Shown here piece by piece: positions 1-64,000 of a stretch of 64,000 bases of DNA. Every line of letters begins with the position of its first letter. Within the stretch, counting starts at the first letter, position 1. A program made the translations under genes and the position numbers. This DNA is from an uncultured Bacteroidales bacterium. GTDB lineage: Bacteria; Bacteroidota; Bacteroidia; Bacteroidales; Paludibacteraceae. The notes below the pieces were generated by a model. The model searched no databases and was not told where the DNA came from. It saw only the letters and a list, made by a program, of their open reading frames with translations. The stretch spans positions 1 through 64,000 of the forward strand of contig ONJT01000009.1 of NCBI GenBank assembly GCA_900318245.1, given 5' to 3'.

Positions 1-1
1 T

Positions 2-262
2 CGTATCCAAATGAGCCCACATCTTGAATTGTTAGAAACGGAACAAGCATGTGATTCATTCCTAAATCACACCCATGCTGACGATGCGTTTCTGGTTCAT
101 GTAGATGCTTGGACAAATTCTTTCTTTCCTCCTGCTCGTTTGCATAATTTGTCCTTCTACACAAGGGATCCGGACAATGACTATTGGTTTTCAAAAGAAA
201 CAGGACTATTCAGAATATTAAGAATGATCAAGCGATATAAGGAACGTAAAAAGCGTATGTGA
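2..262 (+). CDS. C-terminal part of an unrecognised protein, cut by the left edge
   Basis: The frame is open to the first bases of the window, so the ATG at 11 is probably internal and the gene begins outside. About 86 residues are visible, rich in aromatic residues and His/Asp in the middle (HADDAFLVHVDAW), ending in a strongly basic tail (RMIKRYKERKKRM). No signal peptide or membrane segment can be judged. The stop is TGA at 260-262. It is followed by about 290 bases holding a promoter and an 11-base-period repeat. I do not recognise the family and assign no function. Confidence 0.5.
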   Translation, partial: RIQMSPHLELLETEQACDSFLNHTHADDAFLVHVDAWTNSFFPPARLHNLSFYTRDPDNDYWFSKETGLFRILRMIKRYKERKKRM

Positions 263-351
263 AATGGCGCGGAGATAAGACATATACACCAACCGGACAA
301 GAACTGAGATAAAAATTCCGAAAAAAATTCCCCCCAAAAATGGCATACAAA

Positions 352-383
352 TTTGCGTATGTCATTTTTTTGTTGTACCTTTG
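352..383 (+). promoter_or_regulatory. Bacteroidales promoter upstream of the small gene at 553
   Basis: TTTG at 352-355 is followed after 20 bases by TACCTTTG at 376-383, matching the Bacteroidota -33/-7 consensus. Transcription would start near 390 and give a leader of about 160 bases that contains the 11-base repeat at 406-464 and a very AT-rich stretch before the gene at 553. Confidence 0.75.
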
Positions 384-405
384 CGCTGTCATTTAGCTCA
401 TTGGG

Positions 406-464
406 CCGACAGTGAGCCGACGGTGAGCCGACGGTCAAGGCTAAGGTAAGGCTAATGTAAGGCT
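406..464 (+). repeat. 11-base-period repeat tract (copy 1)
   Basis: Three 11-base units of the type CCGACGGTSAR are followed by two units of GGCTAAGGTAA type and a partial unit, 59 bases in all. A second element of exactly the same length and architecture, about 75 percent identical by eye, lies inside ileS at 28358-28416. Here it falls in the untranslated leader of the gene at 553. Confidence 0.8.
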
Positions 465-552
465 CCTGTAAAACCAAAAAAAGACCAAAAATCGCATAAA
501 AATATACTATATTATATATTCATATATAATATACAATTTAACACACTTTTTT

Positions 553-903
553 ATGGCAAAAATAGAAACTACATCCGCTATCAATCAGATTCATGGCAAA
601 ACAAATGGCAGAGACAGAGGCTATTTCTACATGCGTAACGGCAAACAATTCTACCGTGATCGCGAAGAAACTTATCAGAAAAATCAATCTCCGCGACAAA
701 AATGGAACTCTGCTGCCTTCGCTTATGCGAACAAAATCACGAATGAAATCTTCTCTTCTCCCGAATCAGAAGCGCAACTGAACGAAGAATACGAGGCCTC
801 CAAACACATTGCTTCCAACGGGAAGGTGTATTCCACTCCTCGAGCATGGAAATTTAACTCTCTCCTTCACAACTACAAACTCACCCATCCGTTCAAAGGG
901 TAA
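553..903 (+). CDS. small hypothetical protein, 116 aa
   Basis: I do not recognise a named family. The protein is soluble and basic, without signal peptide or membrane segment. It begins MAKIETTSAINQIHGK, continues with an aromatic patch (RGYFYMRNGKQFYRDR) and a helical part with alternating charges, and ends in a short aromatic/basic tail. Its layout (MA-K/R-V/I start, a 'gate' region, an A-rich helix, a Tyr-rich end) loosely resembles the protein at 44081-44515 in the accessory island, but homology is not shown. It has its own promoter at 352-383 and a long leader. The ATG at 553 lacks a clear Shine-Dalgarno sequence, as is usual in this phylum. Confidence 0.65.
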   Translation: MAKIETTSAINQIHGKTNGRDRGYFYMRNGKQFYRDREETYQKNQSPRQKWNSAAFAYANKITNEIFSSPESEAQLNEEYEASKHIASNGKVYSTPRAWKFNSLLHNYKLTHPFKG

Positions 904-972
904 TGGACGAATTAAATCGGCATAATTTTTGTGGGGAAGAAGGTAAGTATAAACACTCAAAAACAGGAAGGT

Positions 973-1521
973 ATGAAAAAAGTATTATGGTTGATGGTAT
1001 GCGCGGGGATGATGATGGTATGCGTTGTAATGATGGTGTCTTGCGGCGCGGCGAAACTAAGTCCCGAAGAGCGTGCTGCGCGGAAAGCGGCTATCGAGCA
1101 GAACGCGCAAAAAGCGATCGCGGATCAGAACTTCCGCATCAACCTGACGATGGTCCGTCCTCTGTTTGGTCAGAACCTGACGGTTTCCGGTTACTGGATC
1201 AAAGTGGACACGACGCATGTACAATGCTACTTGCCTAAGATCTATCCGGACTATAACCCGCATTTTGATGCGCCTGCGCCAGGAGAAAAATACAATGACA
1301 TGCGTCTGGAGTTCACATCACCGATAGACGAATATCTATACACCTTCAATCCGGAGACCAATGTCGGGCTCATTACGTTTAAGACACTGTATGGCGGCGA
1401 CGAGTACCGTTTCTATATCCAGATCGAGAACGTCGATGAGGCACGTGTGCGTATCCTTCCCGGTGACCGGAACGAGGTGTCCTGCGAGGGAACGATTACG
1501 CCTATCGGCGAGAGGTGGTAA
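973..1521 (+). CDS. DUF4251-like lipoprotein, 182 aa
   Basis: A lipoprotein signal peptide (MKKVLWLMVCAGMMMVC then VVMMVSCG) places the mature N-terminal Cys at a lipobox, so the protein should be membrane-anchored outside the cytoplasm. A short Ala/Arg-rich helix follows, then an all-beta domain with the layout of the Bacteroidota DUF4251 family (a 'SGYWIKVD' strand and a late 'RVRILPGDRNEVSCEG' strand). The function of that family is unknown. I chose the ATG at 973 because it gives the signal peptide directly and is preceded by AGGAAGG. An upstream in-frame start at 931 would add 14 residues before the signal peptide. No good promoter was seen in the 70-base gap, so it may be co-transcribed with the gene at 553. 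Confidence 0.75.
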   Translation: MKKVLWLMVCAGMMMVCVVMMVSCGAAKLSPEERAARKAAIEQNAQKAIADQNFRINLTMVRPLFGQNLTVSGYWIKVDTTHVQCYLPKIYPDYNPHFDAPAPGEKYNDMRLEFTSPIDEYLYTFNPETNVGLITFKTLYGGDEYRFYIQIENVDEARVRILPGDRNEVSCEGTITPIGERW

Positions 1522-1554
1522 GAAGGGTTTTTTCTAAAAATCTCGCTCTAAAAG

Positions 1555-1585
1555 TTGCATATATGCAATTTTTGTTGTACCTTTG
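1555..1585 (+). promoter_or_regulatory. promoter of the CNNM-smpB-gpmI operon
   Basis: TTG at 1555-1557, a 20-base spacer and TACCTTTG at 1578-1585. The start codon of the first gene is at 1622, giving a leader of about 30 bases. Confidence 0.8.
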
Positions 1586-1621
1586 CAGCCGATTTGAAAA
1601 ATAGGGCTTTGGGCTCGCTAT

Positions 1622-2737
1622 ATGGGATTACTTTTATTGTTTTTAATTGGCGCGTTGGCCATCAGTTTTTTGTGCTCCGTTCTGGAGTCGGTACTGATGT
1701 CCACCTCCCTCAGTTATATTAATCTGCGTGAAGAGGAGGGCTATGCGCCTGCGAAATTGATGAGCAGTTACAAGGAGGACACGAGTCGTCCTCTGGCTGC
1801 GATATTGTCTCTGAACACAATCGCCAACACGATCGGAGCCGCAGGTGTGGGTGCGCAAGCGACCCTTCTATTCGGCTCTAAATGGTTCGGCTTGGTATCC
1901 GCGCTGACCACCATCCTCATTCTTTTCTTCGGAGAGATCATCCCGAAAGTGATCGGCACGACCTACTGGCGCGAGTTGATGGGCTTCACCGCGCGTATCA
2001 TCCGAATCCTGATCTTCGTCCTTTATCCGCTTGTACTCCTTGTGGAATTCATCTCCCGCATGGTTCCGAACAACGAAGACGATCCGTCCGTGAGCCGCGA
2101 GGAAGTGCTGGCGATGGTGAATGTAGGCGAAGAAGAAGGCGTGGTGGATGAGGACGAGAACAAGATCTTCACCAACCTCATGCGTCTCGATTCGATCCAT
2201 GCGTACGACGTGATGACGCCGCGCGTGGTAGCGAAGATAGCTCCTGAGAACATGACGCTGCGGGCGTATTACGACAACGACGAGTATGACCATTTCTCGC
2301 GTATCCCGCTGTACAAGCCCGAGGCGCCGGAGTATATCACAGGCTACGTGCTGCGCAACGATGCCTTGGAGGAACTGACGGAGGACCATTTCCGCAAGAC
2401 GCTCGGAGGCATCAAACGTCCGCTGCCGGCCTTTGACCAGGACCTGACGCTCGGAACTATCTTCGACTCGATGCTCAAGCAGAAGAGCCAGATTGCGCAA
2501 ATCATCGATGAATACGGTATGTTTGTGGGTATTCTGACCCTCGAGGACATCATCGAGACGATTTTCGGGCTGGAGATCATCGACGAGAACGATACCGTCA
2601 TCGACATGCAGCAGTATGCCCGCGAGCGTTGGGAACAGCGGCAGAAGAAATACAGGAAAGTTGAAAGTGGAAAGTTGAAAGTTGAAAGTGAGAAAGAAGA
2701 GCGACATACAGATACTGAACAAAAAAGCGAAGTTTGA
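1622..2737 (+). CDS. CNNM/HlyC-type transmembrane protein with CBS pair
   Basis: The protein (371 aa) starts with a DUF21/CNNM membrane domain (about residues 1-150) with four hydrophobic segments, including [11 protein letters not shown], which matches the conserved 'GE..PK' signature. A cytoplasmic CBS-domain pair follows (about 185-325; YDVMTPR and [13 protein letters not shown] are typical). The C-terminal CorC_HlyC transporter-associated domain of longer relatives is absent. Family members are linked to magnesium or divalent cation efflux, but the substrate cannot be read from the sequence. The last 30 residues come from a GTTGAAA-type repeat (2655-2690) and run past the start of smpB, so the gene overlaps smpB by 56 bases. 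The tail looks like an accidental extension and is unlikely to be functional. Confidence 0.85.
2655..2690 (+). repeat. GTTGAAA-type heptad repeat at a gene junction
   Basis: Units of GAAAGTT/GAAAGTG are repeated about five times. They encode [11 protein letters not shown] at the end of the CNNM gene and, in another frame, supply the non-ATG start region of smpB. Confidence 0.8.
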
Positions 2738-3152
2738 GTATATCATCCTCGACCGCTATACTGCCGGCATCCAGCTCTTCGGCACGGAGATCAAGTCGAT
2801 CCGCGAAGGGAAGGCGTCGCTGGTGGACAGTTATTGCGCGGTGGAGCACGGTGAGCTATACGTCAAACAGATGCATATCGCGGAGTACCGTTTCGGCAGT
2901 TTTGCCAACCATGAGGTGCGTCGCGACCGCAAACTGCTGCTACAGCGCCGCGAGATCAACAAACTCGAGAAAGCCACGAAGGACAACGGCAAGACCATCA
3001 TTCCGCTGCGCCTGTTCATCAACGAGCGAGGGCTGGCGAAGATGGAGATCGCGTTGTGCCAAGGTAAGCACACTTATGACAAACGGCAGTCTCTCCGCGA
3101 AGCGGATGACAAACGGCAAATGGATCAATTAAAAAAACGAATATATGAGTAA
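2682..3152 (+). CDS. smpB: SsrA-binding protein SmpB
   Basis: SmpB binds tmRNA and delivers it to stalled ribosomes for trans-translation. The 156-residue protein has the standard features: the N-terminal KKAKFEY strand, [14 protein letters not shown], the '[12 protein letters not shown]' loop, [18 protein letters not shown] and a basic C-terminal tail ending in KKRIYE. No ATG lies at the expected place. The start is TTG at 2682 or GTG at 2688, both inside the heptad repeat at 2655-2690. The stop overlaps the gpmI start by 8 bases, indicating co-translation. The tmRNA gene itself is not in this window. Confidence 0.93.
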
Positions 3153-4677
3153 AGCATTATTAATGATTTTGGATGGCTGGGGCATTGGCAACAAGAGTAA
3201 AGCCGATGTCATCAGCGTCACGCCGACGCCTCACTGGGATGCGTTGTTAGCCAAATACCCGCACTCGCAGTTACAGGCCAGCGGCGAGAACGTAGGTCTG
3301 CCCGACGGGCAGATGGGTAACTCCGAAGTGGGACACCTCAATATCGGTGCCGGTCGTGTGGTTTATCAAGACTTAGTGAAGATCAACCGCTCTATCCGCG
3401 ACAACTCGATCATGCAGAATCCGGAGATTGTAGCGGCGTACAAGGCGGCGCAGGCAGCAGGTAAGAAACTGCATCTCATGGGGCTGTGCTCCAACGGCGG
3501 TGTACACTCGAGCCTGGATCACCTGTTCAAGCTGGTGGAGATCGCGAAGGAGTACGGCGTAGCGGATCGCACGTTCGTGCATTGCTTCATGGACGGCCGT
3601 GACACGGATCCGCGCAGCGGCAAGGGCTTTATTGAGCAGTTGCAAGGTCTCTGCGACAAGACGGGTGCACATATCGCATCTATCATCGGTCGTTTCTACG
3701 CCATGGACCGTGACAAACGCTGGGAGCGTATCAAAGTGGCGTATGACCAACTCGTGAACGGCGAGGGCCGCAAAGAGACCGACATGGTGGCAGCAGTACA
3801 AGGTTGCTACGACCGTCACACGGAGGAACATAAGGACACCGATGAGTTCATGGAGCCGCTGGTGAATGCCAACTGCGACGGACGTATTGCGGAGGGCGAT
3901 GTAGTCATCTTCTTCAACTACCGCAACGACCGCGCGAAAGAGATCACCATCGTTTTGACGCAGCAAGACATGCCGGAGCAGGGTATGAAGACCATCAAGA
4001 ACCTGCACTACTGCTGCATGACGCCGTACGACTCGTCCTTCCAAGGTCTGCATATCCTCTTCCCGAAAGAGAACGTGGAGAACACCCTTGGCGAAGTAGT
4101 CAGCAACTTAGGTCTGAAGCAGTTGCGTATCGCCGAGACGGAGAAGTTCGCGCATGTGACCTTCTTCTTCAACGGCGGTCGTGAAACCGAGTACCCGGGT
4201 GAGGAGCGCATCTTGATTCCGAGTCCGAAAGTGCCGACCTACGACATGAAACCCGAGATGAGTGCGCCGGAAGTGACGGAAGCGCTGGTGGCTGCTATTA
4301 AGACGCAAAAGTTCGATTATATCACCCTCAACTTTGCTAACGGCGACATGGTAGGTCATACCGGCGTATACGAGGCGATCGAGAAGGCCGTGAAGACCAT
4401 CGATGATTGCTCGCACCGCGTGATTGAAGCAGCGCTGGAGAACGGCTACGAGATCATCGTCATTGCCGATCACGGTAACTGCGACAACGCCATCAACCCG
4501 GACGGAACGCCGAACACCGCGCACTCGCTCAACCCTGTGCCTTTCGTGTATATAAGTAAGGATCACACGGACGCGCACGTGGAGAATGGTATTCTCGCCG
4601 ACGTGGCTCCTTCGCTCTGTCATATCATGGGCATTGAGCAACCGAAGGAGATGACAGGACATAACCTGATACACTAA
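3145..4677 (+). CDS. gpmI: 2,3-bisphosphoglycerate-independent phosphoglycerate mutase
   Basis: This glycolytic/gluconeogenic enzyme interconverts 3- and 2-phosphoglycerate in the cytoplasm using two manganese ions. The length (510 aa) is typical. Visible motifs are ILDGWG near residue 9 (metal Asp), [10 protein letters not shown] with the nucleophilic Ser60, [12 protein letters not shown] (substrate binding) and the late metal site [12 protein letters not shown]. The start overlaps the smpB stop (ATG at 3145). A strong terminator follows directly, so it closes the operon. Confidence 0.97.
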
Positions 4678-4683
4678 AAAAGA

Positions 4684-4707
4684 AAGCGGCCCGAAAGGGT
4701 CGCTTCT
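4684..4707. terminator. bidirectional terminator between gpmI and the small lipoprotein gene
   Basis: AAGCGGCCC at 4684-4692, loop GAAA, and GGGTCGCTT at 4697-4705 form a 9-bp stem with one G-T pair. A-runs lie on the left and TTCTTTT on the right, so it can end both gpmI and the leftward gene at 4746-4895. Confidence 0.85.
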
Positions 4708-4745
4708 TTTCCAAGGTTTTTTGTACCTTTCCTTTGAGCAACAAA

Positions 4746-4895
4746 TTACTCAGCGATGGTGTCAACCTCAACAGTCTCAACAACCTCAACGGTCTCCTGA
4801 GCAGCTGTGTCCTGGCAGCACTTTTTCTCGCAGCACTTGTTGCCGCAGCTCATAGCAGCGAAAGCTACAGCTACGATAAGAAGCATCTTCTTCAT
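4746..4895 (-). CDS. 49-residue Cys-rich lipoprotein
   Basis: A short leftward reading frame starts at ATG 4895 (MKKMLLIVAVAFAAMSCG) and ends with TAA at 4746. The signal peptide ends in a clear lipobox (AAMSC). The mature peptide is about 33 residues: a Cys/Lys cluster (CGNKCCEKKCCQD, five Cys) and then an acidic Thr/Val/Glu repeat tail (VEVVETVEV). Codon use resembles that of HU and pckA, which suggests high expression. It has its own promoter and a terminator. I know no named family; the Cys cluster could bind metal or form disulfides, but that is only a guess. It lies under the usual length cut-off and is easily missed. Confidence 0.85.
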   Translation of the reverse strand: MKKMLLIVAVAFAAMSCGNKCCEKKCCQDTAAQETVEVVETVEVDTIAE

Positions 4896-4968
4896 AGTTA
4901 CCAATGTTTTTTTAAGTTAATAAAGCTTTATTTTACTAAAATCTCTCGCCTTTTTGCGAAAAACGCTG

Positions 4969-5000
4969 CAAAAGTACAACATTTTTTGGATATGTGCAAA
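4969..5000 (-). promoter_or_regulatory. promoter of the small Cys-rich lipoprotein
   Basis: Read leftward: TTTG at 5000-4997, a 20-base spacer, TACTTTTG at 4976-4969. It overlaps the rightward promoter at 4985-5016, so the two -33 elements lie between each other's boxes. Confidence 0.8.
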
Positions 5001-5016
5001 AAAAATTGTAATTTTG
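4985..5016 (+). promoter_or_regulatory. promoter of the PASTA-rluD-porX operon
   Basis: TTTG at 4985-4988, a 20-base spacer and TAATTTTG at 5009-5016. The expected start of transcription (about 5022) lies only some 15 bases before the ATG at 5037, so the leader is very short. Confidence 0.8.
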
Positions 5017-5036
5017 CGCAATAAATTTTGCATTTT

Positions 5037-5858
5037 ATGGAAAAAAGGGGCTTTTTTGATAGATCTGACCTCAAATTTGTGGGGGTAAACCTCGTTTTAG
5101 CATTTGTGGTAAGTATTGCGATTCTTGTTGGCCTGATCGTTTATCTGAAGGACTACACGCAGCACGGAGTGGAAGTGGAGGTAGAAGATGTGCGCGGGTT
5201 GGTGGAAGCGGAAGCTGCACCTCTATTGGAGGCGCAGGGGCTGCGACTGATCGTAGTGGACTCTACGTATTCGGATAAAGTACCGTTTGGCACGATTGTT
5301 GAACAGGATCCAAAGCCGATGAGTCATGCCAAGCACGGCCGGGCGGTGTATGTGACTATTAACGCGACCACGCGGCGCCAAGTGACGATGCCCGACTTGC
5401 AGGATATGAGTTATCGTCAGGCAGAGACCACGCTGCGCGGTTTGGGCCTGCAGGTGGATACGATCTATGAGTACGAACCCTCGGAGTACAAAGACCTGGT
5501 GCTGGATGTCAAGAAAGGCGAAGAGAGTCTGAGTCCGGGGACGAAAGTGGCGGTCGGTACGCTGGTACGTTTGGTAGTCGGTCAAGGCCGTGGTACAGAG
5601 ATGGTCCGTGTGCCGAACGTCATCGGAATGACCCTGCAAGAAGCCCGCAGTACCTTGCTTAATAGCCATCTGACGGTAGGCGCCGTCTCGTATGACGAAC
5701 CCAAAGAAGGAAACAAAAAGCAATATGTATATTGCCAGACGCCGAGTGCCGGCGAGGAACTGATAGAAGGAGAAACAGTCGCTTTGCGCTTCTCCGTGGA
5801 TATCCGCAAAGCATCAAAGAATAACACGACGGTAGACCAAGAGGACGAGTGGTTCTGA
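5037..5858 (+). CDS. membrane-anchored PASTA-domain protein
   Basis: The protein (273 aa) has a short cytoplasmic N-terminus, one membrane segment (about residues 14-36, VNLVLAFVVSIAILVGLIVYL) and three periplasmic PASTA repeats (roughly 42-105, 107-180 and 188-262), each with the G-x-x-x-x-x-A pattern (for example VPNVIGMTLQEARSTL). PASTA repeats bind peptidoglycan fragments or mediate contacts at the cell wall. No kinase or transpeptidase domain is fused, which is the usual Bacteroidota form. I chose ATG 5037 over TTG 5028 because of its position relative to the promoter. The stop overlaps the start of the pseudouridine synthase gene (TGATG). Confidence 0.9.
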   Translation: MEKRGFFDRSDLKFVGVNLVLAFVVSIAILVGLIVYLKDYTQHGVEVEVEDVRGLVEAEAAPLLEAQGLRLIVVDSTYSDKVPFGTIVEQDPKPMSHAKHGRAVYVTINATTRRQVTMPDLQDMSYRQAETTLRGLGLQVDTIYEYEPSEYKDLVLDVKKGEESLSPGTKVAVGTLVRLVVGQGRGTEMVRVPNVIGMTLQEARSTLLNSHLTVGAVSYDEPKEGNKKQYVYCQTPSAGEELIEGETVALRFSVDIRKASKNNTTVDQEDEWF

Positions 5859-6886
5859 TGGAAGAAGATTGGAACATAGAATCGGAAGAAGTCTTTGAGC
5901 GTTGGCGTTGCGAGGTGGATAAAGGTCAAGGCAAAGAACGCATTGACAAATACCTCGCGGAGCACATGACCAACACCAGCCGCAACCGCATCCAGACGGC
6001 TGCGGATGCCGGCAATGTGTGGGTGAACGGGAAGGCCGTAGCGTCCAATTACCGTATCAAACCCGGCGATGTCATTCAGGTGCTGCTCGACCATGAACCT
6101 CATGACTTCACCATCACGCCGGAGAATATCCCGCTCGATATCGTGTATGAAGACGAGGACCTGTTGGTTGTCAACAAACCCGCCGGGCTCGTCGTTCATC
6201 CCGGGCATGGCAACTACGAGCACACGCTTCTTCACGCCCTGGCATGGCACTTCGGCGAGGAACTGGATATCAACGATCCGTCCATTGGATTGGTGCATCG
6301 TATTGACAAAGACACCTCGGGCCTGTTGCTGATTGCCAAGACTCCGGAAGCAAAGGCGCACCTCGCCAAGCAGTTCTTTGATCATACGACGGAGCGCACC
6401 TATAACGCCCTCGTCTGGGGTACGTTCAAAGAGCAGAGCGGCACGATAGAAGGCGCTCTCGCGCGTGACAACCGCGACCGCACGATATACAAGGTATGGG
6501 ATCCGGAGGAATGTCCGCAAGCCAAAGAGGCTATCACGCACTGGCGCGTACTCGAGCAATTCCCGTATGTCACGCTCGTCGAGTGCCGCCTCGAGACCGG
6601 TCGTACGCACCAGATACGCGTGCATATGAAGCATATCGGCCATCCGCTCTTCTGCGATGAGAAATACGGCGGGTGCGAGATACTCAAAGGGCTGCGCACG
6701 CAGAAATACCGCCAATATATAGAGAATTGTTTCGCCCTCTGTCCGCGTCAGGTGCTGCACGCGCGTACGCTGGGATTCACCCATCCGCGTACCGGAGAAC
6801 GGATGTTCTTCGACAGCCAGTGGCCGGAAGACATGACGAATGTAATTAATAAATGGAGACATTATGAGCCAAATACTCTGGGTTGA
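5858..6886 (+). CDS. RluD-family 23S rRNA pseudouridine synthase
   Basis: A 342-residue RluA/RluD-type enzyme that isomerises uridines in large-subunit rRNA. An S4 RNA-binding domain covers about residues 26-90, followed by the catalytic domain with HRIDKDTSG (catalytic Asp150) and the late RTHQIRVH motif. The N-terminal extension of about 20 acidic residues is common in this phylum. Its ATG overlaps the stop of the PASTA gene, and the porX start lies 23 bases before its end. This suggests translational coupling of ribosome modification, cell-wall and secretion-regulation genes. Confidence 0.92.
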   Translation: MEEDWNIESEEVFERWRCEVDKGQGKERIDKYLAEHMTNTSRNRIQTAADAGNVWVNGKAVASNYRIKPGDVIQVLLDHEPHDFTITPENIPLDIVYEDEDLLVVNKPAGLVVHPGHGNYEHTLLHALAWHFGEELDINDPSIGLVHRIDKDTSGLLLIAKTPEAKAHLAKQFFDHTTERTYNALVWGTFKEQSGTIEGALARDNRDRTIYKVWDPEECPQAKEAITHWRVLEQFPYVTLVECRLETGRTHQIRVHMKHIGHPLFCDEKYGGCEILKGLRTQKYRQYIENCFALCPRQVLHARTLGFTHPRTGERMFFDSQWPEDMTNVINKWRHYEPNTLG

Positions 6887-8393
6887 CGATGAGATAGATC
6901 TCTTGCAACCGTATATCATTTACCTCAAAGGCAAAGGCTACGACGTGACCACCGCCACGAATGGTGAGGATGCCTTGGACCGCTTGTCGGAATCGGTGCC
7001 GGCTATCGTCTTTCTGGACGAGAACATGCCGGGTATGACGGGTCTCGAGACGCTTCAGGAGATGAAGCGCTTGCACCCTGAAGTGCCGGTAGTGATGATC
7101 ACCAAGTCCGAAGAGGAACATATCATGGAGCAGGCTATCGGCGAGAAGATCGCCGACTACCTCATCAAACCCGTCAACCCGAGTCAAATCCTGATGTGCC
7201 TCAAGAAACACGTCCATCAGCAGGCGATTGTCAGCGAGCAGGTGCAGCAAAACTACCGCCAGGAGTGGGGCGATATATCCTATATGATCGATACCGCCAG
7301 CACCATCGAGGAATGGCAGGCTATCGAGCGCACGCTCAGCAAATGGGATATCGAACTCGAGAACTCCGCGATGCGTTCGCTTATCGAGGACCAGCGCACG
7401 CAGGCCAACGTCGCCTTCGCCAAATGGATCGCCAAGAACTACGAAGGATGGTTTAGCGGCGAGCGTCCAGTCATGTCCCACGACCTGATGAAGCATGCGG
7501 TCTTCCCCTTGCTCGACAAGGGCGAGAAAGTGCTGCTGTGCGTGATAGATAACTTCCGCTACGACCAATGGAAGACCATCCAGCCGCTTGTCAGCGAGTG
7601 CTATACCGTCCGTACCGAAGAGCAATATACCTCTATCCTGCCGACGGCTACGCAATATGCCCGCAACGCTATTTTCTCCGGTCTCCTGCCGTTGCAGATC
7701 CAGGAGATGTTCCCGAATCTCTGGGTGGAAGAAGGCGATGAAGAGAGTAAGAACCAGCATGAGAAGGAACTTGTCCAGACGCTGTTGGACCGCTATCGCC
7801 GCCGCGAGAGTTTTAACTATTGGAAGGTCAACGAAAGCGATTTCTGCGAGCGCGTCATCCATCAACTCAAAGGTTCGCAAGCGCCCCTGAATATCGTCGT
7901 GCTCAATTTCATCGACATGCTCTCGCACTCGCGTACGGAGAGCAAGATGATGCGCGAGTTGGCGAACGACGAGGCGGCTTATCGCAGCCTCACGCTCAGT
8001 TGGTTCCGTCATTCGCCGATATACGAATTGTTGCGGCTCGCGTCCGAGATGGGTTTCACCTTGGTCATTACCACCGATCATGGTACGACGCGCGTGAAGA
8101 ACGCCGTGCAGATCGTGGCGGATAAGAATACGAACACGAATATCCGCTATAAGGTCGGCAAGGCGCTTAACTGCAGTTCGAAGAACGTCTTCTCTATTGA
8201 GCAACCCAAACGCGTAGGCTTGCCCTGCCCGAACGTGAGCAGCAGTTATGCCTTCTGCACCGGCAGCGATTTCTTCGCGTACCCGAATCAGTTTAACTAC
8301 TACGCCCAGTATTACCGCAACACCTTCCAGCACGGCGGTATCTCGCTGGAAGAGATGATCATTCCCTTAGTTACCTTGGTTCCGAAACGATGA
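6864..8393 (+). CDS. porX: PorX-type response regulator with PglZ phosphatase domain
   Basis: PorX regulates the type IX secretion system together with the sensor PorY and the sigma factor SigP. The protein (509 aa) has an N-terminal receiver domain with the acidic pair D8/D9, phosphorylatable Asp52 (FLDENMPG) and Lys102, a helical linker, and a C-terminal alkaline-phosphatase-superfamily (PglZ) domain. That domain shows VIDNFRYDQW (Asp229), TSILPTATQYARN (nucleophile Thr at about 261/263) and TTDHGTTR for the zinc site. Its presence implies that the organism has type IX secretion, although no structural por genes are in the window. ATG 6864 overlaps the previous gene; the stop overlaps the next start (ATGA). 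Confidence 0.93.
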   Translation: MSQILWVDDEIDLLQPYIIYLKGKGYDVTTATNGEDALDRLSESVPAIVFLDENMPGMTGLETLQEMKRLHPEVPVVMITKSEEEHIMEQAIGEKIADYLIKPVNPSQILMCLKKHVHQQAIVSEQVQQNYRQEWGDISYMIDTASTIEEWQAIERTLSKWDIELENSAMRSLIEDQRTQANVAFAKWIAKNYEGWFSGERPVMSHDLMKHAVFPLLDKGEKVLLCVIDNFRYDQWKTIQPLVSECYTVRTEEQYTSILPTATQYARNAIFSGLLPLQIQEMFPNLWVEEGDEESKNQHEKELVQTLLDRYRRRESFNYWKVNESDFCERVIHQLKGSQAPLNIVVLNFIDMLSHSRTESKMMRELANDEAAYRSLTLSWFRHSPIYELLRLASEMGFTLVITTDHGTTRVKNAVQIVADKNTNTNIRYKVGKALNCSSKNVFSIEQPKRVGLPCPNVSSSYAFCTGSDFFAYPNQFNYYAQYYRNTFQHGGISLEEMIIPLVTLVPKR

Positions 8394-9280
8394 AGTGTCG
8401 CACGCGAAATAAAGTCTTGTGGTGTCTCGCCGGCCTGGTGCTGGCGGCGGTGTGCGTGGGTGTCTGGTCATGCCATCAGCCTCGTCCCGATACCTCGCAT
8501 CGACTCACCGTGCTCACGTGGAATACGGAGCGTATGGGCAATTTCGCCAAACCCGATAAGAACGAAGTGCTACGCTATCTGATGGCGCAGGACGCGGATG
8601 TGATATGCCTGCAGGAAGTCGATGTCTATAAGCGTCCGCAGTTCTTGACGCTGCAGGAAGTGAAGGATGTGCTGGGCAGCAAGTACCGCTATTCGTATCT
8701 GGATTTCTCGGTGTACGACAGTCGCCATCAGTTCGGCACGATGGTCTGGTCGCAGTATCCGCTCATCAACAAACAGAGCATCCATTATGAGACGCGGGGA
8801 AACATCAGCAACCGCTGCGACATCGTCGTGGAGGGCGACACGCTGCGGCTTATTAACAACCACCTCGAGTCGTATAGCTTCACGTCGGAAGACTTAGCGG
8901 AGATGGATTCGCTGCATAACTACGAAGGCCTGCGGGCATCTGCCAAACGTCTCGAAGCCAAGTGGCGTCGCGCGGTGCCGTTGCGCAATGCCCAAGCGCG
9001 CGTCATCCGAAGCGAGATAGAAGCCAGTCCGTACCCGGTCATCGTGGTAGGCGACTTCAACGCCATGCCGCTGAGCTATGCTTACCGGCATATCCGTCAA
9101 GGCCTGCACGATGCATGGCGCGCTAACCATCTCGGCTACGGCGCTACCTGCGAACACCGCGGCATCGGACTCCGCATCGACTATATCCTCTCGTCCGAAT
9201 CGCTTATTCCCACTTCTTGCTCTATACAAGAAACCACCGGCTCCGACCATAAGCCCGTCGTCGCCACGCTCGAGTGGTAA
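8390..9280 (+). CDS. endonuclease/exonuclease/phosphatase-family lipoprotein
   Basis: A 296-residue protein of the EEP superfamily (DNase I/AP endonuclease fold, Mg-dependent phosphoesterase). Motifs are LTWNTERMG, ICLQEVD (metal-binding Glu), INNHLES, VVGDFNAMP and the terminal GSDHKPVVATL. The N-terminus has a signal peptide with a lipobox (GVWSC, Cys28), so it is probably lipid-anchored outside the cytoplasm and acts on extracellular nucleic acid or phospholipid head groups; the substrate is not evident. ATG 8390 overlaps the porX stop. It is the last gene of the operon and converges with the rhomboid gene 7 bases on. Confidence 0.88.
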   Translation: MKCRTRNKVLWCLAGLVLAAVCVGVWSCHQPRPDTSHRLTVLTWNTERMGNFAKPDKNEVLRYLMAQDADVICLQEVDVYKRPQFLTLQEVKDVLGSKYRYSYLDFSVYDSRHQFGTMVWSQYPLINKQSIHYETRGNISNRCDIVVEGDTLRLINNHLESYSFTSEDLAEMDSLHNYEGLRASAKRLEAKWRRAVPLRNAQARVIRSEIEASPYPVIVVGDFNAMPLSYAYRHIRQGLHDAWRANHLGYGATCEHRGIGLRIDYILSSESLIPTSCSIQETTGSDHKPVVATLEW

Positions 9281-9286
9281 AGTTAT

Positions 9287-10045
9287 TTACAGTCTCTGGT
9301 GATAGTGGTAGTCCTTGAAGCGGTCGTCGGAGTCGTCGGAGTCGCGGCGAAGGCGCTGTTTGAGGGATTGCCACCAGTCGAGGATCTTCGGTTCACGCCA
9401 GTTGATATGACGCCAATAGAGGATGAGCAGCCATCCGAAGAGCAAGCCGCCTAAGTGGGCGAAATGCGCCACATGGTCCGCCGTCAAGCCGGCAACCGAG
9501 CCAAGGCCCGCGAAGAGTTCGATAAGCGCATATATAATAACGAACGTACGCGCGCGTATGGGGATCGGCAGGAAGATAATATACATCGGTACATCCGGGT
9601 AGAGCCATCCGAAGGCGAACAGGATACCGAAGACGGCACCCGACGCACCGATGGTGTTGAGCATCGCGCTATAATATGCGATACTGGCAGCATCATAACT
9701 CGCGCTCATATTCGAGAGCATCAAGGCCCAAACGGCTTCTTGTACGATTGCCGCACCCAGACCACAGACGATATAATAAATCAGGAAGCGACCGCCGCCC
9801 CATTCGCGCTCGATGACCGGCGCGAACATCCACACCGCGAACATGTTAAAAAAGATATGACTCAGGTTCGCGTGCAGGAACATATAGGTGATCGGTTGCC
9901 ACCAATGGAAAGTGGATGCGGAGAGGTAATGCAATCCGCCCCATTCATTCAAATCCAGACCATACCGCTGCAGGAAAGCAGCCAGCAGGAAGATCACTAA
10001 GTTGGCTACCAAGAGGTAGCGCGTAACAGTCGGTAAATTTCTCAT
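9287..10045 (-). CDS. rhomboid-family intramembrane serine protease
   Basis: A 252-residue polytopic membrane protein with rhomboid signatures: HANLSHIFFNM in the second helix, the catalytic Ser135 in GASGAVFG and the catalytic His197 in HFAHLGGLLFG. It cleaves transmembrane segments within the bilayer. The C-terminal soluble tail contains a short Asp/Ser repeat (RRDSDDSDDRF) encoded by a TCGGAG-type repeat at 9323-9346. Read leftward, a TAATTTTG -7 box lies at 10061-10054, but I see no well-spaced -33 element. Confidence 0.92.
   Translation of the reverse strand: MRNLPTVTRYLLVANLVIFLLAAFLQRYGLDLNEWGGLHYLSASTFHWWQPITYMFLHANLSHIFFNMFAVWMFAPVIEREWGGGRFLIYYIVCGLGAAIVQEAVWALMLSNMSASYDAASIAYYSAMLNTIGASGAVFGILFAFGWLYPDVPMYIIFLPIPIRARTFVIIYALIELFAGLGSVAGLTADHVAHFAHLGGLLFGWLLILYWRHINWREPKILDWWQSLKQRLRRDSDDSDDRFKDYHYHQRL
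9323..9346 (-). repeat. TCGGA-type short repeat in the rhomboid tail
   Basis: GTCGTCGGA is repeated with a 9-base period close to the 3' end of the gene. It resembles the TCGGAA tracts in obgE, the sua5-type gene and the glycogen synthase gene. Confidence 0.45.
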
Positions 10046-10154
10046 AACGGCGACAAAATTAGTAAAAAATCACGAATAAACCACACAAAAAGTGTGCATT
10101 TTTGAGGAAAATATAGTTTTTTTTATAAAAAAGTGAATTTTTTTGCCCAAAATA

Positions 10155-10185
10155 TTTGCAGTATAAAGATTTTTTAGTAATTTTG
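10155..10185 (+). promoter_or_regulatory. promoter of the HU gene
   Basis: TTTG at 10155-10158, a 19-base spacer and TAATTTTG at 10178-10185, about 60 bases before the ATG. Confidence 0.75.
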
Positions 10186-10248
10186 CAAGCGTATTCCGAA
10201 TTAGGAACCAATAGTTCACATTATTAATAACTTTAAAAAATCAAAGGT

Positions 10249-10512
10249 ATGAACAAATCAGAACTTATTAAGGCAGCAGCAGCTAAGGCTGAGGTATCTG
10301 CAGCATTGGCAGCAAAAGTTCTCGACGCAGCTGTTGAGGCAGCAGTAGAGGCAGTTAAGAAGGGCGAAGGCGTACAGCTCATCGGTGTAGCATCGATCGC
10401 AGTTAAGCAACAGGCAGCTCGTCAGGCTAAGAACCCGCGTACCGGCGCTATCATCAACGTTCCGGCAAAGAAGGTTGTTCGCATCAAACCGGGTGCTAAA
10501 TTTGCTCTCTAA
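10249..10512 (+). CDS. HU-family DNA-binding protein
   Basis: An 87-residue HU/IHF-type nucleoid protein. MNKSELIKAAAAKAEVS is the N-terminal helix, GVASIAVKQQAARQAKNPRTG the DNA-gripping arm with its Pro, and PAKKVVRIKPGAKF the end. It is unusually rich in Ala. Codon use is strongly biased (GCA, GTT, AAG), as expected for an abundant protein. It is monocistronic, with its own promoter and a strong terminator. Confidence 0.96.
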   Translation: MNKSELIKAAAAKAEVSAALAAKVLDAAVEAAVEAVKKGEGVQLIGVASIAVKQQAARQAKNPRTGAIINVPAKKVVRIKPGAKFAL

Positions 10513-10532
10513 TAAGGCAATGTAGCTTCTAA

Positions 10533-10566
10533 ACGAGTTGCCCGCGTATAGGGCGACTCGTTTTTT
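10533..10566 (+). terminator. rho-independent terminator after HU
   Basis: ACGAGT and GCCC pair with GGGC and ACTCGT around a GCGTATA loop, followed by TTTTTT at 10561-10566. Confidence 0.9.
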
Positions 10567-10588
10567 GTCTGTTTATTAAATTTTGGAT

Positions 10589-11164
10589 ATGCTGAATATC
10601 ATTTTAAGCGGAGCGCCGGGTAGCGGAAAAGGTACGCAATCGGCCTTCATTGCCAACAAATACGGTGTGCAACACCTCTCGACCGGAGATGTGCTGCGTG
10701 CGGAAATTGCCAGCGGCAGTGAGCTGGGCAAACAAATTGATGCCATCATTTCGAAAGGAAACTTAGTGCCCGACGACATGATGTACGGTGTGATCGAGAA
10801 CTACATCGCCAACCTTCCGGAAGGCTGCAAGGGAACGATCTTCGACGGTTATCCCCGTACGGTAGCACAAGCGGAGTCGTTGACGAAGTTGCTCAAGAAA
10901 TACAACATGGATGCCATCATGATCGACCTGTTGGTGGACGAGCAGCTGCTGATCCAACGCCTCATCGAACGCGGAAAAGTCAGCGGTCGCGCAGACGATA
11001 ACCTCAACACGATCCGTCACCGTATCGCCGTCTATCACCAGCAGACGGAACCTATCGCTCATTACTACCTGCATCACGGAAATTATTGTGCAGTAAACGG
11101 AAACCACAACATGGCGGACGTGTTCCTGCAGATCATGCGTATCATTGATAGTTATGGCCGCTAA
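10589..11164 (+). CDS. adk: adenylate kinase (short form)
   Basis: Catalyses ATP + AMP = 2 ADP. From ATG 10589 the protein has 191 residues, with the P-loop GAPGSGKGT at 8-16, [15 protein letters not shown] (AMP binding) and RADDN. The LID region is short and lacks zinc-binding Cys, as in the Bacteroidota form. A TTG at 10583 would add two residues. No separate promoter is clear in the 22 bases after the HU terminator. The gene overlaps obgE by 11 bases. Confidence 0.95.
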
Positions 11165-12338
11165 TTTTATCGACTACGTCAAGATTTACTGCCGCTCCGG
11201 AAAGGGCGGTGCGGGTTGTATGCACCTTCATCGCGCGAAATATCTGCCGAAAGGCGGACCTGACGGCGGTGACGGCGGTAAAGGCGGGTCGATTATCTTA
11301 GAAGGCAACCGTAACCTCTGGACGCTGCTGCACCTGAAGTACCAGAAGCATATCATGGCGACGGACGGCGGCAAGGGCGGTCAGAGTCGTTCGTTCGGTA
11401 AGGACGGCGAGGATAAGATCATCGAAGTGCCGTGCGGCACGGTGGTCTATGACGGCGAGACGGGTGAGTTCATCTGCGAGGTGAAGGCGCATAAAGAGCG
11501 CGTGGTGCTGCTCAAAGGCGGTCGCGGCGGTTTAGGTAACTGGCATTTCCGCACGGCTACGAACCAGGCGCCTCGCTATGCGCAGCCCGGTGAACCGGCG
11601 CAGGAGCGCACGGTGATCATGCAGTTGAAGGTGCTGGCGGACGTCGGTTTGGTCGGTTTCCCCAATGCCGGCAAATCGACTCTGCTGAGTGTTGTCTCTG
11701 CCGCCAAACCCGAGATAGCCGATTATCCGTTCACGACGCTTACGCCGCAACTCGGTATCGTCTCGTATCGCGACGGCCGGTCGTTCTGCATGGCCGACAT
11801 ACCGGGAATCATCGAAGGCGCGAGCGAAGGCAAGGGTCTCGGACTGCGGTTCCTAAGGCATATCGAGCGCAACGCGGTGCTGCTCTTCATGGTGCCGGCT
11901 ACTTCGCCCGATATCGAAGCGGAGTATAACATCCTGCTACGTGAGCTCGAGCAATACAATCCCGAACTGCTCACCAAGGCGCGAATCCTGGCGGTCACGA
12001 AGATTGACCTGCCGCGCGTGGATGACGAAGGCAAAGCTCTGCCGGCCATCAACTACGCGAAACTGAGCAAGAAACTCGGTATCGAAGTGCTGCCGATCTC
12101 GTCGGTAGCCGGCGAAGGTATCGAGGCACTCAAAGATGCCCTCTGGGTTGAACTGAACAAAGAACAGAACCAAGTCATCGAGATTAGCCATGCCCCGATA
12201 GAAGTGGCGCAGTATTCGGAAGAGTCTGAGGATTCCGAAAAAAACGATGATTCCGAAGAGGAGGGCACGATCTACCTCAACGAGGTAGAAGAGGAATGGG
12301 ACCTCGACAAATACAAAGGTATCGGATGGGATGAATAA
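11154..12338 (+). CDS. obgE: Obg-family GTPase ObgE/CgtA
   Basis: A GTPase of ribosome assembly and stress response. The 394-residue protein has the glycine-rich Obg fold (residues 1-160; [12 protein letters not shown] is typical) and a G domain with GFPNAGKS (168-175), DIPG and TKID. The C-terminal tail is acidic ([16 protein letters not shown]) and is encoded by a TCGGAA-type repeat at 12213-12261, then ends with a conserved-looking [19 protein letters not shown] 11154 overlaps the adk stop. The chloride-channel gene follows after a heptad repeat. Confidence 0.96.
12213..12261 (+). repeat. TCGGAA 9-base-period tract in obgE
   Basis: TATTCGGAAGAGTCTGAGG and two further TTCCGAA units, about nine bases apart, encode the Ser/Glu/Asp tail of ObgE. 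Related tracts lie in the sua5-type gene (15916-15960) and the glycogen synthase gene (23361-23398). Confidence 0.6.
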
Positions 12339-12375
12339 AGTTGAAAGTTGAAAGGTTAAAGTTTAAAGTTGAAGG
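12338..12375 (+). repeat. GTTGAAA-type heptad repeat between obgE and clc
   Basis: AAAGTTGAAAGTTGAAAGG and degenerate TTAAAGTTTAAAGTTGAAGG units fill the whole intergenic space. As at smpB, the repeat provides a TTG that could serve as start codon (12369). Confidence 0.8.
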
Positions 12376-14180
12376 CGCAGTGGTACGATAGGATGATTGA
12401 GTGGCGGGAACGTCACATGAGCGAGAAGCACTTGGTGCTCCTGCTCTCTTTCTTCGTAGGTGCATTCTCTGCTGCCGCTGCGGCACTGCTGAAATCGTTT
12501 ATCCATCTTATCCAATGGTTCGTGGAGGAGCAACTGATTGCGGACGGTCGCACGTGGTGGTACCTCATCACGCCGATTATCGGTATCACGCTCGCGGCGC
12601 TGTTTGTCAAGTATGTCGTGCGGGACGATATTTCGCACGGTATCACGAAGATCCTCTACGCCATCTCGCAACGTAAGTCCATCATCAAGGCGCATAACAT
12701 GTGGTCGTCCATCGTGGGTTCGGGCCTGACGATCGGTTTCGGAGGATCGGTTGGTGCTGAGGCTCCTATCGTGCTCACCGGTGCCGCTATCGGTTCGAAC
12801 CTCGCGAAGGCCTTCCGGCTCGACCAGAAGACGATGATGCTTATGATCGGTTGCGGCGCTGCCGGAGCGATAGGCGGTATCTTCAAAGCCCCGATAGCGG
12901 GACTCGTCTTCACGCTCGAGGTGCTGATGATGGACCTGACGATGACGTCCGTCGCGCCTTTGCTTATCTCGTCCGTCACGGCGACCGCCCTCTCGTATAT
13001 CCTAACCGGTACGCAACCGATGTTCCCGCTCAAGTATATCGAGGTGTTTGCCGTAGCCCGTATCCCCTGGTACCTGATCTTAGGCGCGATATGCGGTCTG
13101 GTCAGCCTCTATTTCACGCGGGGCATGAACGCGCTCGAGCAATGGATGAAGTATAACGTGCGCTCGACGGGTCTGAAGATCGTGGTGGGCGGTCTGACGC
13201 TGAGTCTGCTGATCTTCCTCTTCCCGCCGCTCTACGGCGAGGGTTACGACGTCATTCATCAACTGATCAACGGCGATAATCTCAGCGCGCTGCATAACAG
13301 TCCGTTTGAGAAATACCTCGTTCCTACGGATTTCTACGCCGGCCTCTCGACGCTGAATACGCAGTTGTTGCTGCTCGTCTATTTCATCGCTATCATCTTG
13401 CTCAAGATCGTTGCGTCGGTGGCTACCAACGGAGGTGGCGGTGTAGGAGGTATCTTTGCGCCCTCGCTCTTCATGGGTGCGATCGTCGGTTTTGTCACCG
13501 CGCGTATGATGAATATCGCCGGACTGATGGTGCCGGAGACCAGTTTTGCGCTGGTGGGTATGGCCGGTTTGATGTCGGGCGTGATGCACGCGCCACTGAC
13601 GGGTATCTTCCTGATTGCCGAACTGACGGGCGGCTATCACCTGTTCATGCCGCTGATGATCGTGAGCGTCATCTCGTACCTGACCATCATGCTCTTCGAG
13701 CCGCACTCGTTGTACGCGATGCGTCTGGCGCAGAAGGGCGAACTGCTCACGCATAACAAAGACCGCAACGTGCTCACGCTGCTGAAGATGGACAGTGTGC
13801 TCGAGACGGATTTCGTGACCATCTTCCCGGAGATGACCTTGGGCGAGTTGGTCAAAGTGATCAGCGAGAGCAGACGAAATATCTTCCCCGTCATCGACAA
13901 GAAAGGTCACCTGCGCGGCATCTTATTGCTTGACGAGGTGCGTAATATCATGTTCCAGCCGCGGCTATACAAGCGCTTCACGGTGGAGCAACTGATGACG
14001 TCTCCGCTGGCCGTCTTGCGCTACGACCTGCCGATGGAGAAAGTGATGGAGACATTTGAGGATACCGGCGCATGGAACCTGCCGGTAGTGGATCAAGAAC
14101 GCCGTTACTTAGGCTTCGTGTCCAAGTCGAAGATTTTCAATTCATACCGCCACGTCCTCGTGCATTTCAGCGAGGAGTGA
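12369..14180 (+). CDS. ClC-type chloride channel/transporter with CBS domains
   Basis: A 603-residue membrane protein of the ClC family, moving chloride or exchanging it for protons. Visible features are GFGGSVGAEAP (selectivity filter with the gating Glu), GGGGVGGIFAPSLFMGA and about ten membrane segments. A cytoplasmic CBS pair follows (about residues 465-600, LMTSPLAVLRYDLPMEKVME). The start may be TTG 12369, inside the heptad repeat, or ATG 12393, which removes eight residues. It is in the adk-obgE transcription unit. Its 3' end overlaps the convergent xseB gene by 39 bases. Confidence 0.92.
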   Translation: MKAQWYDRMIEWRERHMSEKHLVLLLSFFVGAFSAAAAALLKSFIHLIQWFVEEQLIADGRTWWYLITPIIGITLAALFVKYVVRDDISHGITKILYAISQRKSIIKAHNMWSSIVGSGLTIGFGGSVGAEAPIVLTGAAIGSNLAKAFRLDQKTMMLMIGCGAAGAIGGIFKAPIAGLVFTLEVLMMDLTMTSVAPLLISSVTATALSYILTGTQPMFPLKYIEVFAVARIPWYLILGAICGLVSLYFTRGMNALEQWMKYNVRSTGLKIVVGGLTLSLLIFLFPPLYGEGYDVIHQLINGDNLSALHNSPFEKYLVPTDFYAGLSTLNTQLLLLVYFIAIILLKIVASVATNGGGGVGGIFAPSLFMGAIVGFVTARMMNIAGLMVPETSFALVGMAGLMSGVMHAPLTGIFLIAELTGGYHLFMPLMIVSVISYLTIMLFEPHSLYAMRLAQKGELLTHNKDRNVLTLLKMDSVLETDFVTIFPEMTLGELVKVISESRRNIFPVIDKKGHLRGILLLDEVRNIMFQPRLYKRFTVEQLMTSPLAVLRYDLPMEKVMETFEDTGAWNLPVVDQERRYLGFVSKSKIFNSYRHVLVHFSEE

Positions 14181-14327
14181 TTTGCAGTACTGTAACAGTT
14201 CCGCCGCTTCTTTGGCGGAGCGCTTATACTCGTCCATACTCAGGGCTTCGGCCTGCTCCAGGTGCGCGATGATAGACTCTGCGCGCTGTATGGCTTCGTC
14301 GTAGGTGAGTTTATTTTCCTTTTCCAT
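14142..14327 (-). CDS. xseB: exodeoxyribonuclease VII small subunit
   Basis: A 61-residue all-helical protein (LTYDEAIQRAESIIAHLEQ, then LSMDEYKRSAKEAAELLQYCKSLL) matching XseB, the small subunit of the single-strand exonuclease. The large subunit XseA is not in the window. The start overlaps the end of the sugar transferase gene by 17 bases, and its 3' end lies within the ClC gene, tail to tail. Confidence 0.9.
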   Translation of the reverse strand: MEKENKLTYDEAIQRAESIIAHLEQAEALSMDEYKRSAKEAAELLQYCKSLLAEMHEDVAV

Positions 14328-15579
14328 GAATGATAACTCCTGCGGTGTAGAATAATATTTTCATATCGAGCAGCAGCGACATGTTCTCTACATAGACCAC
14401 GTCGGCGTTCAAGCGCTCGATCATCTTCTCCATCGTATCGGTGTAGCCCACGCGGATAGGACCCCAACTGGTCAGACCCGGACGCACCTTATAGATGAGG
14501 CAGTAGTAAGGCGCCTCTTCCATGATTTTCGCAATGAAATACGGGCGCTCCGGACGCGGACCTACGATCGACATGTCGCCACGCAGGATATTCCATAACT
14601 GCGGCAGTTCGTCCAAGCGGTATTTGCGCAACCACTTGCCGACCTTCGTGATACGCGGGTCGTTGTCGAGCGTGAGGTGCGGCGTGCCGTTCTCCGCATG
14701 ATCAATCATCGTGCGGAACTTAAAGATGTGGAACGGAAGACCGTATAATCCGACGCGCTGCTGCGAGTAGAAGACCGGTCCTTTGGAGGAAATCTTCACC
14801 TGTAGCGCAATCAATCCGAAAAGCGGGGAGAGCAATACCAGACCTACGGCCGAAACAGCCACGTCGAACGCACGCTTGATACATAGTTCGGAATCGGTCA
14901 TCGTCTGCTCGGTGATGCGGATGAGCGACGGACGGTCCAAGTGCCCGATACGCGCCGCACCGGTGAGCATGTCATATACGCGCGGCACCATGCTGATTTC
15001 GCAAGAGAGCGGGTAGAGTTGCGCGATGAGTTGGTATAACTGGCTGTCGGTATAGCCGTCCGGCAGGTCGATGATCACTTCGTCCTGTTCGCCCGGTATC
15101 AGTTTGCGCGCCTCTTCCATCGAGTGCACGGTTTTCGTACGCATGATGCCGCGGCGGCGGGAGAGCAATGTGATGGTCAGACGCGGGATATAACTCAGCA
15201 CAAACTGCATGCCGAACAGCACCGCTAACGACACGAGATAGCGCGAGTAATACTCCGTCGGGTCATCGATGATGATGATGAAAAAGAAGATGATGGAGAT
15301 GATGATTGCCGAACCGAACGTACGCATGAACTCGCGCCAGAGCGGTTTTTGGAACGGACGCAGGTAGTAACCCGAGAGGTAGTAGATTACCAGACAGATC
15401 ACGGGATACACCATCATCGGCACCCAGAAACTGAAGGCCGGTATCAGCACGTCGTCCAACAGCACCGTACGGCCGTCATACACCATCCATCGGAAGGCCA
15501 GAAAGCATATCCAGACAAGTTCGCTACTGATGAGGTCTGCTATCAGATATATCAATTGTTGCTTGCGTCGTAAATTCAT
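14311..15579 (-). CDS. bacterial sugar transferase (undecaprenyl-phosphate glycosyl-1-phosphate transferase type)
   Basis: A 422-residue membrane enzyme that starts glycan assembly by moving a sugar-1-phosphate to a lipid carrier. The N-terminal half has four to five membrane helices. The C-terminal PNPT domain has a reentrant helix (KRAFDVAVSAVGLVLLSP), GPVFYSQQRVG, FKFRTM, DELPQLWNILRGDMSIVGPR and RPGLTSWG. It may initiate an exopolysaccharide or the glycan used to anchor type IX cargo, but neighbours do not decide this. It lies between the sua5-type gene (17 bases upstream) and xseB (overlap). Confidence 0.9.
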   Translation of the reverse strand: MNLRRKQQLIYLIADLISSELVWICFLAFRWMVYDGRTVLLDDVLIPAFSFWVPMMVYPVICLVIYYLSGYYLRPFQKPLWREFMRTFGSAIIISIIFFFIIIIDDPTEYYSRYLVSLAVLFGMQFVLSYIPRLTITLLSRRRGIMRTKTVHSMEEARKLIPGEQDEVIIDLPDGYTDSQLYQLIAQLYPLSCEISMVPRVYDMLTGAARIGHLDRPSLIRITEQTMTDSELCIKRAFDVAVSAVGLVLLSPLFGLIALQVKISSKGPVFYSQQRVGLYGLPFHIFKFRTMIDHAENGTPHLTLDNDPRITKVGKWLRKYRLDELPQLWNILRGDMSIVGPRPERPYFIAKIMEEAPYYCLIYKVRPGLTSWGPIRVGYTDTMEKMIERLNADVVYVENMSLLLDMKILFYTAGVIIHGKGK

Positions 15580-15595
15580 ACTTTCCTCTTTTTTG

Positions 15596-16207
15596 TCATT
15601 CCCGAATGATGCGGAACGTACCGTCTGCGTTCACTTTGATGATGCTGCTCGGTTCGCACGGCGTGTCATCTTCTCGCCGAAATCGGCAGACGTAGTCTGC
15701 GCGGTCCAGCACCGCCTGCTCTATCTCGTGAAAGAACCGCGCCGTAGGATGTCCGCTGATGTTCGCCGAAGTCGAAACCAAGGGGTGCCGCAACTGCTCG
15801 CAGAGCGCTCTGCTGAACGGCTCGTGCGTGATGCGAATACCGATTGACCCGTCCTCCGCCATCAGGTTCGCAGCTATATTCCTCGCCCCCGGATAGATGA
15901 TAGTGAGCGGCTTTTGATCGGAGTGTTCGGAATAATCTGAGTTTTCCGAATAATCAGAGGCCTCCAACAATGCCCATGCCGTTTCCGGCACATCCGTCAC
16001 ATAGTAGTTTAATTTCGCCGGGCTATCCAACAACACGAGCATCGACTTGCTGTCCTCGCGTTCTTTGAGCGCATAAAGCCGTTTGACAGCCTCGGCATTC
16101 GTGGCATCACATCCTATACCCCACACAGTATCCGTAGGATAAACGATGATTCCACCATCGCGTAGCACCTTCAATGCCGCTTGTATGTCCTCTCTGTCGT
16201 AACGCAT
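15596..16207 (-). CDS. L-threonylcarbamoyladenylate synthase (Sua5/YwlC/TsaC)
   Basis: Makes threonylcarbamoyl-AMP for the t6A modification of tRNAs. The 203-residue protein starts at MRYDREDIQAAL (ATG 16207). It shows the family core GGIIVYPTDTVWGIGCDA, LKEREDSKSMLVLL and LVSTSANISGHPT. In the middle is an odd Ser/Asp/Glu stretch (SDYSENSDYSEHSD, about residues 84-97) encoded by a TCGGAA-type repeat, absent from ordinary relatives. I rejected a 30-residue upstream extension because it would lie within the promoter. Confidence 0.92.
   Translation of the reverse strand: MRYDREDIQAALKVLRDGGIIVYPTDTVWGIGCDATNAEAVKRLYALKEREDSKSMLVLLDSPAKLNYYVTDVPETAWALLEASDYSENSDYSEHSDQKPLTIIYPGARNIAANLMAEDGSIGIRITHEPFSRALCEQLRHPLVSTSANISGHPTARFFHEIEQAVLDRADYVCRFRREDDTPCEPSSIIKVNADGTFRIIRE
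15916..15960 (-). repeat. TCGGAA 9-base-period tract inside the sua5-type gene
   Basis: On the coding strand TTCGGAAAACTCAGA, TTATTCCGAA and CACTCCGATC follow one another. The 14-base core TCGGAAAACTCAGA recurs in the glycogen synthase gene, where it is read in another frame. Confidence 0.8.
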
Positions 16208-16225
16208 TATCTGTAAATTGGAGTG

Positions 16226-16257
16226 CAAAGGTACTATAAAATATTGATTTTGGCAAA
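16226..16257 (-). promoter_or_regulatory. promoter of the sua5-type/sugar transferase/xseB operon
   Basis: Read leftward: TTTG at 16257-16254, a 20-base spacer, TACCTTTG at 16233-16226. The ATG is at 16207. Confidence 0.8.
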
Positions 16258-16304
16258 TAAAGAAGACAATTTTAAGAATTTTTCTTAAAAAAAACATTAC
16301 TCAC

Positions 16305-16335
16305 TTGCACAATTGCAAAAAATGTAGTACTTTTG
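16305..16335 (+). promoter_or_regulatory. promoter of pckA
   Basis: TTG at 16305-16307, a 20-base spacer and TACTTTTG at 16328-16335. It is divergent from the promoter at 16226-16257. The leader is about 70 bases. Confidence 0.8.
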
Positions 16336-16411
16336 TACCCGATTTAGTATGTGCGGAAGGCACGCTAAGCCGTTTAACAGTCAGAAAATAACAATTAAAT
16401 ATTTAGCAAAA

Positions 16412-18016
16412 ATGAAAGAATTAGATCTTACCAAGTATGGTATTCAGGGCGCAACCGTAATCGCCCACAACCCTTCTTACGAGTATCTGTTCGCTGAAGA
16501 GACCAAGCCGGAGCTCACAGGCTACGCTAAAGGTCAGAACACCGAACTGAACGCAGTAAACGTAATGACCGGAATTTACACCGGACGTTCGCCGAAGGAC
16601 AAATACATCGTCATGGACGAGAACTCGAAGAACACCGTTTGGTGGACCTCCGAGGGCTACAAGAACGATAACCACCCGATGTCCGAGGACGTTTGGGCAA
16701 AAGTAAAAGAGCTGGCTATCAAAGAGCTGAGCGGCAAGAACCTCTATGTAGTGGACGCTTTCTGTGGTGCTAACAAAGACACCCGCATGGCGGTTCGCTT
16801 CATCGTTGAGGTAGCTTGGCAGGCACACTTCGTTAAGAACATGTTCATTCAGCCGAGCGAAGAGGAACTCGCTAACTTCGAGCCGGACTTCGTGATTTAC
16901 AACGCTTCGCTGGCAAAGGTAGAGAACTACAAAGAGCTGGGACTCAACTCCGAGACCTGTGTGGCTTTCAACACCACCAGTCGTGAGCAGGTTATTCTGA
17001 ACACCTGGTATGGCGGTGAGATGAAGAAAGGTATGTTCTCGATGATGAACTACTACCTGCCGCTGAAGGGTATCGCTTCGATGCACTGCTCCGCTAACAC
17101 CGACATGGAGGGCAAGAACACCGCTATCTTCTTCGGTCTCTCCGGTACCGGTAAGACCACCCTCTCCACCGACCCGAAACGTCTCCTTATCGGTGACGAC
17201 GAGCACGGATGGGACGACCAGGGCGTGTTCAACTTCGAGGGCGGTTGCTATGCAAAGGTTATCAACCTCGACAAAGAGTCAGAGCCGGACATTTACGCAG
17301 CTATCCGTCGTAACGCTCTCCTCGAGAACGTAACCGTAGACGAGAACGGCAAGATCGATTTCGCTGACAAGAGCGTAACCGAGAACACCCGTGTTTCCTA
17401 TCCTATCAACCACATCGAGAAGATCGTTAAACCGATCTCTGCAGGTCCTGCAGCGAAGAACGTCATCTTCCTCTCCGCTGATGCTTTCGGCGTTCTGCCT
17501 CCTGTATCGATTTTGACTCCGGAGCAAACCAAGTACTATTTCCTGAGCGGTTTCACCGCTAAGTTGGCAGGTACCGAGCGTGGTATCACCGAGCCGACTC
17601 CGACCTTCTCTGCTTGCTTCGGACAGGCATTCTTGGAGCTCCACCCGACCAAATATGCTGAGGAACTCGTTAAGAAGATGGAGAAATCCGGCGCGAAGGC
17701 ATACCTCGTAAACACCGGTTGGAACGGAACGGGTAAGCGTATCTCGATCCGCGACACCCGTGGTATCATTGACGCTATCCTCGGTGGTGACATCCTGACC
17801 GCTCCGACGAAGAAGATCCCGTACTTCAACTTCGAGGTACCGACGGCGCTGCCGGGCGTAGATCCTGCAATCCTTGATCCGCGCGACACCTACAAAGACG
17901 CTGCTGAGTGGGAAGTGAAGGCAAAAGACCTCGCAGCCCGCTTCATCAAGAACTTCGATAAGTACACCTCTAACGAGGCAGGCAAGGCACTCGTGGCTGC
18001 CGGTCCTCAGCTCTGA
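16412..18016 (+). CDS. pckA: phosphoenolpyruvate carboxykinase (ATP)
   Basis: Interconverts oxaloacetate and phosphoenolpyruvate with ATP. In anaerobic Bacteroidales it often runs in the CO2-fixing direction on the route to succinate. From ATG 16412 ([13 protein letters not shown]) it has 534 residues, the usual length. Motifs are [10 protein letters not shown], the P-loop [20 protein letters not shown] and the Lys/His metal site. Codon use is strongly biased, as in HU. The 21 codons available upstream of this ATG lie in the leader and are not counted. The next gene starts 1 base after the stop. Confidence 0.97.
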
Positions 18017-18017
18017 T

Positions 18018-19061
18018 TTGTATCCCCAACAAGTCATAGAAGCCCTGCGCCATGTGCGTTATCCGGGGACAGGTAAAGATTTGATAGAGAGCGGGATGCT
18101 CGAAGACGATATTCGTATATCGGGTTTCGAGATCTCGTTCTCGCTTATCTTCCAAAAGGATAATGATCCCTTCCTCAAATCCGTGGTCAAAGCTACGGAG
18201 ACGGCTTTGCGTACCTATATCGACCCGAATATCGTGCCGCATATCCATACGAAGTTCGTCAAGCAGAATCTTGCGCCTACGGAGGAGAAACATCCGTCCC
18301 TACATGCAAAGCATGTCATCGCTATTCATAGCGGCAAGGGCGGAGTAGGGAAATCCACCGTGACAGCCAATCTGGCGGTGGCATTGGCGCAGCAGGGTTA
18401 TCGCGTCGGATTGCTCGATGCGGATATTCACGGTCCTTCGATGCCGAAGATGTTCCATACCGAGGATTGTCGGCCTTTCTCCGTAGAGGAAGACGGCCGC
18501 ACGCTTATTGAACCCATCGAGCAGTATGGCGTGAAGATGCTCTCGATCGGTTTCTTCGTCGATCCTAACCAGGCCGTTATCTGGCGCGGCGGTATGGCGT
18601 CGAACGCCATCAAACAACTCATCGAAGATGCCCATTGGGGCGAACTCGATTATTTCCTCATTGACCTTCCGCCCGGCACGAGCGATATTCATTTAACCCT
18701 GATTTCATCGGTACAATTGACCGGTGTCATCGTCGTCACGACCCCGCAACCGGTGGCCCTCGTCGATGCCCGCAAAGGCGTGGAGATGTTCCGCAACGAG
18801 AAAGTGAACGTACCCATCCTCGGTCTGATTGAGAACATGGCGTGGTTCACGCCCGCCGAACTGCCGGAAAACAAATACTATATCTTCGGCAAAGACGGCG
18901 GCAAAGAACTAGCGGCGGAACTGAATATCCCGCTCTTAGGCCAGATACCGCTCGTACAGTCTATCCGCGAAGGCGGAGATGAAGGTACTCCTATCGCCCT
19001 GCAAACGGGTCATCCTGCCGCTGCGGCTTTTGAAACGATATGTCGCGCACTACAGAACTAG
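18018..19061 (+). CDS. Mrp/ApbC-family iron-sulfur carrier ATPase
   Basis: A 347-residue P-loop ATPase that carries and transfers Fe-S clusters. An N-terminal DUF59/MIP18-type domain (about 1-80) precedes the NTPase domain with IHSGKGGVGKSTVTANLA (deviant Walker A), LLDADIHGPSMP and YFLIDLPPGTSD. The Cys pair of many Mrp proteins is not obvious near the FTPAELPENKYYIFG loop, which is common in this phylum. The start is TTG at 18018, directly after the pckA stop, suggesting coupling. It overlaps the MATE gene by 22 bases. Confidence 0.92.
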   Translation: MYPQQVIEALRHVRYPGTGKDLIESGMLEDDIRISGFEISFSLIFQKDNDPFLKSVVKATETALRTYIDPNIVPHIHTKFVKQNLAPTEEKHPSLHAKHVIAIHSGKGGVGKSTVTANLAVALAQQGYRVGLLDADIHGPSMPKMFHTEDCRPFSVEEDGRTLIEPIEQYGVKMLSIGFFVDPNQAVIWRGGMASNAIKQLIEDAHWGELDYFLIDLPPGTSDIHLTLISSVQLTGVIVVTTPQPVALVDARKGVEMFRNEKVNVPILGLIENMAWFTPAELPENKYYIFGKDGGKELAAELNIPLLGQIPLVQSIREGGDEGTPIALQTGHPAAAAFETICRALQN

Positions 19062-20395
19062 GTATAGCACCGGTAAATAAACTGCTTTTTCAGTATGCTA
19101 TGCCCGCCATCATCGCGATGACGGCTACTTCGCTGTATAATATCGTGGATTCGATATATATTGGTCATGGTTGCGGAGCGTTGGCCTTTGGGGCTCTCAC
19201 GGTGGCTAAACCCTTCATGGATATCTGTGCGGCTTTCGGTAGTCTCGTAGGAGTGGGCGCTTCATCGCTTCTGGCGATATACTTAGGCGAGAAAGACTAC
19301 GATAAAGCGAATCGTGTTCTGGGCAACGTCATTGTGATGAATGTCATCCTTTCGGCGATTGTAATGGCAGTGGGACTTGTATGGTTAGACCCTATCCTGT
19401 ATGCTTTCGGTGCGAGTGCTGACACGATAGTATATGCGCATGAATACATGGAGATAATCCTGTACGGGAATATCCTTACCCATGTCTATTTCGGCCTTAA
19501 TGCCATGCTCCGCTCTGCCGGTCATCCGCGCTTCTCGATGACGGCAACAATCGTGGCGGTAATAGTAAATATTATCCTCGATCCGCTCTTTATTTTCGGT
19601 ATGGAAATGGGTGTTCGGGGTGCTGCTTTGGCTACCGTCATCAGTCAGGGGATCGCGGTCGTTTGGCAGTTCACCAAATTCATGAATAAGAACGAATTAG
19701 TTCGATTTCATCGGGGAATTTGGCGACTTAACAAAGAGATAACTTTCCGTGCTTTGGCCATCGGAATGTCGCCGTTTTTGTATAACATCGCCCACTGTTT
19801 TGTAGTCATCATAATCAATAATCAATTGAAGAATTTCGGAGGCGATATGGCGATTGCTTCTTATGGTGTTATCAACCGCTTGACCTTCGTTTTCGCGATG
19901 ATGGTGATGGGCCTCAATCAGGGTATGCAACCGATCGCCGGATACAACTACGGCGCGAAGAAATACGACCGCACGTTGCAATCGTTTTACCTCACCGCGC
20001 TGTATGCTACCGGCGTGATGGGCATCGTCTTTTTCTTGGGCGAATGCTGTCCGGAAATCGTGACGCGCATGTTCACCCATGACCCTGTGCTCGTGGCACA
20101 GACTATCAAACCGATGCGTATCATCTGTTCCTCGATGCTCATCATCGGTTTCCAGATGGTGACGGGTAACCTCTTTACCTCTATCGGCAAAGCCGGCAAA
20201 GCGATCTTCCTCAGCCTCACGCGCCAAGTGCTCTATCTGATACCGCTCGTGCTCTGGATGCCGACGCTCTTTATGGACCCCATCGACGGCGTTTGGTGGG
20301 CTATCCCGGCAAGCGACACGCTCTCTGCCATCACGGCAATCATCATTCTTTTGCTCTCCCGCCGCAGTTTGCATATGCAAATGCAGGCAGAATAA
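19040..20395 (+). CDS. MATE-family efflux transporter
   Basis: A 451-residue protein with twelve predicted membrane segments in two homologous halves, of the NorM/MatE type that exports drugs or organic cations using sodium or protons. Typical stretches are ATSLYNIVDSIYIGHGCG near the N-terminus and MVMGLNQGMQPIAGYNYGAK at the start of the second half. The substrate is unknown. ATG 19040 lies inside the 3' end of the Mrp gene, so it is probably co-transcribed with pckA and the Mrp gene. Confidence 0.9.
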   Translation: MSRTTELGIAPVNKLLFQYAMPAIIAMTATSLYNIVDSIYIGHGCGALAFGALTVAKPFMDICAAFGSLVGVGASSLLAIYLGEKDYDKANRVLGNVIVMNVILSAIVMAVGLVWLDPILYAFGASADTIVYAHEYMEIILYGNILTHVYFGLNAMLRSAGHPRFSMTATIVAVIVNIILDPLFIFGMEMGVRGAALATVISQGIAVVWQFTKFMNKNELVRFHRGIWRLNKEITFRALAIGMSPFLYNIAHCFVVIIINNQLKNFGGDMAIASYGVINRLTFVFAMMVMGLNQGMQPIAGYNYGAKKYDRTLQSFYLTALYATGVMGIVFFLGECCPEIVTRMFTHDPVLVAQTIKPMRIICSSMLIIGFQMVTGNLFTSIGKAGKAIFLSLTRQVLYLIPLVLWMPTLFMDPIDGVWWAIPASDTLSAITAIIILLLSRRSLHMQMQAE

Positions 20396-20455
20396 TCTTT
20401 TCCGTTATAGAATATATATACTACGTATATATATGCAAATTGTTGTGTTTTTATA

Positions 20456-20487
20456 TTTGCATATATCGGATTTTTTTTGTACCTTTG
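20456..20487 (+). promoter_or_regulatory. promoter of the long operon 20517-35703
   Basis: TTTG at 20456-20459, a 20-base spacer and TACCTTTG at 20480-20487. It is preceded by an AT-rich palindromic stretch around 20411-20433. I saw no further convincing promoter before 35703. Confidence 0.8.
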
Positions 20488-20516
20488 CGCCCGGTTTTGA
20501 ATAAATTCAAAAAGTT

Positions 20517-21065
20517 ATGATATACCGATTTACTTTTTCGTGTGAGGAAGGTGATCCTGCTTTCCGCCGCGTGTTTGAGGCAGACGCCGATGCTACGTTT
20601 CTGCAGTTGCACGAAGCGATCCTGAAGAGTGTGGGCTATCCCGATGATCAGATGACGTCGTTCTTCCTGTGCAATGACGAGTGGGAGAAAGGCCAGGAGG
20701 TGACGCTCGTAGAGATGGATTCGAACTTCGAGTACGACAACATGGTGATGAACGAGACGCGCCTCAGCGACTTGATTGAAGAGGTAGGCCAGCGCTTGAT
20801 CTATATCTTCGATCCGATGTTCGAGCGTTATTTCTTCGGCAGTCTCAAGGAGATCAAGCCGGGCAGCATGAACGGCGTAGAGTGCGTGGAGAGCAAGGGG
20901 AAAGCCCCGAAGCAATTGAAGAGCGATGATCCCTTAGCCGTCGGCGGCAAAGGCGGAGACGATGACTTTATGTTCGACGACGAGTTCAAGGATGAGTATG
21001 ACTTGGGCGACATCGACATGGAGGGTTTCCAAGACCTCAGTTTTGACGACGGCACAATGTTTTAG
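20517..21065 (+). CDS. pRiA4b ORF-3-like domain protein
   Basis: The protein (182 aa) begins MIYRFTFSCEEGDPAFRRVF and contains the pattern of the pRiA4b ORF-3-like domain (AIL.S.GYPDDQMTSFFL.ND.WEKGQEV, LSDLIEEVGQRLIYIFDPM). The domain is widespread in Bacteroidota and has no known function. The C-terminal quarter is very acidic (DDDFMFDDEFKDEYDLGDID), probably disordered. It is the first gene of the long operon; miaA begins 8 bases after its stop. Confidence 0.8.
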   Translation: MIYRFTFSCEEGDPAFRRVFEADADATFLQLHEAILKSVGYPDDQMTSFFLCNDEWEKGQEVTLVEMDSNFEYDNMVMNETRLSDLIEEVGQRLIYIFDPMFERYFFGSLKEIKPGSMNGVECVESKGKAPKQLKSDDPLAVGGKGGDDDFMFDDEFKDEYDLGDIDMEGFQDLSFDDGTMF

Positions 21066-21073
21066 CGCGTAGC

Positions 21074-21997
21074 GTGAAAACCCTTCTGCTTATACTAGGT
21101 CCGACGGGTGTCGGAAAGACCGAACTGGCGCTGCGTGTAGCTCAGCGGTACGGTTGTCCGATCGTCAGTTGCGACAGCCGTCAGATCTTTCTCGAGATAC
21201 CAATCGGCACGGCAGCGCCTACGGCGGAAGAACAGCAGCGCGTGAAGCATTATTTCGTGGGCGAGCGCTCGATAGAAGAGGATTACAATGCCGGGCAGTA
21301 CGAGCGGGATGCGCTACAACTGTTAGCCACCCTCTTCGCGCAACATGAGGTGGTGGTGATGACCGGTGGGTCGATGCTATACGCCGATGCGGTATGCAAA
21401 GGTTTGGACGACCTGCCCTCCGTTCCTCCTTCCGTACGCGCGGACGTGCAGCGCGAGTACGAGACCAAAGGTCTGGCGTGGTTGCAAAGCGAGGTGCAGC
21501 GTCTCGATCCTGCGTATTGGGCGGAAGTGGACCAACAGAACCCGGCGCGATTGGCGCACTGCGTAGAGCTAAGTCGTGTGACGGGAAAACCCTATAGCGC
21601 GCTGCGCTCCCATACCGCCAAAGCGCGTCCGTTCCGTATACTGAAGATTGGTCTGGACCGCCCTCGCGCAGAACTGTACGCGCGCATAGACGGACGCGTG
21701 AAGCAGATGATGGAGGCGGGACTGCTGGAGGAAGCGAAAGCTGTCTACCCGAAGCGAGCCCTGAACAGTCTGCAGACGGTGGGATACAAAGAGTTGTTCG
21801 CCTATCTGGATGGGGAGTATGACCTCCACCGGGCGATCGAACTGATACAGCAAAACTCGCGTCATTATGCCAAGCGTCAGTTGACGTGGTTTCGGCGCGA
21901 TAACGAGATACATTGGTTGAATGCCAACGATGATTATGAGAAAAACAGCGATAGTATTGATGGTTTGCTGCGCGCTGGTAGCGTGCAAGAAGAATAG
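21074..21997 (+). CDS. miaA: tRNA dimethylallyltransferase MiaA
   Basis: Adds the dimethylallyl group to A37 of tRNAs that read UNN codons. The 307-residue protein has the P-loop LGPTGVGKTELAL, SCDSRQIF, GGSMLYADAV and QLTWFRRD. The start is GTG at 21074. The 3' end overlaps the next gene by about 60 bases, so the last 20 residues after the conserved part may be free to vary. Confidence 0.94.
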   Translation: MKTLLLILGPTGVGKTELALRVAQRYGCPIVSCDSRQIFLEIPIGTAAPTAEEQQRVKHYFVGERSIEEDYNAGQYERDALQLLATLFAQHEVVVMTGGSMLYADAVCKGLDDLPSVPPSVRADVQREYETKGLAWLQSEVQRLDPAYWAEVDQQNPARLAHCVELSRVTGKPYSALRSHTAKARPFRILKIGLDRPRAELYARIDGRVKQMMEAGLLEEAKAVYPKRALNSLQTVGYKELFAYLDGEYDLHRAIELIQQNSRHYAKRQLTWFRRDNEIHWLNANDDYEKNSDSIDGLLRAGSVQEE

Positions 21998-22940
21998 TGT
22001 GTCGTTCTCCTATTCGCCTTCGTCTCCCAAAGCCGGTGAGACGGTGACGTTCTATAACCACTCGGAGTCCGGAGAGGACTGGAGTTGGTCTTTTGGAGAC
22101 GGCGCCACGTCGGCGACTAAAGCGCCGGCGCATGTGTACAAACAACCCGGCACGTACCACGTCACCCTGATGGTGGATAACAATAAGTCCTGGCGTGCGG
22201 CGCAGGATATCACGGTGTACGACACCGTTCCTTCGTTCGCAGCCTCGGACACGTCTTTTGTGATTTACAAGGACTACACCTTCACGGCGAGCGTCTATAA
22301 CCCCTACAACTACAAGTTGGCGTACGAATGGATTCTGAAGGACTCCATCGTGAGCGTGAACGGCGGAACGCTTAAGTGTTATTTCACTCGTCCGAATGAC
22401 TCGGCGTATATCACGCTGCGTCTCTCGATCAACAATGCGTCGATGGATATCACTCGTGCGTTCTATATTGCGGATCGCCAAACCAATTCGATGCTCTTCC
22501 GCACGAACGCCGGCGACTATCGTCAGCGTATCTTCGGCGAGCGTGCAGAGAACTATACACCGACGACGGACAGCGAACTGCTGGATATCGAGCAGGATGT
22601 AGAGCAGTGGTATAACGACAGCACCTTCCGTCTGGCCGACTTGGCGGTGACCTTCCCCGGTATAGAGGGCTTTAAGATTGCCAACCGCAAGATCTATTAT
22701 CGCGCCAACGGGCTGTGGGTGGCCAATATTGATGGCGCGTATAAGGTACAGATAGACGACACGCCTTGCGCGGCGATGACGCTTGATACGAAGGACAGCC
22801 GTATCTATTGGGCGAATGCCGAAGGCGTATGGTATATGCCGTTTGTGGGATCGGATAACAATAAGTTCGTCACCACGCCGACCCAACTGAATAAACTGAA
22901 AAACGTAACTAAAATAGCCGCAGATGCGGAACCAAAATGA
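21936..22940 (+). CDS. PKD-domain lipoprotein
   Basis: A 334-residue lipoprotein. The signal peptide MRKTAIVLMVCCALVAC ends in a lipobox. A PKD domain (about residues 20-95) follows, with the typical WSWSFGDGATS and HVYKQPGTYHVTL strands. The remainder is beta-rich and includes short aspartate- and tryptophan-containing strands that look like a small propeller or sandwich (IYYRANGLWVANIDG, IYWANAEGVWYMPF). PKD domains mediate binding to surface proteins or glycans. The ATG at 21936 lies inside miaA; an upstream ATG at 21921 would add five residues. The stop overlaps the start of the glycogen synthase gene (ATGA). Confidence 0.85.
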   Translation: MRKTAIVLMVCCALVACKKNSVSFSYSPSSPKAGETVTFYNHSESGEDWSWSFGDGATSATKAPAHVYKQPGTYHVTLMVDNNKSWRAAQDITVYDTVPSFAASDTSFVIYKDYTFTASVYNPYNYKLAYEWILKDSIVSVNGGTLKCYFTRPNDSAYITLRLSINNASMDITRAFYIADRQTNSMLFRTNAGDYRQRIFGERAENYTPTTDSELLDIEQDVEQWYNDSTFRLADLAVTFPGIEGFKIANRKIYYRANGLWVANIDGAYKVQIDDTPCAAMTLDTKDSRIYWANAEGVWYMPFVGSDNNKFVTTPTQLNKLKNVTKIAADAEPK

Positions 22941-24454
22941 CACAACCGGATTATATATTTGAGACCTCATGGGAAGTATGTAACCGCGTAGGAGGTATCT
23001 ACGCCGTGTTGAGTACGCGCGCAGCGAGTATGCAAGCCGAGCACCCGGATAAGGTGTTTTTCTTCGGACCCGATTTCGGAGCGCACAGCGATATTTATTT
23101 TCGCGAAGAGAAAGGATTGTTAAAGGGATGGAAAGCGCCGGCAGAGATTCCGGTGCGTATCGGCCGATGGGATGTGCCGGGCACTCCGATAGCGATCCTG
23201 TTGAAGTTCGATGCCTTATGGGCGCGCAAGGATGCGATCTACGGATGGGCGTGGAGCTTGTTTAAGGTGCAGAGTCACGCAGCCTACGGCGACTACGATG
23301 AGAGTTGCCTGTTCGGCTACGCCGCCGGCATGGTGATGGAGAGTCTCTACCATCATCTGAGTCCTCGGAATACTCGGAAAACTCAGAGTCTTCCGAATTT
23401 CTGCGCCCACGCTAACGAGTGGCAAACGGCCTTCTCGATCTTCTATCTGCGCGACCATTGCCCGAAGATCGCGACCCTCTTTACGACGCACGCCACAGGT
23501 ATCGGACGCTCGATTGCCGGTAATGGCAAACCGCTCTATGACTATTTCCACGCCTATAACGGCGACCAGATGGCGGCAGAACTGAACATGGTGAGCAAGC
23601 ACTCGGTAGAGAAACAAGCGGCATATTGGGCGGACTGCTTCACAACAGTCAGCTCTATTACCGCGCGCGAGTGCGAGCAGCTTCTGGATAAGAAAGTGGA
23701 TATCGAGACCCCGAATGGTTTTGAGTCGAAATTCGTGCCGAAGGCAACAGAGTTTGAGATCAAGCGCAAAGAGTCCCGCGAAGCTTTGCGCACCGTGGCA
23801 GGAGAATTACTAGGAGGGGTAGTACCGCAAAATGCATTGCTGGTCGGTATTTCCGGGCGACTGGAGATGAAAAATAAAGGAATAGATGTCTTCGCAGCAG
23901 CGCTAGACCGATTAGCCCAGAAAATTTACCATAGCGACCAGCCTGAACGCGAAGTGGTGGCATTTGTGATGATTCCGTATCTCGATCGTGCACCGTCGCG
24001 CAAAGGTAAAGTGAGTGCGGTGTTTGTGCCTTATTACCTGGATGGCCATGATCCGCTGTTCGGCAAGACCTATTACGACCTGCTGATGGGCTTGGATATC
24101 ACGGTCTTCCCGAGTTATTACGAGCCTTGGGGCTATACGCCGCTGGAGAGTTGTGCCTTCCATGTGCCGACTATCACCACCAGTCTGGCGGGCTTTGGTG
24201 CATGGGCTTCGCAGCAGAAACAACCGAACGGCGTAGTCGTGATCGAGCGTAATGACAGTAATTTCAACCAGGTAGCGGAAGAAATAGCGGATACCCTCCT
24301 GCGTTTCGATCGTTTGTCGAAAGAAGAGAAGGCCGAAGTGCGCAAGTGTGCGGCGGCGACAGCCAAGAAGGCGGATTGGAAGCATTTCTTCAAGTATTAC
24401 CGCAAGGCGTATGAAATCGCCCTGAATAAGCGGGATAAAAGGTTAAGTATATGA
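22937..24454 (+). CDS. glycogen/starch synthase-like glycosyltransferase (GT3 type)
   Basis: A 505-residue glycosyltransferase resembling the eukaryote-type glycogen synthase found in Bacteroidota. The N-terminus FETSWEVCNRVGGIYAVLSTRA is the substrate-binding glycine loop. FTTHATGIGRSI and FPSYYEPWGYTPLES are the acceptor and nucleotide-sugar sites, the latter with the E-x7-E pattern. It would elongate alpha-1,4-glucan from UDP- or ADP-glucose. Around residues 143-155 an atypical stretch (PRNTRKTQSLPN) is encoded by a TCGGAA-type repeat. It is translationally coupled on both sides (ATGA overlaps). Confidence 0.88.
   Translation: MTQPDYIFETSWEVCNRVGGIYAVLSTRAASMQAEHPDKVFFFGPDFGAHSDIYFREEKGLLKGWKAPAEIPVRIGRWDVPGTPIAILLKFDALWARKDAIYGWAWSLFKVQSHAAYGDYDESCLFGYAAGMVMESLYHHLSPRNTRKTQSLPNFCAHANEWQTAFSIFYLRDHCPKIATLFTTHATGIGRSIAGNGKPLYDYFHAYNGDQMAAELNMVSKHSVEKQAAYWADCFTTVSSITARECEQLLDKKVDIETPNGFESKFVPKATEFEIKRKESREALRTVAGELLGGVVPQNALLVGISGRLEMKNKGIDVFAAALDRLAQKIYHSDQPEREVVAFVMIPYLDRAPSRKGKVSAVFVPYYLDGHDPLFGKTYYDLLMGLDITVFPSYYEPWGYTPLESCAFHVPTITTSLAGFGAWASQQKQPNGVVVIERNDSNFNQVAEEIADTLLRFDRLSKEEKAEVRKCAAATAKKADWKHFFKYYRKAYEIALNKRDKRLSI
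23361..23398 (+). repeat. TCGGAA 9-base-period tract inside the glycogen synthase gene
   Basis: The tract runs CTCGGAATACTCGGAAAAC and then TCAGAGTCTTCCGAA. The core TCGGAAAACTCAGA is shared with the sua5-type gene, but here it is read as R-K-T-Q rather than S-E-N-S-D, a one-base frame difference. Confidence 0.8.
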
Positions 24455-26127
24455 AAAAGAGTTTATTGATAATGGCGATGTTGCTGCCGATGGCAGCCTT
24501 CGCATGCACCAATTTCTTGGTAGGTAAAGACGCGTCGGCGGACGGAAGTACGATGGTTTCGTACGCGGCCGACTCGTATGGTATGTTCGGTTTTCTGCAT
24601 TTCGCTCCGGCGCAGGACTGGCCGGAAGGAGCAATGCGGGAAGTGAAAGACTGGGACACGGGTCGTCCGCAGGGACAGATTCCGCAAGTGGCGCATACCT
24701 ATACCGTAGTGGGCAATATGAATGAGAACCAAGTGACGATCGGCGAGACCACGTGGGGCGGACGTGAGGAGTTATGGGACACCGTCGGCGTGGACTACGG
24801 CAGTCTGATATACATCGCGCTCGAGCGCAGTAAGACCGCCCGCGAAGCCATCGAATGGTTCATCACCCTCGTCAACGAATACGGTTATGCCTCGGAAGGT
24901 GAGTCCTTCTCGTTCGGTGACCCCAATGAAGTATGGATCATGGATCTGATCGGCAAGGGGCCCGGGAAAAAAGGCGCCAACTGGGTAGCAGTGCGTATTC
25001 CGGACAACGCGATAGCTGGACACGCCAACCAGGCGCGTATCACCATGCTGCCGGTGAGCGAGAAGCATAAACTGACCAAAGAAGAGAAGCGTTTGCAGAA
25101 AAAACTCAACTGCGTATGCAAGGGCGATTGGATGTGGGACAAAGACCTCATCGCTTTTGCGCGGGAGAAAGGGTATTTTACCGGCGCCGACAAAGATTTC
25201 TCTTTCCAAGCCGCCTACAACCCCTTCGACTTCAGCGGTCTCTATGCCTGTGAAGCGCGCGTATGGACGTTCTTCCGTCATTTTTCGGATGAGATGGATC
25301 CGTACTTGGACTACGTGACCGGTAAGACCTTCCGCGAGACGGGTGGCCAATACGAAGGCAAGCACATGCCGTTGTGGATCATCCCGAACAAGAAAGTGAG
25401 TGCGCAGGATCTCAAAGAGTGCATGCGCGATGAATACAAAGGTACCCCGATGGATATCACCCAAGGCACCGATGCCGGTCCGTGGAACAGCAAACTGCGT
25501 TTTGGTGGTCTGGGCTTCAAACTGGACTCTGTGCAATACTGGTACGAGCGCCCGGTAGCTACCCAGCAAACCGCTTGGTCGTTTGTAGGCCAGATGCGTT
25601 CCTGGAGCAAATACGGTATCTTCTGGTTTGGCGTGGATGACGCGGCTTGCTCGTGCTACGCGCCGATGTATAGTTGTCTCAAACATGTGCCGGAGTGCTT
25701 TGCCGAAGGCAATGGCGACAGTTATACCTTCTCGCCGACGAGCGCTTGGTGGACTTTTAACCTTGTAGCTAACTGGGCGTACACCAAGTACAGCCGCATG
25801 TACCGGCATATCCGCGAGACACAGCAGATCTGGGACGACAAGTTCAATACCCAGATTGCCGGTGTGGATGCCGAGGCAGCGGCAATGAGCGAAGAGAATG
25901 CAAAACAATTCCTAACCTCCTATTCGTGCTCGCAGGCAGAGAACATGGTAGCCGATTGGCAGCGCTTGTATCTCTATCTGGTGACGAAGTTCATCGACGG
26001 TCAGGAGCGCAAAGAGGAGAATGGTCAGTTCAAGCGTAACCCGTATGGTAACAGTTGCGGGCCGAACCGTCTGGCTATGCCGGAGAACTGGCTGCGTAAG
26101 GTAGCACCGGAAATCAATCACGAATAA
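24451..26127 (+). CDS. C69-family dipeptidase
   Basis: A 558-residue exported peptidase of family C69 (PepD/U34 type; Ntn-hydrolase fold). After the signal peptide MKKSLLIMAMLLPMAAFA, Cys19 (CTNFLVGKDAS) becomes the N-terminal nucleophile on cleavage, typical for the family. Other conserved parts are DGSTMVSYAADSYG, GETTWGGRE and GDPNEVWIMDLIG. Such enzymes release dipeptides in the periplasm, in keeping with peptide-based nutrition, as do the M3 and M13 peptidases nearby. The start overlaps the previous stop; ileS follows after 18 bases. Confidence 0.93.
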   Translation: MKKSLLIMAMLLPMAAFACTNFLVGKDASADGSTMVSYAADSYGMFGFLHFAPAQDWPEGAMREVKDWDTGRPQGQIPQVAHTYTVVGNMNENQVTIGETTWGGREELWDTVGVDYGSLIYIALERSKTAREAIEWFITLVNEYGYASEGESFSFGDPNEVWIMDLIGKGPGKKGANWVAVRIPDNAIAGHANQARITMLPVSEKHKLTKEEKRLQKKLNCVCKGDWMWDKDLIAFAREKGYFTGADKDFSFQAAYNPFDFSGLYACEARVWTFFRHFSDEMDPYLDYVTGKTFRETGGQYEGKHMPLWIIPNKKVSAQDLKECMRDEYKGTPMDITQGTDAGPWNSKLRFGGLGFKLDSVQYWYERPVATQQTAWSFVGQMRSWSKYGIFWFGVDDAACSCYAPMYSCLKHVPECFAEGNGDSYTFSPTSAWWTFNLVANWAYTKYSRMYRHIRETQQIWDDKFNTQIAGVDAEAAAMSEENAKQFLTSYSCSQAENMVADWQRLYLYLVTKFIDGQERKEENGQFKRNPYGNSCGPNRLAMPENWLRKVAPEINHE

Positions 26128-26145
26128 TCAATCATACATCCTATA

Positions 26146-29100
26146 ATGAAGCAATTTAAGGAATATAAGCAGTTGAATCTCCCCGAGTTGAGTCGCGAAG
26201 TGTTGGCACAGTGGGAGTCGGAGGATTTATTTGGTAAGAGTATCTCAACCCGCGAGGGACACCCGCAGTTCTTGTTCTTCGAAGGTCCGCCTTCGGCGAA
26301 CGGTATGCCGGGTATCCACCATGTTATGGCGCGTACCATCAAAGATACCTTCTGCCGTTTCAAGACCATGCAGGGTTTCCAAGTGCGCCGTAAGGCCGGT
26401 TGGGACACGCACGGTCTGCCCGTCGAACTGGGCGTAGAGAAGATGCTCGGTATCACCAAAGAGGATATAGGAAAGAAGATCTCTGTGGATGAGTACAACG
26501 CCGCTTGCCGCCGCGAGGTGATGAAATACACCAAGGAGTGGACCAACCTCACCAAGCAGATGGGTTACTGGGTGGACCTCGACAATCCGTATATCACCTA
26601 CGACAACAAGTATATCGAGACCCTGTGGTACTTGCTCAAGGAACTCTATAAGAAAGGCTATCTCTACAAGGGCTATACCATCCAACCGTACTCGCCTGCG
26701 GCGGGAACAGGTCTGTCCTCGCACGAACTCAACCAGCCCGGTTGCTACCGCGACGTGAAGGACCTGACGTGTACCGCCAAGTTCCATCTCAAGGACGGAC
26801 GCTATATCATCGCTTGGACCACGACTCCGTGGACCTTGCCTTCGAATACCGCCCTCTGTGTCGGCCCGAAGATCGACTATGTTGAGATCGCGCTCGAGAG
26901 CGGCGAACATATCATCTTGGCCGAGGCGCGTCTCTCTGCGTATTTCGAGAACGCTGAGATAATAGCCCGCTATAAAGGTACGGACTTGGTAGGGCTCGAA
27001 TACGAACCGCTCTTCCCTTGGGTCAATCCGGGCGAAGGAGCTTATCGTGTCATTCCCGGTGACTACGTCACCACGGAAGATGGTACCGGTATCGTGCATA
27101 TCGCGCCTACTTTCGGTGCGGACGATAAGAAAGTGGCGGACGCTGCCGGCGTACCGGGTCTCTATATGCAGACCAAGAACTTCGGTCCGCGCCCTATGGT
27201 GGACTTCACCGGAAAATACTGGCGCCTCGAGGACTTAGATCCCGAATGGGTAAAGAATAACGTCAATGTGGAGCTCTACGGCAAGTATGCCGGCCGATGG
27301 GTGAAGAACGCCTACGACCCGCAGTTTACCGTGGATGGCAAGTATGACGAAGCCGCTGCGGCGAAAGCCGAATCGCTCGACTTGCACCTCTGCCTGGAGA
27401 TGAAAGCCGACGGCCGTTTGCTCAAGAGCGAGAAGCATGTGCACACCTATCCGCACTGCTGGCGTACGGACAAACCGGTTCTCTATTATCCGCTCGACTC
27501 GTGGTTCATCCAATCCACCAAAGCCCGCGATCAGATGATCGCCCTCAACCAAACTATCAATTGGCAACCGGAATCCACCGGAACAGGGCGTTTTGGCAAA
27601 TGGCTGGAGAACCTCAACGACTGGAACCTCTCCCGTTCGCGCTATTGGGGCACACCGCTGCCTATCTGGCGCACAGAAGACGGTAGCGAAGAGATATGTA
27701 TCGGTTCGATCGCAGAACTGTTCGCAGAGATAGAGAAGTCTGTGAAGGCCGGATTCATGAAAGCGAACCCCTGGCCGAAACATAAAGTGGGTGATTACAG
27801 CAAGGAGAACTACGATCCGTCGGTCATTGACCTGCATCGCCCGTACGTGGACTCGATTATTCTCGTCTCACCGTCCGGCAAGCCCATGAAGCGCGAACTC
27901 GACCTCATCGATGTATGGTTCGATTCGGGCGCGATGCCGTATGCCCAGAACCACTATCCGTTCGAGAACGCAGACCTGCCGCGCACGGCGGACTTCATCT
28001 CCGAAGGAGTGGACCAGACCCGCGGATGGTTCTTTACACTGCATGCGATTCATACGATGATCGAAGGCACGGTAGCGTACAAGAACGTCATCTCCAATGG
28101 TCTGGTACTCGATAAGAACGGCAATAAGATGTCCAAACGTCTCGGCAATGCCGTCGATCCCTTTGGAGCACTGAATACCTACGGCGCGGACGCCGTACGT
28201 TGGTACATGCTCACGAACTCTTCGCCCTGGGAGAACCTCAAGTTCGACCCGGAAGGCGTGGATGAGATTCGTCGCAAGTTCTTCGGCACGCTCTATAACA
28301 CCTACGGATTCTTCGCTCTCTACGCAAACGTGGACAACTGGCAATTTGCTGCCAACACCGACGGTCAACCGACGGTCAACCGACAGTCAAAGCCAACGTC
28401 AGGCCAAGGTTACGCCGAAATTGACTTATGGATTCTCTCCAAACTCAACTCGCTCGTCAAGGACGTCACCGAGTCCTATGAGGCCTACGAACCCACCAAG
28501 GCCGGTCGTGCGATCTCGGACTTCGTACAGGACGACCTGTCCAACTGGTATGTCCGTCTGAACCGCAAGCGTTTCTGGGGCGGTGAGATGAATGCCGACA
28601 AGCAAGCGGCGTACACCACGCTCTACACGTGCCTCAAGACCGTCGCCCAACTCATGGCGCCGAACGCACCGTTCTATGCGGATCGTCTCTATCGCGACCT
28701 GACCGGCGAGACAGTACACCTCAGCGAATGGCCGAAAGCCGATGAGTCGCTGATTGATACAAAACTGGAGCGTCAGATGTACCTCGCGCAGCAGGCTACG
28801 TCTATGATCCTCTCGCTCCGTAAGCGCGCAGAGAAGAATGTGCGCCAACCGCTCCAGAAGGCCGTTATTCCGACGCCGGACAGCGAGACCGCGGATGCCT
28901 TGCAGCATGTAGCTGACCTCATCAAATCGGAAGTGAACGTCAAAGAACTCGTCATCGTGCCGGCGGAGCAATCGGAGATCAAACTGGTCAAGAAAATCAA
29001 GCCGCAGTTTAAGGTGCTCGGCAAGAAAGTCGGCGCGAACATGAAGGCCCTCGCTGCCGCTATCAACGCCATGTCCCAAGACGACATCGCGAAGATGGAA

Positions 29101-29505
29101 ACCAAAGGTTCTTTCAACTTTCAACTTTCAACTTTCAACTGCACGATAGTGCCGGAGGATGTGGAAATTTTGACGGAAGATATGCCGGGTTGGTTGGTGG
29201 CTAACAACGGTATCTTGACCATCGCGTTGGATATCGAGTTGACGGATGAACTGATCGAAGAAGGTATCGCCCGCGAACTCATCAACCGTATCCAGAATCT
29301 CCGTAAATCCTCCGGTCTGGAGATCACTGACCGCATCGCGATCGTGCTCGAGGACCGTCCCGAGATTCATAACGCCGTGCTCCATTGCGGAGAATATATT
29401 GCTTCGCAAGTGCTGGCAAAGAGTCTGGAACTGGCAGCCGACGTACAAGGCGAGAGCCTCGAGATGGACGGCTATAACGTGAAGATAAACATCAAAAAAG
29501 CATAG
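26146..29505 (+). CDS. ileS: isoleucyl-tRNA synthetase
   Basis: Charges tRNA-Ile. The 1,119-residue protein has the class I signatures (PSANGMPGIHHVMART in place of HIGH; KMSKRLGN near residue 662), an editing domain (TTTPWTLPSNTALCVG) and the anticodon-binding part. It looks intact but carries two low-complexity stretches. One (about residues 738-757, DGQPTVNRQSKPTSGQG) is encoded by an 11-base-period repeat at a linker before the anticodon-binding domain. The other (about 990-999, FNFQLSTFN) is encoded by four TTTCAAC heptads. Both lie where relatives vary in length, so the enzyme probably tolerates them. Confidence 0.96.
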   Translation: MKQFKEYKQLNLPELSREVLAQWESEDLFGKSISTREGHPQFLFFEGPPSANGMPGIHHVMARTIKDTFCRFKTMQGFQVRRKAGWDTHGLPVELGVEKMLGITKEDIGKKISVDEYNAACRREVMKYTKEWTNLTKQMGYWVDLDNPYITYDNKYIETLWYLLKELYKKGYLYKGYTIQPYSPAAGTGLSSHELNQPGCYRDVKDLTCTAKFHLKDGRYIIAWTTTPWTLPSNTALCVGPKIDYVEIALESGEHIILAEARLSAYFENAEIIARYKGTDLVGLEYEPLFPWVNPGEGAYRVIPGDYVTTEDGTGIVHIAPTFGADDKKVADAAGVPGLYMQTKNFGPRPMVDFTGKYWRLEDLDPEWVKNNVNVELYGKYAGRWVKNAYDPQFTVDGKYDEAAAAKAESLDLHLCLEMKADGRLLKSEKHVHTYPHCWRTDKPVLYYPLDSWFIQSTKARDQMIALNQTINWQPESTGTGRFGKWLENLNDWNLSRSRYWGTPLPIWRTEDGSEEICIGSIAELFAEIEKSVKAGFMKANPWPKHKVGDYSKENYDPSVIDLHRPYVDSIILVSPSGKPMKRELDLIDVWFDSGAMPYAQNHYPFENADLPRTADFISEGVDQTRGWFFTLHAIHTMIEGTVAYKNVISNGLVLDKNGNKMSKRLGNAVDPFGALNTYGADAVRWYMLTNSSPWENLKFDPEGVDEIRRKFFGTLYNTYGFFALYANVDNWQFAANTDGQPTVNRQSKPTSGQGYAEIDLWILSKLNSLVKDVTESYEAYEPTKAGRAISDFVQDDLSNWYVRLNRKRFWGGEMNADKQAAYTTLYTCLKTVAQLMAPNAPFYADRLYRDLTGETVHLSEWPKADESLIDTKLERQMYLAQQATSMILSLRKRAEKNVRQPLQKAVIPTPDSETADALQHVADLIKSEVNVKELVIVPAEQSEIKLVKKIKPQFKVLGKKVGANMKALAAAINAMSQDDIAKMETKGSFNFQLSTFNCTIVPEDVEILTEDMPGWLVANNGILTIALDIELTDELIEEGIARELINRIQNLRKSSGLEITDRIAIVLEDRPEIHNAVLHCGEYIASQVLAKSLELAADVQGESLEMDGYNVKINIKKA
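28358..28416 (+). repeat. 11-base-period repeat tract (copy 2) inside ileS
   Basis: Three CCGACRGTCAA units are followed by AGCCAACGTCA, GGCCAAGGTTA and CGCC, 59 bases in total. The same architecture and length occur at 406-464. The reading frame of ileS passes through it without a stop. Confidence 0.85.
29112..29140 (+). repeat. four TTTCAAC heptads inside ileS
   Basis: TTTCAAC is repeated four times exactly, read as FNFQLSTFN. This is the reverse complement of the GTTGAAA unit found at the smpB and clc starts. Confidence 0.95.
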
Positions 29506-29507
29506 GT

Positions 29508-29930
29508 ATGACTAGGTATTTTCGATTAGTACTGATAGCCCTCGTGAGCATCGCGTTCATCGGATGCGAGATGTTCGACAAGAAGACTGAATCTTTCTCG
29601 CAGAGTGACCTGCACGGTTTATGGTTGGAGGAAGGAACCCGGCATTATGTTCGTTTCCTGTCCGAAAAGGCCGATACGGCTACCTTCGAGTGGGGCAAAG
29701 AGTGGGATGTTGCTCAAAAAGTGACGGAGGATAAGTTGGTGTACCACGGCAACGGTTGGTTTAAATACGAACTGAAAGAAAACAAACTCAAAGAGATCCA
29801 TATGATGGATAATGACGGAGCGGTGATCTATCAGGGGTATGTAGTGACTCTCTTGACCGGAAAGCGGCTGGAGTACTACAAGGAAGGCTATAAGAACGAA
29901 AAACAATACTATAACAAAGTTGTGCAGTAA
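29508..29930 (+). CDS. small lipoprotein of unknown function, 140 aa
   Basis: The signal peptide MTRYFRLVLIALVSIAF leads to the lipobox FIGC (Cys20). The mature part is a compact mixed domain with aromatic strands (GLWLEEGTRHYVRFL, ATFEWGKEWD, GWFKYELKENKL), reminiscent of lipocalin-like Bacteroidota domains, but I cannot assign a family. It starts 2 bases after ileS and overlaps the start of the AsmA-like gene (TAATG), so it belongs to the long operon. Confidence 0.75.
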   Translation: MTRYFRLVLIALVSIAFIGCEMFDKKTESFSQSDLHGLWLEEGTRHYVRFLSEKADTATFEWGKEWDVAQKVTEDKLVYHGNGWFKYELKENKLKEIHMMDNDGAVIYQGYVVTLLTGKRLEYYKEGYKNEKQYYNKVVQ

Positions 29931-32900
29931 TGAAACGTGCATTGATCATCACCGGTATTACCTTGGGTTCGCTGCTGCTCGTGCTGATAGTTGCAGTACT
30001 CATCGTGATATACATCGTTTTCACGCCGGCTCGCATCACGCCCATCGCGCGCCAAGCGGCAGCGGAATATATCACCTGCGAACACGAGATAGGAGAGGTG
30101 GACCTCACTTTCTTCTCTACCTTCCCGCGCTTTGGGCTGCGTGCCGATGGTCTGCTGTTGATCAATCCCAAAGCCGGCAGTCAGAACGATACGGTCGTGT
30201 CCGCCCCGCGCTTCACGGCTACGGTCGATGTGATGGAGTTTGTCAACAACAAGCGCCTCGTCATTCACGAAGCGATTCTGGATGATGCGTCGGTGAACTT
30301 TTTCATCGCGCCGGACGGGACGACGAACCTCACGGATGTCTTCGTCACATCCCCCGACACGACGGACACTACGGCGTTCTCCCTGCCTTTCGATGAATTA
30401 CGCGTAGAAGGGCTGCGTATAGCTGCCCGTGGTATCACGTTTGTGGACGCCAAGGATACCATTGATGCTTCGCTCGGACGCACCGAACTGAGTGCGAAAG
30501 CGGCGAGTTGGGACGATATGCTCATTGGCCTTGATGCCCAAGACGTCTGCGCGCATATCAAAGGTGAGACCTATGCGGATAGTCTCCATATAGAGTTAAT
30601 CGCACCCCTGGCAATGAACCTTGATGCGATGCATTTTGTGCTCGATGGAGCACGACTCGCAGTCAACGATTTCAACCTGCGTATAGAGGGCGAAACGACC
30701 ATCGGCGATAGCATTGCGCTCGATGTCCAACTCGAGACCGACAAATGGCAGATCAAGCCCCTCTTGGCGCTGGTGCCTCAGACTTTCACCAAATCGCTCT
30801 CGGACCTCGACATAGATGGTACGCTTCAATTGGAGGCTACGGCGCAAGGCTATTACGCCGATTCCGTGATGCCGCATATCCAAGCGCATCTTGTTTTGAA
30901 AGATGGCGAAGGAATGTATAAACCACTCCCGTACGCTCTCCGTAATGTAAAAATCGACGCCGACGCGGATTTGCGAATGAATAAGGGCGAGTCATCCTCT
31001 GTTACGATTCGTACGCTTGAGGCAAAGACCAAGAAGAGCGCGGTGTCGGCCAAAGGTACGGTCGATGATCTACTGGGCAATATGCTGATGGATATGCACC
31101 TGACGCTCGATGCCAATCTGCCGGACTTTGCGTATTTCTACCCGAAGAACATGACCCTTAACGGTCGCGCGAAAGGAAAAGCGAACGCACGGATACGCTT
31201 AGACGATCTCACAGCCATGCGGCTGGAGAAAGGACGCATTGATGCGGACCTCAACCTGTCGGATATCCGTTATGCGACGGATAGTATGGAGGCGGAACTG
31301 CCGCTCACGCATGCGCGTATCCACTTGCCGAATCCTAAGCCCTCCAAACCCAAACTCAACTGGGCACGCATCGACCTCGAGACCGATAAAGTGGACTTCT
31401 CCATGTTGACGCCCTTAAAGGCCGCTCTCAAAGCCTCGACCATTCAATTGGAGACTGGCAATGTGCTGTCCAACGATCCTGTCCTCTGCGCTGCAGTAGC
31501 GCTGCAGTCCGACCGACCGATAGAGGTAGAGATGGATTCGATGGGTGGCGCGATTGATGCGCCGAACCTCAAGGCCTATGTCGAGTATAACACGAAGTCC
31601 GAGTCCGGGTTGGAGAAAGCCCAAGCCAACATGCGTTTTGACGGCCTCGAAGGATTCTTCAAGGATATCCGGGCCGACCTGAAAGCCTCAGACCTGAGTG
31701 CTACCGTGAGTGGCGGTAAGTCCATCAGCGCCAAACTCAGCACGCGTGCGCTCAAAGCTAAGATGGGTGAGGAATTGGATGCGAAGACGGGTGATTTATC
31801 TCTTGAAGCCTCCGCTCGCTATAACAGCAAGGGCGAAAACGAATTGCTCAAGTGGAACCCGCGGTTGAAAATCAACCTCAAGAATGGGGAACTGAACATG
31901 CCGGAGCGCTTGCCGGAACCCGTCTATATCCCGTCTATCAACTTCAAATACTCGAATCGTGAGATGGATATTGCTGATGCGCGGGTAGAATTGGGTAATT
32001 CGGATTTGAATCTCAAAGGAAACGTGCGGAATATCGGTAAGTGGTTCCGCCACAAGGCAATCCTCGAAGGACAACTGGATGTCGTCTCCGACCATTGCGA
32101 TGCCAACCAGCTCCTCGCTTGGTTCAGTGCCGACGAGGGTTCAGAAGAGAGTCCTGCGGCAGAGCAGACAAATGAAAAAATGGTAAATGACCACATGGCA
32201 AATGAGTCTGACCCCTTCATGGTTCCTACCGACGTAGACTTGGCGCTTAACACGCATATGCGCGAGGTGGAGATATTCAATCAGGTTGCGAAAGACCTGA
32301 AGGGTGGACTGTACGTCAAGGACGGCAAACTGATTCTCGATGAGATGGGTTTTGTATGCCGTGCGGCGAAACTGCAGTTGACGGCAATGTATCGCACGCC
32401 TTGGCGTGACCATATTTACCTCGGTTTGGACTATCATATGATCGACATCGATATTGACGAACTGCTTACGATGATTCCGAATCTCGAGCAGATGGTACCG
32501 ATGCTCAGTTCGTTCAAGGGCGCAGCCCAGTTCCACTTGGCAGCGGAGACCTACACGGATGAGAACTACCAGCCGAAGATCAGTACCCTTCGCGGTGCGG
32601 CTTCGCTCACCGGCAAAGATCTCGTCGTGATGGACAGCAAGACCTTCTCGAAGATAAGCAAACTGCTGCTCTTCAAGAAGAAGACGGAGAACAAGATCGA
32701 CTCCATCAATGCTGAAATGACCGTCTACAAGGACCAGATCGACGTCTATCCGCTCTGCGTGCAGATGGACAACTATATGGTGGCCCTCGGCGGACGCCAT
32801 AAGACCGACATGACCTTCGACTACGACATCAACGTCCTTAGTCCTATCTACCTCGGTGTACACGTAGGTGGAAACATGGACAACCTGAAGATTAAGTTGG

Positions 32901-33019
32901 CGAAGTGTAAATACGCTAAGGACTTCAAGCCGCATTGGTATCAGAAAGCCGACACGCAGTCAAGGGAACTGCGTCAGTTGATCAAGCAATCGATGGAGAA
33001 GAACGTACGTATCCAATAA
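29930..33019 (+). CDS. AsmA-family protein, 1,029 aa
   Basis: One N-terminal membrane anchor (about residues 5-30) is followed by a long, beta-rich periplasmic region built of repeated short strands, ending in the AsmA C-terminal type domain (about 780-1000; GNMDNLKIKLAKCKYAKD at the end). AsmA-like proteins form grooves that carry phospholipids between the membranes or affect outer-membrane assembly. Around residues 748-759 a low-complexity NEKMVNDHMANES segment is encoded by a short tandem repeat. The gene is in the middle of the long operon, upstream of the M3 peptidase gene. Confidence 0.85.
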   Translation: MKRALIITGITLGSLLLVLIVAVLIVIYIVFTPARITPIARQAAAEYITCEHEIGEVDLTFFSTFPRFGLRADGLLLINPKAGSQNDTVVSAPRFTATVDVMEFVNNKRLVIHEAILDDASVNFFIAPDGTTNLTDVFVTSPDTTDTTAFSLPFDELRVEGLRIAARGITFVDAKDTIDASLGRTELSAKAASWDDMLIGLDAQDVCAHIKGETYADSLHIELIAPLAMNLDAMHFVLDGARLAVNDFNLRIEGETTIGDSIALDVQLETDKWQIKPLLALVPQTFTKSLSDLDIDGTLQLEATAQGYYADSVMPHIQAHLVLKDGEGMYKPLPYALRNVKIDADADLRMNKGESSSVTIRTLEAKTKKSAVSAKGTVDDLLGNMLMDMHLTLDANLPDFAYFYPKNMTLNGRAKGKANARIRLDDLTAMRLEKGRIDADLNLSDIRYATDSMEAELPLTHARIHLPNPKPSKPKLNWARIDLETDKVDFSMLTPLKAALKASTIQLETGNVLSNDPVLCAAVALQSDRPIEVEMDSMGGAIDAPNLKAYVEYNTKSESGLEKAQANMRFDGLEGFFKDIRADLKASDLSATVSGGKSISAKLSTRALKAKMGEELDAKTGDLSLEASARYNSKGENELLKWNPRLKINLKNGELNMPERLPEPVYIPSINFKYSNREMDIADARVELGNSDLNLKGNVRNIGKWFRHKAILEGQLDVVSDHCDANQLLAWFSADEGSEESPAAEQTNEKMVNDHMANESDPFMVPTDVDLALNTHMREVEIFNQVAKDLKGGLYVKDGKLILDEMGFVCRAAKLQLTAMYRTPWRDHIYLGLDYHMIDIDIDELLTMIPNLEQMVPMLSSFKGAAQFHLAAETYTDENYQPKISTLRGAASLTGKDLVVMDSKTFSKISKLLLFKKKTENKIDSINAEMTVYKDQIDVYPLCVQMDNYMVALGGRHKTDMTFDYDINVLSPIYLGVHVGGNMDNLKIKLAKCKYAKDFKPHWYQKADTQSRELRQLIKQSMEKNVRIQ
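32170..32205 (+). repeat. TGGTAAATGA-type short repeat inside the AsmA-like gene
   Basis: AATGAAAAAATGGTAAATGA and CACATGGCAAATGA repeat at about 12-14 base intervals and are read NEKMVNDHMANE. The same DNA motif stands before the small peptide gene at 60095. Confidence 0.55.
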
Positions 33020-33040
33020 CCCCAAAATAACAAATTACAA

Positions 33041-35170
33041 ATGACACACAACAAATTATTCCTTTTAGGAATTGCTGCTATGACATTATTGGCTTGCAAC
33101 CACCCCCAATCCAACCCGTTGTTGGATCAGCCGAACACCCCGTTTGGTGTACCGGCGTTTGACCAAGTGAAAATTGAGCATTACCTGCCTGCGTTTGAAG
33201 AAGCGATTAAGCAGAACAAAGCAGAGGTGGATGCCATAGTGAATAACGAAGCCGAGCCGACGTTCGAGAATACGATCGTGGCGCTCGACCGTTCTGGTCT
33301 GCTGCTTGACCGCGTAGTAGGCGTGTTCTTCAACGTCCTCGAGGCGGACGGAAACGATGAGATGAACGAGATCGCAGAGAAAGTGAGTCCGATGCTCAGC
33401 GAACTGAGTGACGGCATCATTCTGAACGACCAACTCTTCCAACGCGTGAAGTTCGTCTATGAGCAACGTGACCAGTTGGGTCTCAATCCCGAGCAGATGC
33501 GTCTGCTGACGGAGACCTACAAGAACTTTGCGGACAACGGTGCGAACCTGCCGGAGGATAAGAAAGAGCGTCTCAAAGAGATCAACCAGGAACTCGGTCT
33601 GCTCTCCCTCAAGTTCGGGAATAACGTTGTAGCCGAGACCAATGCCTGCCAGCGTTTTATCACCGATGAATCCGAACTCGCAGGTCTGCCAGAGAGCGCT
33701 AAAGCCGCTGCGGCCGAAGAAGCCGAGGCAGCCGGTCATCCGGGTGAGTGGCTCTTTACGCCTAAGCGTACTTCCTTCACGCCGGTGCTCCAGTATTGCG
33801 AGAATCGCGCGCTGCGTGAGCAACTGCTCATGGATTATACCACCCGCGCCAACCACGACAATGAGTTTGATAATAAAGCCGTCATCATCCGCGAGATGGA
33901 GCTGCGTATCGAGCGCGCGAAGCTGTTCGGCTATGACAAACCCGCCGATTATATCCTGGCGGACTGCATGGCGAAGAACCATCAGACCGTTGATGCGTTC
34001 CTGCAATCCGTATGGAAACCGTCCTTGGAGGCAGCTAAACGCGAGGCTGCGGCTTTGCAGGCAGTGATGGACATGGAGAAAGCGGCGCAGAACCCGCATA
34101 CCGACGAGCAGGTACTGCTCCAACCCTGGGATTGGTGGTTCTATGCAGAGAAACTGCGTAAAGCCAAGTACGACTTGGACGAAGAGGCTATCAAGCCCTA
34201 TTTCGAACTCGACAACGTGCGCAAAGGTGCGTTTGGCGTAGCTACCAAACTGTATGGCCTCCAATTCGAGAAATTAGAGGACATGCCGGTATACAACCCC
34301 GACGTAGAGGTATTCAAGGTAACCGAAGCGGACGGCTCGTTGGTTGGTATTCTTTACACCGACTATTTCCCGCGTGCGGGCAAGCGTCCGGGTGCATGGA
34401 TGAATCAGATTCTGCCGCAGTATATAGATGCGGAGGGTGTGGATCATCGTCCGGTCATCATCAATGTGGGTAACTTCAACAAACCGACCGCAGATAACCC
34501 GTCGCTTCTCTCGATGGACGACGTAGAGACCCTCTTCCATGAGTTCGGTCATGCCCTGCACGGTCTGCTCTCGAAGGCACATTATAAATCGCTTAGCGGT
34601 ACCAACACCCCGCGTGACTTCGTCGAACTGCCCTCGCAGTTTATGGAGAACTATGCGTACGAACCGGAGGTGCTCAAGACCTATGCCTTCCATTACCAGA
34701 CCGGAGAGGTTATTCCGGACGAATTGATCGAGAAAATCAATGCAGCTGGCAAGTTCAACCAGGGCTTTGTGACCACCGAGTTACTCTCGGCTTCTATCCT
34801 CGATATGGACTTCCATGAGTTGACCACTGCCGAGGGACTCGACGTGAACGCGTTTGAGAAGAAAAGTCTCGATGAAATGGGCATGATTCCGCAGATTATC
34901 GTCCGTTATCGTCCGACGTTCTACAACCATATTTTCACGACCGGTTACGAGGCTGGCTACTACAGCTATACATGGGCAGCCGTACTGGATGCAGATGCTT
35001 TTGCGGCTTTCAAAGAAACCGGAAACCTCTTTGACGCCGAGACCGCTGCGCGCTTCCGTCACTTACTCGAGCAAGGCGGTACACGCGATGCGCAGGAGCT
35101 CTATCTGGAGTTCCGCGGTAAAGAGGCGGATCCCGCTAACCTCTTGCGCCGTAAGGGCTTTATCGACTAA
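33041..35170 (+). CDS. dcp: M3-family metallopeptidase (dipeptidyl carboxypeptidase Dcp type), lipoprotein
   Basis: A 709-residue zinc peptidase of family M3. The zinc site is FHEFGHALHG with the downstream Glu in the FVELPSQFMENY region. The C-terminal RYRPTFYNHIFTTGYEAGYYSY is conserved in Dcp. The N-terminus is a lipoprotein signal (GIAAMTLLACNH), so the enzyme is anchored in the envelope, unlike cytoplasmic Dcp of E. coli. It removes dipeptides from peptide C-termini. It follows the AsmA-like gene by 21 bases and overlaps the next start (TAATG). Confidence 0.93.
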   Translation: MTHNKLFLLGIAAMTLLACNHPQSNPLLDQPNTPFGVPAFDQVKIEHYLPAFEEAIKQNKAEVDAIVNNEAEPTFENTIVALDRSGLLLDRVVGVFFNVLEADGNDEMNEIAEKVSPMLSELSDGIILNDQLFQRVKFVYEQRDQLGLNPEQMRLLTETYKNFADNGANLPEDKKERLKEINQELGLLSLKFGNNVVAETNACQRFITDESELAGLPESAKAAAAEEAEAAGHPGEWLFTPKRTSFTPVLQYCENRALREQLLMDYTTRANHDNEFDNKAVIIREMELRIERAKLFGYDKPADYILADCMAKNHQTVDAFLQSVWKPSLEAAKREAAALQAVMDMEKAAQNPHTDEQVLLQPWDWWFYAEKLRKAKYDLDEEAIKPYFELDNVRKGAFGVATKLYGLQFEKLEDMPVYNPDVEVFKVTEADGSLVGILYTDYFPRAGKRPGAWMNQILPQYIDAEGVDHRPVIINVGNFNKPTADNPSLLSMDDVETLFHEFGHALHGLLSKAHYKSLSGTNTPRDFVELPSQFMENYAYEPEVLKTYAFHYQTGEVIPDELIEKINAAGKFNQGFVTTELLSASILDMDFHELTTAEGLDVNAFEKKSLDEMGMIPQIIVRYRPTFYNHIFTTGYEAGYYSYTWAAVLDADAFAAFKETGNLFDAETAARFRHLLEQGGTRDAQELYLEFRGKEADPANLLRRKGFID

Positions 35171-35703
35171 TGCAGAATCGTCCCTTATCCAATAGGAATA
35201 AATGGCTCTACCATCTGTTGCCGGCAGTCTTTTGGCTGCTGGCAATAGGCGGTAGCCTGATTCCTATGCTGCCTTCTCTAAACTTTCAACTTTCAACTAT
35301 CAACTATTACAGCGGCTATTGGGTAGCCGCGATAATGCTGATTATTATCGTTTTCATCGGGAGAATTAAGCGTCATTCCTCGTCCGTAGAGGAGTGTTTT
35401 GTCATGGCGCTGCTCTTAGGCATTGCTTCTTATTGGATTCCGACGGTCGTCTTCCTGACGATCCCCGTATGGGCATACCTTATCTACCGGAATCTCTTTA
35501 GCGGCCGTTCGTTGCTGGCTACGTTCCTGGGCTATGCCCTGGTAGCTATCTGGGCGGCGGTATTCATCTTTTTCGGATGGATAGCCAATCCTTGGGCGCA
35601 CTTCTTTGCATTAGAAAACGCCCTCGGGTGGATACCCTTGGGCGCTATCTTAATCGCGTGGCTCGCTTCTACCATTGTACGACAAAACCTGCGTGAACGT
35701 TGA
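35170..35703 (+). CDS. integral membrane protein of unknown function, 177 aa
   Basis: Five or so hydrophobic segments are visible (residues about 12-30, 46-64, 78-106, 116-140 and 150-170) with few charged residues between them. No known motif was recognised. The loop after the first segment, SLNFQLSTINYY, comes from TTTCAAC heptads at 35281-35306. It is the last gene of the long operon; its 3' end overlaps the convergent TonB receptor gene by 35 bases. Confidence 0.7.
   Translation: MQNRPLSNRNKWLYHLLPAVFWLLAIGGSLIPMLPSLNFQLSTINYYSGYWVAAIMLIIIVFIGRIKRHSSSVEECFVMALLLGIASYWIPTVVFLTIPVWAYLIYRNLFSGRSLLATFLGYALVAIWAAVFIFFGWIANPWAHFFALENALGWIPLGAILIAWLASTIVRQNLRER
35281..35306 (+). repeat. TTTCAAC heptads inside a membrane-protein gene
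   Basis: AACTTTCAACTTTCAAC then TATCAAC units, read NFQLSTIN. Compare FNFQLSTFN in IleS, the same DNA repeat in the same frame. Confidence 0.85.
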
Positions 35704-37942
35704 TGCCCGCTTGGGCGTAATACCACGTGCACCGACTGCCGTTGGCAAAGCGGCTGGCTTCTGCGCCGCCGTTATTGGCGTAGTGGGCATCGAAGATATT
35801 ATTCAACTGACATAAGATTTTCATGGCTGGCACACCGCGACGGGTGGAAAACCATTTCTGCATCGGCAGATTGTATTGCAGGTTCACGTTCGTCGTGCTG
35901 TATGCCTTGATCATCGCCGCGACATCTTGGGTGTTATCGAGGTATTGCTGACTCACTACGTTCGTCTGAATTTCCCCGATGAAACCGGCGTAACTGAAGG
36001 TAAACAGACTCATCGCGGTGATGGTCGGCGAGAAGGCGATAGTCACTGTTCCGCATACGCTGTCTTGCCGGATCCAGTTCCAATCCACGTCGTTGTCATA
36101 TACGTCGATATACTGCTTGTAGTTCAGCAGTTTGTTGCGGCTAAATACGATATTGCCTTCCCATCGCATCCAATCGGTGATCTGCACGCCGCCCGTCAGT
36201 TCGGCGCCCATGCGGTAGGAGTCTTTTACGTTGATAGTCTTCATTGCCCCTACGTCGTTATACTCGCCGGTCAGCACCAACTGGTTGTCGTAGTCCATGA
36301 AATAGAGATTCAGACCTACGCTGAAGCGTTTATGGCTGTACTGGTATCCTAACTCGTAGTCATATAGCGTCTCGGCTTTCGGGAGATTCATCCATGTTTT
36401 TGTGACAGGGTCCCACCGTGCATTCTCCTTGTAGTTATTTCGGCTCGGGTCGCGGTTGGCGATCGCGAAAGAGGCCGACAGAAGATGTCCGCCGTTCTGG
36501 TACGTCAGTCCTGCCTTCGGGTTGAAGAAATGGTACTGCGCTACCAGTGGCAGGTCTTCCATATTCTCCTCGTTGATGCCGTTGCGGCTGTAGCGGATAT
36601 AGCGGTATTGTAAATCGCCGTATACCGACAACTGCTCATGTCCGCGATGCAGGATGCGCCAGTTGGCTTTCGCGTACGCGTTCACGTCGATCTTATTGGC
36701 ATCGTTGCGGTAGTATTCGTAGTGCACCGGCAGCGGTTGGAGAGTCGGTTTGGCGAGGTAGTCCAGAATACCCCAGTGCTGACCGTAGTAGTTGCTGCCG
36801 GCTACGCCTACCTGTGCGTCCGCTTTCTCGGAGAGGTACTTAGCGGACACCGTGAATCCCGCGTAATGGTTATTGAGGTGTTTCATATAGAGGCCGTAAC
36901 TCTTATCCTTTGGATTAGTCACCAGGCTCGGATCGGTCAGTCCCCAATAGCTGTATTTCTTTTTCTTGTATTGCTCGTAGTACCCGGCGCCGTGGGTGTA
37001 ATGGAGCGTCGCGGTCAGGCTCCATTGCTGCGTGAAGCGGTGGTTGACCGTCAACTGCCCGTGTTGCTGGGCGTAGTTATCCGTCTGGTTCGGGTAATAG
37101 ACGACGGAGTCATTGCCCTGACTGTCCTTCACCGTATATTCTCCGGCGGGGTTATACCGCCGATCAGCGCCGTGCAGGCCATATGCTACGTCATAACTCA
37201 CGCCTTCCCAACCCATGCCGGTTTTCTCGCCGCCGCCGAAGGTGCGCAGGATCACTTGCGTCTTCTTGCCGTACCATCCTACGTCGCCGTAGAAACTGTA
37301 TAGGTCGCTTTTCGTGCGGTAGAGGAAGCCGTCGGAGTTGACCTTGGAGAACCGTCCGTTGATCATCCATCGGTTGGCTATCGCCGCGTGGGCACTCACC
37401 ATCTCGCGGAAGGTGTTATACATGCCGCCGTTGAAGGCCAGAGTGATATGACTCGTGGTGTCGAGGAAGTTCGTCTGCATGTTCAGTCCTGCGCCGAAGG
37501 CCGAACCGCTGGTGCTGGTGCCTACGCCGCGTTGTACGTCCATCTGCGAGATTGACGAAGCCATGTCGGTCATGTTCACCCAGAAAACCGTCTGACTCTC
37601 CTGGTCGTTGAGTTGCACCTCGTTCACCGTCATGTTGATACGCGTATGATCGGTGCCGCGCACGCGGAAGTAGGTATATCCTATACCTAAACCGTCATCA
37701 CTCGTCACTTGCAAACCCGGAGTGCGGGAGAGTAGGTACGGCAGGTTCTGACCCGTGTTATCGCGGTTCAGTTCTTCGTTCTTCACGATCGCGGTGGACA
37801 GAGTGGTCTGCTGCACGCGCTTCACACTCACCTCGATATCTTCCAACTGACGCATCAGAATCGTCAGCGTGTCCTGCTCCTCTTGAGCAAACAGACACAT
37901 ACTTTGCGCCAACGCGCAAAAAATAAGTAGAATTTTTTTCAT
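35669..37942 (-). CDS. TonB-dependent outer-membrane receptor, probably for thiamin
   Basis: A 757-residue receptor. Signal peptide MKKILLIFCALAQSMCLFAQ, plug domain (about 35-150, with NLPYLLSRTPGLQV and YFRVRGTDHTRINMTVNEVQLND) and a 22-strand barrel with many aromatic girdles, ending in a final strand (GINVHAGFVVQW). A SusD partner gene is absent, so it belongs to the solitary transporter class. The TPP riboswitch in its leader (37948-38013) indicates uptake of thiamin or a precursor. I place the start at ATG 37942; an upstream ATG at 37957 would lie in the riboswitch expression platform. The 3' end overlaps the convergent gene. Confidence 0.9.
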   Translation of the reverse strand: MKKILLIFCALAQSMCLFAQEEQDTLTILMRQLEDIEVSVKRVQQTTLSTAIVKNEELNRDNTGQNLPYLLSRTPGLQVTSDDGLGIGYTYFRVRGTDHTRINMTVNEVQLNDQESQTVFWVNMTDMASSISQMDVQRGVGTSTSGSAFGAGLNMQTNFLDTTSHITLAFNGGMYNTFREMVSAHAAIANRWMINGRFSKVNSDGFLYRTKSDLYSFYGDVGWYGKKTQVILRTFGGGEKTGMGWEGVSYDVAYGLHGADRRYNPAGEYTVKDSQGNDSVVYYPNQTDNYAQQHGQLTVNHRFTQQWSLTATLHYTHGAGYYEQYKKKKYSYWGLTDPSLVTNPKDKSYGLYMKHLNNHYAGFTVSAKYLSEKADAQVGVAGSNYYGQHWGILDYLAKPTLQPLPVHYEYYRNDANKIDVNAYAKANWRILHRGHEQLSVYGDLQYRYIRYSRNGINEENMEDLPLVAQYHFFNPKAGLTYQNGGHLLSASFAIANRDPSRNNYKENARWDPVTKTWMNLPKAETLYDYELGYQYSHKRFSVGLNLYFMDYDNQLVLTGEYNDVGAMKTINVKDSYRMGAELTGGVQITDWMRWEGNIVFSRNKLLNYKQYIDVYDNDVDWNWIRQDSVCGTVTIAFSPTITAMSLFTFSYAGFIGEIQTNVVSQQYLDNTQDVAAMIKAYSTTNVNLQYNLPMQKWFSTRRGVPAMKILCQLNNIFDAHYANNGGAEASRFANGSRCTWYYAQAGINVHAGFVVQW

Positions 37943-37947
37943 TTTCT

Positions 37948-38013
37948 TTAGCAGCATTACCTGCCCAAGTTCTACGGGTGTAATCTCAGTAATCGCTAGA
38001 GCGAAAACACCCC
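37948..38013 (-). promoter_or_regulatory. TPP (thiamin pyrophosphate) riboswitch
   Basis: Read leftward, the leader contains GGGGTG (P2), a hairpin TCGCTCTAGCGA (P3), CTGAGA, then ACACCCGTAGAACTTG and GGCAGGTAATGCTGC, matching the conserved THI-box elements (CUGAGA, ACCCGU-GAACCUG, AAUGC) in order and spacing. P2 forms between GGGTG and ACACCC. The promoter lies immediately upstream, so the aptamer is at the very 5' end of the mRNA. It ends only a few bases before the start codon, consistent with control of translation. Confidence 0.9.
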
Positions 38014-38019
38014 GAATGA

Positions 38020-38051
38020 CAAATATAAAATCTTAAATCTTAAATCTCCAA
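38020..38051 (-). promoter_or_regulatory. promoter of the thiamin TonB receptor
   Basis: Read leftward: TTG at 38051-38049, a 21-base spacer, TATATTTG at 38027-38020. Transcription would begin at about 38013, exactly where the riboswitch begins. Confidence 0.75.
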
Positions 38052-38063
38052 TGTTTCTTTCTG

Positions 38064-38825
38064 CTAGAACCGGTAGCAGAATGAAACGAACCATCCCCAT
38101 TCCCACATCTGCCGGCTGTCTAAGCCGCGCGGGCGGGCAAGGTTATTCAATCCGAAGTCATACCCGGCCTGTACGCGGTAGCGATCCCATTCGAGACCTC
38201 CGCCGAGGCCCCACTGGATGTTCGCGCGAATCAGTTCTTCGTCAAAGCGCTCGTAGGGTTTCGTCTGCACGTTGTTGGCTTCCAACCACGCTTTCGCCTC
38301 GTCGCTCAGGTGCGTCTGCAGGTAGTCGAATTCCGACAATCCGATATGCAACTGCGGACCGGTGTAGAAGAACAGCCGCAGCTCTTTCCACAGCGGTATC
38401 GTGTAGTAGGCCCGAACGGGGATCGTCAGGTTATGCTCCAACACGCGATGGGTGATATACTCTGTTTGCGTCGTCTGCGGACTTATACTGCGCCAGTGCT
38501 GCTCGTTCTTGCCATACGTGAGCGTGTATAGCAGTCCGGTCTGGATGCTGAAATGGTACGGCAGCAGAAAATCGAACGTCGCACCGACGCGCACGCCGTG
38601 CAGGAACATATCCGGATAACTCAGGTTCCGCGTACGCTGGTTATGCTGGGCATATCCCACCTCCAAGCGATACTCCATGCCAAACTGATAACTCACTTCT
38701 TGTTTCTTGGCCGTAGGGTCAAAGAAGGTGTTATCCTCTATCTGCATCGCCGGCTTGCGCACGTCATCCGCGTACGCACTCACGCCCAGCGCACAGATTA
38801 ATACTATAAATAAGGTCTTTTTCAC
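38064..38825 (-). CDS. outer-membrane beta-barrel protein (PorT-like fold)
   Basis: A 253-residue protein with signal peptide MKKTLFIVLICALGVSAYA and an eight- or ten-stranded barrel of the 'outer membrane beta-barrel domain' type. Alternating strands include RVGATFDFLLPYHFSIQTGLL, LTIPVRAYY and RLFFYTGPQLHIG, and the protein ends in the C-terminal Phe strand WGWFVSFCYRF. The function of such proteins is mostly unknown; some serve type IX secretion (PorT), but this one has no specific signature. It is separated from the M13 peptidase gene upstream by a short spacer of tandem-like TATAAAC/TACACC repeats. Confidence 0.8.
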   Translation of the reverse strand: MKKTLFIVLICALGVSAYADDVRKPAMQIEDNTFFDPTAKKQEVSYQFGMEYRLEVGYAQHNQRTRNLSYPDMFLHGVRVGATFDFLLPYHFSIQTGLLYTLTYGKNEQHWRSISPQTTQTEYITHRVLEHNLTIPVRAYYTIPLWKELRLFFYTGPQLHIGLSEFDYLQTHLSDEAKAWLEANNVQTKPYERFDEELIRANIQWGLGGGLEWDRYRVQAGYDFGLNNLARPRGLDSRQMWEWGWFVSFCYRF

Positions 38826-38884
38826 TTATACACTTTTATAAACTCTATAAACCTTTATACACTGTACACCGTACACCTTACCCC
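38826..38884 (-). repeat. degenerate tandem repeat between the M13 and barrel genes
   Basis: Read leftward, GTGTACGGTGTACAGTGTAT and then GGTTTATAGAGTTTATAAAA follow with a period of about 9-10 bases, filling the whole intergenic space. It is the same kind of sequence as the heptad spacers elsewhere but with another unit. Confidence 0.5.
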
Positions 38885-40924
38885 TTACCAAATGGACACC
38901 CGTTCATTGGGTGCAATATACATCGGACTCTCTTCCGTCACGTTCCATGCCTCATACCATGCGCCGATCTGCGGCAGCGCACCGTTGACGCGCCAGCGAC
39001 CGAGCGAGTGAGGATCGCTCTTCGTGCGGTTGAGGATCTCTTCCGGACGGATATTGCCTGCCCATACATTAGCGTATGCCAGGAAGAAGCGCTGTTGCGG
39101 CGTGAAGCCGTCGCGGGTCTGCAGACGCTCTGCCTCGGGTTTGGCCTCCTCATTGAGGGTGAACGCCAGGAACGACACTTGCAAACCGCCGTGGTCCGCG
39201 ATATTCTCGCCCAGCGTGAACGCACCGTTAGCATGTACACCCGGAGCAACCTCGATCTTGTTGAACGCCTCTTCCATCACTTTCGTGCGAGCGTCGAACG
39301 CCGCTTTGTCTTCGGCTGTCCACCAGTTGACCATATTGCCGTCCTTGTCGAACTGGCAACCCTGATCGTCGAAGCCGTGGGTCATCTCGTGTCCGATCAC
39401 TACGCCGATAGCGCCGTAGTTGAATGCATCGTCCGCATTCATATCGAAGAACGGATACTGGAGTATTCCGGCGGGGAAGCAGATCTCGTTGCTCGAGGGG
39501 TTATAGTACGCATTGACGGTCTGCGGCGTCATATACCATTTCTTCTTATCCACTGGCTTGCCAAGGAAACTGAGGCTGTAGTCTTTCTCGAATTTCGCTG
39601 CGCGTTGCAGGTTGGCGAAATAGGTATCCTCCGGATTGATGTCGAGCTTACTGTAGTCGCGCCACTCGTCCGGATAACCGATCTTGATCGTCATTGCGTT
39701 CAGTTTCTCGAGCGCTTTGTCTTTCGTCTCGCGACTCATCCATGCGAGGTTCTCGATACGGATACCGAGCGCCTTCTGCAGGTTCTTCACGAGCGCTAAC
39801 ATACGCTCTTTGTTCTCCTCCGGGAAGTATTTCTTTACGTACATCTGGCCCACTGCCTCGCCGAGCGTACCGTTCACGATACCTACGGCGCGTTTCCACA
39901 GCGGACTCGGTTCTTCGCGACCGGACAGCACGCGGCCGTAGAAGTCAAACGAAGCCATGTATATCTCCGTTGTCAGATACGAAGCCGCATCGTCAATCAC
40001 TTGCCATGCGAACAAGGTCTTCAGGTCCTCGAGCGGCTCCTCGTCTAACATCCGGCCGGCTTCCTGCAGGTGCGGGATCTGACCGATAGAGAGGCTGTCC
40101 AGATCATGGATGCCGGCTGCCTCGAAGTACACTTTCCAATCAACTTGCGGAACGAGTTGCTGGAGCTCGTCCACACTCATCTTGTTATAGTTCGCCTGCG
40201 GGTCGCGCAGCTCCACGTTGCTGTAGGCTGCTTTCGCCAAGCGGGTCTCGAGACGCAATACGGTCTGTGCTTTGTCGGCTGCGTTCTCAAATCCGAAGAG
40301 ACCGAACAACTTCTCTACGTATGCTACGTACGCGTCTCGAATCTTCTTCGTCTGCTCGTCTTCATCGAGGTAATATTCTTTCTCGCCGAGGGAGAAACCG
40401 GCTTGGTACTCGTTGAGGATATTCATCGAGCTATTCATCGCATCGGCATCGACGTACATCGCCCAGAGTTGGTAATCCATCGATTCACCGAGCGCTTTGC
40501 TCAACTCCGCACGCGTGCCGATTCCTTCGATTTCATCGAGGATTTTCTGAACCGGAGCGATACCTTCTGCGTCGCGGCGCACGGTGTCCATCGCGAGATT
40601 ATACATGTCGCCGATCTTTTGCTCCACGGAGCCTTCTTTCACCTTTAACCTTTCACCTTTCACCTCTTCTGCCAGCTCCTGGATCAGGCCGTTCACTTGC
40701 TCAAGGTTCTGTAGTCCGAGTTTGTCGAACGAACCGAACCGGCTGTATTCCGGCGTCAACGGGTTGTTAGCCATCCATCCGCCACAGGCGAATTGGTAGA
40801 AGTCATTCTGTGCTACGGCGGTCGTATCCAGGTTGTTAAGGTCGATACCCGTCGTCTGTTCTTTGTTTGTACAAGCTGTTGTCATCATTGCAATCGCTGC
40901 AAGCGTAAAAATAATTTTTTTCAT
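38885..40924 (-). CDS. M13-family metallopeptidase (PepO/neprilysin type), lipoprotein
   Basis: A 679-residue endopeptidase. The lipoprotein signal ends MMTTAC (Cys18). The catalytic zinc motif is VIGHEMTHGFDDQG with the second-site ENIADHGG, and the terminal strand is PMYIAPNERVSIW, typical of M13. At about residues 86-96 a stretch VKGERLKVKEG is encoded by a TTTCACC heptad repeat at 40637-40664. From its own promoter the gene would be transcribed leftward, possibly with the barrel gene. I chose ATG 40924; an extension to 40984 would run through the promoter. Confidence 0.93.
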   Translation of the reverse strand: MKKIIFTLAAIAMMTTACTNKEQTTGIDLNNLDTTAVAQNDFYQFACGGWMANNPLTPEYSRFGSFDKLGLQNLEQVNGLIQELAEEVKGERLKVKEGSVEQKIGDMYNLAMDTVRRDAEGIAPVQKILDEIEGIGTRAELSKALGESMDYQLWAMYVDADAMNSSMNILNEYQAGFSLGEKEYYLDEDEQTKKIRDAYVAYVEKLFGLFGFENAADKAQTVLRLETRLAKAAYSNVELRDPQANYNKMSVDELQQLVPQVDWKVYFEAAGIHDLDSLSIGQIPHLQEAGRMLDEEPLEDLKTLFAWQVIDDAASYLTTEIYMASFDFYGRVLSGREEPSPLWKRAVGIVNGTLGEAVGQMYVKKYFPEENKERMLALVKNLQKALGIRIENLAWMSRETKDKALEKLNAMTIKIGYPDEWRDYSKLDINPEDTYFANLQRAAKFEKDYSLSFLGKPVDKKKWYMTPQTVNAYYNPSSNEICFPAGILQYPFFDMNADDAFNYGAIGVVIGHEMTHGFDDQGCQFDKDGNMVNWWTAEDKAAFDARTKVMEEAFNKIEVAPGVHANGAFTLGENIADHGGLQVSFLAFTLNEEAKPEAERLQTRDGFTPQQRFFLAYANVWAGNIRPEEILNRTKSDPHSLGRWRVNGALPQIGAWYEAWNVTEESPMYIAPNERVSIW
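40637..40664 (-). repeat. TTTCACC heptads inside the M13 peptidase gene
   Basis: TTTCACC, TTTAACC, TTTCACC and TTTCACC follow one another. On the coding strand this is GGTGAAA/GGTTAAA and reads VKGERLKVK. Confidence 0.85.
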
Positions 40925-40981
40925 ATGTTTAAATGTTACTTTGTCTAAGCCGGAGTGCTCGTCTGCACACTTTTGCGGCTG

Positions 40982-41012
40982 CAAAAGTACTACAAATTTT
41001 TCAAATGCACAA
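40982..41012 (-). promoter_or_regulatory. promoter of the M13 peptidase gene
   Basis: Read leftward: TTG at 41012-41010, a 20-base spacer, TACTTTTG at 40989-40982. The ATG is at 40924. Confidence 0.75.
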
Positions 41013-41108
41013 GATTTTTAGCAAAAAAATAATCGATTTGCAAGCAAAGAGAAGATTCCTTGGAATTGTCTGTGCTCGCACAAGTGTGATTTTTTTTGCA
41101 AAAAAAGA

Positions 41109-41174
41109 TTGTTGTTTGCACGAAAGTGCGAACGTATTTTCGAAGGGGCCCCTTTATAAGGGGGAGTTGGTCGA
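41109..41174 (+). repeat. palindromic intergenic element A at the left side of the hip island
   Basis: TTTGCACGAAAGTGCGAACG is a small hairpin flanked by TTGTTG and TATTTTCGAAGG. It is followed by the palindromes GGGGCCCC and CCCCTTTATAAGGGG (41149-41163) and then TCGAAAGTACT. Most of these parts reappear, rearranged, at 50253-50420. The spacer 41013-41227 contains nothing else that I can identify. Confidence 0.55.
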
Positions 41175-41227
41175 AAGTACTGTTTTTTTTGAATTTGCAA
41201 GAAAAATGCACTTTTTTCTAGAAAAAC

Positions 41228-41258
41228 TTGCGCATGTCATTTTTTTGTAGTACCTTTG
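41228..41258 (+). promoter_or_regulatory. promoter of the first hipBA operon
   Basis: TTG at 41228-41230, a 20-base spacer and TACCTTTG at 41251-41258. The palindromes at 41145-41163 lie some 70 bases upstream and could be operator sites. Confidence 0.8.
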
Positions 41259-41330
41259 CGGCGAATTTTTGATTGAAATAACAAGCATTAAGTACAAAAA
41301 GTATATTTAGTGCGTCAAAAGGCAAGCATT

Positions 41331-41636
41331 ATGATAGATTATTTTATGACCAATGAGGCGTTGCTGCAATATGTAGGCAAACAGATGCAGAAGATGCGTA
41401 TTAATGCGCGATTGAGTCAGCAGCAGCTGGCGGAGCGTGCAGGTGTGTCCCGCTCTACTGTTACGCAAGTGGAGAACGGAAAAGGAATGAAATTAGAGTC
41501 CATTGTGGCGATGTTGCGTGTGCTAAATAAACTGGAGATTCTCAATAACTTTGAGACGCAAGCATTGGTTAGTCCGTTATTGATTGCGAAACAAGAAGGT
41601 AAAACCCCTAAACGTATACGTCCTCGTCATGATTAA
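41331..41636 (+). CDS. HipB-like XRE-family antitoxin/repressor
   Basis: A 101-residue helix-turn-helix protein. The XRE domain is at about residues 14-65, with RINARLSQQQLAERAGVSRSTVTQVENG typical, and a short basic tail follows (KTPKRIRPRHD). It lies directly before a hipA gene and overlaps it by 8 bases, the normal antitoxin-first arrangement, so it should neutralise HipA and repress the operon. I chose ATG 41331; a GTG at 41310 would add seven residues. Confidence 0.88.
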   Translation: MIDYFMTNEALLQYVGKQMQKMRINARLSQQQLAERAGVSRSTVTQVENGKGMKLESIVAMLRVLNKLEILNNFETQALVSPLLIAKQEGKTPKRIRPRHD

Positions 41637-42924
41637 TTTTGCAAACGTATATCTATGGGATCTTCATATGGCATCCCTTTCGGAAGATGCTTCGGGCCGT
41701 ATCACGATGGAATATACACCGGAGTTTATCAATAGCGGTTATAACCCATCGCCTCTTTTTGTGACCCCGGAAAAGGGAAAGATCTACGAATTCTCACAAT
41801 TGCCATTCGGGACGTTTAAAGGCCTACCGGGCTTTATTGCCGACTGTTTGCCGGATAAGTTCGGTACGGCGATCATCAATCACTGGCTGGAGAAATCCGG
41901 TCGTCCGAAGGATAGTTACACGACAATCGAACGCTTATTATACCAAGGTTCGCGTGCGATGGGTGCTCTACGCTTTGAGCCGCAAGAGCGCAAGGATCTG
42001 AATAGGCAGGTGGCGATTGACCTGGACGGGTTGATTGCGGCTACGGCCGAAGTGCTGGGAGAACGCATGAAGTTTGATACCAATCTCAAGACGGATGACG
42101 AAGCGCTCCTTACTATCTTGCGCGTAGGTACATCTGCCGGAGGCGCAAGGCCAAAGGCCGTTGTAGCGTATAACAAAGAAACCGGAGACTTGCGCTCCGG
42201 TCAAGTGGATGCGCCGGATGGATATGAGCATTGGCTATTGAAGTTAGACGGTGTGGACGAGAATAACCCCGGCTCGTACAGCGAGACGACTAACTATGGC
42301 TGTTTGGAGTATGCGTACTATAAGATGGTGCTGGATTGTGGGATTGAGATGATGGAGTCGAGGCTGTTGGAAGACGGGAAACGACACCATTTCATGACCA
42401 AACGATTTGATCGAATAGGCGGTAGTCATCGTGTACACATGGTGTCGCTTTGCGGCATGGCGCACTATGATTATAATCAACCGGATTCATGGTCGTACGA
42501 GCAGTTGTTTCGCGTGATGCGCGGCTTGCGGTTGACGCAACCGGAGATGGAGCAAGCCTATAGAAGGATGGTGTTTAATGTGATTGGATGTAACCAGGAT
42601 GATCACACCAAAAACATTGAGTTTCTGATGGATACGGATGGGGTGTGGAAATTGTCGCCGGCGTACGATATGTCCTATGCCGTAGGAACGGGATACACAC
42701 GTCGACATCAGATGTCGGTGAATGGGAAACGCTTGCATATCACGCGAGCAGACCTGTTGGCCGTTGCCGCAGATGCCGGAATAAAAACAGGCAAGGCAAA
42801 TGAAATCATCGATCAGACATTGGATGTAACCGGACGATTCGACGAATACATCGGCGATTCTATCCCTGATTGGATGAGGCAACCGATACAAAAACAGTTG
42901 AATACAGTTAGAGCAGAATTATAA
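41629..42924 (+). CDS. HipA-family serine/threonine kinase toxin
   Basis: A 431-residue HipA-type kinase. An N-terminal HipA domain with ARRIS-like fold (YLWDLHMASLSED, PFGTFKGLPGFIADCLPD) is followed by the kinase core: the glycine-rich GTSAGGARPKAVV loop, the catalytic NQDDHTKN and the metal-binding SPAYDMSYA. HipA kinases stop growth by phosphorylating aminoacyl-tRNA synthetases or other targets. All catalytic residues appear present. ATG 41629 overlaps hipB. An unknown gene follows 2 bases after its stop. Confidence 0.9.
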   Translation: MINFANVYLWDLHMASLSEDASGRITMEYTPEFINSGYNPSPLFVTPEKGKIYEFSQLPFGTFKGLPGFIADCLPDKFGTAIINHWLEKSGRPKDSYTTIERLLYQGSRAMGALRFEPQERKDLNRQVAIDLDGLIAATAEVLGERMKFDTNLKTDDEALLTILRVGTSAGGARPKAVVAYNKETGDLRSGQVDAPDGYEHWLLKLDGVDENNPGSYSETTNYGCLEYAYYKMVLDCGIEMMESRLLEDGKRHHFMTKRFDRIGGSHRVHMVSLCGMAHYDYNQPDSWSYEQLFRVMRGLRLTQPEMEQAYRRMVFNVIGCNQDDHTKNIEFLMDTDGVWKLSPAYDMSYAVGTGYTRRHQMSVNGKRLHITRADLLAVAADAGIKTGKANEIIDQTLDVTGRFDEYIGDSIPDWMRQPIQKQLNTVRAEL

Positions 42925-42926
42925 AG

Positions 42927-44075
42927 ATGTCTAAACTTTTAGATAACTACACTATTGACGCGCGTACGCGCTATGAGTCGCACCGGCTCATCTATACGCC
43001 CGAGAACGACGAACCTATCGAGTTCGGCGGCTTCCTCGCGGCCGCTATCCTCGCCGCGCTGATAGTCGATACCGACGAAGGTGATGCGCGCGAAATCTCC
43101 ATCGATACGCCCGAGCAACGGCAAGCTTTCTTTCTCCGCTATGAGCGCGAGGTTCGGAGGGATGATTGGGGCCATCTCACGGCTGAAATCAACCAATTGC
43201 GAGATAACTATGTCCAACTGGAAGTCGGTTCGATGGCGCTCCAAGACCTTTGCCCTAATCTCCGTCTGCTCGAGCTGGCGATGGAGTTGACGGAGTCATA
43301 TATGCGCTATCTCGTGCTCGAGATCTATCGCGAGCATATATGGGAGATGATGCGTTGGGAAATGCCTTTTGCCCAGTGGCTCATCGATGCTGCTCGCGTG
43401 GAGACACGCTGCCAACGCTTTCTCAAGACCGATTGGACCGATGGCCCTATGGTCATTCAATTAGCTGATATGCCCGATGAAACCGAACCGCCTACCTTCT
43501 TTTTCGAGGGCGAAAAAGCGCAAGACATCATGGAGCGCTATCTGCAGTGGCTGTCCGACGAATATGTAAAGGCAAAGCAGGAAATCCCCGGTGCTAAGAT
43601 TACGTCCACCGACCGAAAATTTATTTTCGCTCAGGAAACCGATTGGTCGTTTTTATCCGATGAGACCGGGACTTTTGATACATTGGAACTGCGCGAGTGG
43701 CAGCAATGGCAGCGTGAGTGGACGGAGTTTCTTAACGAGCGCCTTTTGCCTCAAAAAGAAATCCGTTTCTGGGCAGCCGATGTGCCCGAAGAGGTGCAAA
43801 ACCATCTGCTTTACCATCTCCAACTCATGGAGCAGCATCCTGCCCATTTCCGCGACCTCACTGCCGCCGTCTATGCCATGCGCCAACTTGGCTATATCCG
43901 CCGCAAATGCTCCGACGGGGATATGCGGAAGTGGCTTAGTGAGCACCTCAAACTCGATTATACGGAGCGCAACAACGCCTCGCAATTCCGCCGCGCCATG
44001 CGCGAGCATGGTCGCTACACTCCGGAAGTGCGAGACGAAGTCCTTGCGCTCGAGACTATGCGCTTCAACCCTTAA
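42927..44075 (+). CDS. unknown 382-aa protein in the first hip operon
   Basis: No family was recognised. The protein is soluble, acidic and very rich in Trp, Glu and Arg, mostly helical. One hydrophobic stretch (FLAAAILAALIV, about residues 35-46) is too short for a sure membrane span. The C-terminal 60 residues (MRKWLSEHLKLDYTERNNASQFRRAMREHGRYTPE) look like a DNA- or protein-binding helical domain of the kind at the end of Bacteroides RteC, but this is a weak likeness. It begins 2 bases after hipA, so it is probably co-transcribed and may be a third component of the module or a passenger. Confidence 0.7.
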   Translation: MSKLLDNYTIDARTRYESHRLIYTPENDEPIEFGGFLAAAILAALIVDTDEGDAREISIDTPEQRQAFFLRYEREVRRDDWGHLTAEINQLRDNYVQLEVGSMALQDLCPNLRLLELAMELTESYMRYLVLEIYREHIWEMMRWEMPFAQWLIDAARVETRCQRFLKTDWTDGPMVIQLADMPDETEPPTFFFEGEKAQDIMERYLQWLSDEYVKAKQEIPGAKITSTDRKFIFAQETDWSFLSDETGTFDTLELREWQQWQREWTEFLNERLLPQKEIRFWAADVPEEVQNHLLYHLQLMEQHPAHFRDLTAAVYAMRQLGYIRRKCSDGDMRKWLSEHLKLDYTERNNASQFRRAMREHGRYTPEVRDEVLALETMRFNP

Positions 44076-44108
44076 CTCTTTCATTCTTTCACTCTTTCAT
44101 TCCTTACC
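44076..44108. repeat. CTTTCATT/CTTTCACT short repeat at a convergent junction
   Basis: CTCTTTCATTCTTTCACTC and then TTTCATTCC, with a period of 7-8 bases. It forms the 3' end of the leftward gene (residues NERVKE) and fills the space to the rightward gene. Confidence 0.6.
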
Positions 44109-44515
44109 ACCCGGTAAATCTCCGTGAACATCCACCCGTAGAAGTGCTTGTAGCATGTACTTCCCTTCGGTATAGTTTCTCTATACTCCTCGTATTTCTG
44201 CTGCCAGATCCGCGCTTGCTCGATATCTTCTTCGCCGAACTCCTCCGGGTGATAGCATACCCGTTCGATATCGTGCGCCATCCGCTGCGCAGCCTTGATC
44301 ATCTCCCTGTTCCGCGTCGCGCCTTCCGCCCATGGCCCTTCGTGAAAATGGTAGGTGTACACCAAATGCACCTTACTTCCCGTCTCATCGATCCATTTCT
44401 CTCCCCAATAATGCCATTTGCAAACCAATCGCGCCCGATTAGCTTGCCCGTCTTTTACGCTGTCCAGCGCTCCGCGCACCGTATCAATTCCGTCAACATA
44501 TGTTACTCTTGCCAT
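44081..44515 (-). CDS. hypothetical protein, 144 aa
   Basis: Soluble protein of unknown family. It begins MARVTYVDGIDTVRGALDSVKD, has a basic/aromatic middle with His (RARLVCKWHYWGEKW, VYTYHFHEGPW) and a helical C-terminal half rich in Glu/Arg ending in a Tyr-rich GWMFTEIYRVVRNE. The start and the general layout loosely match the 116-residue protein at 553-903. Read leftward, AAGAAAGG precedes the ATG. No TAnnTTTG box was found upstream; the 390-base spacer on that side is full of hairpins. The last residues come from a short tandem repeat. Confidence 0.65.
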   Translation of the reverse strand: MARVTYVDGIDTVRGALDSVKDGQANRARLVCKWHYWGEKWIDETGSKVHLVYTYHFHEGPWAEGATRNREMIKAAQRMAHDIERVCYHPEEFGEEDIEQARIWQQKYEEYRETIPKGSTCYKHFYGWMFTEIYRVVRNERVKE

Positions 44516-44906
44516 ATTTTTTTCCTTTCTTGTTTTTTTATTAGCGTTTATGCGCCATGGAGAATTGCCTTAACTTGGCAATTCGAACGGCAGGATGTCC
44601 GTGACTGGGGGAGCGTCGCTCCAACCAGACCCATGTGCGGCTTCCTTTTCGTCAATTAGCCCCGCATCACATGCGGGTTTTGTCGTACCAATTACCTGCC
44701 ATTTATGGGGTAATCCTAGACTTTAGTCCTTCCCATACCCTAATCACACCCCGACAACTACCTATCATACTCTATGTCTGTTAGGTCGGACGTTATCCGA
44801 CAATAATTTTTGTTATGAAACTTTGGAACTTTGATACTTTTCGCTATAACTATCTGTATTTCTGATAGTTTGGGGAGTTTCTCTAAAGTTCCAAAGTTTC
44901 AAAGTA
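44516..44906. other. structured, hairpin-rich intergenic region
   Basis: No gene is visible in these 390 bases, but several perfect or near-perfect inverted repeats are: GAATTGCC/GGCAATTC around 44562-44584; CTGG-GGAGCG/CGCTCC-CCAG around 44605-44626; CCCGCAT/ATGCGGG at 44661-44677; GTCGGA/TCCGAC at 44785-44801; and a 16-bp stem GAAACTTTGGAACTTT (44817-44832) with AAAGTTCCAAAGTTTC (44885-44900), whose loop holds AACTATC/GATAGTT. It lies between two leftward genes and could be an untranslated leader, an RNA gene or debris of a mobile element. Confidence 0.6.
44661..44683 (+). terminator. CCCGCAT hairpin followed by TTTT (possible terminator or REP-like element)
   Basis: CCCGCAT at 44661-44667, loop CAC, ATGCGGG at 44671-44677, then TTTTG. 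The same stem with loop TGT lies inside the DUF3987-like gene at 45299-45315. Confidence 0.5.
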
Positions 44907-46235
44907 TCACGCTACCTTTTTATAGTTGCCATGGTTTTCCTTGGTTATTAGCCCCTGTTCTATCCATTGGTTGTTCCACCGTATTGCGCTGCTTCGTGAT
45001 ACTCCCTGACTTTTTGCTTCGCTTATGAGTTCTCCTAACGCATATTCTCCCTTCAACTGCTCGAACAACACTTTCCTTTGATCAATCGGCTTAATCTCCG
45101 GAACCACATCCTGCGCATCGCCGTCTATCATCCGGTATGCCGCCGCCAGATGCATCAACAACTTATTCCCAATCATCTCCGCCGTCTCATAATCCTCCTC
45201 CCTACAATAAATAGTATCGACCAAGCTTGGGCGATCTTTGTCTTCGTCTATTTTGTCCATTATGCCGGATGGTATCCGGCCTTCCGTATGTTCATTCCCC
45301 CGCATTGTATGCGGGTTTTCTCCCCCTCTCATCGCCGTCAATATCATCGCGATCCTTTCTATCTGCACCGCCATGCGGATGACGGCGGAGTGGAAGTTAT
45401 CGCCTAAGAGGCCGATCAGCGTTCCGTACTCCGTTTCTAAGTGCTCACCGAGTCGCTCTTTCTGCGCGTCGGTGAGGCTCCACTCGCGCTCGCCCGCGTT
45501 CATTAATGTCTCGTACGTGCGGAGGAGTCGCTGCCCGACAATTTTCGGTACCGCGCTCTGTCCGCCTTTGGACGAGACATAGCGTTTGTCAAACGGATTC
45601 GTGCCTTTGATGACTACCGTCAGCAAGCGCGAGAAATAACCATTCTCAACCGAAGGCACCAAGGCTTTGTACTGCCCGAACGTACCGGTCAGGAGCATAG
45701 AGAGACGCGGGTTCTTGATCTCCGAAGCGCCTTTGACGCGGTTGCGGGAGATAGATTCGTGTTCCGCGGCCTTGCGAAGGGCGGTGTTATAGTTCGCGGC
45801 CGAGGTGCGCCAGATATCCGTAATCACGCTGCCTTCGGACTCGTGCAGATAACCGCAACCGTTCTGTTCTGCCAGCGTTTTGTAGAACGCCGCCAAGGTG
45901 CTGTCGCCGGCGATGAGTAGCGGGTACTGCTCGTCAATCACGCGCGCCATCTCCAGCGCTTGGTTGGCAATTCCTTTGCCGCTTGCTGCCGCTGCGAGGA
46001 TAAAACATTGCAGGTTGGCGTAGTACTTCTTGCCCGTCGGGCCATAGGTGAAATACAGATTAGGTACGCACGCACTCGCGGCAGCAAGAGTTGCCATCAA
46101 GATGATGTCCTGCTCCTCCGGCGTCGAAGCCAGCGAAAGCATCTGTTGTACACTCTCAGGAAGTTTTTGCATGTCGAGATGCTCGACGATGCGGAGGTCT
46201 TCCTGTCCCTCCTTCGAATTAAGGTTTGTAAGCAT
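44907..46235 (-). CDS. DUF3987-family protein (mobile-element/primase-associated)
   Basis: A 442-residue protein matching the DUF3987 type common in Bacteroidota mobile elements. The N-terminal half contains LMATLAAASACVPNLYFTYG, FILAAAASGKGIANQALEMAR (a degenerate P-loop-like GSGKG), SVITDIWRTSAANYNTALRKA and LLTGTFGQYKALV. The C-terminal part is helical and ends in a small winged-helix-like segment (RSSAIRWNNQWIEQGLITKE). At about residues 307-324 a strange insertion (ENPHTMRGNEHTEGRIPSG) corresponds to two DNA palindromes and probably does not belong to the domain. The role of the family is not established. No clear promoter was found on its 5' side. Confidence 0.8.
   Translation of the reverse strand: MLTNLNSKEGQEDLRIVEHLDMQKLPESVQQMLSLASTPEEQDIILMATLAAASACVPNLYFTYGPTGKKYYANLQCFILAAAASGKGIANQALEMARVIDEQYPLLIAGDSTLAAFYKTLAEQNGCGYLHESEGSVITDIWRTSAANYNTALRKAAEHESISRNRVKGASEIKNPRLSMLLTGTFGQYKALVPSVENGYFSRLLTVVIKGTNPFDKRYVSSKGGQSAVPKIVGQRLLRTYETLMNAGEREWSLTDAQKERLGEHLETEYGTLIGLLGDNFHSAVIRMAVQIERIAMILTAMRGGENPHTMRGNEHTEGRIPSGIMDKIDEDKDRPSLVDTIYCREEDYETAEMIGNKLLMHLAAAYRMIDGDAQDVVPEIKPIDQRKVLFEQLKGEYALGELISEAKSQGVSRSSAIRWNNQWIEQGLITKENHGNYKKVA
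45264..45315. repeat. pair of palindromes inside the DUF3987-like gene
   Basis: GCCGGAT-GGT-ATCCGGC at 45264-45280 and CCCGCAT-TGT-ATGCGGG at 45299-45315, the second followed by TTTTC. The latter stem is identical to the intergenic hairpin at 44661-44677. They are translated in frame as a loop insertion. Confidence 0.75.
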
Positions 46236-46463
46236 AATAAAACAAGTTTTAGGTTTAACATTGTCGAGATCCCGTAATATCGAAATCTCGTGATCTCAAA
46301 AAGAGAATCTGCTACTAATATATACGGCCCTCCAAACTCTTACCCTCTATGCCTTCCCGCGCCTAGACCATCCTGCAACAGCAAACCTCCTTCTAAGTCA
46401 CAGATAATCAGTGCCTTACAAAAACCTATTTCCGGGCTGTTGCAAAAAAACGATAGTCTTTTT
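46236..46463. other. intergenic region without recognisable gene
   Basis: Contains GAGATC/GATCTC-type inverted repeats around 46264-46298 next to the start of the DUF3987-like gene, and a C-rich stretch. I see no gene and no clear leftward promoter. Confidence 0.4.
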
Positions 46464-46516
46464 TCTACAAAACTCTTGCATATATCAAAAATTTTTAGTA
46501 TCTTTGCAGAAAATTT
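46464..46516 (+). promoter_or_regulatory. 53-base promoter block of the BRO gene (copy 1)
   Basis: Contains TTG at 46476-46478, a 20-base spacer and TATCTTTG at 46499-46506. The block from TCTACAAAACTCTTGC to AAAATTT is repeated almost exactly at 47411-47463 before the RhuM-like gene. Confidence 0.85.
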
Positions 46517-46525
46517 GAAAGTGTT

Positions 46526-47386
46526 ATGGCTACGCATGATTTGGTGAAATTGTTCGATCAAACGAAGGTTCGCGTTGTGTGGGATGACGAGAAGGAGAAA
46601 TGGTTCTTCTCGGTCGTTGACGTGGTGGGCGTTCTTACAGAGAGCGCTGATTATCAGTTAGCTCGTAATTATTGGAAGGTGCTTAAGCACAGGTTGACTA
46701 AGGAGGGTTTTGAACCGGTTACAAATTGTAACCAGTTGAAATTGGTGGCGAATGATGGTAAGCGCAGAGAGACCGATGTTGCTGATTTAGAGGGTATTTT
46801 GCGTATCATACAGTCCATTCCTTCGAGGAAGGCAGAGCCGGTGAAGCGTTGGTTGGCGCAGGTGGGGAGCGAGCGGTTCTATCAGATGCAAGATCCGGAG
46901 CGCAGTATCGAGCAAGCAGTCAAAGATTATCGCCGTTTGGGCTATTCGGAAAACTGGATTAACCAACGCATCAAGACCATTGAGATACGCAAGGGCTTGA
47001 CCGACGAGTGGAAGCGTAGCGGTATTGAGGAAGAGTCCGATTATGCGGCATTGACGGATCTGATGAGCAAAGTGTGGAGCGGCATGACAACGCGTGAATA
47101 TAAGCATCATAAGGGCCTGACAAGTCAAAATCTGCGCGATAACATGACCAATATGGAATTGCTGCTCAATGCCTTGGCGGAGCAGACGGCTACCGACCTG
47201 AGCAAGGAACGCAATCCGGAAGGAATAGTAGAGGCGGCGCATGTGGCGAAAGATGGTGCAGAAGTGGCGCGCAACGCCCGTGCAGATATTGAGCATCGCC
47301 TTGGACACTCAGTAATTAGTAGCGATAAAGCCATTGATCATATCGCTCCGAAAGACGAGTTACCGTTTAATAAGGATGAGCAGTAG
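46526..47386 (+). CDS. BRO-family antirepressor-like protein
   Basis: A 286-residue protein. The N-terminal BRO-N domain (about residues 6-115) includes VRVVWDDEKEKWFFSVVDVVGVL and the KLKVANDGKRRETDVADLEGILRI region in shortened form. The C-terminal half (LSKVWSGMTTREYKHHKGL, LRDNMTNMELLLNALAEQTATDLS) is the DinD-like/'phage antirepressor' extension common in this phylum. BRO proteins come from phages and bind DNA; the function in cells is unclear. The gene has its own promoter and a terminator and shares its promoter block with the RhuM-like gene downstream. Confidence 0.87.
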   Translation: MATHDLVKLFDQTKVRVVWDDEKEKWFFSVVDVVGVLTESADYQLARNYWKVLKHRLTKEGFEPVTNCNQLKLVANDGKRRETDVADLEGILRIIQSIPSRKAEPVKRWLAQVGSERFYQMQDPERSIEQAVKDYRRLGYSENWINQRIKTIEIRKGLTDEWKRSGIEEESDYAALTDLMSKVWSGMTTREYKHHKGLTSQNLRDNMTNMELLLNALAEQTATDLSKERNPEGIVEAAHVAKDGAEVARNARADIEHRLGHSVISSDKAIDHIAPKDELPFNKDEQ

Positions 47387-47391
47387 AAAAG

Positions 47392-47410
47392 AGCGCTTCG
47401 GCGCTTTTTT
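47392..47410 (+). terminator. terminator after the BRO gene
   Basis: AGCGC-TTCG-GCGCT at 47392-47405 followed by six T. The tetraloop TTCG is typical of strong terminators. Confidence 0.9.
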
Positions 47411-47464
47411 TCTACAAAACTCTTGCGTATATCAAAAATTTTTAGTATCTTTGCAGAAAATTTT
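47411..47464 (+). promoter_or_regulatory. promoter block of the RhuM-like gene (copy 2)
   Basis: TTG at 47423-47425, a 20-base spacer and TATCTTTG at 47446-47453. It is almost identical to 46464-46516 over 53 bases, with one clear difference (CATATATC against CGTATATC). Confidence 0.85.
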
Positions 47465-47470
47465 GCAAAG

Positions 47471-48478
47471 ATGCCGAAAGATATAGCGTTTATATTGTAC
47501 AATACGCCCGAACATTCGGAGAAGGTGCAAGTCGTTGTCAGAGAGGAGACTCTCTGGATGACGCAGAAGGCCATGTCTGAGCTGTTTGGGGTGCACGTGC
47601 CGGCAATTAGTAAACACTTGAAGAATATCTTCGAGAGTGGTGAGCTGCAAGAGGAAGTGGTTGTTTCCAAAATGGAAATTACCACTCCACATGGCGCTTT
47701 GGCGGGTAAAACCCAAAGTAACGAGACGTCGTTTTACAACCTCGATGCGATTATCTCGGTGGGCTATCGCGTAAATTCTGTACAGGCGACACGTTTCCGC
47801 CAGTGGGCGACGAAGGTGCTGAACGAATATATTCGTAAGGGCTTCGTACTGGACGATGATCGCTTAAAGCAGGGTAAGACGGCCTTCGGTCAGGATTACT
47901 TCCGCGAGTTGCTCGAACGTGTTCGCTCCATCCGAGCTTCGGAGCGCCGTATATGGCAGCAGATTACGGATATATATGCCGAGTGCAGCATAGATTACGA
48001 TAAAAACTCGCAGACCACGCGCGACTTCTATGCTATGATTCAGAATAAGTTCCATTATGCGATTACGGGTAAGACAGCGGCGGAAATAGTTTTTGATGCC
48101 GCCGACCATACAAAACCGCATATGGGCCTGACTACTTGGAAAAACTCGCCGGAAGGGCGCATCTTGAAGTCAGACGTAACGATAGCGAAGAACTATCTGG
48201 ACGAGCAGCAGATTCGTCGTCTGGAGCGCGCAGTAACAGGATTCTTCGATTATATCGAGGACTTGATTGAGGAGGAGAATACGTTTACGATGCAGCAGTT
48301 TGCAAATAGCGTCAATGCGTTTTTGGAGTTCCGCAAGTTTAAGATTTTGCCGAATAAAGGGCGCGTTTCTAAGGCGCAGGCGGAAGAGAAGGCGGAGCAC
48401 GAGTATGAAGTCTTCAATAAGACGCAGCTGATTGAATCAGACTTTGATAAAGAAGTGAAACATCTGCTGGAGAAATAG
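47471..48478 (+). CDS. RhuM-family (virulence RhuM/Fic-associated type) protein
   Basis: A 335-residue protein of the RhuM family. The N-terminal domain (ILYNTPEHSEKVQVVVREETLWMTQKAMSELFGVHVPAISKHLKNIF) resembles a helix-turn-helix/KilA-N-like DNA-binding part, and NLDAIISVGYRVNSVQATRFRQWAT is the family signature. The C-terminal helical half has KFHYAITGKTAAEIVFDAADHTKPHMGL. RhuM proteins often lie in defence or virulence islands; their activity is not known. I chose ATG 47471 because the upstream codons lie in the promoter. It is followed by its own terminator. Confidence 0.88.
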   Translation: MPKDIAFILYNTPEHSEKVQVVVREETLWMTQKAMSELFGVHVPAISKHLKNIFESGELQEEVVVSKMEITTPHGALAGKTQSNETSFYNLDAIISVGYRVNSVQATRFRQWATKVLNEYIRKGFVLDDDRLKQGKTAFGQDYFRELLERVRSIRASERRIWQQITDIYAECSIDYDKNSQTTRDFYAMIQNKFHYAITGKTAAEIVFDAADHTKPHMGLTTWKNSPEGRILKSDVTIAKNYLDEQQIRRLERAVTGFFDYIEDLIEEENTFTMQQFANSVNAFLEFRKFKILPNKGRVSKAQAEEKAEHEYEVFNKTQLIESDFDKEVKHLLEK

Positions 48479-48488
48479 TGAAGAAAAA

Positions 48489-48509
48489 AGGCGCTTTAGC
48501 GCCTTTTTC
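48489..48509 (+). terminator. terminator after the RhuM-like gene
   Basis: AGGCGC-TTTA-GCGCCT at 48489-48504 followed by TTTTCT; an A-run precedes it, so it may also serve the leftward hipA gene. Confidence 0.85.
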
Positions 48510-48542
48510 TACTCGTTTCAGTTTTTTATTATCTTATAATTA

Positions 48543-49787
48543 TTAAAAAGTAATAAAAGTTGCGAACCGCCCCATCTCGTGGTCGGAAATGCCGCATTGG
48601 TGGGCGACTTTTCGAGCATACTTCATCGCGGCGTACACCTCGTTGATGATTTGCTTGGCTTGGGCGGCACTTAGCATGTAATCTCCGGCTGATGCTAACA
48701 GCACCTCTAATGAGGATTCATTGCTATCGCGGGAAACAAGTAGACTCTGTGTGCTAAAATCCGAGGGATTAAGGTCATAGGCCGGCGACCACGTCCACCC
48801 TTTCTCTGTTAGCAGAAACCCATGGTTGCGGAAATGGTCGTCGTGGTTATGGATTACAATAGAGAACGCTACTCGCCGATACAACTGCTCCAGCGTTTTT
48901 TGCACGTCCGCAAACCCGGTATTCCCGATGATTGCGTCGACTATATCCAGATAACCGTTCCCCGTCGTTGCATCTGCGCCATCTTGGAGACCGCATAAAG
49001 TCATTGCTGACGCGAAATGGATACGTAGCTCACCATCTCGATCAAAGCGTTTGGAGAGTAAGGTGTGGTGCTTCTGTCCAGGCAAGGTCAGTAATCGCAT
49101 CTCCGGCACTTCTATGCCCGCCATACTAGCCATCTTATGCGCCCAGAATTCCCATAACGCTACGTCATAATCGTCGTTGATAGACGGAATCTTAGCAATC
49201 CATAATGAACCATCCGTGTCTCGCACGTTCGCTTTCGGACGCGCACCTCCTAAGGAAGAACCTTGCTTGTATAGGCTCATTAACCATTCCTCGCGAATAG
49301 TGCCTCCTTGCTCATCCTGCCGCTCGTACTCCTGAGCCATGTCTACAAACTCCCGAAGATACGTAATCGGAGGAACCGGCGTATCGGTGTACGCAACACC
49401 TAATAAATCAGCTCCCGCGCGTAAGCGCAGTGCTCCCATACGAGTTGTGTCGTCTATCTGCGTCAAATAATCGACATCCGTTAGGCGATGCGCCGCCCGT
49501 CCTTCTTGGGTAGCCAATAGCCGCTCGCGTTTGTCTATCAATCGCCGTCCCCACCGATCCGGCATGGCATCTTGCAAAAATCCGAACAAACGCCCAGAAC
49601 CATACTGCGGACCGCCGGCGTTTTGCAAATCTCCGCTTAACTGTGTTTGTCTATGTTGTTTCAACCACCGGCTATCGTATTCCCATTGATAAGCGGCATT
49701 GCCACGTATCATATCGTAGCCCAGCGCTCCCACAAACTCTGCTTGCGGGAAACACTTTGCGTTCATATCTACTTGAAGGTACTTCAT
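48543..49787 (-). CDS. second HipA-family kinase toxin
   Basis: A 414-residue HipA-type kinase distinct from the one at 41629 (different length and little identity outside the motifs). Visible features are GRLFGFLQDAMPDRWGRRLI, the glycine loop GSSLGGARPKANV, the catalytic NHDDHFRN and the metal-binding SPAYDLNPS. All key residues are present. The start overlaps the HTH gene upstream by 4 bases. It converges with the RhuM-like gene. Confidence 0.9.
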   Translation of the reverse strand: MKYLQVDMNAKCFPQAEFVGALGYDMIRGNAAYQWEYDSRWLKQHRQTQLSGDLQNAGGPQYGSGRLFGFLQDAMPDRWGRRLIDKRERLLATQEGRAAHRLTDVDYLTQIDDTTRMGALRLRAGADLLGVAYTDTPVPPITYLREFVDMAQEYERQDEQGGTIREEWLMSLYKQGSSLGGARPKANVRDTDGSLWIAKIPSINDDYDVALWEFWAHKMASMAGIEVPEMRLLTLPGQKHHTLLSKRFDRDGELRIHFASAMTLCGLQDGADATTGNGYLDIVDAIIGNTGFADVQKTLEQLYRRVAFSIVIHNHDDHFRNHGFLLTEKGWTWSPAYDLNPSDFSTQSLLVSRDSNESSLEVLLASAGDYMLSAAQAKQIINEVYAAMKYARKVAHQCGISDHEMGRFATFITF

Positions 49788-50101
49788 TTCTTCGATGCGC
49801 GTTGGCGATGTTTCAAATCCAGATCCTGTAATGTGCGTCCCGTCTCGTCGTCTTTGGCAATCAAGCGGATGCTCTCATCCAGTCCTAATGCGAATAGGAT
49901 ACGTAGATAAATACCGATAGCCACGGTCGGCGTGCCGCGCTCTACGCGCATTATCGTCAACTCGCTGCAGCTCGCCCGTTCGGCAACCTGCGCTATACTT
50001 AAGTCGCGGCGTAAGCGCGCCAAACGAATCTGCTCTCCTACAATCTGCAGATTCTGCTCCGCTCTGCGCGGCAAAGTGTTAGCAATCGTACTCTTTGACA
50101 T
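49784..50101 (-). CDS. second HipB-like XRE-family regulator
   Basis: A 105-residue helix-turn-helix protein (about residues 18-80; EQIRLARLRRDLSIAQVAERASCSELTIMRVERG). The basic C-terminal tail KHRQRASKK may contact DNA. It is the presumed antitoxin and autorepressor of the adjacent HipA (4-base overlap). Its promoter lies at 50173-50203. Confidence 0.87.
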   Translation of the reverse strand: MSKSTIANTLPRRAEQNLQIVGEQIRLARLRRDLSIAQVAERASCSELTIMRVERGTPTVAIGIYLRILFALGLDESIRLIAKDDETGRTLQDLDLKHRQRASKK

Positions 50102-50172
50102 ATGCGTAATCTATCTTATAATATAGCATTTATGTGACTTTACTGTATTTTATGATGTTTTAAAATCCGCCG

Positions 50173-50203
50173 CAAAATTACTACAAATATTTGGAATACA
50201 CAA
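50173..50203 (-). promoter_or_regulatory. promoter of the second hipBA operon
   Basis: Read leftward: TTG at 50203-50201, a 20-base spacer, TAATTTTG at 50180-50173. The ATG is at 50101. Confidence 0.75.
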
Positions 50204-50252
50204 GGATTTGACGATAAAAATCGAATTTATTTGCATTTTTAGCGGTAAATAC

Positions 50253-50420
50253 TTGTTATTCGCACAAAAGTGCGGACGGAATTTCGGAGATGGAGAAGCC
50301 AATTGACTTTTGGCTTCGAAAAGGGAAGGACAGCGGGGAGCTTTGGCCGACCGAGAAATCCAGAGGGGCGTGCCGAAAGTACTACAAATATTAGTAACTT
50401 CTCGCACAAGTGCGTTTTGT
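50253..50420 (+). repeat. palindromic intergenic element B at the right side of the hip island
   Basis: TTCGCACAAAAGTGCGGACG with a following GAATTTCGGAGA matches element A (41109-41146) closely. GCCGAAAGTACT at 50371 and CTCGCACAAGTGCG at 50400-50413 match the other pieces near A (TCGAAAGTACT and CTCGCACAAGTGTGA), but in another order. GAAGCC/GGCTTC around 50297-50319 is a further inverted repeat. The spacer 50102-50586 has no gene. Confidence 0.5.
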
Positions 50421-50470
50421 TAAGTAAAAGTAGCACTTTTGTAATATTTTCCCGTTATTGTTAAGAAAAA

Positions 50471-50502
50471 TTTGTGTATTTGCGAAAAAAGTAGTACCTT
50501 TG
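50471..50502 (+). promoter_or_regulatory. promoter of the first giant surface-protein gene
   Basis: TTTG at 50471-50474, a 20-base spacer and TACCTTTG at 50495-50502. TTGTTAAGAAAA precedes the -33 element, as it does at the second giant gene (61700-61713). The 75-base leader contains a GCACACG/CGTGTGC stem with ACGTGAGCGTATGTGC inside. Confidence 0.8.
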
Positions 50503-50586
50503 CGCCGTTTTTATCGGCACACGTGAGCGTATGTGCAAGTATGCGTGTGCGAAAAGCGAGAAATTGAATAAAAATAAGTATAAAAA

Positions 50587-53500
50587 ATGATGAAAAAGAG
50601 TGTAAGATTGTTGATGATGTTATTCGCTGTGATAGCGAGTACGATGTCTGTGTATGCTACCAATTACTGGAAAATCAGAGTAGTGGCAGTGAATCCGGAA
50701 GGAGGAAGCGGGCAAGTGTTTACATGCACATGGAGCGAGAAGTATTCCGTAACAAAGACATGGAGCGCGGACTATACTTGTGGCGTGAAGTCCAGTAGCG
50801 GAAATCCCGATTTCATGTTGTATGCGCAATGCGGTACAGATGTGGAGTTTATGGGATGGTTTAAGGATGAGGCATGTACGCAATCCCTTAACTCGTCGGC
50901 GGAATATAACTGTTATGGCACCAGTGCTACTTTTGTCAGCATGTCCACTTCGGAAGCGGATGCACCTACTACCCCGGTGTATGCTAAATTCGGCAAGGTT
51001 GCCGTTGATTGGTCCACACTGGCCGAGGCTCCGACAACGGGTAATTATTACCTCCTTGGTGTCGGTTATAACGGATTAGCAGGTCTTTACGAATATTCGG
51101 ATGGAAAGGTCGTGTGTGGTACTAAAGATCCTAATTTTGCAGTTCTCTATACCCTTACTTTCTCCTCAGCTACCAATTTTACCATCAGTTGTGTGGATGA
51201 AGGAGAAACGAAATATGTAAACATGAATGGTACGTATATCAAACCGGAAGCATCTCCTGAAAAGACATTAGAAGCCAAGGGAGATGGTACCTACATGGTG
51301 AACCTCAATAATGGTCATAGTAGTGGCTATACATGGTGGGAGATGCAGACAAGCTCTTATTCGGCAGGTAGAGCAACTAACTCGACCAAAAACGAGTCGG
51401 CGCCCAGTCAACGCTGGATGTTTGTTCCTGAGACAGCGTATAAAAACTTAGTATCGGTCGAATCGTTAAAAGAAACGGGTTCAATTACGATAGATGCAAC
51501 TCCAACGTCTTCGGGCACGACCAATGTAAAATTCAACGTGTCGGATATTGGTCCTGTTTCTGCTTTCGATTGCACCCTTTCCGGCGGAGATGGTAATTTT
51601 GAGTTGGGGACCCCGACTAGGAGCGGTAATGTCATTACTGTGCCGGTAACTTATGCGGCTCAGAATGTACATTCCGGCACCTCGACTCCGAAATCGACAG
51701 CAACAGTAACGCTGACGGCAAAGAACGAAGCGGCAAGTTCTGCTTCCGGTCTTGTGCCTGCGTACGTTAACTTATCGCCGCAATTTGCGCTCAATGTGGA
51801 CGAATTGGATTGGAGTTATGACGGCGATGATTTAGTGGAAACCTATTACGCAGGTATGGAGGTGGCAGCTTCCCAGCGTGCGCGTTTACAGAATAAGTTG
51901 ATCTATGATCCTGCGCAGACGACTGGCGTGGCGGCTAATTTTGCTACATGGACGGCTACTATCATCGGAGATAATGCTGACCAGTTCAAGTTTGCCAATG
52001 GTACACAAACTGTAAGCGGACCCTATACACCGGACTTGCTGGATGTGATCTTTGCTCCGACGAAAACCAGCGAAGCATCCGTCGCTACTTTGCATATTGT
52101 AACAAGTTATATGGACGCAATGAATGTTACGTATAACTGCACACGGGACATTGCTTTGTATGGTAAGAGTCTGGACGTTTCCTATATTCAATTTGCGGCG
52201 AATGGAAATGAAACAGCATCTGATAATGAAAGTTATAGTTACGGTGACATTATCGGAACCAACACACAGACGGTTACTGCTGAGTTGGGTATCCACGGGG
52301 TCTCTAATCTGACGAAAGTATGGAGTGATCCAGATGGCGTATTTGAGTTCGATGTCAATTCGATTGATTTCAGTAAAGACCATCAGGTGTTGACATTCAA
52401 TGCACATCGTCCGACACCTGTTACAACCGCGACTAATCACACGGCAACGCTGACCATTTCCGGTATCGGTTCTGAGGGACCGATTTCTGCCGTGCTGACG
52501 CTTACCTATCAGGCAATGCCGTTGTTGACACCGGAAGTAACGTGGAAATGGGAACATATCACAGAAAATACAGCAATCAGCAACCCGTTGACCACTACTT
52601 CAGATGGCGCATGGACACTGACTAAACTGACGGGTGATATGGTGACCTACAATGCGGAAGCCAAAACGGGTACGGTGGCATATATGCACCATGAGCCGGC
52701 TACGGCAACCTTCGCTTTCTCAATACTGCAGACGGATACCTATGCGGCAATGAGTGAGACCTATACGGCTACCGTCTCGCCGTATCCGGAAGAAATTCAC
52801 CTTACCACTTCGGCGCAATTCAATGATCCGAACTTTATGAGTCATACGTCATGGGAAACCTTTGATGAGTCCAAACATGAGATGTATGTTGATTACTCTG
52901 ATAATGTAGATTTCTTCTTGAATGGACATTCTATGATGTCTTTCAGTTATCACGATAAAGGCACAACCACATGGACGATCACTGAATTCTTTAGCGACAA
53001 TAGTTCCAATGTTGCATATAATAGTCGCACTTTCACGGAAGGTTATAACGAATTCTCTTTCAATCCCACAGCTGTCAAACTCCGTATACGCGGATCGGGT
53101 AGTGGCGCTTATTTCACGGATGTGCGGTTCTTTGATACCGATACCATTACGGCGGATTATGATAAGGTGGTACTTATCAACGATAATGGTACGATCTATG
53201 ATTTGGATGTAACGGCTACGTTCTCCAATACGTATTCTGCTACGGTAGCCCTCAATGCGGCGGCTCAGCCCTATTTTGAACTGCAAACAGCGGGCAAAGC
53301 ATCCGGAGCATCGATCGTGTTTGATAACAACGACCTTGGCTTAGGGCAAGTTAAAGATAAAGTTATTACCATCACGCTCAAAGAGGGTGCAGATGCCGCT
53401 GCGGCTGCGGCTGCTACGGCAGGCGATGCGTGTCAGGTGACATTCGGCGATAATTATACCTATAATCACCACGAGTTCTCGCTTCCTATCACCTTGGTCG

Positions 53501-56500
53501 AGGCGTATGATGTACGATTCAAGAAGCATGACCACGGTAGTTATACGGTGACGTACGAAGATGATACAGAGCATCCGCATTCCATTACATCCGAGGACTT
53601 TGTAAAACACCTGACTTCGATTGCTCCGGAGCATACGACGGTGACCGTCAGTGCACCGATGCCGGCAGAAGGATATGCATTCCAGGGATGGAAGATTAAT
53701 GATCAGCTTGTTTCTTGCAAATCATCTATCACGAAGGTGTTGGATGAGGCTGCCACGGTGGAACCTATTTTTGGCGTCGCAGAAGGTACATTCAAGATTG
53801 ATGCAGCATACTTTGATGATCTATCCGAAGCACTCAGTGTGGCTGGAAGTCTTGCAGAGCAGGAACCGGTAGTAACATTGATGAAGGATATCGCATTGAC
53901 TGAACCGGCTACTTATACGATTCCCATGGGTGTGACGCTGCTGATTCCTCACAAAGCATCTTTCTCTGAATTGCAAACACAACCGGATATGGTGATAGCA
54001 ACAGCAGAAACACTATACGCTTATCGCACGTTGACATTAAGAGAAGGAGTGAACTTTATCTGTAATGGTAATATCTGTGTTGCCGGTAAGATTATGGCAG
54101 CCGGTGGTGGTAACAAATCCGCTTATGTTACGGGCGGTTGTGGTGTTATCAATATGGCGCAAGGTGGACATATCGAGGTCAATGACGGAGGAAACCTCTA
54201 TTGCTGGGGATTCATCAAAGGTCAGGATATGGACCAAGGTAATAACACCCAAGGTACAGGTACGGTAACGGCCAATAACGGCGCTAAGATTTGGGAAAAC
54301 TTCTACTTAGGCGACTGGCGAGGCGGTACTGCTACATCCAATATCTACTTTGAAAGGGAAGAGAAGATGCTATTCCCGTTCCAGAGTTATTCGATTCAGA
54401 ACATAGAGATACCTACTACATATAAGTATGGTTCAAAGCTTATGAGTACGATGGCAGTACATACGGGTTACGGAGATCCTATGTTTACTGTGGCTACCAT
54501 AGGAAGTGACCAAGCTCTGTTCCTACTTCAGGATGAGGAGTCCATCGTTCGTAAATGGTATGATCCGACAACCGATTTGAGCTGTTTTGAGTTAAACGGA
54601 ACCGCTCTATTGGGTAGTTTAATACTCAATTTGCCGTTTGTGGGCGATTTCGATTCCGGAGATTGCAATCTGCCGATTTCGAATAGTATGCACGTCATGA
54701 TTGCGAACTGCAATATGACCTTGGCTAAGCCGCTTACGGTACAAGCGGGTGCTGTGTTGGAAATCAAGAATACGGCTACGGTTGATTTGATTGCACCGAT
54801 TCACATGTTTGATGTGGATGAGTGGGGACTGTATATCCATAACTACTATTTCCGTTCGTTCAATATTTTGACTAGCCATAAGGATCGTGGAGCGGAGAAT
54901 TCGAAAGCAGGGTTGGATGATGCAAAAGTGATTATAGATGGTACGCTGAATGTAAAGAGCGGCCAGGGTGCTATATATGCTACAACGGGAGGTGCCAACC
55001 TGATGGGTAATGGCGGAGGTGTCATCAACTTCGAAGGTGCATTACCTACTGATAATGGTCCGCTATGGCAGGTGAATGTATTGTCCGGTTCGCCATACAT
55101 TACTTGGGTGGAGAATCCGGAAAATGCGGCTAATCTGCATAATGAGGATGACTCGTATACACGCAGCATAGGATACGCAAAGTTCTATAATATCAACGGT
55201 CGCTGGTATCACGAAGAAGATAAAGACGAGCTGGAGGATCATACCTATTGGTTTACCTATATGGACAATGGCAATACCGGTGAGGACGTAGGAACAAATG
55301 CCGTATATTCGCACGACAAGACCGGTCTGGACGCTCGTGAAAAATGGTATAACGTAGATGCAGATGAGAACTGTGCGGATTGGTGGATCGGTCAAGCGGA
55401 TGGTAACCACTACAACTACACCTATCTCAATGCATGGCATCAGTTCATAGCTACGGAAACGCCGAATGTCTATAGCGGATCGAATAACAAACTGTATGCT
55501 CAAGACGAGTGCTCCTGGAGCGAGATGGGCGAAGTGGATGAGAACTGTCTCTATACCTTCGTCGAAAACGAGCAGGAAGTGAAGAAAGCGCTTGTCAATG
55601 GTCATTTCATTCCGCTGGAGAGCAACGGTTACGACCCGGCTTACCACTATACGGAGGATGCTTCGCAGTATTATATCTGCTTCAAGGGCTGTAACTGGCA
55701 TGCCGCTACGCCGTATGTAGGCGAGAGCAAGGCTTATACCATCCATCCGGAAGATAAAGATCTGTATTATATCTGGTTTAATAACGATTGGTTGAACGTT
55801 GAGCGCGAAGAACCGTTCTTCTATACAGCCGATGAAGTAACCAATGTGAAGACCTATTATGAATATGTGAATGGTGAATGGGAGGTTGCTACACCGTTTG
55901 TGCGTGTAGAAGATGCATTGGAGACCCGTGAGTTCTACATGATTAAGGAGGCATTCAATGTGGCTTCTATCAAGAAGAATGCGACCATCACTATTCTGCG
56001 CGATATTCCGAATGTGACCGAGTCTCTGGTTTACACCACTCAGAATACTACTTGTACACTTGATTTGAACGGACATATAGTTACCGGCTCATGTAATTAT
56101 CTACTTGATATCAATGCGCCGGGGTCTACTTTCACCATCACGGACAATAGTACCTACAAAAATGGGGAGTTGAGGGCATGCCCATCAGGTGATGCCAGAA
56201 GGTATGGTTATAAACTAACTGCCGGCACATTGAAACTTGTAGCAGGAAAGATGTATTCCACCAATACTACTGAACGTAAGAATGTGGATGGTGTTAAGAA
56301 TGTCCGTATTACAGGAATGACAGTGGCTAATGGCGCTACATTTACGATGGAAGGCGGCGACTTTGAGTGTATTGATGAATACAATAACTATGGTATTGAA
56401 GTTGCAACAGGCGGTGTCGTTAATATGAAGGGCGGCCGTGTTTATGTCCGTAGTACGGTGTGGTATTCGACATACGGTATCTATCTGAACCGTGGTACGT

Positions 56501-59500
56501 TGAACATGTCCGGCGGTACGGTAGAATGTTCTGCTGCGGGAAATGATGCCGTTTATGGTGTGTATGTCAATGCTGCGGCTTCGTATAACTCCAGTAAAGG
56601 AACAACTAGTAAGAATCACGGCACATTGAATCTTTCAGGAGGCTCAATTATTGCTGAATCTCAGAAAAATGCATACGGAGTATATGTGAATCGCGCAGTA
56701 GCGGTTAAGAGTTCTACAGACAGAACTTTCATGGCAGAAGATTTAGGCGTTGTCAATATGACAGAAGGTTCAATTACTGCTAATGCAACAAATGGCGTAA
56801 ATGCAAGAGGTATATATTCATTTGGCACAGTTACTGTTTCTGGTGGTACAATTACAGCTAATGTACAGAAATCTACTCAGAATAAGGCTTACGGATTGGT
56901 ATTATGCCACGGGAATATCACTATCGGCGGGACAGCAAGCATAACAGCTAATGCACCGACTCTAGCATACGGAGTGTGGGCAACAGCTGATGTTAACACT
57001 ACGTATGGTTATCTGCATCAAAGTAATGTCACAATCAACGGAGGAACTATCAATGCAAATGCAACCAATACTACGACTGCTTATGCAGTGTATGTAAATG
57101 GTAATGCCAAGAAACTTACGTCTGGTAATTTCCAAGGTGACTATGCATATGCAGGTACAGTAACGATTAATAATGGTATATTGAATGCCAACGCCAAAAC
57201 GACTACAGCCGCCGGTGTATATGTGGTAGGAACGAAGACTTCTGGAACAGTTTCAGCCTCTCCGACATGTACCATCAATGGTGGTAAGTTCAAAATGACG
57301 GGTACTGAAACGCTGAATGGAGTAAAAGGTGAAACACTAACAAAAGCTGCAAACTTCAAAATAAACGGCGGTTACTTTAGTCATAGTGGTAACCTGGCTA
57401 CTTATGCAGCCGCTCCGAAGAAGGTAATCACGCTGCCAAAGACCGATGCCAATTATCCGACCTATAAATACGAGGTGGCAGAAGGTTATACAATTACCTT
57501 CATGGACGGCGAGACGCAATTGCAGTCTAACAACCAGAAAGCCGGAACGCAGGCTATCTACAGCGCTACCGAGCCGACAAAGGCGAATACGGAGACCAAT
57601 TCCTATATCTTTGACGGATGGGCAACCGAAGCGGATGGACCTATGGTATATGCCAAAGGGGCTCTTCCCAATGTCACTGCTGAGGCTACCTACTATGCGC
57701 ATTTCACTGAAACAACATTGAAATGGAAAGTAACCTTCAATGCTAATGGTGGTATTTGTACTACGGATTATAAATATGTGGATAAAGTGGATGGGGGAAA
57801 AGCAATCGGAACCCTGCCTACTGCCACCAGAACAGGATATAATCTCAAAGGATGGTTCACAGCAAAATCCAAGGGAACACAGATTACAACAAAAACCAAA
57901 ATAACCGCAGACGTGACATACTATGCCCAGTGGACTGCCATCAAGCATAATCTTACTTGGGATATAAACGGCGGTATTGTCACCACTGCCGGTCAGCTTG
58001 GTTCCAAGACGGTATGGCCGGAAGTAGGGGCTACAGGTGTCCAGACGTATAATTTAAGTTACGCTGCGGCAATTAAGGCTCCTGTTGTTGAGCGTACCGG
58101 TTATACCTTTATTAACTGGGGTGTACCGACGGTAGCAGCAACAATGCCGCTGGAGGATTTGACTTACACCGCTCAATGGTCGCCGAACACTAATACGGCG
58201 TATGTAGTTAAGCATTTCAAGCAAAATCTGAATGGTACCTATCCGGAGGAACCGGCGGAGATAGACGAACTGACAGGTACTTCTGATACATACGTCACAC
58301 CGGCTACCAAGTCGTATGTTGGTTATGTCACTCCGTCCACCCAGATGGTTCAGATTGCTGCGGACGGTAGTCTCGTGGTTGAGTATCTCTACGATCTCAT
58401 CGGCTATACCATTACCTTTGATGTGAACGGCGGTACGTGCGGTACAGCATCTGCGGATGTGAAACATGGTGCAACACTGAACCTGCCGGAAGCAACGCGT
58501 GAGGGAGTAGGGAACATAAGCTATGAGTTCGCCGGATGGTTCACGAAGGCAGTCGGAGGTGACCAGATAACCGCATCGACGATAATCCAGCGTAACATCG
58601 GTACGCTCTATGCGCACTGGACGGAGGTAGAAGAGGCGATGCCGGATATTGTGGCTGAAAATGGTGATAACATCACGATAGACGACGATTATATCGCCAC
58701 GCAAGGCACGAATGAGGTAACGAATATCGTCATCGAAAATGGCGGTAAAGTGACGGTAACTGCCAATATCGAGGTAGATAACTTGTACTTGGAAGGCGCA
58801 GACGCTACTTCCGGTCAGTTAATCGCTGCCGCAGGTAAAGTAACGGCAACTAACGCTTACTACGATTATGCGTTCAACGAGACAGTACGTCACTGGCGTG
58901 CGTTCGGTGTGCCTTGGATGGTGAATCTGGATGCTGTGCCTGTGAAGGAAGTGAAAAACCAGGCAGGTGATCCTGTGAATCGCACGCTCGTGCTCGGGCG
59001 CGATTACGATATTATATATTATAATGGTGCGAAACGTGCATCGCAAGGTCCGGGCAGCTCATGCTGGGAGTGGGTAAAAGAAGGTTCGCATATTCTCCAA
59101 CCGGGTAAATGCTATATGATCGCCTTCAACTCGAATGTCGGAACGCTGCGTTTTGCGAAGTCGTACGGCTCGCCGGTAGTCTTCACCGGAGCGATGAACG
59201 TGGCTGCGAATACGGCAGCTGATGCAGCCAACAGCGGTATCAATGCGATTGCCAACCCGATGACGTATCATACTACGATGAATGCCGGTCCTACGACTGC
59301 ACAGGTACACAACGGTGGCCTCATCGGAGAAGATGACTATATGCTCTATAATATTGAGGATAAGAAGTTTGTGGTCGGCAAAGCAGTCTATGTGCAGGTA
59401 GATGCGGCTCAACCTGTAGTGATCAATGCGGCCGGAAGCGAGGGCGTTATTACTCCTGTTGCCGCTCCGAAACGCAATGCACAACGTGCCACGGAGAAAC

Positions 59501-60060
59501 GTTATCTCTCGCTTAATGACTATTATCATGTAGCTATTCAGGGTGTGAACGAGACCCGCGCAGGCCACTTGTATGTATTGCCGGAAGAGAACAAAGCGGA
59601 CGAGTATGTCATTGGTCACGACTTGGTGAAGATGGGTATGAGCGCTTCGGCTTCTCAGATTTGGATAAAGCGTTACGGTGTAAACCTCTGTATGCACACC
59701 GCAGAACCGACAGATGGCGTGATAGAGTTCCCGGTTAACATCTACGCACCCGCTGCCGGAGAATATACAATCACCAATGTACAATCACCAATCACCAATG
59801 AAGATTATACCATATATCTGACTCGTGATGGAGAGGCGATATGGAACCTGAGTAATAGTGCTTATACGCTGACTCTCAATAAGGGAACAGTAAGCAACTA
59901 CGGTTTGCGCATCAGCGCCAAGAGTCCACAGACGGCTACCGGTATTGACGAAGCCGTTGTGGATGCGAAGGGCGAGACGCGTAAGGTGATAATCAACGAT
60001 CAGGTTTATATCATCCGCGGCGAGAATGTATATTCTGTTGACGGACAATTGGTAAAATAA
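50587..60060 (+). CDS. giant secreted beta-helix/InlB-repeat protein, 3,157 aa
   Basis: The signal peptide MMKKSVRLLMMLFAVIASTMSVYA is followed by a long modular surface region. Residues about 1-760 form an N-terminal section shared with the incomplete paralogue at 61789. Further Ig-like or beta-sandwich stretches follow. Around 1840-2240 lies a right-handed beta-helix with repeats such as GTLNMSGGTVE and NVTINGGTINANA, whose strands recur every 25-45 residues. Around 2290-2680 there are InlB B-repeat-type modules (TGYNLKGWFTAKSKGTQIT, YEFAGWFTKAVGGDQIT). A C-terminal domain ends in a short tail KVIINDQVYIIRGENVYSVD that resembles sorting tails of Bacteroidales cell-surface proteins. Export by type IX secretion is plausible given PorX, but not proven. 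It likely binds glycans or host/microbial surfaces. Confidence 0.9.
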   Translation: MMKKSVRLLMMLFAVIASTMSVYATNYWKIRVVAVNPEGGSGQVFTCTWSEKYSVTKTWSADYTCGVKSSSGNPDFMLYAQCGTDVEFMGWFKDEACTQSLNSSAEYNCYGTSATFVSMSTSEADAPTTPVYAKFGKVAVDWSTLAEAPTTGNYYLLGVGYNGLAGLYEYSDGKVVCGTKDPNFAVLYTLTFSSATNFTISCVDEGETKYVNMNGTYIKPEASPEKTLEAKGDGTYMVNLNNGHSSGYTWWEMQTSSYSAGRATNSTKNESAPSQRWMFVPETAYKNLVSVESLKETGSITIDATPTSSGTTNVKFNVSDIGPVSAFDCTLSGGDGNFELGTPTRSGNVITVPVTYAAQNVHSGTSTPKSTATVTLTAKNEAASSASGLVPAYVNLSPQFALNVDELDWSYDGDDLVETYYAGMEVAASQRARLQNKLIYDPAQTTGVAANFATWTATIIGDNADQFKFANGTQTVSGPYTPDLLDVIFAPTKTSEASVATLHIVTSYMDAMNVTYNCTRDIALYGKSLDVSYIQFAANGNETASDNESYSYGDIIGTNTQTVTAELGIHGVSNLTKVWSDPDGVFEFDVNSIDFSKDHQVLTFNAHRPTPVTTATNHTATLTISGIGSEGPISAVLTLTYQAMPLLTPEVTWKWEHITENTAISNPLTTTSDGAWTLTKLTGDMVTYNAEAKTGTVAYMHHEPATATFAFSILQTDTYAAMSETYTATVSPYPEEIHLTTSAQFNDPNFMSHTSWETFDESKHEMYVDYSDNVDFFLNGHSMMSFSYHDKGTTTWTITEFFSDNSSNVAYNSRTFTEGYNEFSFNPTAVKLRIRGSGSGAYFTDVRFFDTDTITADYDKVVLINDNGTIYDLDVTATFSNTYSATVALNAAAQPYFELQTAGKASGASIVFDNNDLGLGQVKDKVITITLKEGADAAAAAAATAGDACQVTFGDNYTYNHHEFSLPITLVEAYDVRFKKHDHGSYTVTYEDDTEHPHSITSEDFVKHLTSIAPEHTTVTVSAPMPAEGYAFQGWKINDQLVSCKSSITKVLDEAATVEPIFGVAEGTFKIDAAYFDDLSEALSVAGSLAEQEPVVTLMKDIALTEPATYTIPMGVTLLIPHKASFSELQTQPDMVIATAETLYAYRTLTLREGVNFICNGNICVAGKIMAAGGGNKSAYVTGGCGVINMAQGGHIEVNDGGNLYCWGFIKGQDMDQGNNTQGTGTVTANNGAKIWENFYLGDWRGGTATSNIYFEREEKMLFPFQSYSIQNIEIPTTYKYGSKLMSTMAVHTGYGDPMFTVATIGSDQALFLLQDEESIVRKWYDPTTDLSCFELNGTALLGSLILNLPFVGDFDSGDCNLPISNSMHVMIANCNMTLAKPLTVQAGAVLEIKNTATVDLIAPIHMFDVDEWGLYIHNYYFRSFNILTSHKDRGAENSKAGLDDAKVIIDGTLNVKSGQGAIYATTGGANLMGNGGGVINFEGALPTDNGPLWQVNVLSGSPYITWVENPENAANLHNEDDSYTRSIGYAKFYNINGRWYHEEDKDELEDHTYWFTYMDNGNTGEDVGTNAVYSHDKTGLDAREKWYNVDADENCADWWIGQADGNHYNYTYLNAWHQFIATETPNVYSGSNNKLYAQDECSWSEMGEVDENCLYTFVENEQEVKKALVNGHFIPLESNGYDPAYHYTEDASQYYICFKGCNWHAATPYVGESKAYTIHPEDKDLYYIWFNNDWLNVEREEPFFYTADEVTNVKTYYEYVNGEWEVATPFVRVEDALETREFYMIKEAFNVASIKKNATITILRDIPNVTESLVYTTQNTTCTLDLNGHIVTGSCNYLLDINAPGSTFTITDNSTYKNGELRACPSGDARRYGYKLTAGTLKLVAGKMYSTNTTERKNVDGVKNVRITGMTVANGATFTMEGGDFECIDEYNNYGIEVATGGVVNMKGGRVYVRSTVWYSTYGIYLNRGTLNMSGGTVECSAAGNDAVYGVYVNAAASYNSSKGTTSKNHGTLNLSGGSIIAESQKNAYGVYVNRAVAVKSSTDRTFMAEDLGVVNMTEGSITANATNGVNARGIYSFGTVTVSGGTITANVQKSTQNKAYGLVLCHGNITIGGTASITANAPTLAYGVWATADVNTTYGYLHQSNVTINGGTINANATNTTTAYAVYVNGNAKKLTSGNFQGDYAYAGTVTINNGILNANAKTTTAAGVYVVGTKTSGTVSASPTCTINGGKFKMTGTETLNGVKGETLTKAANFKINGGYFSHSGNLATYAAAPKKVITLPKTDANYPTYKYEVAEGYTITFMDGETQLQSNNQKAGTQAIYSATEPTKANTETNSYIFDGWATEADGPMVYAKGALPNVTAEATYYAHFTETTLKWKVTFNANGGICTTDYKYVDKVDGGKAIGTLPTATRTGYNLKGWFTAKSKGTQITTKTKITADVTYYAQWTAIKHNLTWDINGGIVTTAGQLGSKTVWPEVGATGVQTYNLSYAAAIKAPVVERTGYTFINWGVPTVAATMPLEDLTYTAQWSPNTNTAYVVKHFKQNLNGTYPEEPAEIDELTGTSDTYVTPATKSYVGYVTPSTQMVQIAADGSLVVEYLYDLIGYTITFDVNGGTCGTASADVKHGATLNLPEATREGVGNISYEFAGWFTKAVGGDQITASTIIQRNIGTLYAHWTEVEEAMPDIVAENGDNITIDDDYIATQGTNEVTNIVIENGGKVTVTANIEVDNLYLEGADATSGQLIAAAGKVTATNAYYDYAFNETVRHWRAFGVPWMVNLDAVPVKEVKNQAGDPVNRTLVLGRDYDIIYYNGAKRASQGPGSSCWEWVKEGSHILQPGKCYMIAFNSNVGTLRFAKSYGSPVVFTGAMNVAANTAADAANSGINAIANPMTYHTTMNAGPTTAQVHNGGLIGEDDYMLYNIEDKKFVVGKAVYVQVDAAQPVVINAAGSEGVITPVAAPKRNAQRATEKRYLSLNDYYHVAIQGVNETRAGHLYVLPEENKADEYVIGHDLVKMGMSASASQIWIKRYGVNLCMHTAEPTDGVIEFPVNIYAPAAGEYTITNVQSPITNEDYTIYLTRDGEAIWNLSNSAYTLTLNKGTVSNYGLRISAKSPQTATGIDEAVVDAKGETRKVIINDQVYIIRGENVYSVDGQLVK
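59767..59800 (+). repeat. ACAATCACCAAT short repeat near the giant gene's 3' end
   Basis: ACAATCACCAATGT, ACAATCACCA and ATCACCAATG units are read ITNVQSPITNED at a domain border. It is another in-frame short tandem tract. Confidence 0.6.
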
Positions 60061-60094
60061 ATGCATGGTAAATGATAAAATGGTAAATCGCTTT

Positions 60095-60247
60095 ATGGAA
60101 AAGAAACAATATATCAGTCCTTATGTGGAAACAATGCGTGTAGGAGCATACATGATGTACGGTCCTGCAAGTGTGCCGGTGGATCCGTTCAAAACTCCGG
60201 CTCTCCGAGCGCCGGAATTGCCCAACGACTCTGTCCCTGTATTTTAA
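60095..60247 (+). CDS. small peptide gene 1 (MEKKxYISP family), 50 aa
   Basis: A short peptide starting MEKKQYISPYVETMRVG, with YMMYGPASVPVDPF in the middle and a Pro-rich end finishing in VPVF. It lies 34 bases after the giant gene's stop and is followed by a terminator. It is clearly related to the peptide gene at 60572 (MEKK-YISP, MY-GPAS, DP, terminal V-F). Short proteins beginning M-K-K-x-Y-I-x-P are frequent in Bacteroidales and have no known role. A longer start at 60065 (MVNDKMVNRF) is possible, but that part is a short tandem repeat. Confidence 0.75.
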   Translation: MEKKQYISPYVETMRVGAYMMYGPASVPVDPFKTPALRAPELPNDSVPVF

Positions 60248-60273
60248 TCTCGCAGAGTTTACAACTGTCAAAA

Positions 60274-60307
60274 ATCTCATGTGCCGCGTGCATGTGAGAT
60301 TTTTTTT
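60274..60307 (+). terminator. terminator after small peptide gene 1
   Basis: ATCTCATGTGC and GCATGTGAGAT form an 11-bp stem (two G-T pairs) around loop CGCGT, followed by seven or more T. The terminator at 60739 has the same stem. Confidence 0.88.
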
Positions 60308-60422
60308 GTACTCATCCTACGTATACCTATGATATCCCGTACTCGTTGAGGACGCGGACGTAGTGCTTCACGTCCTCGGAATAACGGCCTAACTCATTCC
60401 ATGCGCGGCGGAACTGGTCGCG

Positions 60423-60527
60423 GTTGTGGACGCGAAGGGCGAGACGCGTAAGGTGATTATTAACGACCAAGTATTCATCATCCGATGCGAGAATGTATAT
60501 AGTGTGGACGGCCAACTCGTTAAGTAA
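60423..60527 (+). pseudogene. remnant of the 3' end of another giant surface-protein gene
   Basis: The last 34 codons before TAA 60525 translate to a close copy of the C-terminal tail of the giant protein (RKVIINDQVFIIRCENVYSV against RKVIINDQVYIIRGENVYSV, then DGQLVK in both). Upstream the likeness stops abruptly at about 60420 and the frame meets a stop at 60390, so nothing else of the gene is left. On the other strand, 60327-60420 reads as a possible C-terminal fragment of an unrelated gene (DQFRRAWNELGRYSEDVK), which suggests a deletion junction at about 60420. Confidence 0.85.
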
Positions 60528-60529
60528 AG

Positions 60530-60562
60530 AATGAAAGATTGAAAGAATTAATGAGTGAAAGG
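60530..60562 (+). repeat. AATGAAAGA-type short repeat before small peptide gene 2
   Basis: AATGAAAGATTGAAAGAATT and AATGAGTGAAAGG units. It is similar in kind and position to the TGGTAAATGA repeat (60065-60090) before small peptide gene 1. Confidence 0.5.
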
Positions 60563-60571
60563 AATACGATT

Positions 60572-60712
60572 ATGGAAAAGAAAATATATATAAGCCCTGA
60601 AACGAGCGTAGAGAACTACAACTCTGTGTTGATGTACATTAGTGGTCCGGCAAGTGCGGCACCAGATCCCCACGCAAGCGGAGCTCCCCGCCGCGAAACA
60701 GAGGTCTTCTAA
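60572..60712 (+). CDS. small peptide gene 2 (MEKKxYISP family), 46 aa
   Basis: The peptide begins MEKKIYISPETSVENYNS, has VLMYISGPASAAPDPH in the middle and ends PRRETEVF. It is a paralogue of the peptide at 60095. It stands 44 bases after a remnant tail of a giant gene, so the order 'giant protein C-terminus, then small peptide, then terminator' is repeated. ATG 60572 is preferred; an in-frame ATG at 60551 would add MSERNTI. It is too short for usual gene calling. Confidence 0.78.
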   Translation: MEKKIYISPETSVENYNSVLMYISGPASAAPDPHASGAPRRETEVF

Positions 60713-60738
60713 AAGCCCTCGTTGGCAGTAACGAAAAA

Positions 60739-60771
60739 ATCTCATGTGCCTTGTGCATGTGAGATTTTTTT
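60739..60771 (+). terminator. terminator after small peptide gene 2
   Basis: ATCTCATGTGC and GCATGTGAGAT around loop CTTGT, followed by TTTTTTT. The stem is identical to that at 60274-60300, only the loop differs. Confidence 0.88.
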
Positions 60772-60781
60772 GTCCCAACTC

Positions 60782-60812
60782 TTGCATATATTAAAAAAAT
60801 GTAGTACTTTTG
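60782..60812 (+). promoter_or_regulatory. promoter before the truncated AAA/DUF4143 gene
   Basis: TTG at 60782-60784, a 20-base spacer and TACTTTTG at 60805-60812. ACTCTTGCATATAT is shared with the promoter of the BRO gene (46473-46486). Confidence 0.8.
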
Positions 60813-60842
60813 CACTGTGAAAAGTGCTTGAGTGGTAAAAAC

Positions 60843-61568
60843 ATGCACTTTGTAGAGTGCAAATTGTATCAAATCGATGTGCCGGTTTACAGTCTGGAGG
60901 ATATACTATCCGGCAAAGCGCAACCCAAAGCAGTTCCTCATCCCTTACCGCTATTCCGGCAGTACTTGCGTGAAGGATATTATCCTTTTGCGTTAGAATG
61001 TGATTTTCAGAAACGCATGCAAAATGTAATACGCCAAACGATGGAGTCGGATATTCCGCATTATGCCAAGATGAGTCCGGCTACAGGACGCAAACTGCGC
61101 CAAATGTTATCCATCGTTGCGCAAAATGCGCCCTACAAACCCGAAGCTCAATCGCTGGCGAACGAACTGCATATTAGCCGTAATGATGTGCCCAATTATC
61201 TGCTGTTTATGGAGAAAGCGGAGATGTTATGCCAGTTGCGTGACGATACAGGTGGGATGAGAGGACTCGGGAAAGTAGAGAAAGTGTATCTCAACAATAC
61301 GAATATCCAGTATGCTTTAGTAGGCGAGAAAGCAGAGATCGGTAATGTACGGGAAACCTTCTTCTATAACCAACTGCACGTGACGCATGATATCATTTCG
61401 TCTCGTATCAGCGATTTCTGCGTTGGCGACTACACGTTTGAGGTGGGAGGTAAAAAAAAGGGCAAGAAACAAATATCCGAAGTGACGAACGGTTTTGTAG
61501 TACGTGACGAGATTGAATATGCAACGAATCAGATTATCCCTCTATGGGCATTCGGATTGATGTATTAA
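60843..61568 (+). pseudogene. N-terminally truncated AAA-ATPase (DUF4143 family)
   Basis: The 241 residues correspond to the C-terminal part of the AAA_14/DUF4143 ATPases common in this phylum (GYYPFALECDFQKRMQNVIRQ, SLANELHISRNDVPNYLLFME, GLGKVEKVYLNNTNIQYALVG and the final EVGGKKKG...IPLWAFGLMY). The N-terminal ATPase domain with Walker A and B motifs, about 150 residues, is missing. Reading upstream gives only the promoter at 60782-60812, so a deletion has joined a promoter to the remnant. It is listed as a pseudogene, though the open frame is undamaged and a product may still be made from ATG 60843. Confidence 0.8.
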
Positions 61569-61626
61569 ATTTCGTTACTTTGTGCTAGTTTATCGGATAA
61601 TTGAGCAACAAGTCATATTCAAAAAG

Positions 61627-61658
61627 CCGCATGTACGTGAGAGCGTATGTGCGGTGTT
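61627..61658 (+). terminator. hairpin after the AAA/DUF4143 remnant
   Basis: CCGCATGTACG and CGTATGTGCGG pair around loop TGAGAG, followed by only a weak T-run. ACGTGAG-AG-CGTATGTGC recalls ACGTGAGCGTATGTGC in the leader of the first giant gene (50521-50536), so it could also be a regulatory element. Confidence 0.5.
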
Positions 61659-61715
61659 TGTTAGGATAAAGTAGTAAAAATTATTATTTTTTTTTACTCT
61701 TTTGTTAAGAAAAGG

Positions 61716-61746
61716 TTGCGTATATGAAAAAAACATACTAATTTTG
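61716..61746 (+). promoter_or_regulatory. promoter of the second giant surface-protein gene
   Basis: TTG at 61716-61718, a 20-base spacer and TAATTTTG at 61739-61746. TTTGTTAAGAAAA directly upstream is shared with the first giant gene's promoter. Confidence 0.8.
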
Positions 61747-61788
61747 CAGCCGAATTTTGTATGCCACAACCATAAAAATCAAAATTAT

Positions 61789-64000
61789 ATGAAAAAACAA
61801 ATTTTAAAGTCAGGATTTTTCCTGAAGTGTTTAATGGTGCTCCTCGCCATCGGTTGGAGCACAAATGCCGTGAAGGCAGACATGTATTATTATCAGCTGC
61901 GCGTGAAAGCAATTTGCGACGGACTTCCGGCTGATAGTTGGGTATCGGTAAACGGCGGCTCTTCTGTTCCAACTCCCTCATCGAATGATTATATGATGGC
62001 GGTGAGTAGTTTTTCTAGCACCCCGGATTTTAAATTTAAGTCAACGGCACAAGGAGGAGAGACAATTGTTGGCTGGTATTTAGATTCCTGTTGTACGCAA
62101 TTGCTTAAAACGGGTCCAAACCCGACCATATATTCTTCATCTGCGGGTGTAATAGATCGTTATGCTACAGAAGCTGAGGTTGTACCTCAGACAATCTATG
62201 CAAAGTTTACGAAGGGAGAAAATGTAAACTGGACGACAGTGGGAAAAAGTTTCTTACCCGACATACCCAGCGCCGGTAAGTATTACATACGCCATTTGCA
62301 AACAAGTAATTTTCTATATTATGATAGTTCCGATCAAAAACTAAAAGCCAACGCAGTAGATATAAATGATGCATTGCTGTTTACGCTAACCAGAGGAGAA
62401 GGAGGCGCAGCTACAATTAGTGCTGTTATAGGTAATGAGACTAAGTATCTTAACCAAGACGGATCAGGCCTAACAGCATCGCCAGTGACGCATACTATTG
62501 AGTATAATAGTACAAAAAGAAAAGAAAGCTACAGAGTTCACTTAGCTAAAGATGATGAAGGCGGTCCTTGGTATTGGCATGCGCCTAATAACTCTGAAGC
62601 CAATACCAATATTACCACTTGCGCTACAGGTAATAATGGTCTCGGAACGCAATGCTGGTTTTTTATTCCAGAAAGTGAAGTCCTTAATCGCACCAGCGTA
62701 TATGCGAAAAAATCGGATGGTTCCGTAACGATTTCTGAGTCTCCGACTGCACAGGGTACAGCCTATGTGAGATTTAGGGTGTCCACAGTGGGTAATGCAT
62801 CACGATATTTTACCTATTCGTTATCCAATGAAACGAATTGGGTAATGGGTACACCTACCCGCTGCGACAATATTATCACGGTACCGGTAACATATACTGC
62901 ACAGAATATTCATTCCGGAAGCGAAACGCCTGCTTCTACCACAACGGTAACATTGACCGCAAAGAATGATGCCGCAACTACCGCTTCCGCTACGGCAACT
63001 GCATATGTGGATTTGCAACCGGACTTCGAGATGGCGGCAAGTACAGTAGATTGGAGTACAAAACAAGTTGGTGAGGAAATCTATAATGTTGGAATGGAAG
63101 TGGCTGCTTCCCAACGTGAGCGTTTGCAAAATAAATTGGTATATAGTAGCGCCAATTTATTTGCTCAAAATGCCACATGGACAGCCACTATTACGAATGA
63201 CGCAGCCGGCAATTTCAAGTTTGCCAACGGAACGCAATCTGTTAGTGGACCGTATTCCGCAGAATTGTTAGATGTGATCTATGCACCGAAAGCAGAAGGA
63301 ACACATACGGCAACCTTGCGTATTGAAGTAAGTTACACGGATGGCAAAACACCGACTCCGCAAACGCTGACATGCGTAAGAGAAGTAGCATTGTCCGGTA
63401 AGGCGCACGATGTGTCTATGTTGACGATGACACTAAATAACAGCGAGACTTCCTTTACGAGCTATACACATGAGTTGGGAAATATTATTGGTACCAATTC
63501 GAAATATGATACAATCGATTTGTATATTCATGGCGTAACGGAACTGTCGAAATCATGGAGTGCATCGGAAGGTGCGTTCGAGTTTGATGTTAATACGATT
63601 GGTTTGTCCAAAACCAATCAGCGCTTAATTATTCGTGCGCATCGTACTACGCCTGTGACATCAGACGAGAATTATACAGCTACACTTACTATATCCGGTA
63701 AGGATGGTAGCAGCAACGATGTTTCTGCGACTTTTACTTTGAACTATACGGCAAAGCCGTTAATTCCGACCACTGTTACGTGGAATTGGGAAGAGCTTGT
63801 AGAAGATGGAACCTACACGAATCCTATTACTACCAATTCGGATGGAGAATGGACTTTGGATCAGCGTGACGGCAACGGCGGTATGACCTATGATGCCGAA
63901 ACAAAATCCATTACGACCGAGTACATGCACCATGAGCCAGGTTATAAGGGTAAGTTTGAGTTGAATATCCCGCAGACAGATTCATATACCGCATATCGGG
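61789..64000 (+). CDS. second giant secreted protein, N-terminal part (cut by the right edge)
   Basis: From ATG 61789 the frame is open to the window end, 737 codons. Signal peptide MKKQILKSGFFLKCLMVLLA... ends near AVKADMYYY. The visible part is a paralogue of residues 1-760 of the protein at 50587, with shared anchors such as VPVTYTAQNIHSG, GMEVAASQRERLQNKL, FKFANGTQSVSGPYS, FDVNTIGLSK and TEYMHHEPG. The first 200 residues, with Cys/Trp-rich patches, diverge more. The rest of the gene, including any beta-helix and sorting tail, is outside the window. Its promoter matches that of the first giant gene. Confidence 0.92.
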   Translation, partial: MKKQILKSGFFLKCLMVLLAIGWSTNAVKADMYYYQLRVKAICDGLPADSWVSVNGGSSVPTPSSNDYMMAVSSFSSTPDFKFKSTAQGGETIVGWYLDSCCTQLLKTGPNPTIYSSSAGVIDRYATEAEVVPQTIYAKFTKGENVNWTTVGKSFLPDIPSAGKYYIRHLQTSNFLYYDSSDQKLKANAVDINDALLFTLTRGEGGAATISAVIGNETKYLNQDGSGLTASPVTHTIEYNSTKRKESYRVHLAKDDEGGPWYWHAPNNSEANTNITTCATGNNGLGTQCWFFIPESEVLNRTSVYAKKSDGSVTISESPTAQGTAYVRFRVSTVGNASRYFTYSLSNETNWVMGTPTRCDNIITVPVTYTAQNIHSGSETPASTTTVTLTAKNDAATTASATATAYVDLQPDFEMAASTVDWSTKQVGEEIYNVGMEVAASQRERLQNKLVYSSANLFAQNATWTATITNDAAGNFKFANGTQSVSGPYSAELLDVIYAPKAEGTHTATLRIEVSYTDGKTPTPQTLTCVREVALSGKAHDVSMLTMTLNNSETSFTSYTHELGNIIGTNSKYDTIDLYIHGVTELSKSWSASEGAFEFDVNTIGLSKTNQRLIIRAHRTTPVTSDENYTATLTISGKDGSSNDVSATFTLNYTAKPLIPTTVTWNWEELVEDGTYTNPITTNSDGEWTLDQRDGNGGMTYDAETKSITTEYMHHEPGYKGKFELNIPQTDSYTAYR

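Follow-up and report, generated by a model that had tools for sequence, protein, structure and literature searches.

What does a short, conserved peptide gene do directly behind the gene of a giant surface protein? The type IX secretion system (T9SS) exports many surface proteins of Bacteroidota, and to our knowledge, the escort and finishing of its very large cargo are poorly known. We examined a locus of an uncultured, gut-type Bacteroidales bacterium (Paludibacteraceae; assembly GCA_900318245.1) in which such genes recur. The window, that is, the whole stretch of DNA that was analyzed, comprised 64,000 nucleotides (positions 1 to 64,000 of the plus strand of contig ONJT01000009.1). As listed in Table 1, the succession of giant 1, peptide 1, an orphan tail, peptide 2, and the start of giant 2 described by the initial annotation was confirmed.

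Table 1. Features of the giant-peptide locus, in positions of the window
Feature	Position	Strand	Remarks
Giant 1	50587..60060	+	3157 aa, List_Bact_rpt repeats
C-terminal tail of giant 1	59938..60057	+	last 40 residues, ending VDGQLVK
22-nt sequence abutting peptide 1 start codon	60073..60094	+	recurs 5′ of peptide genes in several species
Peptide 1, MEKKQYISP...	60095..60247	+	50 aa; ATG at 60095, stop ends at 60247
Terminator-like hairpin 3′ of peptide 1	60270..60304	+	
Orphan giant-gene tail remnant	60420..60527	+	35 codons and stop
Peptide 2, MEKKIYISP...	60572..60712	+	46 aa; ATG at 60572, stop ends at 60712
Terminator-like hairpin 3′ of peptide 2	60733..60771	+	stem identical to that of the first hairpin
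DUF4143-type protein, C-terminal piece	60843..61568	+	weak Pfam match
Hairpin 3′ of DUF4143 piece	61626..61655	+	of the kind seen after peptide genes in other species
Giant 2, start	61789..64000 in window	+	frame open to contig end at 67020

The end of giant 1 and the orphan tail shared 83% identity over 109 nt, peptides 1 and 2 were 50% identical, and giants 1 and 2 had 51% identity across their aligned portion. Giant 2 ran for 1744 codons without a stop up to the contig end, so that the site of the third peptide predicted behind it lies beyond the contig; by eye, contigs C23 and C39, which were not joined to it, start about 30 residues further along the same giant region, and the giants of both terminate with the tail, followed by a peptide. 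An alternative in-frame ATG at 60065 would extend peptide 1 to 60 aa. The hairpins behind peptides 1 and 2, described initially as terminators with a common stem, folded at -16.9 and -19.2 kcal/mol, respectively, with 0/200 shuffles folding as well in each case, and their repeated 37-nt unit was 95% identical. An Rfam search of positions 59800 to 62000 returned zero hits at gathering scores. A DUF4143 piece that the initial annotation did not mention lies between peptide 2 and giant 2; its Pfam match (6.8e-5, 23.1 bits) fell under the cut-off of 28.1 bits, and it is probably unrelated to the giant-peptide unit.

A genome-wide profile search then determined 13 peptide genes in the bacterium's own genome, and all 13 started 17 to 50 nt past a tail-bearing gene, one of these past a remnant. 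Given that the first search profile already contained 10 of the 13 peptides, several of them first spotted by inspecting the DNA behind tails, what counts as the test is that the genome-wide search turned up none away from giant-type tails. In two other ORFs, on contig C32, a lipoprotein is fused to a peptide-like start; neither ORF follows closely on a tail. Searched against the same genome at E ≤ 1, the last 40 residues of giant 1 matched 42 times, and 18 of 28 assessed tail genes had no peptide. Protein size did not govern the pairing: peptides also followed genes of only 493 and 850 codons, whereas three tail-bearing giants of 3162 to 3684 aa had none. The ORF at locus L016 runs for at least 500 codons.

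In named relatives, a downstream peptide was carried by 43 of 44 giant-type tails. When a model of 11 own peptides was run against the six frames of these 44 loci, 44 hits were obtained, 43 just behind the tail and one elsewhere; a peptide regular expression (regex) detected 42/44, compared with 50/880 dinucleotide shuffles, 6/119 other ORF ends, and 4/44 reverse complements. A second Bacteroidales family (G259), which has a different tail, carried a peptide behind 12 of 30 tails, a count derived from 14 regex matches by removing three judged false by eye (L186, L189, and L196) and adding one that was missed (L205). Profile comparison of the pre-tail regions of the own and G259 proteins found no relation, and a plasmid collection searched with one G259 peptide gave no match. 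Some members of the peptide family directly precede lipoprotein genes in fimbrillin-like (Mfa_like_1) loci of Bacteroidales. The pairing in the own genome and in the named relatives upholds the earlier view of giant plus peptide as a duplicated functional unit, and a conserved cargo-peptide unit almost certainly exists.

The peptides, 42 to 57 aa long in the own genome, evolve under purifying selection, with a median dN/dS of 0.29 (85 usable of 1071 pairs) and values below 1 in 25/25 of the closest pairs listed. Both their start and their end are conserved across species; in alignment A5, the N terminus, which reads MxKKxYxxPxxE[VI], reached 2.71 bits per column, the middle 1.33, and the C terminus 1.98. 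Chance ORFs were ruled out by this selection and the regex controls, and a read-through extension of the giant was rejected as the own gaps of 17 to 50 nt keep no fixed frame. While 6/6 cargo N termini had a hydrophobic core (KD 2.27 to 3.00), only 2/66 and 0/11 peptides reached the hydrophobicity that all six exceed; the peptides have no Sec-like hydrophobic core. Searches of Pfam, NCBIfam, and PHROG matched no family, the peptide profile matched 0 PDB sequences at E ≤ 1, and AlphaFold2 yielded no confident fold (pLDDT 70.7, pTM 0.20). The suggestion that the peptide is an anchor partner or an anti-sigma-like regulator therefore gained no support, as the peptides carry neither a Sec-like core nor a known domain. 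A literature search found no such peptide described in print.

For 24 of 42 peptides, a terminator-like hairpin followed within 120 nt, and from spacing and hairpins we infer that giant and peptide share a single transcript. Across 40 loci, peptide distances tracked cargo-body distances (Mantel r 0.53, 0/5000 permutations). The correlation between peptide and tail was lower (r 0.36), though the tail lies between body and peptide; in reading this difference, it should be considered that the tail is short and conserved, and that 45-column blocks of the body gave 0.33 to 0.48 against the peptide.

As for the export route, the SprA/Sov translocon was present in the own genome (2662 bits), and SprA was found in 8/8 other peptide-carrying genomes tested. 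The TIGR04183/PF18962 C-terminal domain was matched neither in giant 1 nor in the giant end on C23, and profile comparison of the giant tail with TIGR04183 aligned 10 columns, which covered only YxxxGxxV; the shared tail portion spans only about 30 to 40 residues. As the tail does not belong to TIGR04183, the T9SS is a presumed route for the giants. A PDB fold search with the giant C terminus gave no match at E ≤ 0.001. Of the TIGR04183 cargo genes that could be read, 0/28 showed a regex match to the peptide within 400 nt, so a role as general partner of TIGR04183 cargo was rejected; together with the 18 own tail genes that have no peptide, this indicates that the peptide is dispensable for tail-dependent export generally.

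Our preferred reading, which we hold tentatively, is that the peptide may be a dedicated partner for export or maturation of the surface protein encoded upstream. This role is suggested by analogy with type B cargo of the T9SS, whose shuttle is encoded directly downstream; in the portions of PMC12618676 consulted here, an SprF-type gene lies immediately 3′ of the type B cargo gene. Promoter, giant, peptide, and terminator would form one transcription unit, and the peptide, itself no Sec substrate, would be translated last off the giant's own mRNA. Its N terminus could then serve as a recognition leader docking on an export or maturation factor, and docking would allow the giant to be correctly handled, assembled, or finished en route to the surface. 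Counting against a partner role, the frame of peptide 2 is intact although only a tail remnant precedes it, and there are family members that precede lipoprotein genes as well as the C32 lipoprotein fusions off tails.

Several other explanations have to be weighed against a dedicated partner. That the peptide ORFs are annotation artefacts and never translated is hardly credible: they are indeed short, at only 42 to 57 codons in the own genome, but the dN/dS values, the conserved protein start and end, and the low regex controls argue against it. Tail, peptide, and terminator could also be a 3′ cassette that recombines between giants, with the peptide having no role in the use of the giant. Consistent with such hitchhiking, most pairs in the own genome resemble each other more in their tails than in their bodies, otherwise diverged paralogues share identical intergenic stretches (L007/L009, gap 1.00 and body 0.71), and an orphan cassette lies inside the window at 60420 to 60771. 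We nevertheless consider it improbable, given the purifying selection, the conservation of the peptide between species and in a second family with a different tail, and peptide distances that correlate better with the body than with the tail. Somewhat less improbable, yet still doubtful, is a regulator, in which the last-made peptide would signal completed translation of the giant and feed back on expression of the giant or of surface genes generally. The position of the peptide as last cistron, the common 22-nt leader 5′ of several peptide start codons, and the relatives just 5′ of lipoprotein genes agree with it; however, DNA-binding, sigma, or known regulatory domains were not found in the peptides, and pairing with a particular cargo body is not expected from a general regulator.

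Leaders of lasso peptides carry a YxxP motif. The peptide might be a RiPP-like precursor or signal: a PqqD-type RRE protein would bind residues 1 to about 25 as a leader, the rest would be a modified and exported core, the giant would act as receptor or carrier for it at the surface, and the enzymes would work in trans. We regard this as unlikely, though the strongest of the rivals. Two distant relatives, G238 and G385, adjoin PqqD genes (PF05402, 4.7e-17 and 7.3e-14) in RiPP-like clusters. Behind these PqqD genes come HprK-related, signal-peptidase-like, and ABC transporter genes; among all these Pfam matches, only those to ABC and PqqD reach curated cut-offs. The PqqD gene of G238 starts 4 nt past a TIGR04183 cargo gene. 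As these peptides lie beside PqqD-type (RRE) genes, MEKKxYxxP may be a recognition leader, and the peptide is most conserved at its N terminus and least in its middle. The consulted portions of PMC7470986 describe both leaders bound by an RRE and gene neighbourhoods with PqqD. On the other hand, a weak two-sequence model found no RRE beside giant-linked peptides in the loci examined and the window, the C-terminal end is not hypervariable but conserved, and the RRE-linked peptide hits were weak (E 6.0e-5 and 3.9e-4 per genome; 247 genomes searched). Moreover, the Bacteroidales RiPPs in the consulted part of PMC10352776 are GG-leader types with peptidase-containing transporters. A combined route, in which a PqqD-type protein would read KKxYxxP on last-cistron peptides that then undergo maturation in trans and export and are attached to or displayed alongside their own giant, would unite a RiPP-like pathway with type IX secretion; we think it rather improbable.

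Returning to the dedicated partner, the near-constant giant-peptide pairing suggests that the peptide, which has no name so far, is a helper or a processed product linked to the export of surface proteins. Its conservation and its tie to a single class of giant cargo make it a concrete, deletable gene for studying the escort of large cargo, and its PqqD-linked relatives hint that peptide maturation and protein secretion might be connected. Among known systems, the unit resembles type B cargo and its PorP/SprF shuttle, where, in the consulted portions of PMC12618676, a surface adhesin gene directly precedes the gene of its dedicated partner; however, the partner here is a peptide of about 45 residues without a Sec-like core instead of a beta-barrel, and the tail matches no named sorting domain. 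With type A cargo (TIGR04183/PF18962), it shares a C-terminal tail on surface proteins, SprA-bearing Bacteroidales hosts, and the YxxxGxxV motif, but the giants match neither model and the part common to their tails spans only about 30 to 40 residues. Like RRE-dependent RiPP precursors of the lasso-type PqqD kind, the peptides are short ORFs with a conserved KKxYxxP N terminus and two PqqD-adjacent distant relatives, whereas no adjacent RRE or maturation enzyme was found for the giant-linked ones, whose C-terminal end is conserved. Finally, the unit recalls the Mfa_like_1 loci, where some family members adjoin lipoprotein genes, although there the peptide lies 5′ of the surface gene, the reverse of the giant-then-peptide order.

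The window lies on contig C33 (67,020 nt), one of the 56 contigs that make up a 2.26-Mb genome. The named assemblies closest to this genome belong to Paludibacteraceae or to uncultured Bacteroidales, and many come from ruminants. Giant 1, peptide 1, the orphan tail, peptide 2 and the start of giant 2 were all found where the initial annotation had placed them, and the hairpin behind peptide 2 has, as it claimed, the same stem as that behind peptide 1. Over the aligned part, giant 2 shares 51% identity with giant 1. As judged by eye, C33 ends about 30 residues short of where two separate contigs, C23 and C39, start within giants; the C23 and C39 giants both terminate in a tail, the shared C-terminal stretch of about 30-40 residues, plus a peptide. 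By eye, the minus strand at 60327-60515, from the first terminator to the orphan tail, looks like a piece from the C-terminus of a different protein, suggesting a rearrangement at this spot. The stem GCATGTACGTGARAGCGTATGTGC recurs exactly across several species, mostly behind peptide genes.

Features of the window locus and of related loci (prefix L, fetched locus)
Feature	Position	Strand	Remark
Giant 1	50587-60060	+	3157 aa, List_Bact_rpt repeats (Pfam)
Tail of giant 1	59938-60057	+	Last 40 residues
Peptide 1	60095-60247	+	
Hairpin 1			Between peptide 1 and orphan tail
Orphan giant tail	60420-60527	+	83% identity to giant 1 end over 109 nt
Peptide 2	60572-60712	+	
DUF4143-type C-terminal piece	60843-61568	+	Pfam 6.8e-5, below cut-off; between peptide 2 and giant 2
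Hairpin stem GCATGTACGTGARAGCGTATGTGC	61626-61655		Follows DUF4143 piece; exact copies also in L005, L091, L092, L095, L107 and others
Giant 2	Starts 61789	+	Unfinished at contig end
C32 fusion ORF, lipoprotein-like	L213:13913-15010	-	365 aa; starts MKKIY[VT]QPRIE
C32 fusion ORF, lipoprotein-like	L213:1776-2870	-	364 aa; starts MKKIY[VT]QPRIE
RiPP-like cluster	L238:1291-10565		PqqD, YxxP peptide, kinase, signal-peptidase-like, ABC
RiPP-like cluster	L239:1648-7239		PqqD, YxxP peptide, kinase, signal-peptidase-like, ABC

The pairing of tail-bearing cargo with a peptide is real and conserved. A search of the own genome with the 40 C-terminal residues of giant 1 gave 42 matches at E<=1 (the window copy and 41 more). 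DNA patterns picked up MEKKxYIxP-like starts at 3 places and MK[KR]xYxxP-like starts at 6, versus 1 for the latter pattern reversed; profile A3, built from 10 own peptides, returned 12 places at E<=10, and a wider profile added one on C9, giving 13. All 13 peptides begin 17-50 nt past the stop of a tail-bearing gene (for peptide 2, a tail remnant), 10 of them being profile members, several of which were first spotted by inspection behind tails. Peptide genes lying mostly away from giant surface genes had been named as what would refute this linkage; the genome-wide profile search found none away from a tail. Exceptions of another kind among the MK[KR]xYxxP matches were two C32 ORFs that run from a peptide-like start straight into a lipoprotein.

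In the reverse direction, from tail to peptide, 30 of the 42 tail loci were fetched and 28 assessed (L020 and L021 were unreadable); a peptide followed the tail at 10 and was absent at 18. Open frames were longer in the peptide-bearing genes (median 1786 vs 680 codons; one-sided Mann-Whitney p = 0.004; n=9 vs n=18, with the remnant excluded and two frames cut by contig ends). A 493-aa cargo on C9 nevertheless carries a peptide, and three tail-bearing giants, L016 (C13, 3684 codons), L019 (C44, 3362) and L029 (C16, 3162), lack an MKKxYxxP peptide. Length does not decide whether a cargo carries one. Downstream of these three giants lies another type of ORF, at -4 nt (L016, at least 500 codons), -1 nt (L019, 128 aa) and +35 nt (L029, 123 aa). 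By eye, its N-terminus resembles a signal peptide, and it carries a GPxRAK motif and, ahead of a hydrophobic segment, P[LI]G[DE]; none of the three had an over-cut-off match in Pfam or NCBIfam.

A test of this co-occurrence across genomes had been suggested, and a peptide follows the tail at 43 of the 44 loci that a named-genome scan with the giant C-terminus retrieved. A regex placed a peptide ORF at -4 to +168 nt from the tail stop in 42, and one more (L113) was seen on reading; controls gave 50/880 dinucleotide shuffles, 6/119 other long-ORF ends and 4/44 reverse complements. Only the tail of L124 is without a peptide. A weak peptide-family match (E 0.03) lies at L124:1116-1293 (+), with no tail gene seen upstream. 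When a profile of 11 own peptides was run against six frames of the 44 loci, 43 of 44 matches at E<=1 fell right behind the tail, the weakest of these being L103 (E 0.098) and L123 (E 0.071).

Counting the own genome each time, peptide matches occurred in 16/150 genomes of the same family (E<=0.01), 9/247 at order level (E<=0.001) and only 5/394 at phylum level (E<=0.01). Among 27 fetched foreign loci, the peptide starts no more than 100 nt from a tail or a sorting-like protein end in 17 (by eye) and at 148 nt in one; six have no tail upstream (L057, L064, L066, L074, L077, L078), and L080 is cut at a contig edge. The other two, L061 and L065, were taken as false: their matches fall within a longer ORF, roughly 300 codons in length. 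In G259, a genome of another family, all 7 fetched peptides (of 8) sit 18-46 nt behind a tail of different make (YNLAGQRV...YIVNGKKVIxK), as does one of two in G358, of the same family as G259. Counting tails instead, 66 were found in G259 at E<=0.1, and 12 of the 30 fetched have a peptide behind them. In C-terminal pieces (about 540 residues) of G259 proteins, 8/11 peptide-linked cargo lacked a Pfam domain at E<=0.001, and 7/9 without a peptide had one, including GH10, GH43, peptidase C10 and BspA-type repeats.

The peptide consensus opens with MxKKxYxxPxxE[VI]..., is variable in the middle and closes with APxR...VF (R...W.DDE in G259); the invariance of Y and P stems partly from selection by regex, the E-V and C-terminal columns lying outside it. 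No Pfam, NCBIfam or PHROG family was matched beyond single weak hits to L13 and DUF5967 (E 0.04-0.07), a PDB sequence search found no solved relative, and AlphaFold2 gave no confident fold (pLDDT 70.7, pTM 0.20). Median dN/dS was 0.29 (85 usable of 1071 pairs, which are not independent). Averaged over 11 residues, a hydropathy of 2.0 was reached by 2/66 and 0/11 peptides versus 6/6 cargo N-termini. A 22-nt sequence abutting the start codon recurs across several species: all exact copies in 234 loci examined directly precede peptide genes, as do all three copies that the own genome has at up to 2 mismatches. A terminator-like hairpin lies within 120 nt after 24/42 peptides.

Across 40 loci, peptide distances correlated more strongly with those of the cargo body (r 0.53, 0/5000 permutations) than with those of the tail that lies between them (r 0.36, 0/5000), and tail with body distances at r 0.25 (4/5000); 45-column body blocks correlated with the peptide at 0.33-0.48, against 0.13-0.23 for the tail. 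These correlations favour a matched cargo-peptide pair, with their weight limited by relatedness and the short conserved tail. Counting against a strict pair, the own paralogues L007 and L009, with identical intergenic stretches and bodies 71% alike, look as if they had swapped 3′ pieces.

A second setting, seen in several genomes, places the peptide ahead of a lipoprotein-like ORF, at +1 to +28 nt in L064, L066, L074, L077 and L129, and also in L217, L218, L222 and L226. The ORFs carry Mfa_like_1 (fimbrillin-like; L066, L218, L226) or Fib_succ_major (L077); only below-cut-off matches were found in L064, L074 and L129, and none in L217 and L222. In the C32 fusion ORFs the peptide-like stretch precedes the lipobox, and both lie directly upstream of long ORFs, one a 3491-aa giant. 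Surface adhesin or fimbrial genes would be the common thread.

Kinds of T9SS sorting domain have been described (PMC10202324). The ends of giant 1 and the C23 giant matched neither of the type A domains TIGR04183 and PF18962, and when profiles of 25 own tails and of 28 canonical type A ends were compared, only YxxxGxxV aligned. The pattern KVxxNxxxxIxRGxxxYxxxGQxVK occurs on dozens of own-genome proteins, a sorting-domain match being absent on the giants scanned, and is possibly an unnamed sorting tail. A low-confidence model (pLDDT 60, pTM 0.37) of a giant's last 250 residues showed a strand-rich domain and a short C-terminal strand meander, with no significant PDB match. The T9SS translocon protein SprA is present in the own genome (2662 bits) and in 8/8 other peptide genomes tested; T9SS is thus a putative export route for the giants. 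Among TIGR04183 cargo genes (30 fetched of 231 matches in 5 genomes), the regex found a peptide within 400 nt of 0/28 readable ends. In G366 (L241), a TIGR04183 cargo gene ending at 6378 (-) is followed by a stop-interrupted peptide copy and then an intact one.

An alternative is that the peptides are RiPP-like. The leaders of lasso peptides bear a YxxP motif to which a PqqD-like protein binds. Two distant peptide relatives, in G238 (E 6.0e-5) and G385 (E 3.9e-4; per genome, with chance expectations of about 0.015 and 0.1 over the 247 searched), match from 65 and 44 nt, respectively, behind a PqqD-type gene onward (PF05402, 4.7e-17 and 7.3e-14; best NCBIfam match lasso_PqqD_Bac, below its cut-off). 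Further on, both clusters hold an ABC transporter gene and, as matches below cut-offs, genes for an HprK-related kinase and a signal-peptidase-I-like protein. The PqqD gene of G238 starts 4 nt past a TIGR04183 cargo gene. RRE-dependent RiPPs are marked by a discrete PqqD-like protein near transporters, and their leader docks on the RRE as a strand (PMC7470986). These neighbors, this docking and the lasso motif make MEKKxYxxP a possible recognition leader. Counting against this for the giant-linked peptides, a weak two-RRE model found no RRE in the window or in the other fetched loci, which total 1.11 Mb with overlaps, and the Bacteroidales RiPPs described in the available part of PMC10352776 are of the GG-leader type.

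The literature searched held no description of such a cargo-peptide pairing, and the accessible part of a small-protein catalogue (PMC11364881) does not mention the family. The best-supported reading, proposed tentatively, is that the peptide would act as a dedicated partner for one class of surface cargo. It draws on an analogy with type B cargo, which has an SprF-type shuttle gene directly downstream (PMC12618676). The likeness lies in a partner gene placed directly behind the cargo gene; the SprF-type partner, however, is a beta-barrel and the peptide is not, which sets the peptide outside the SprF family.
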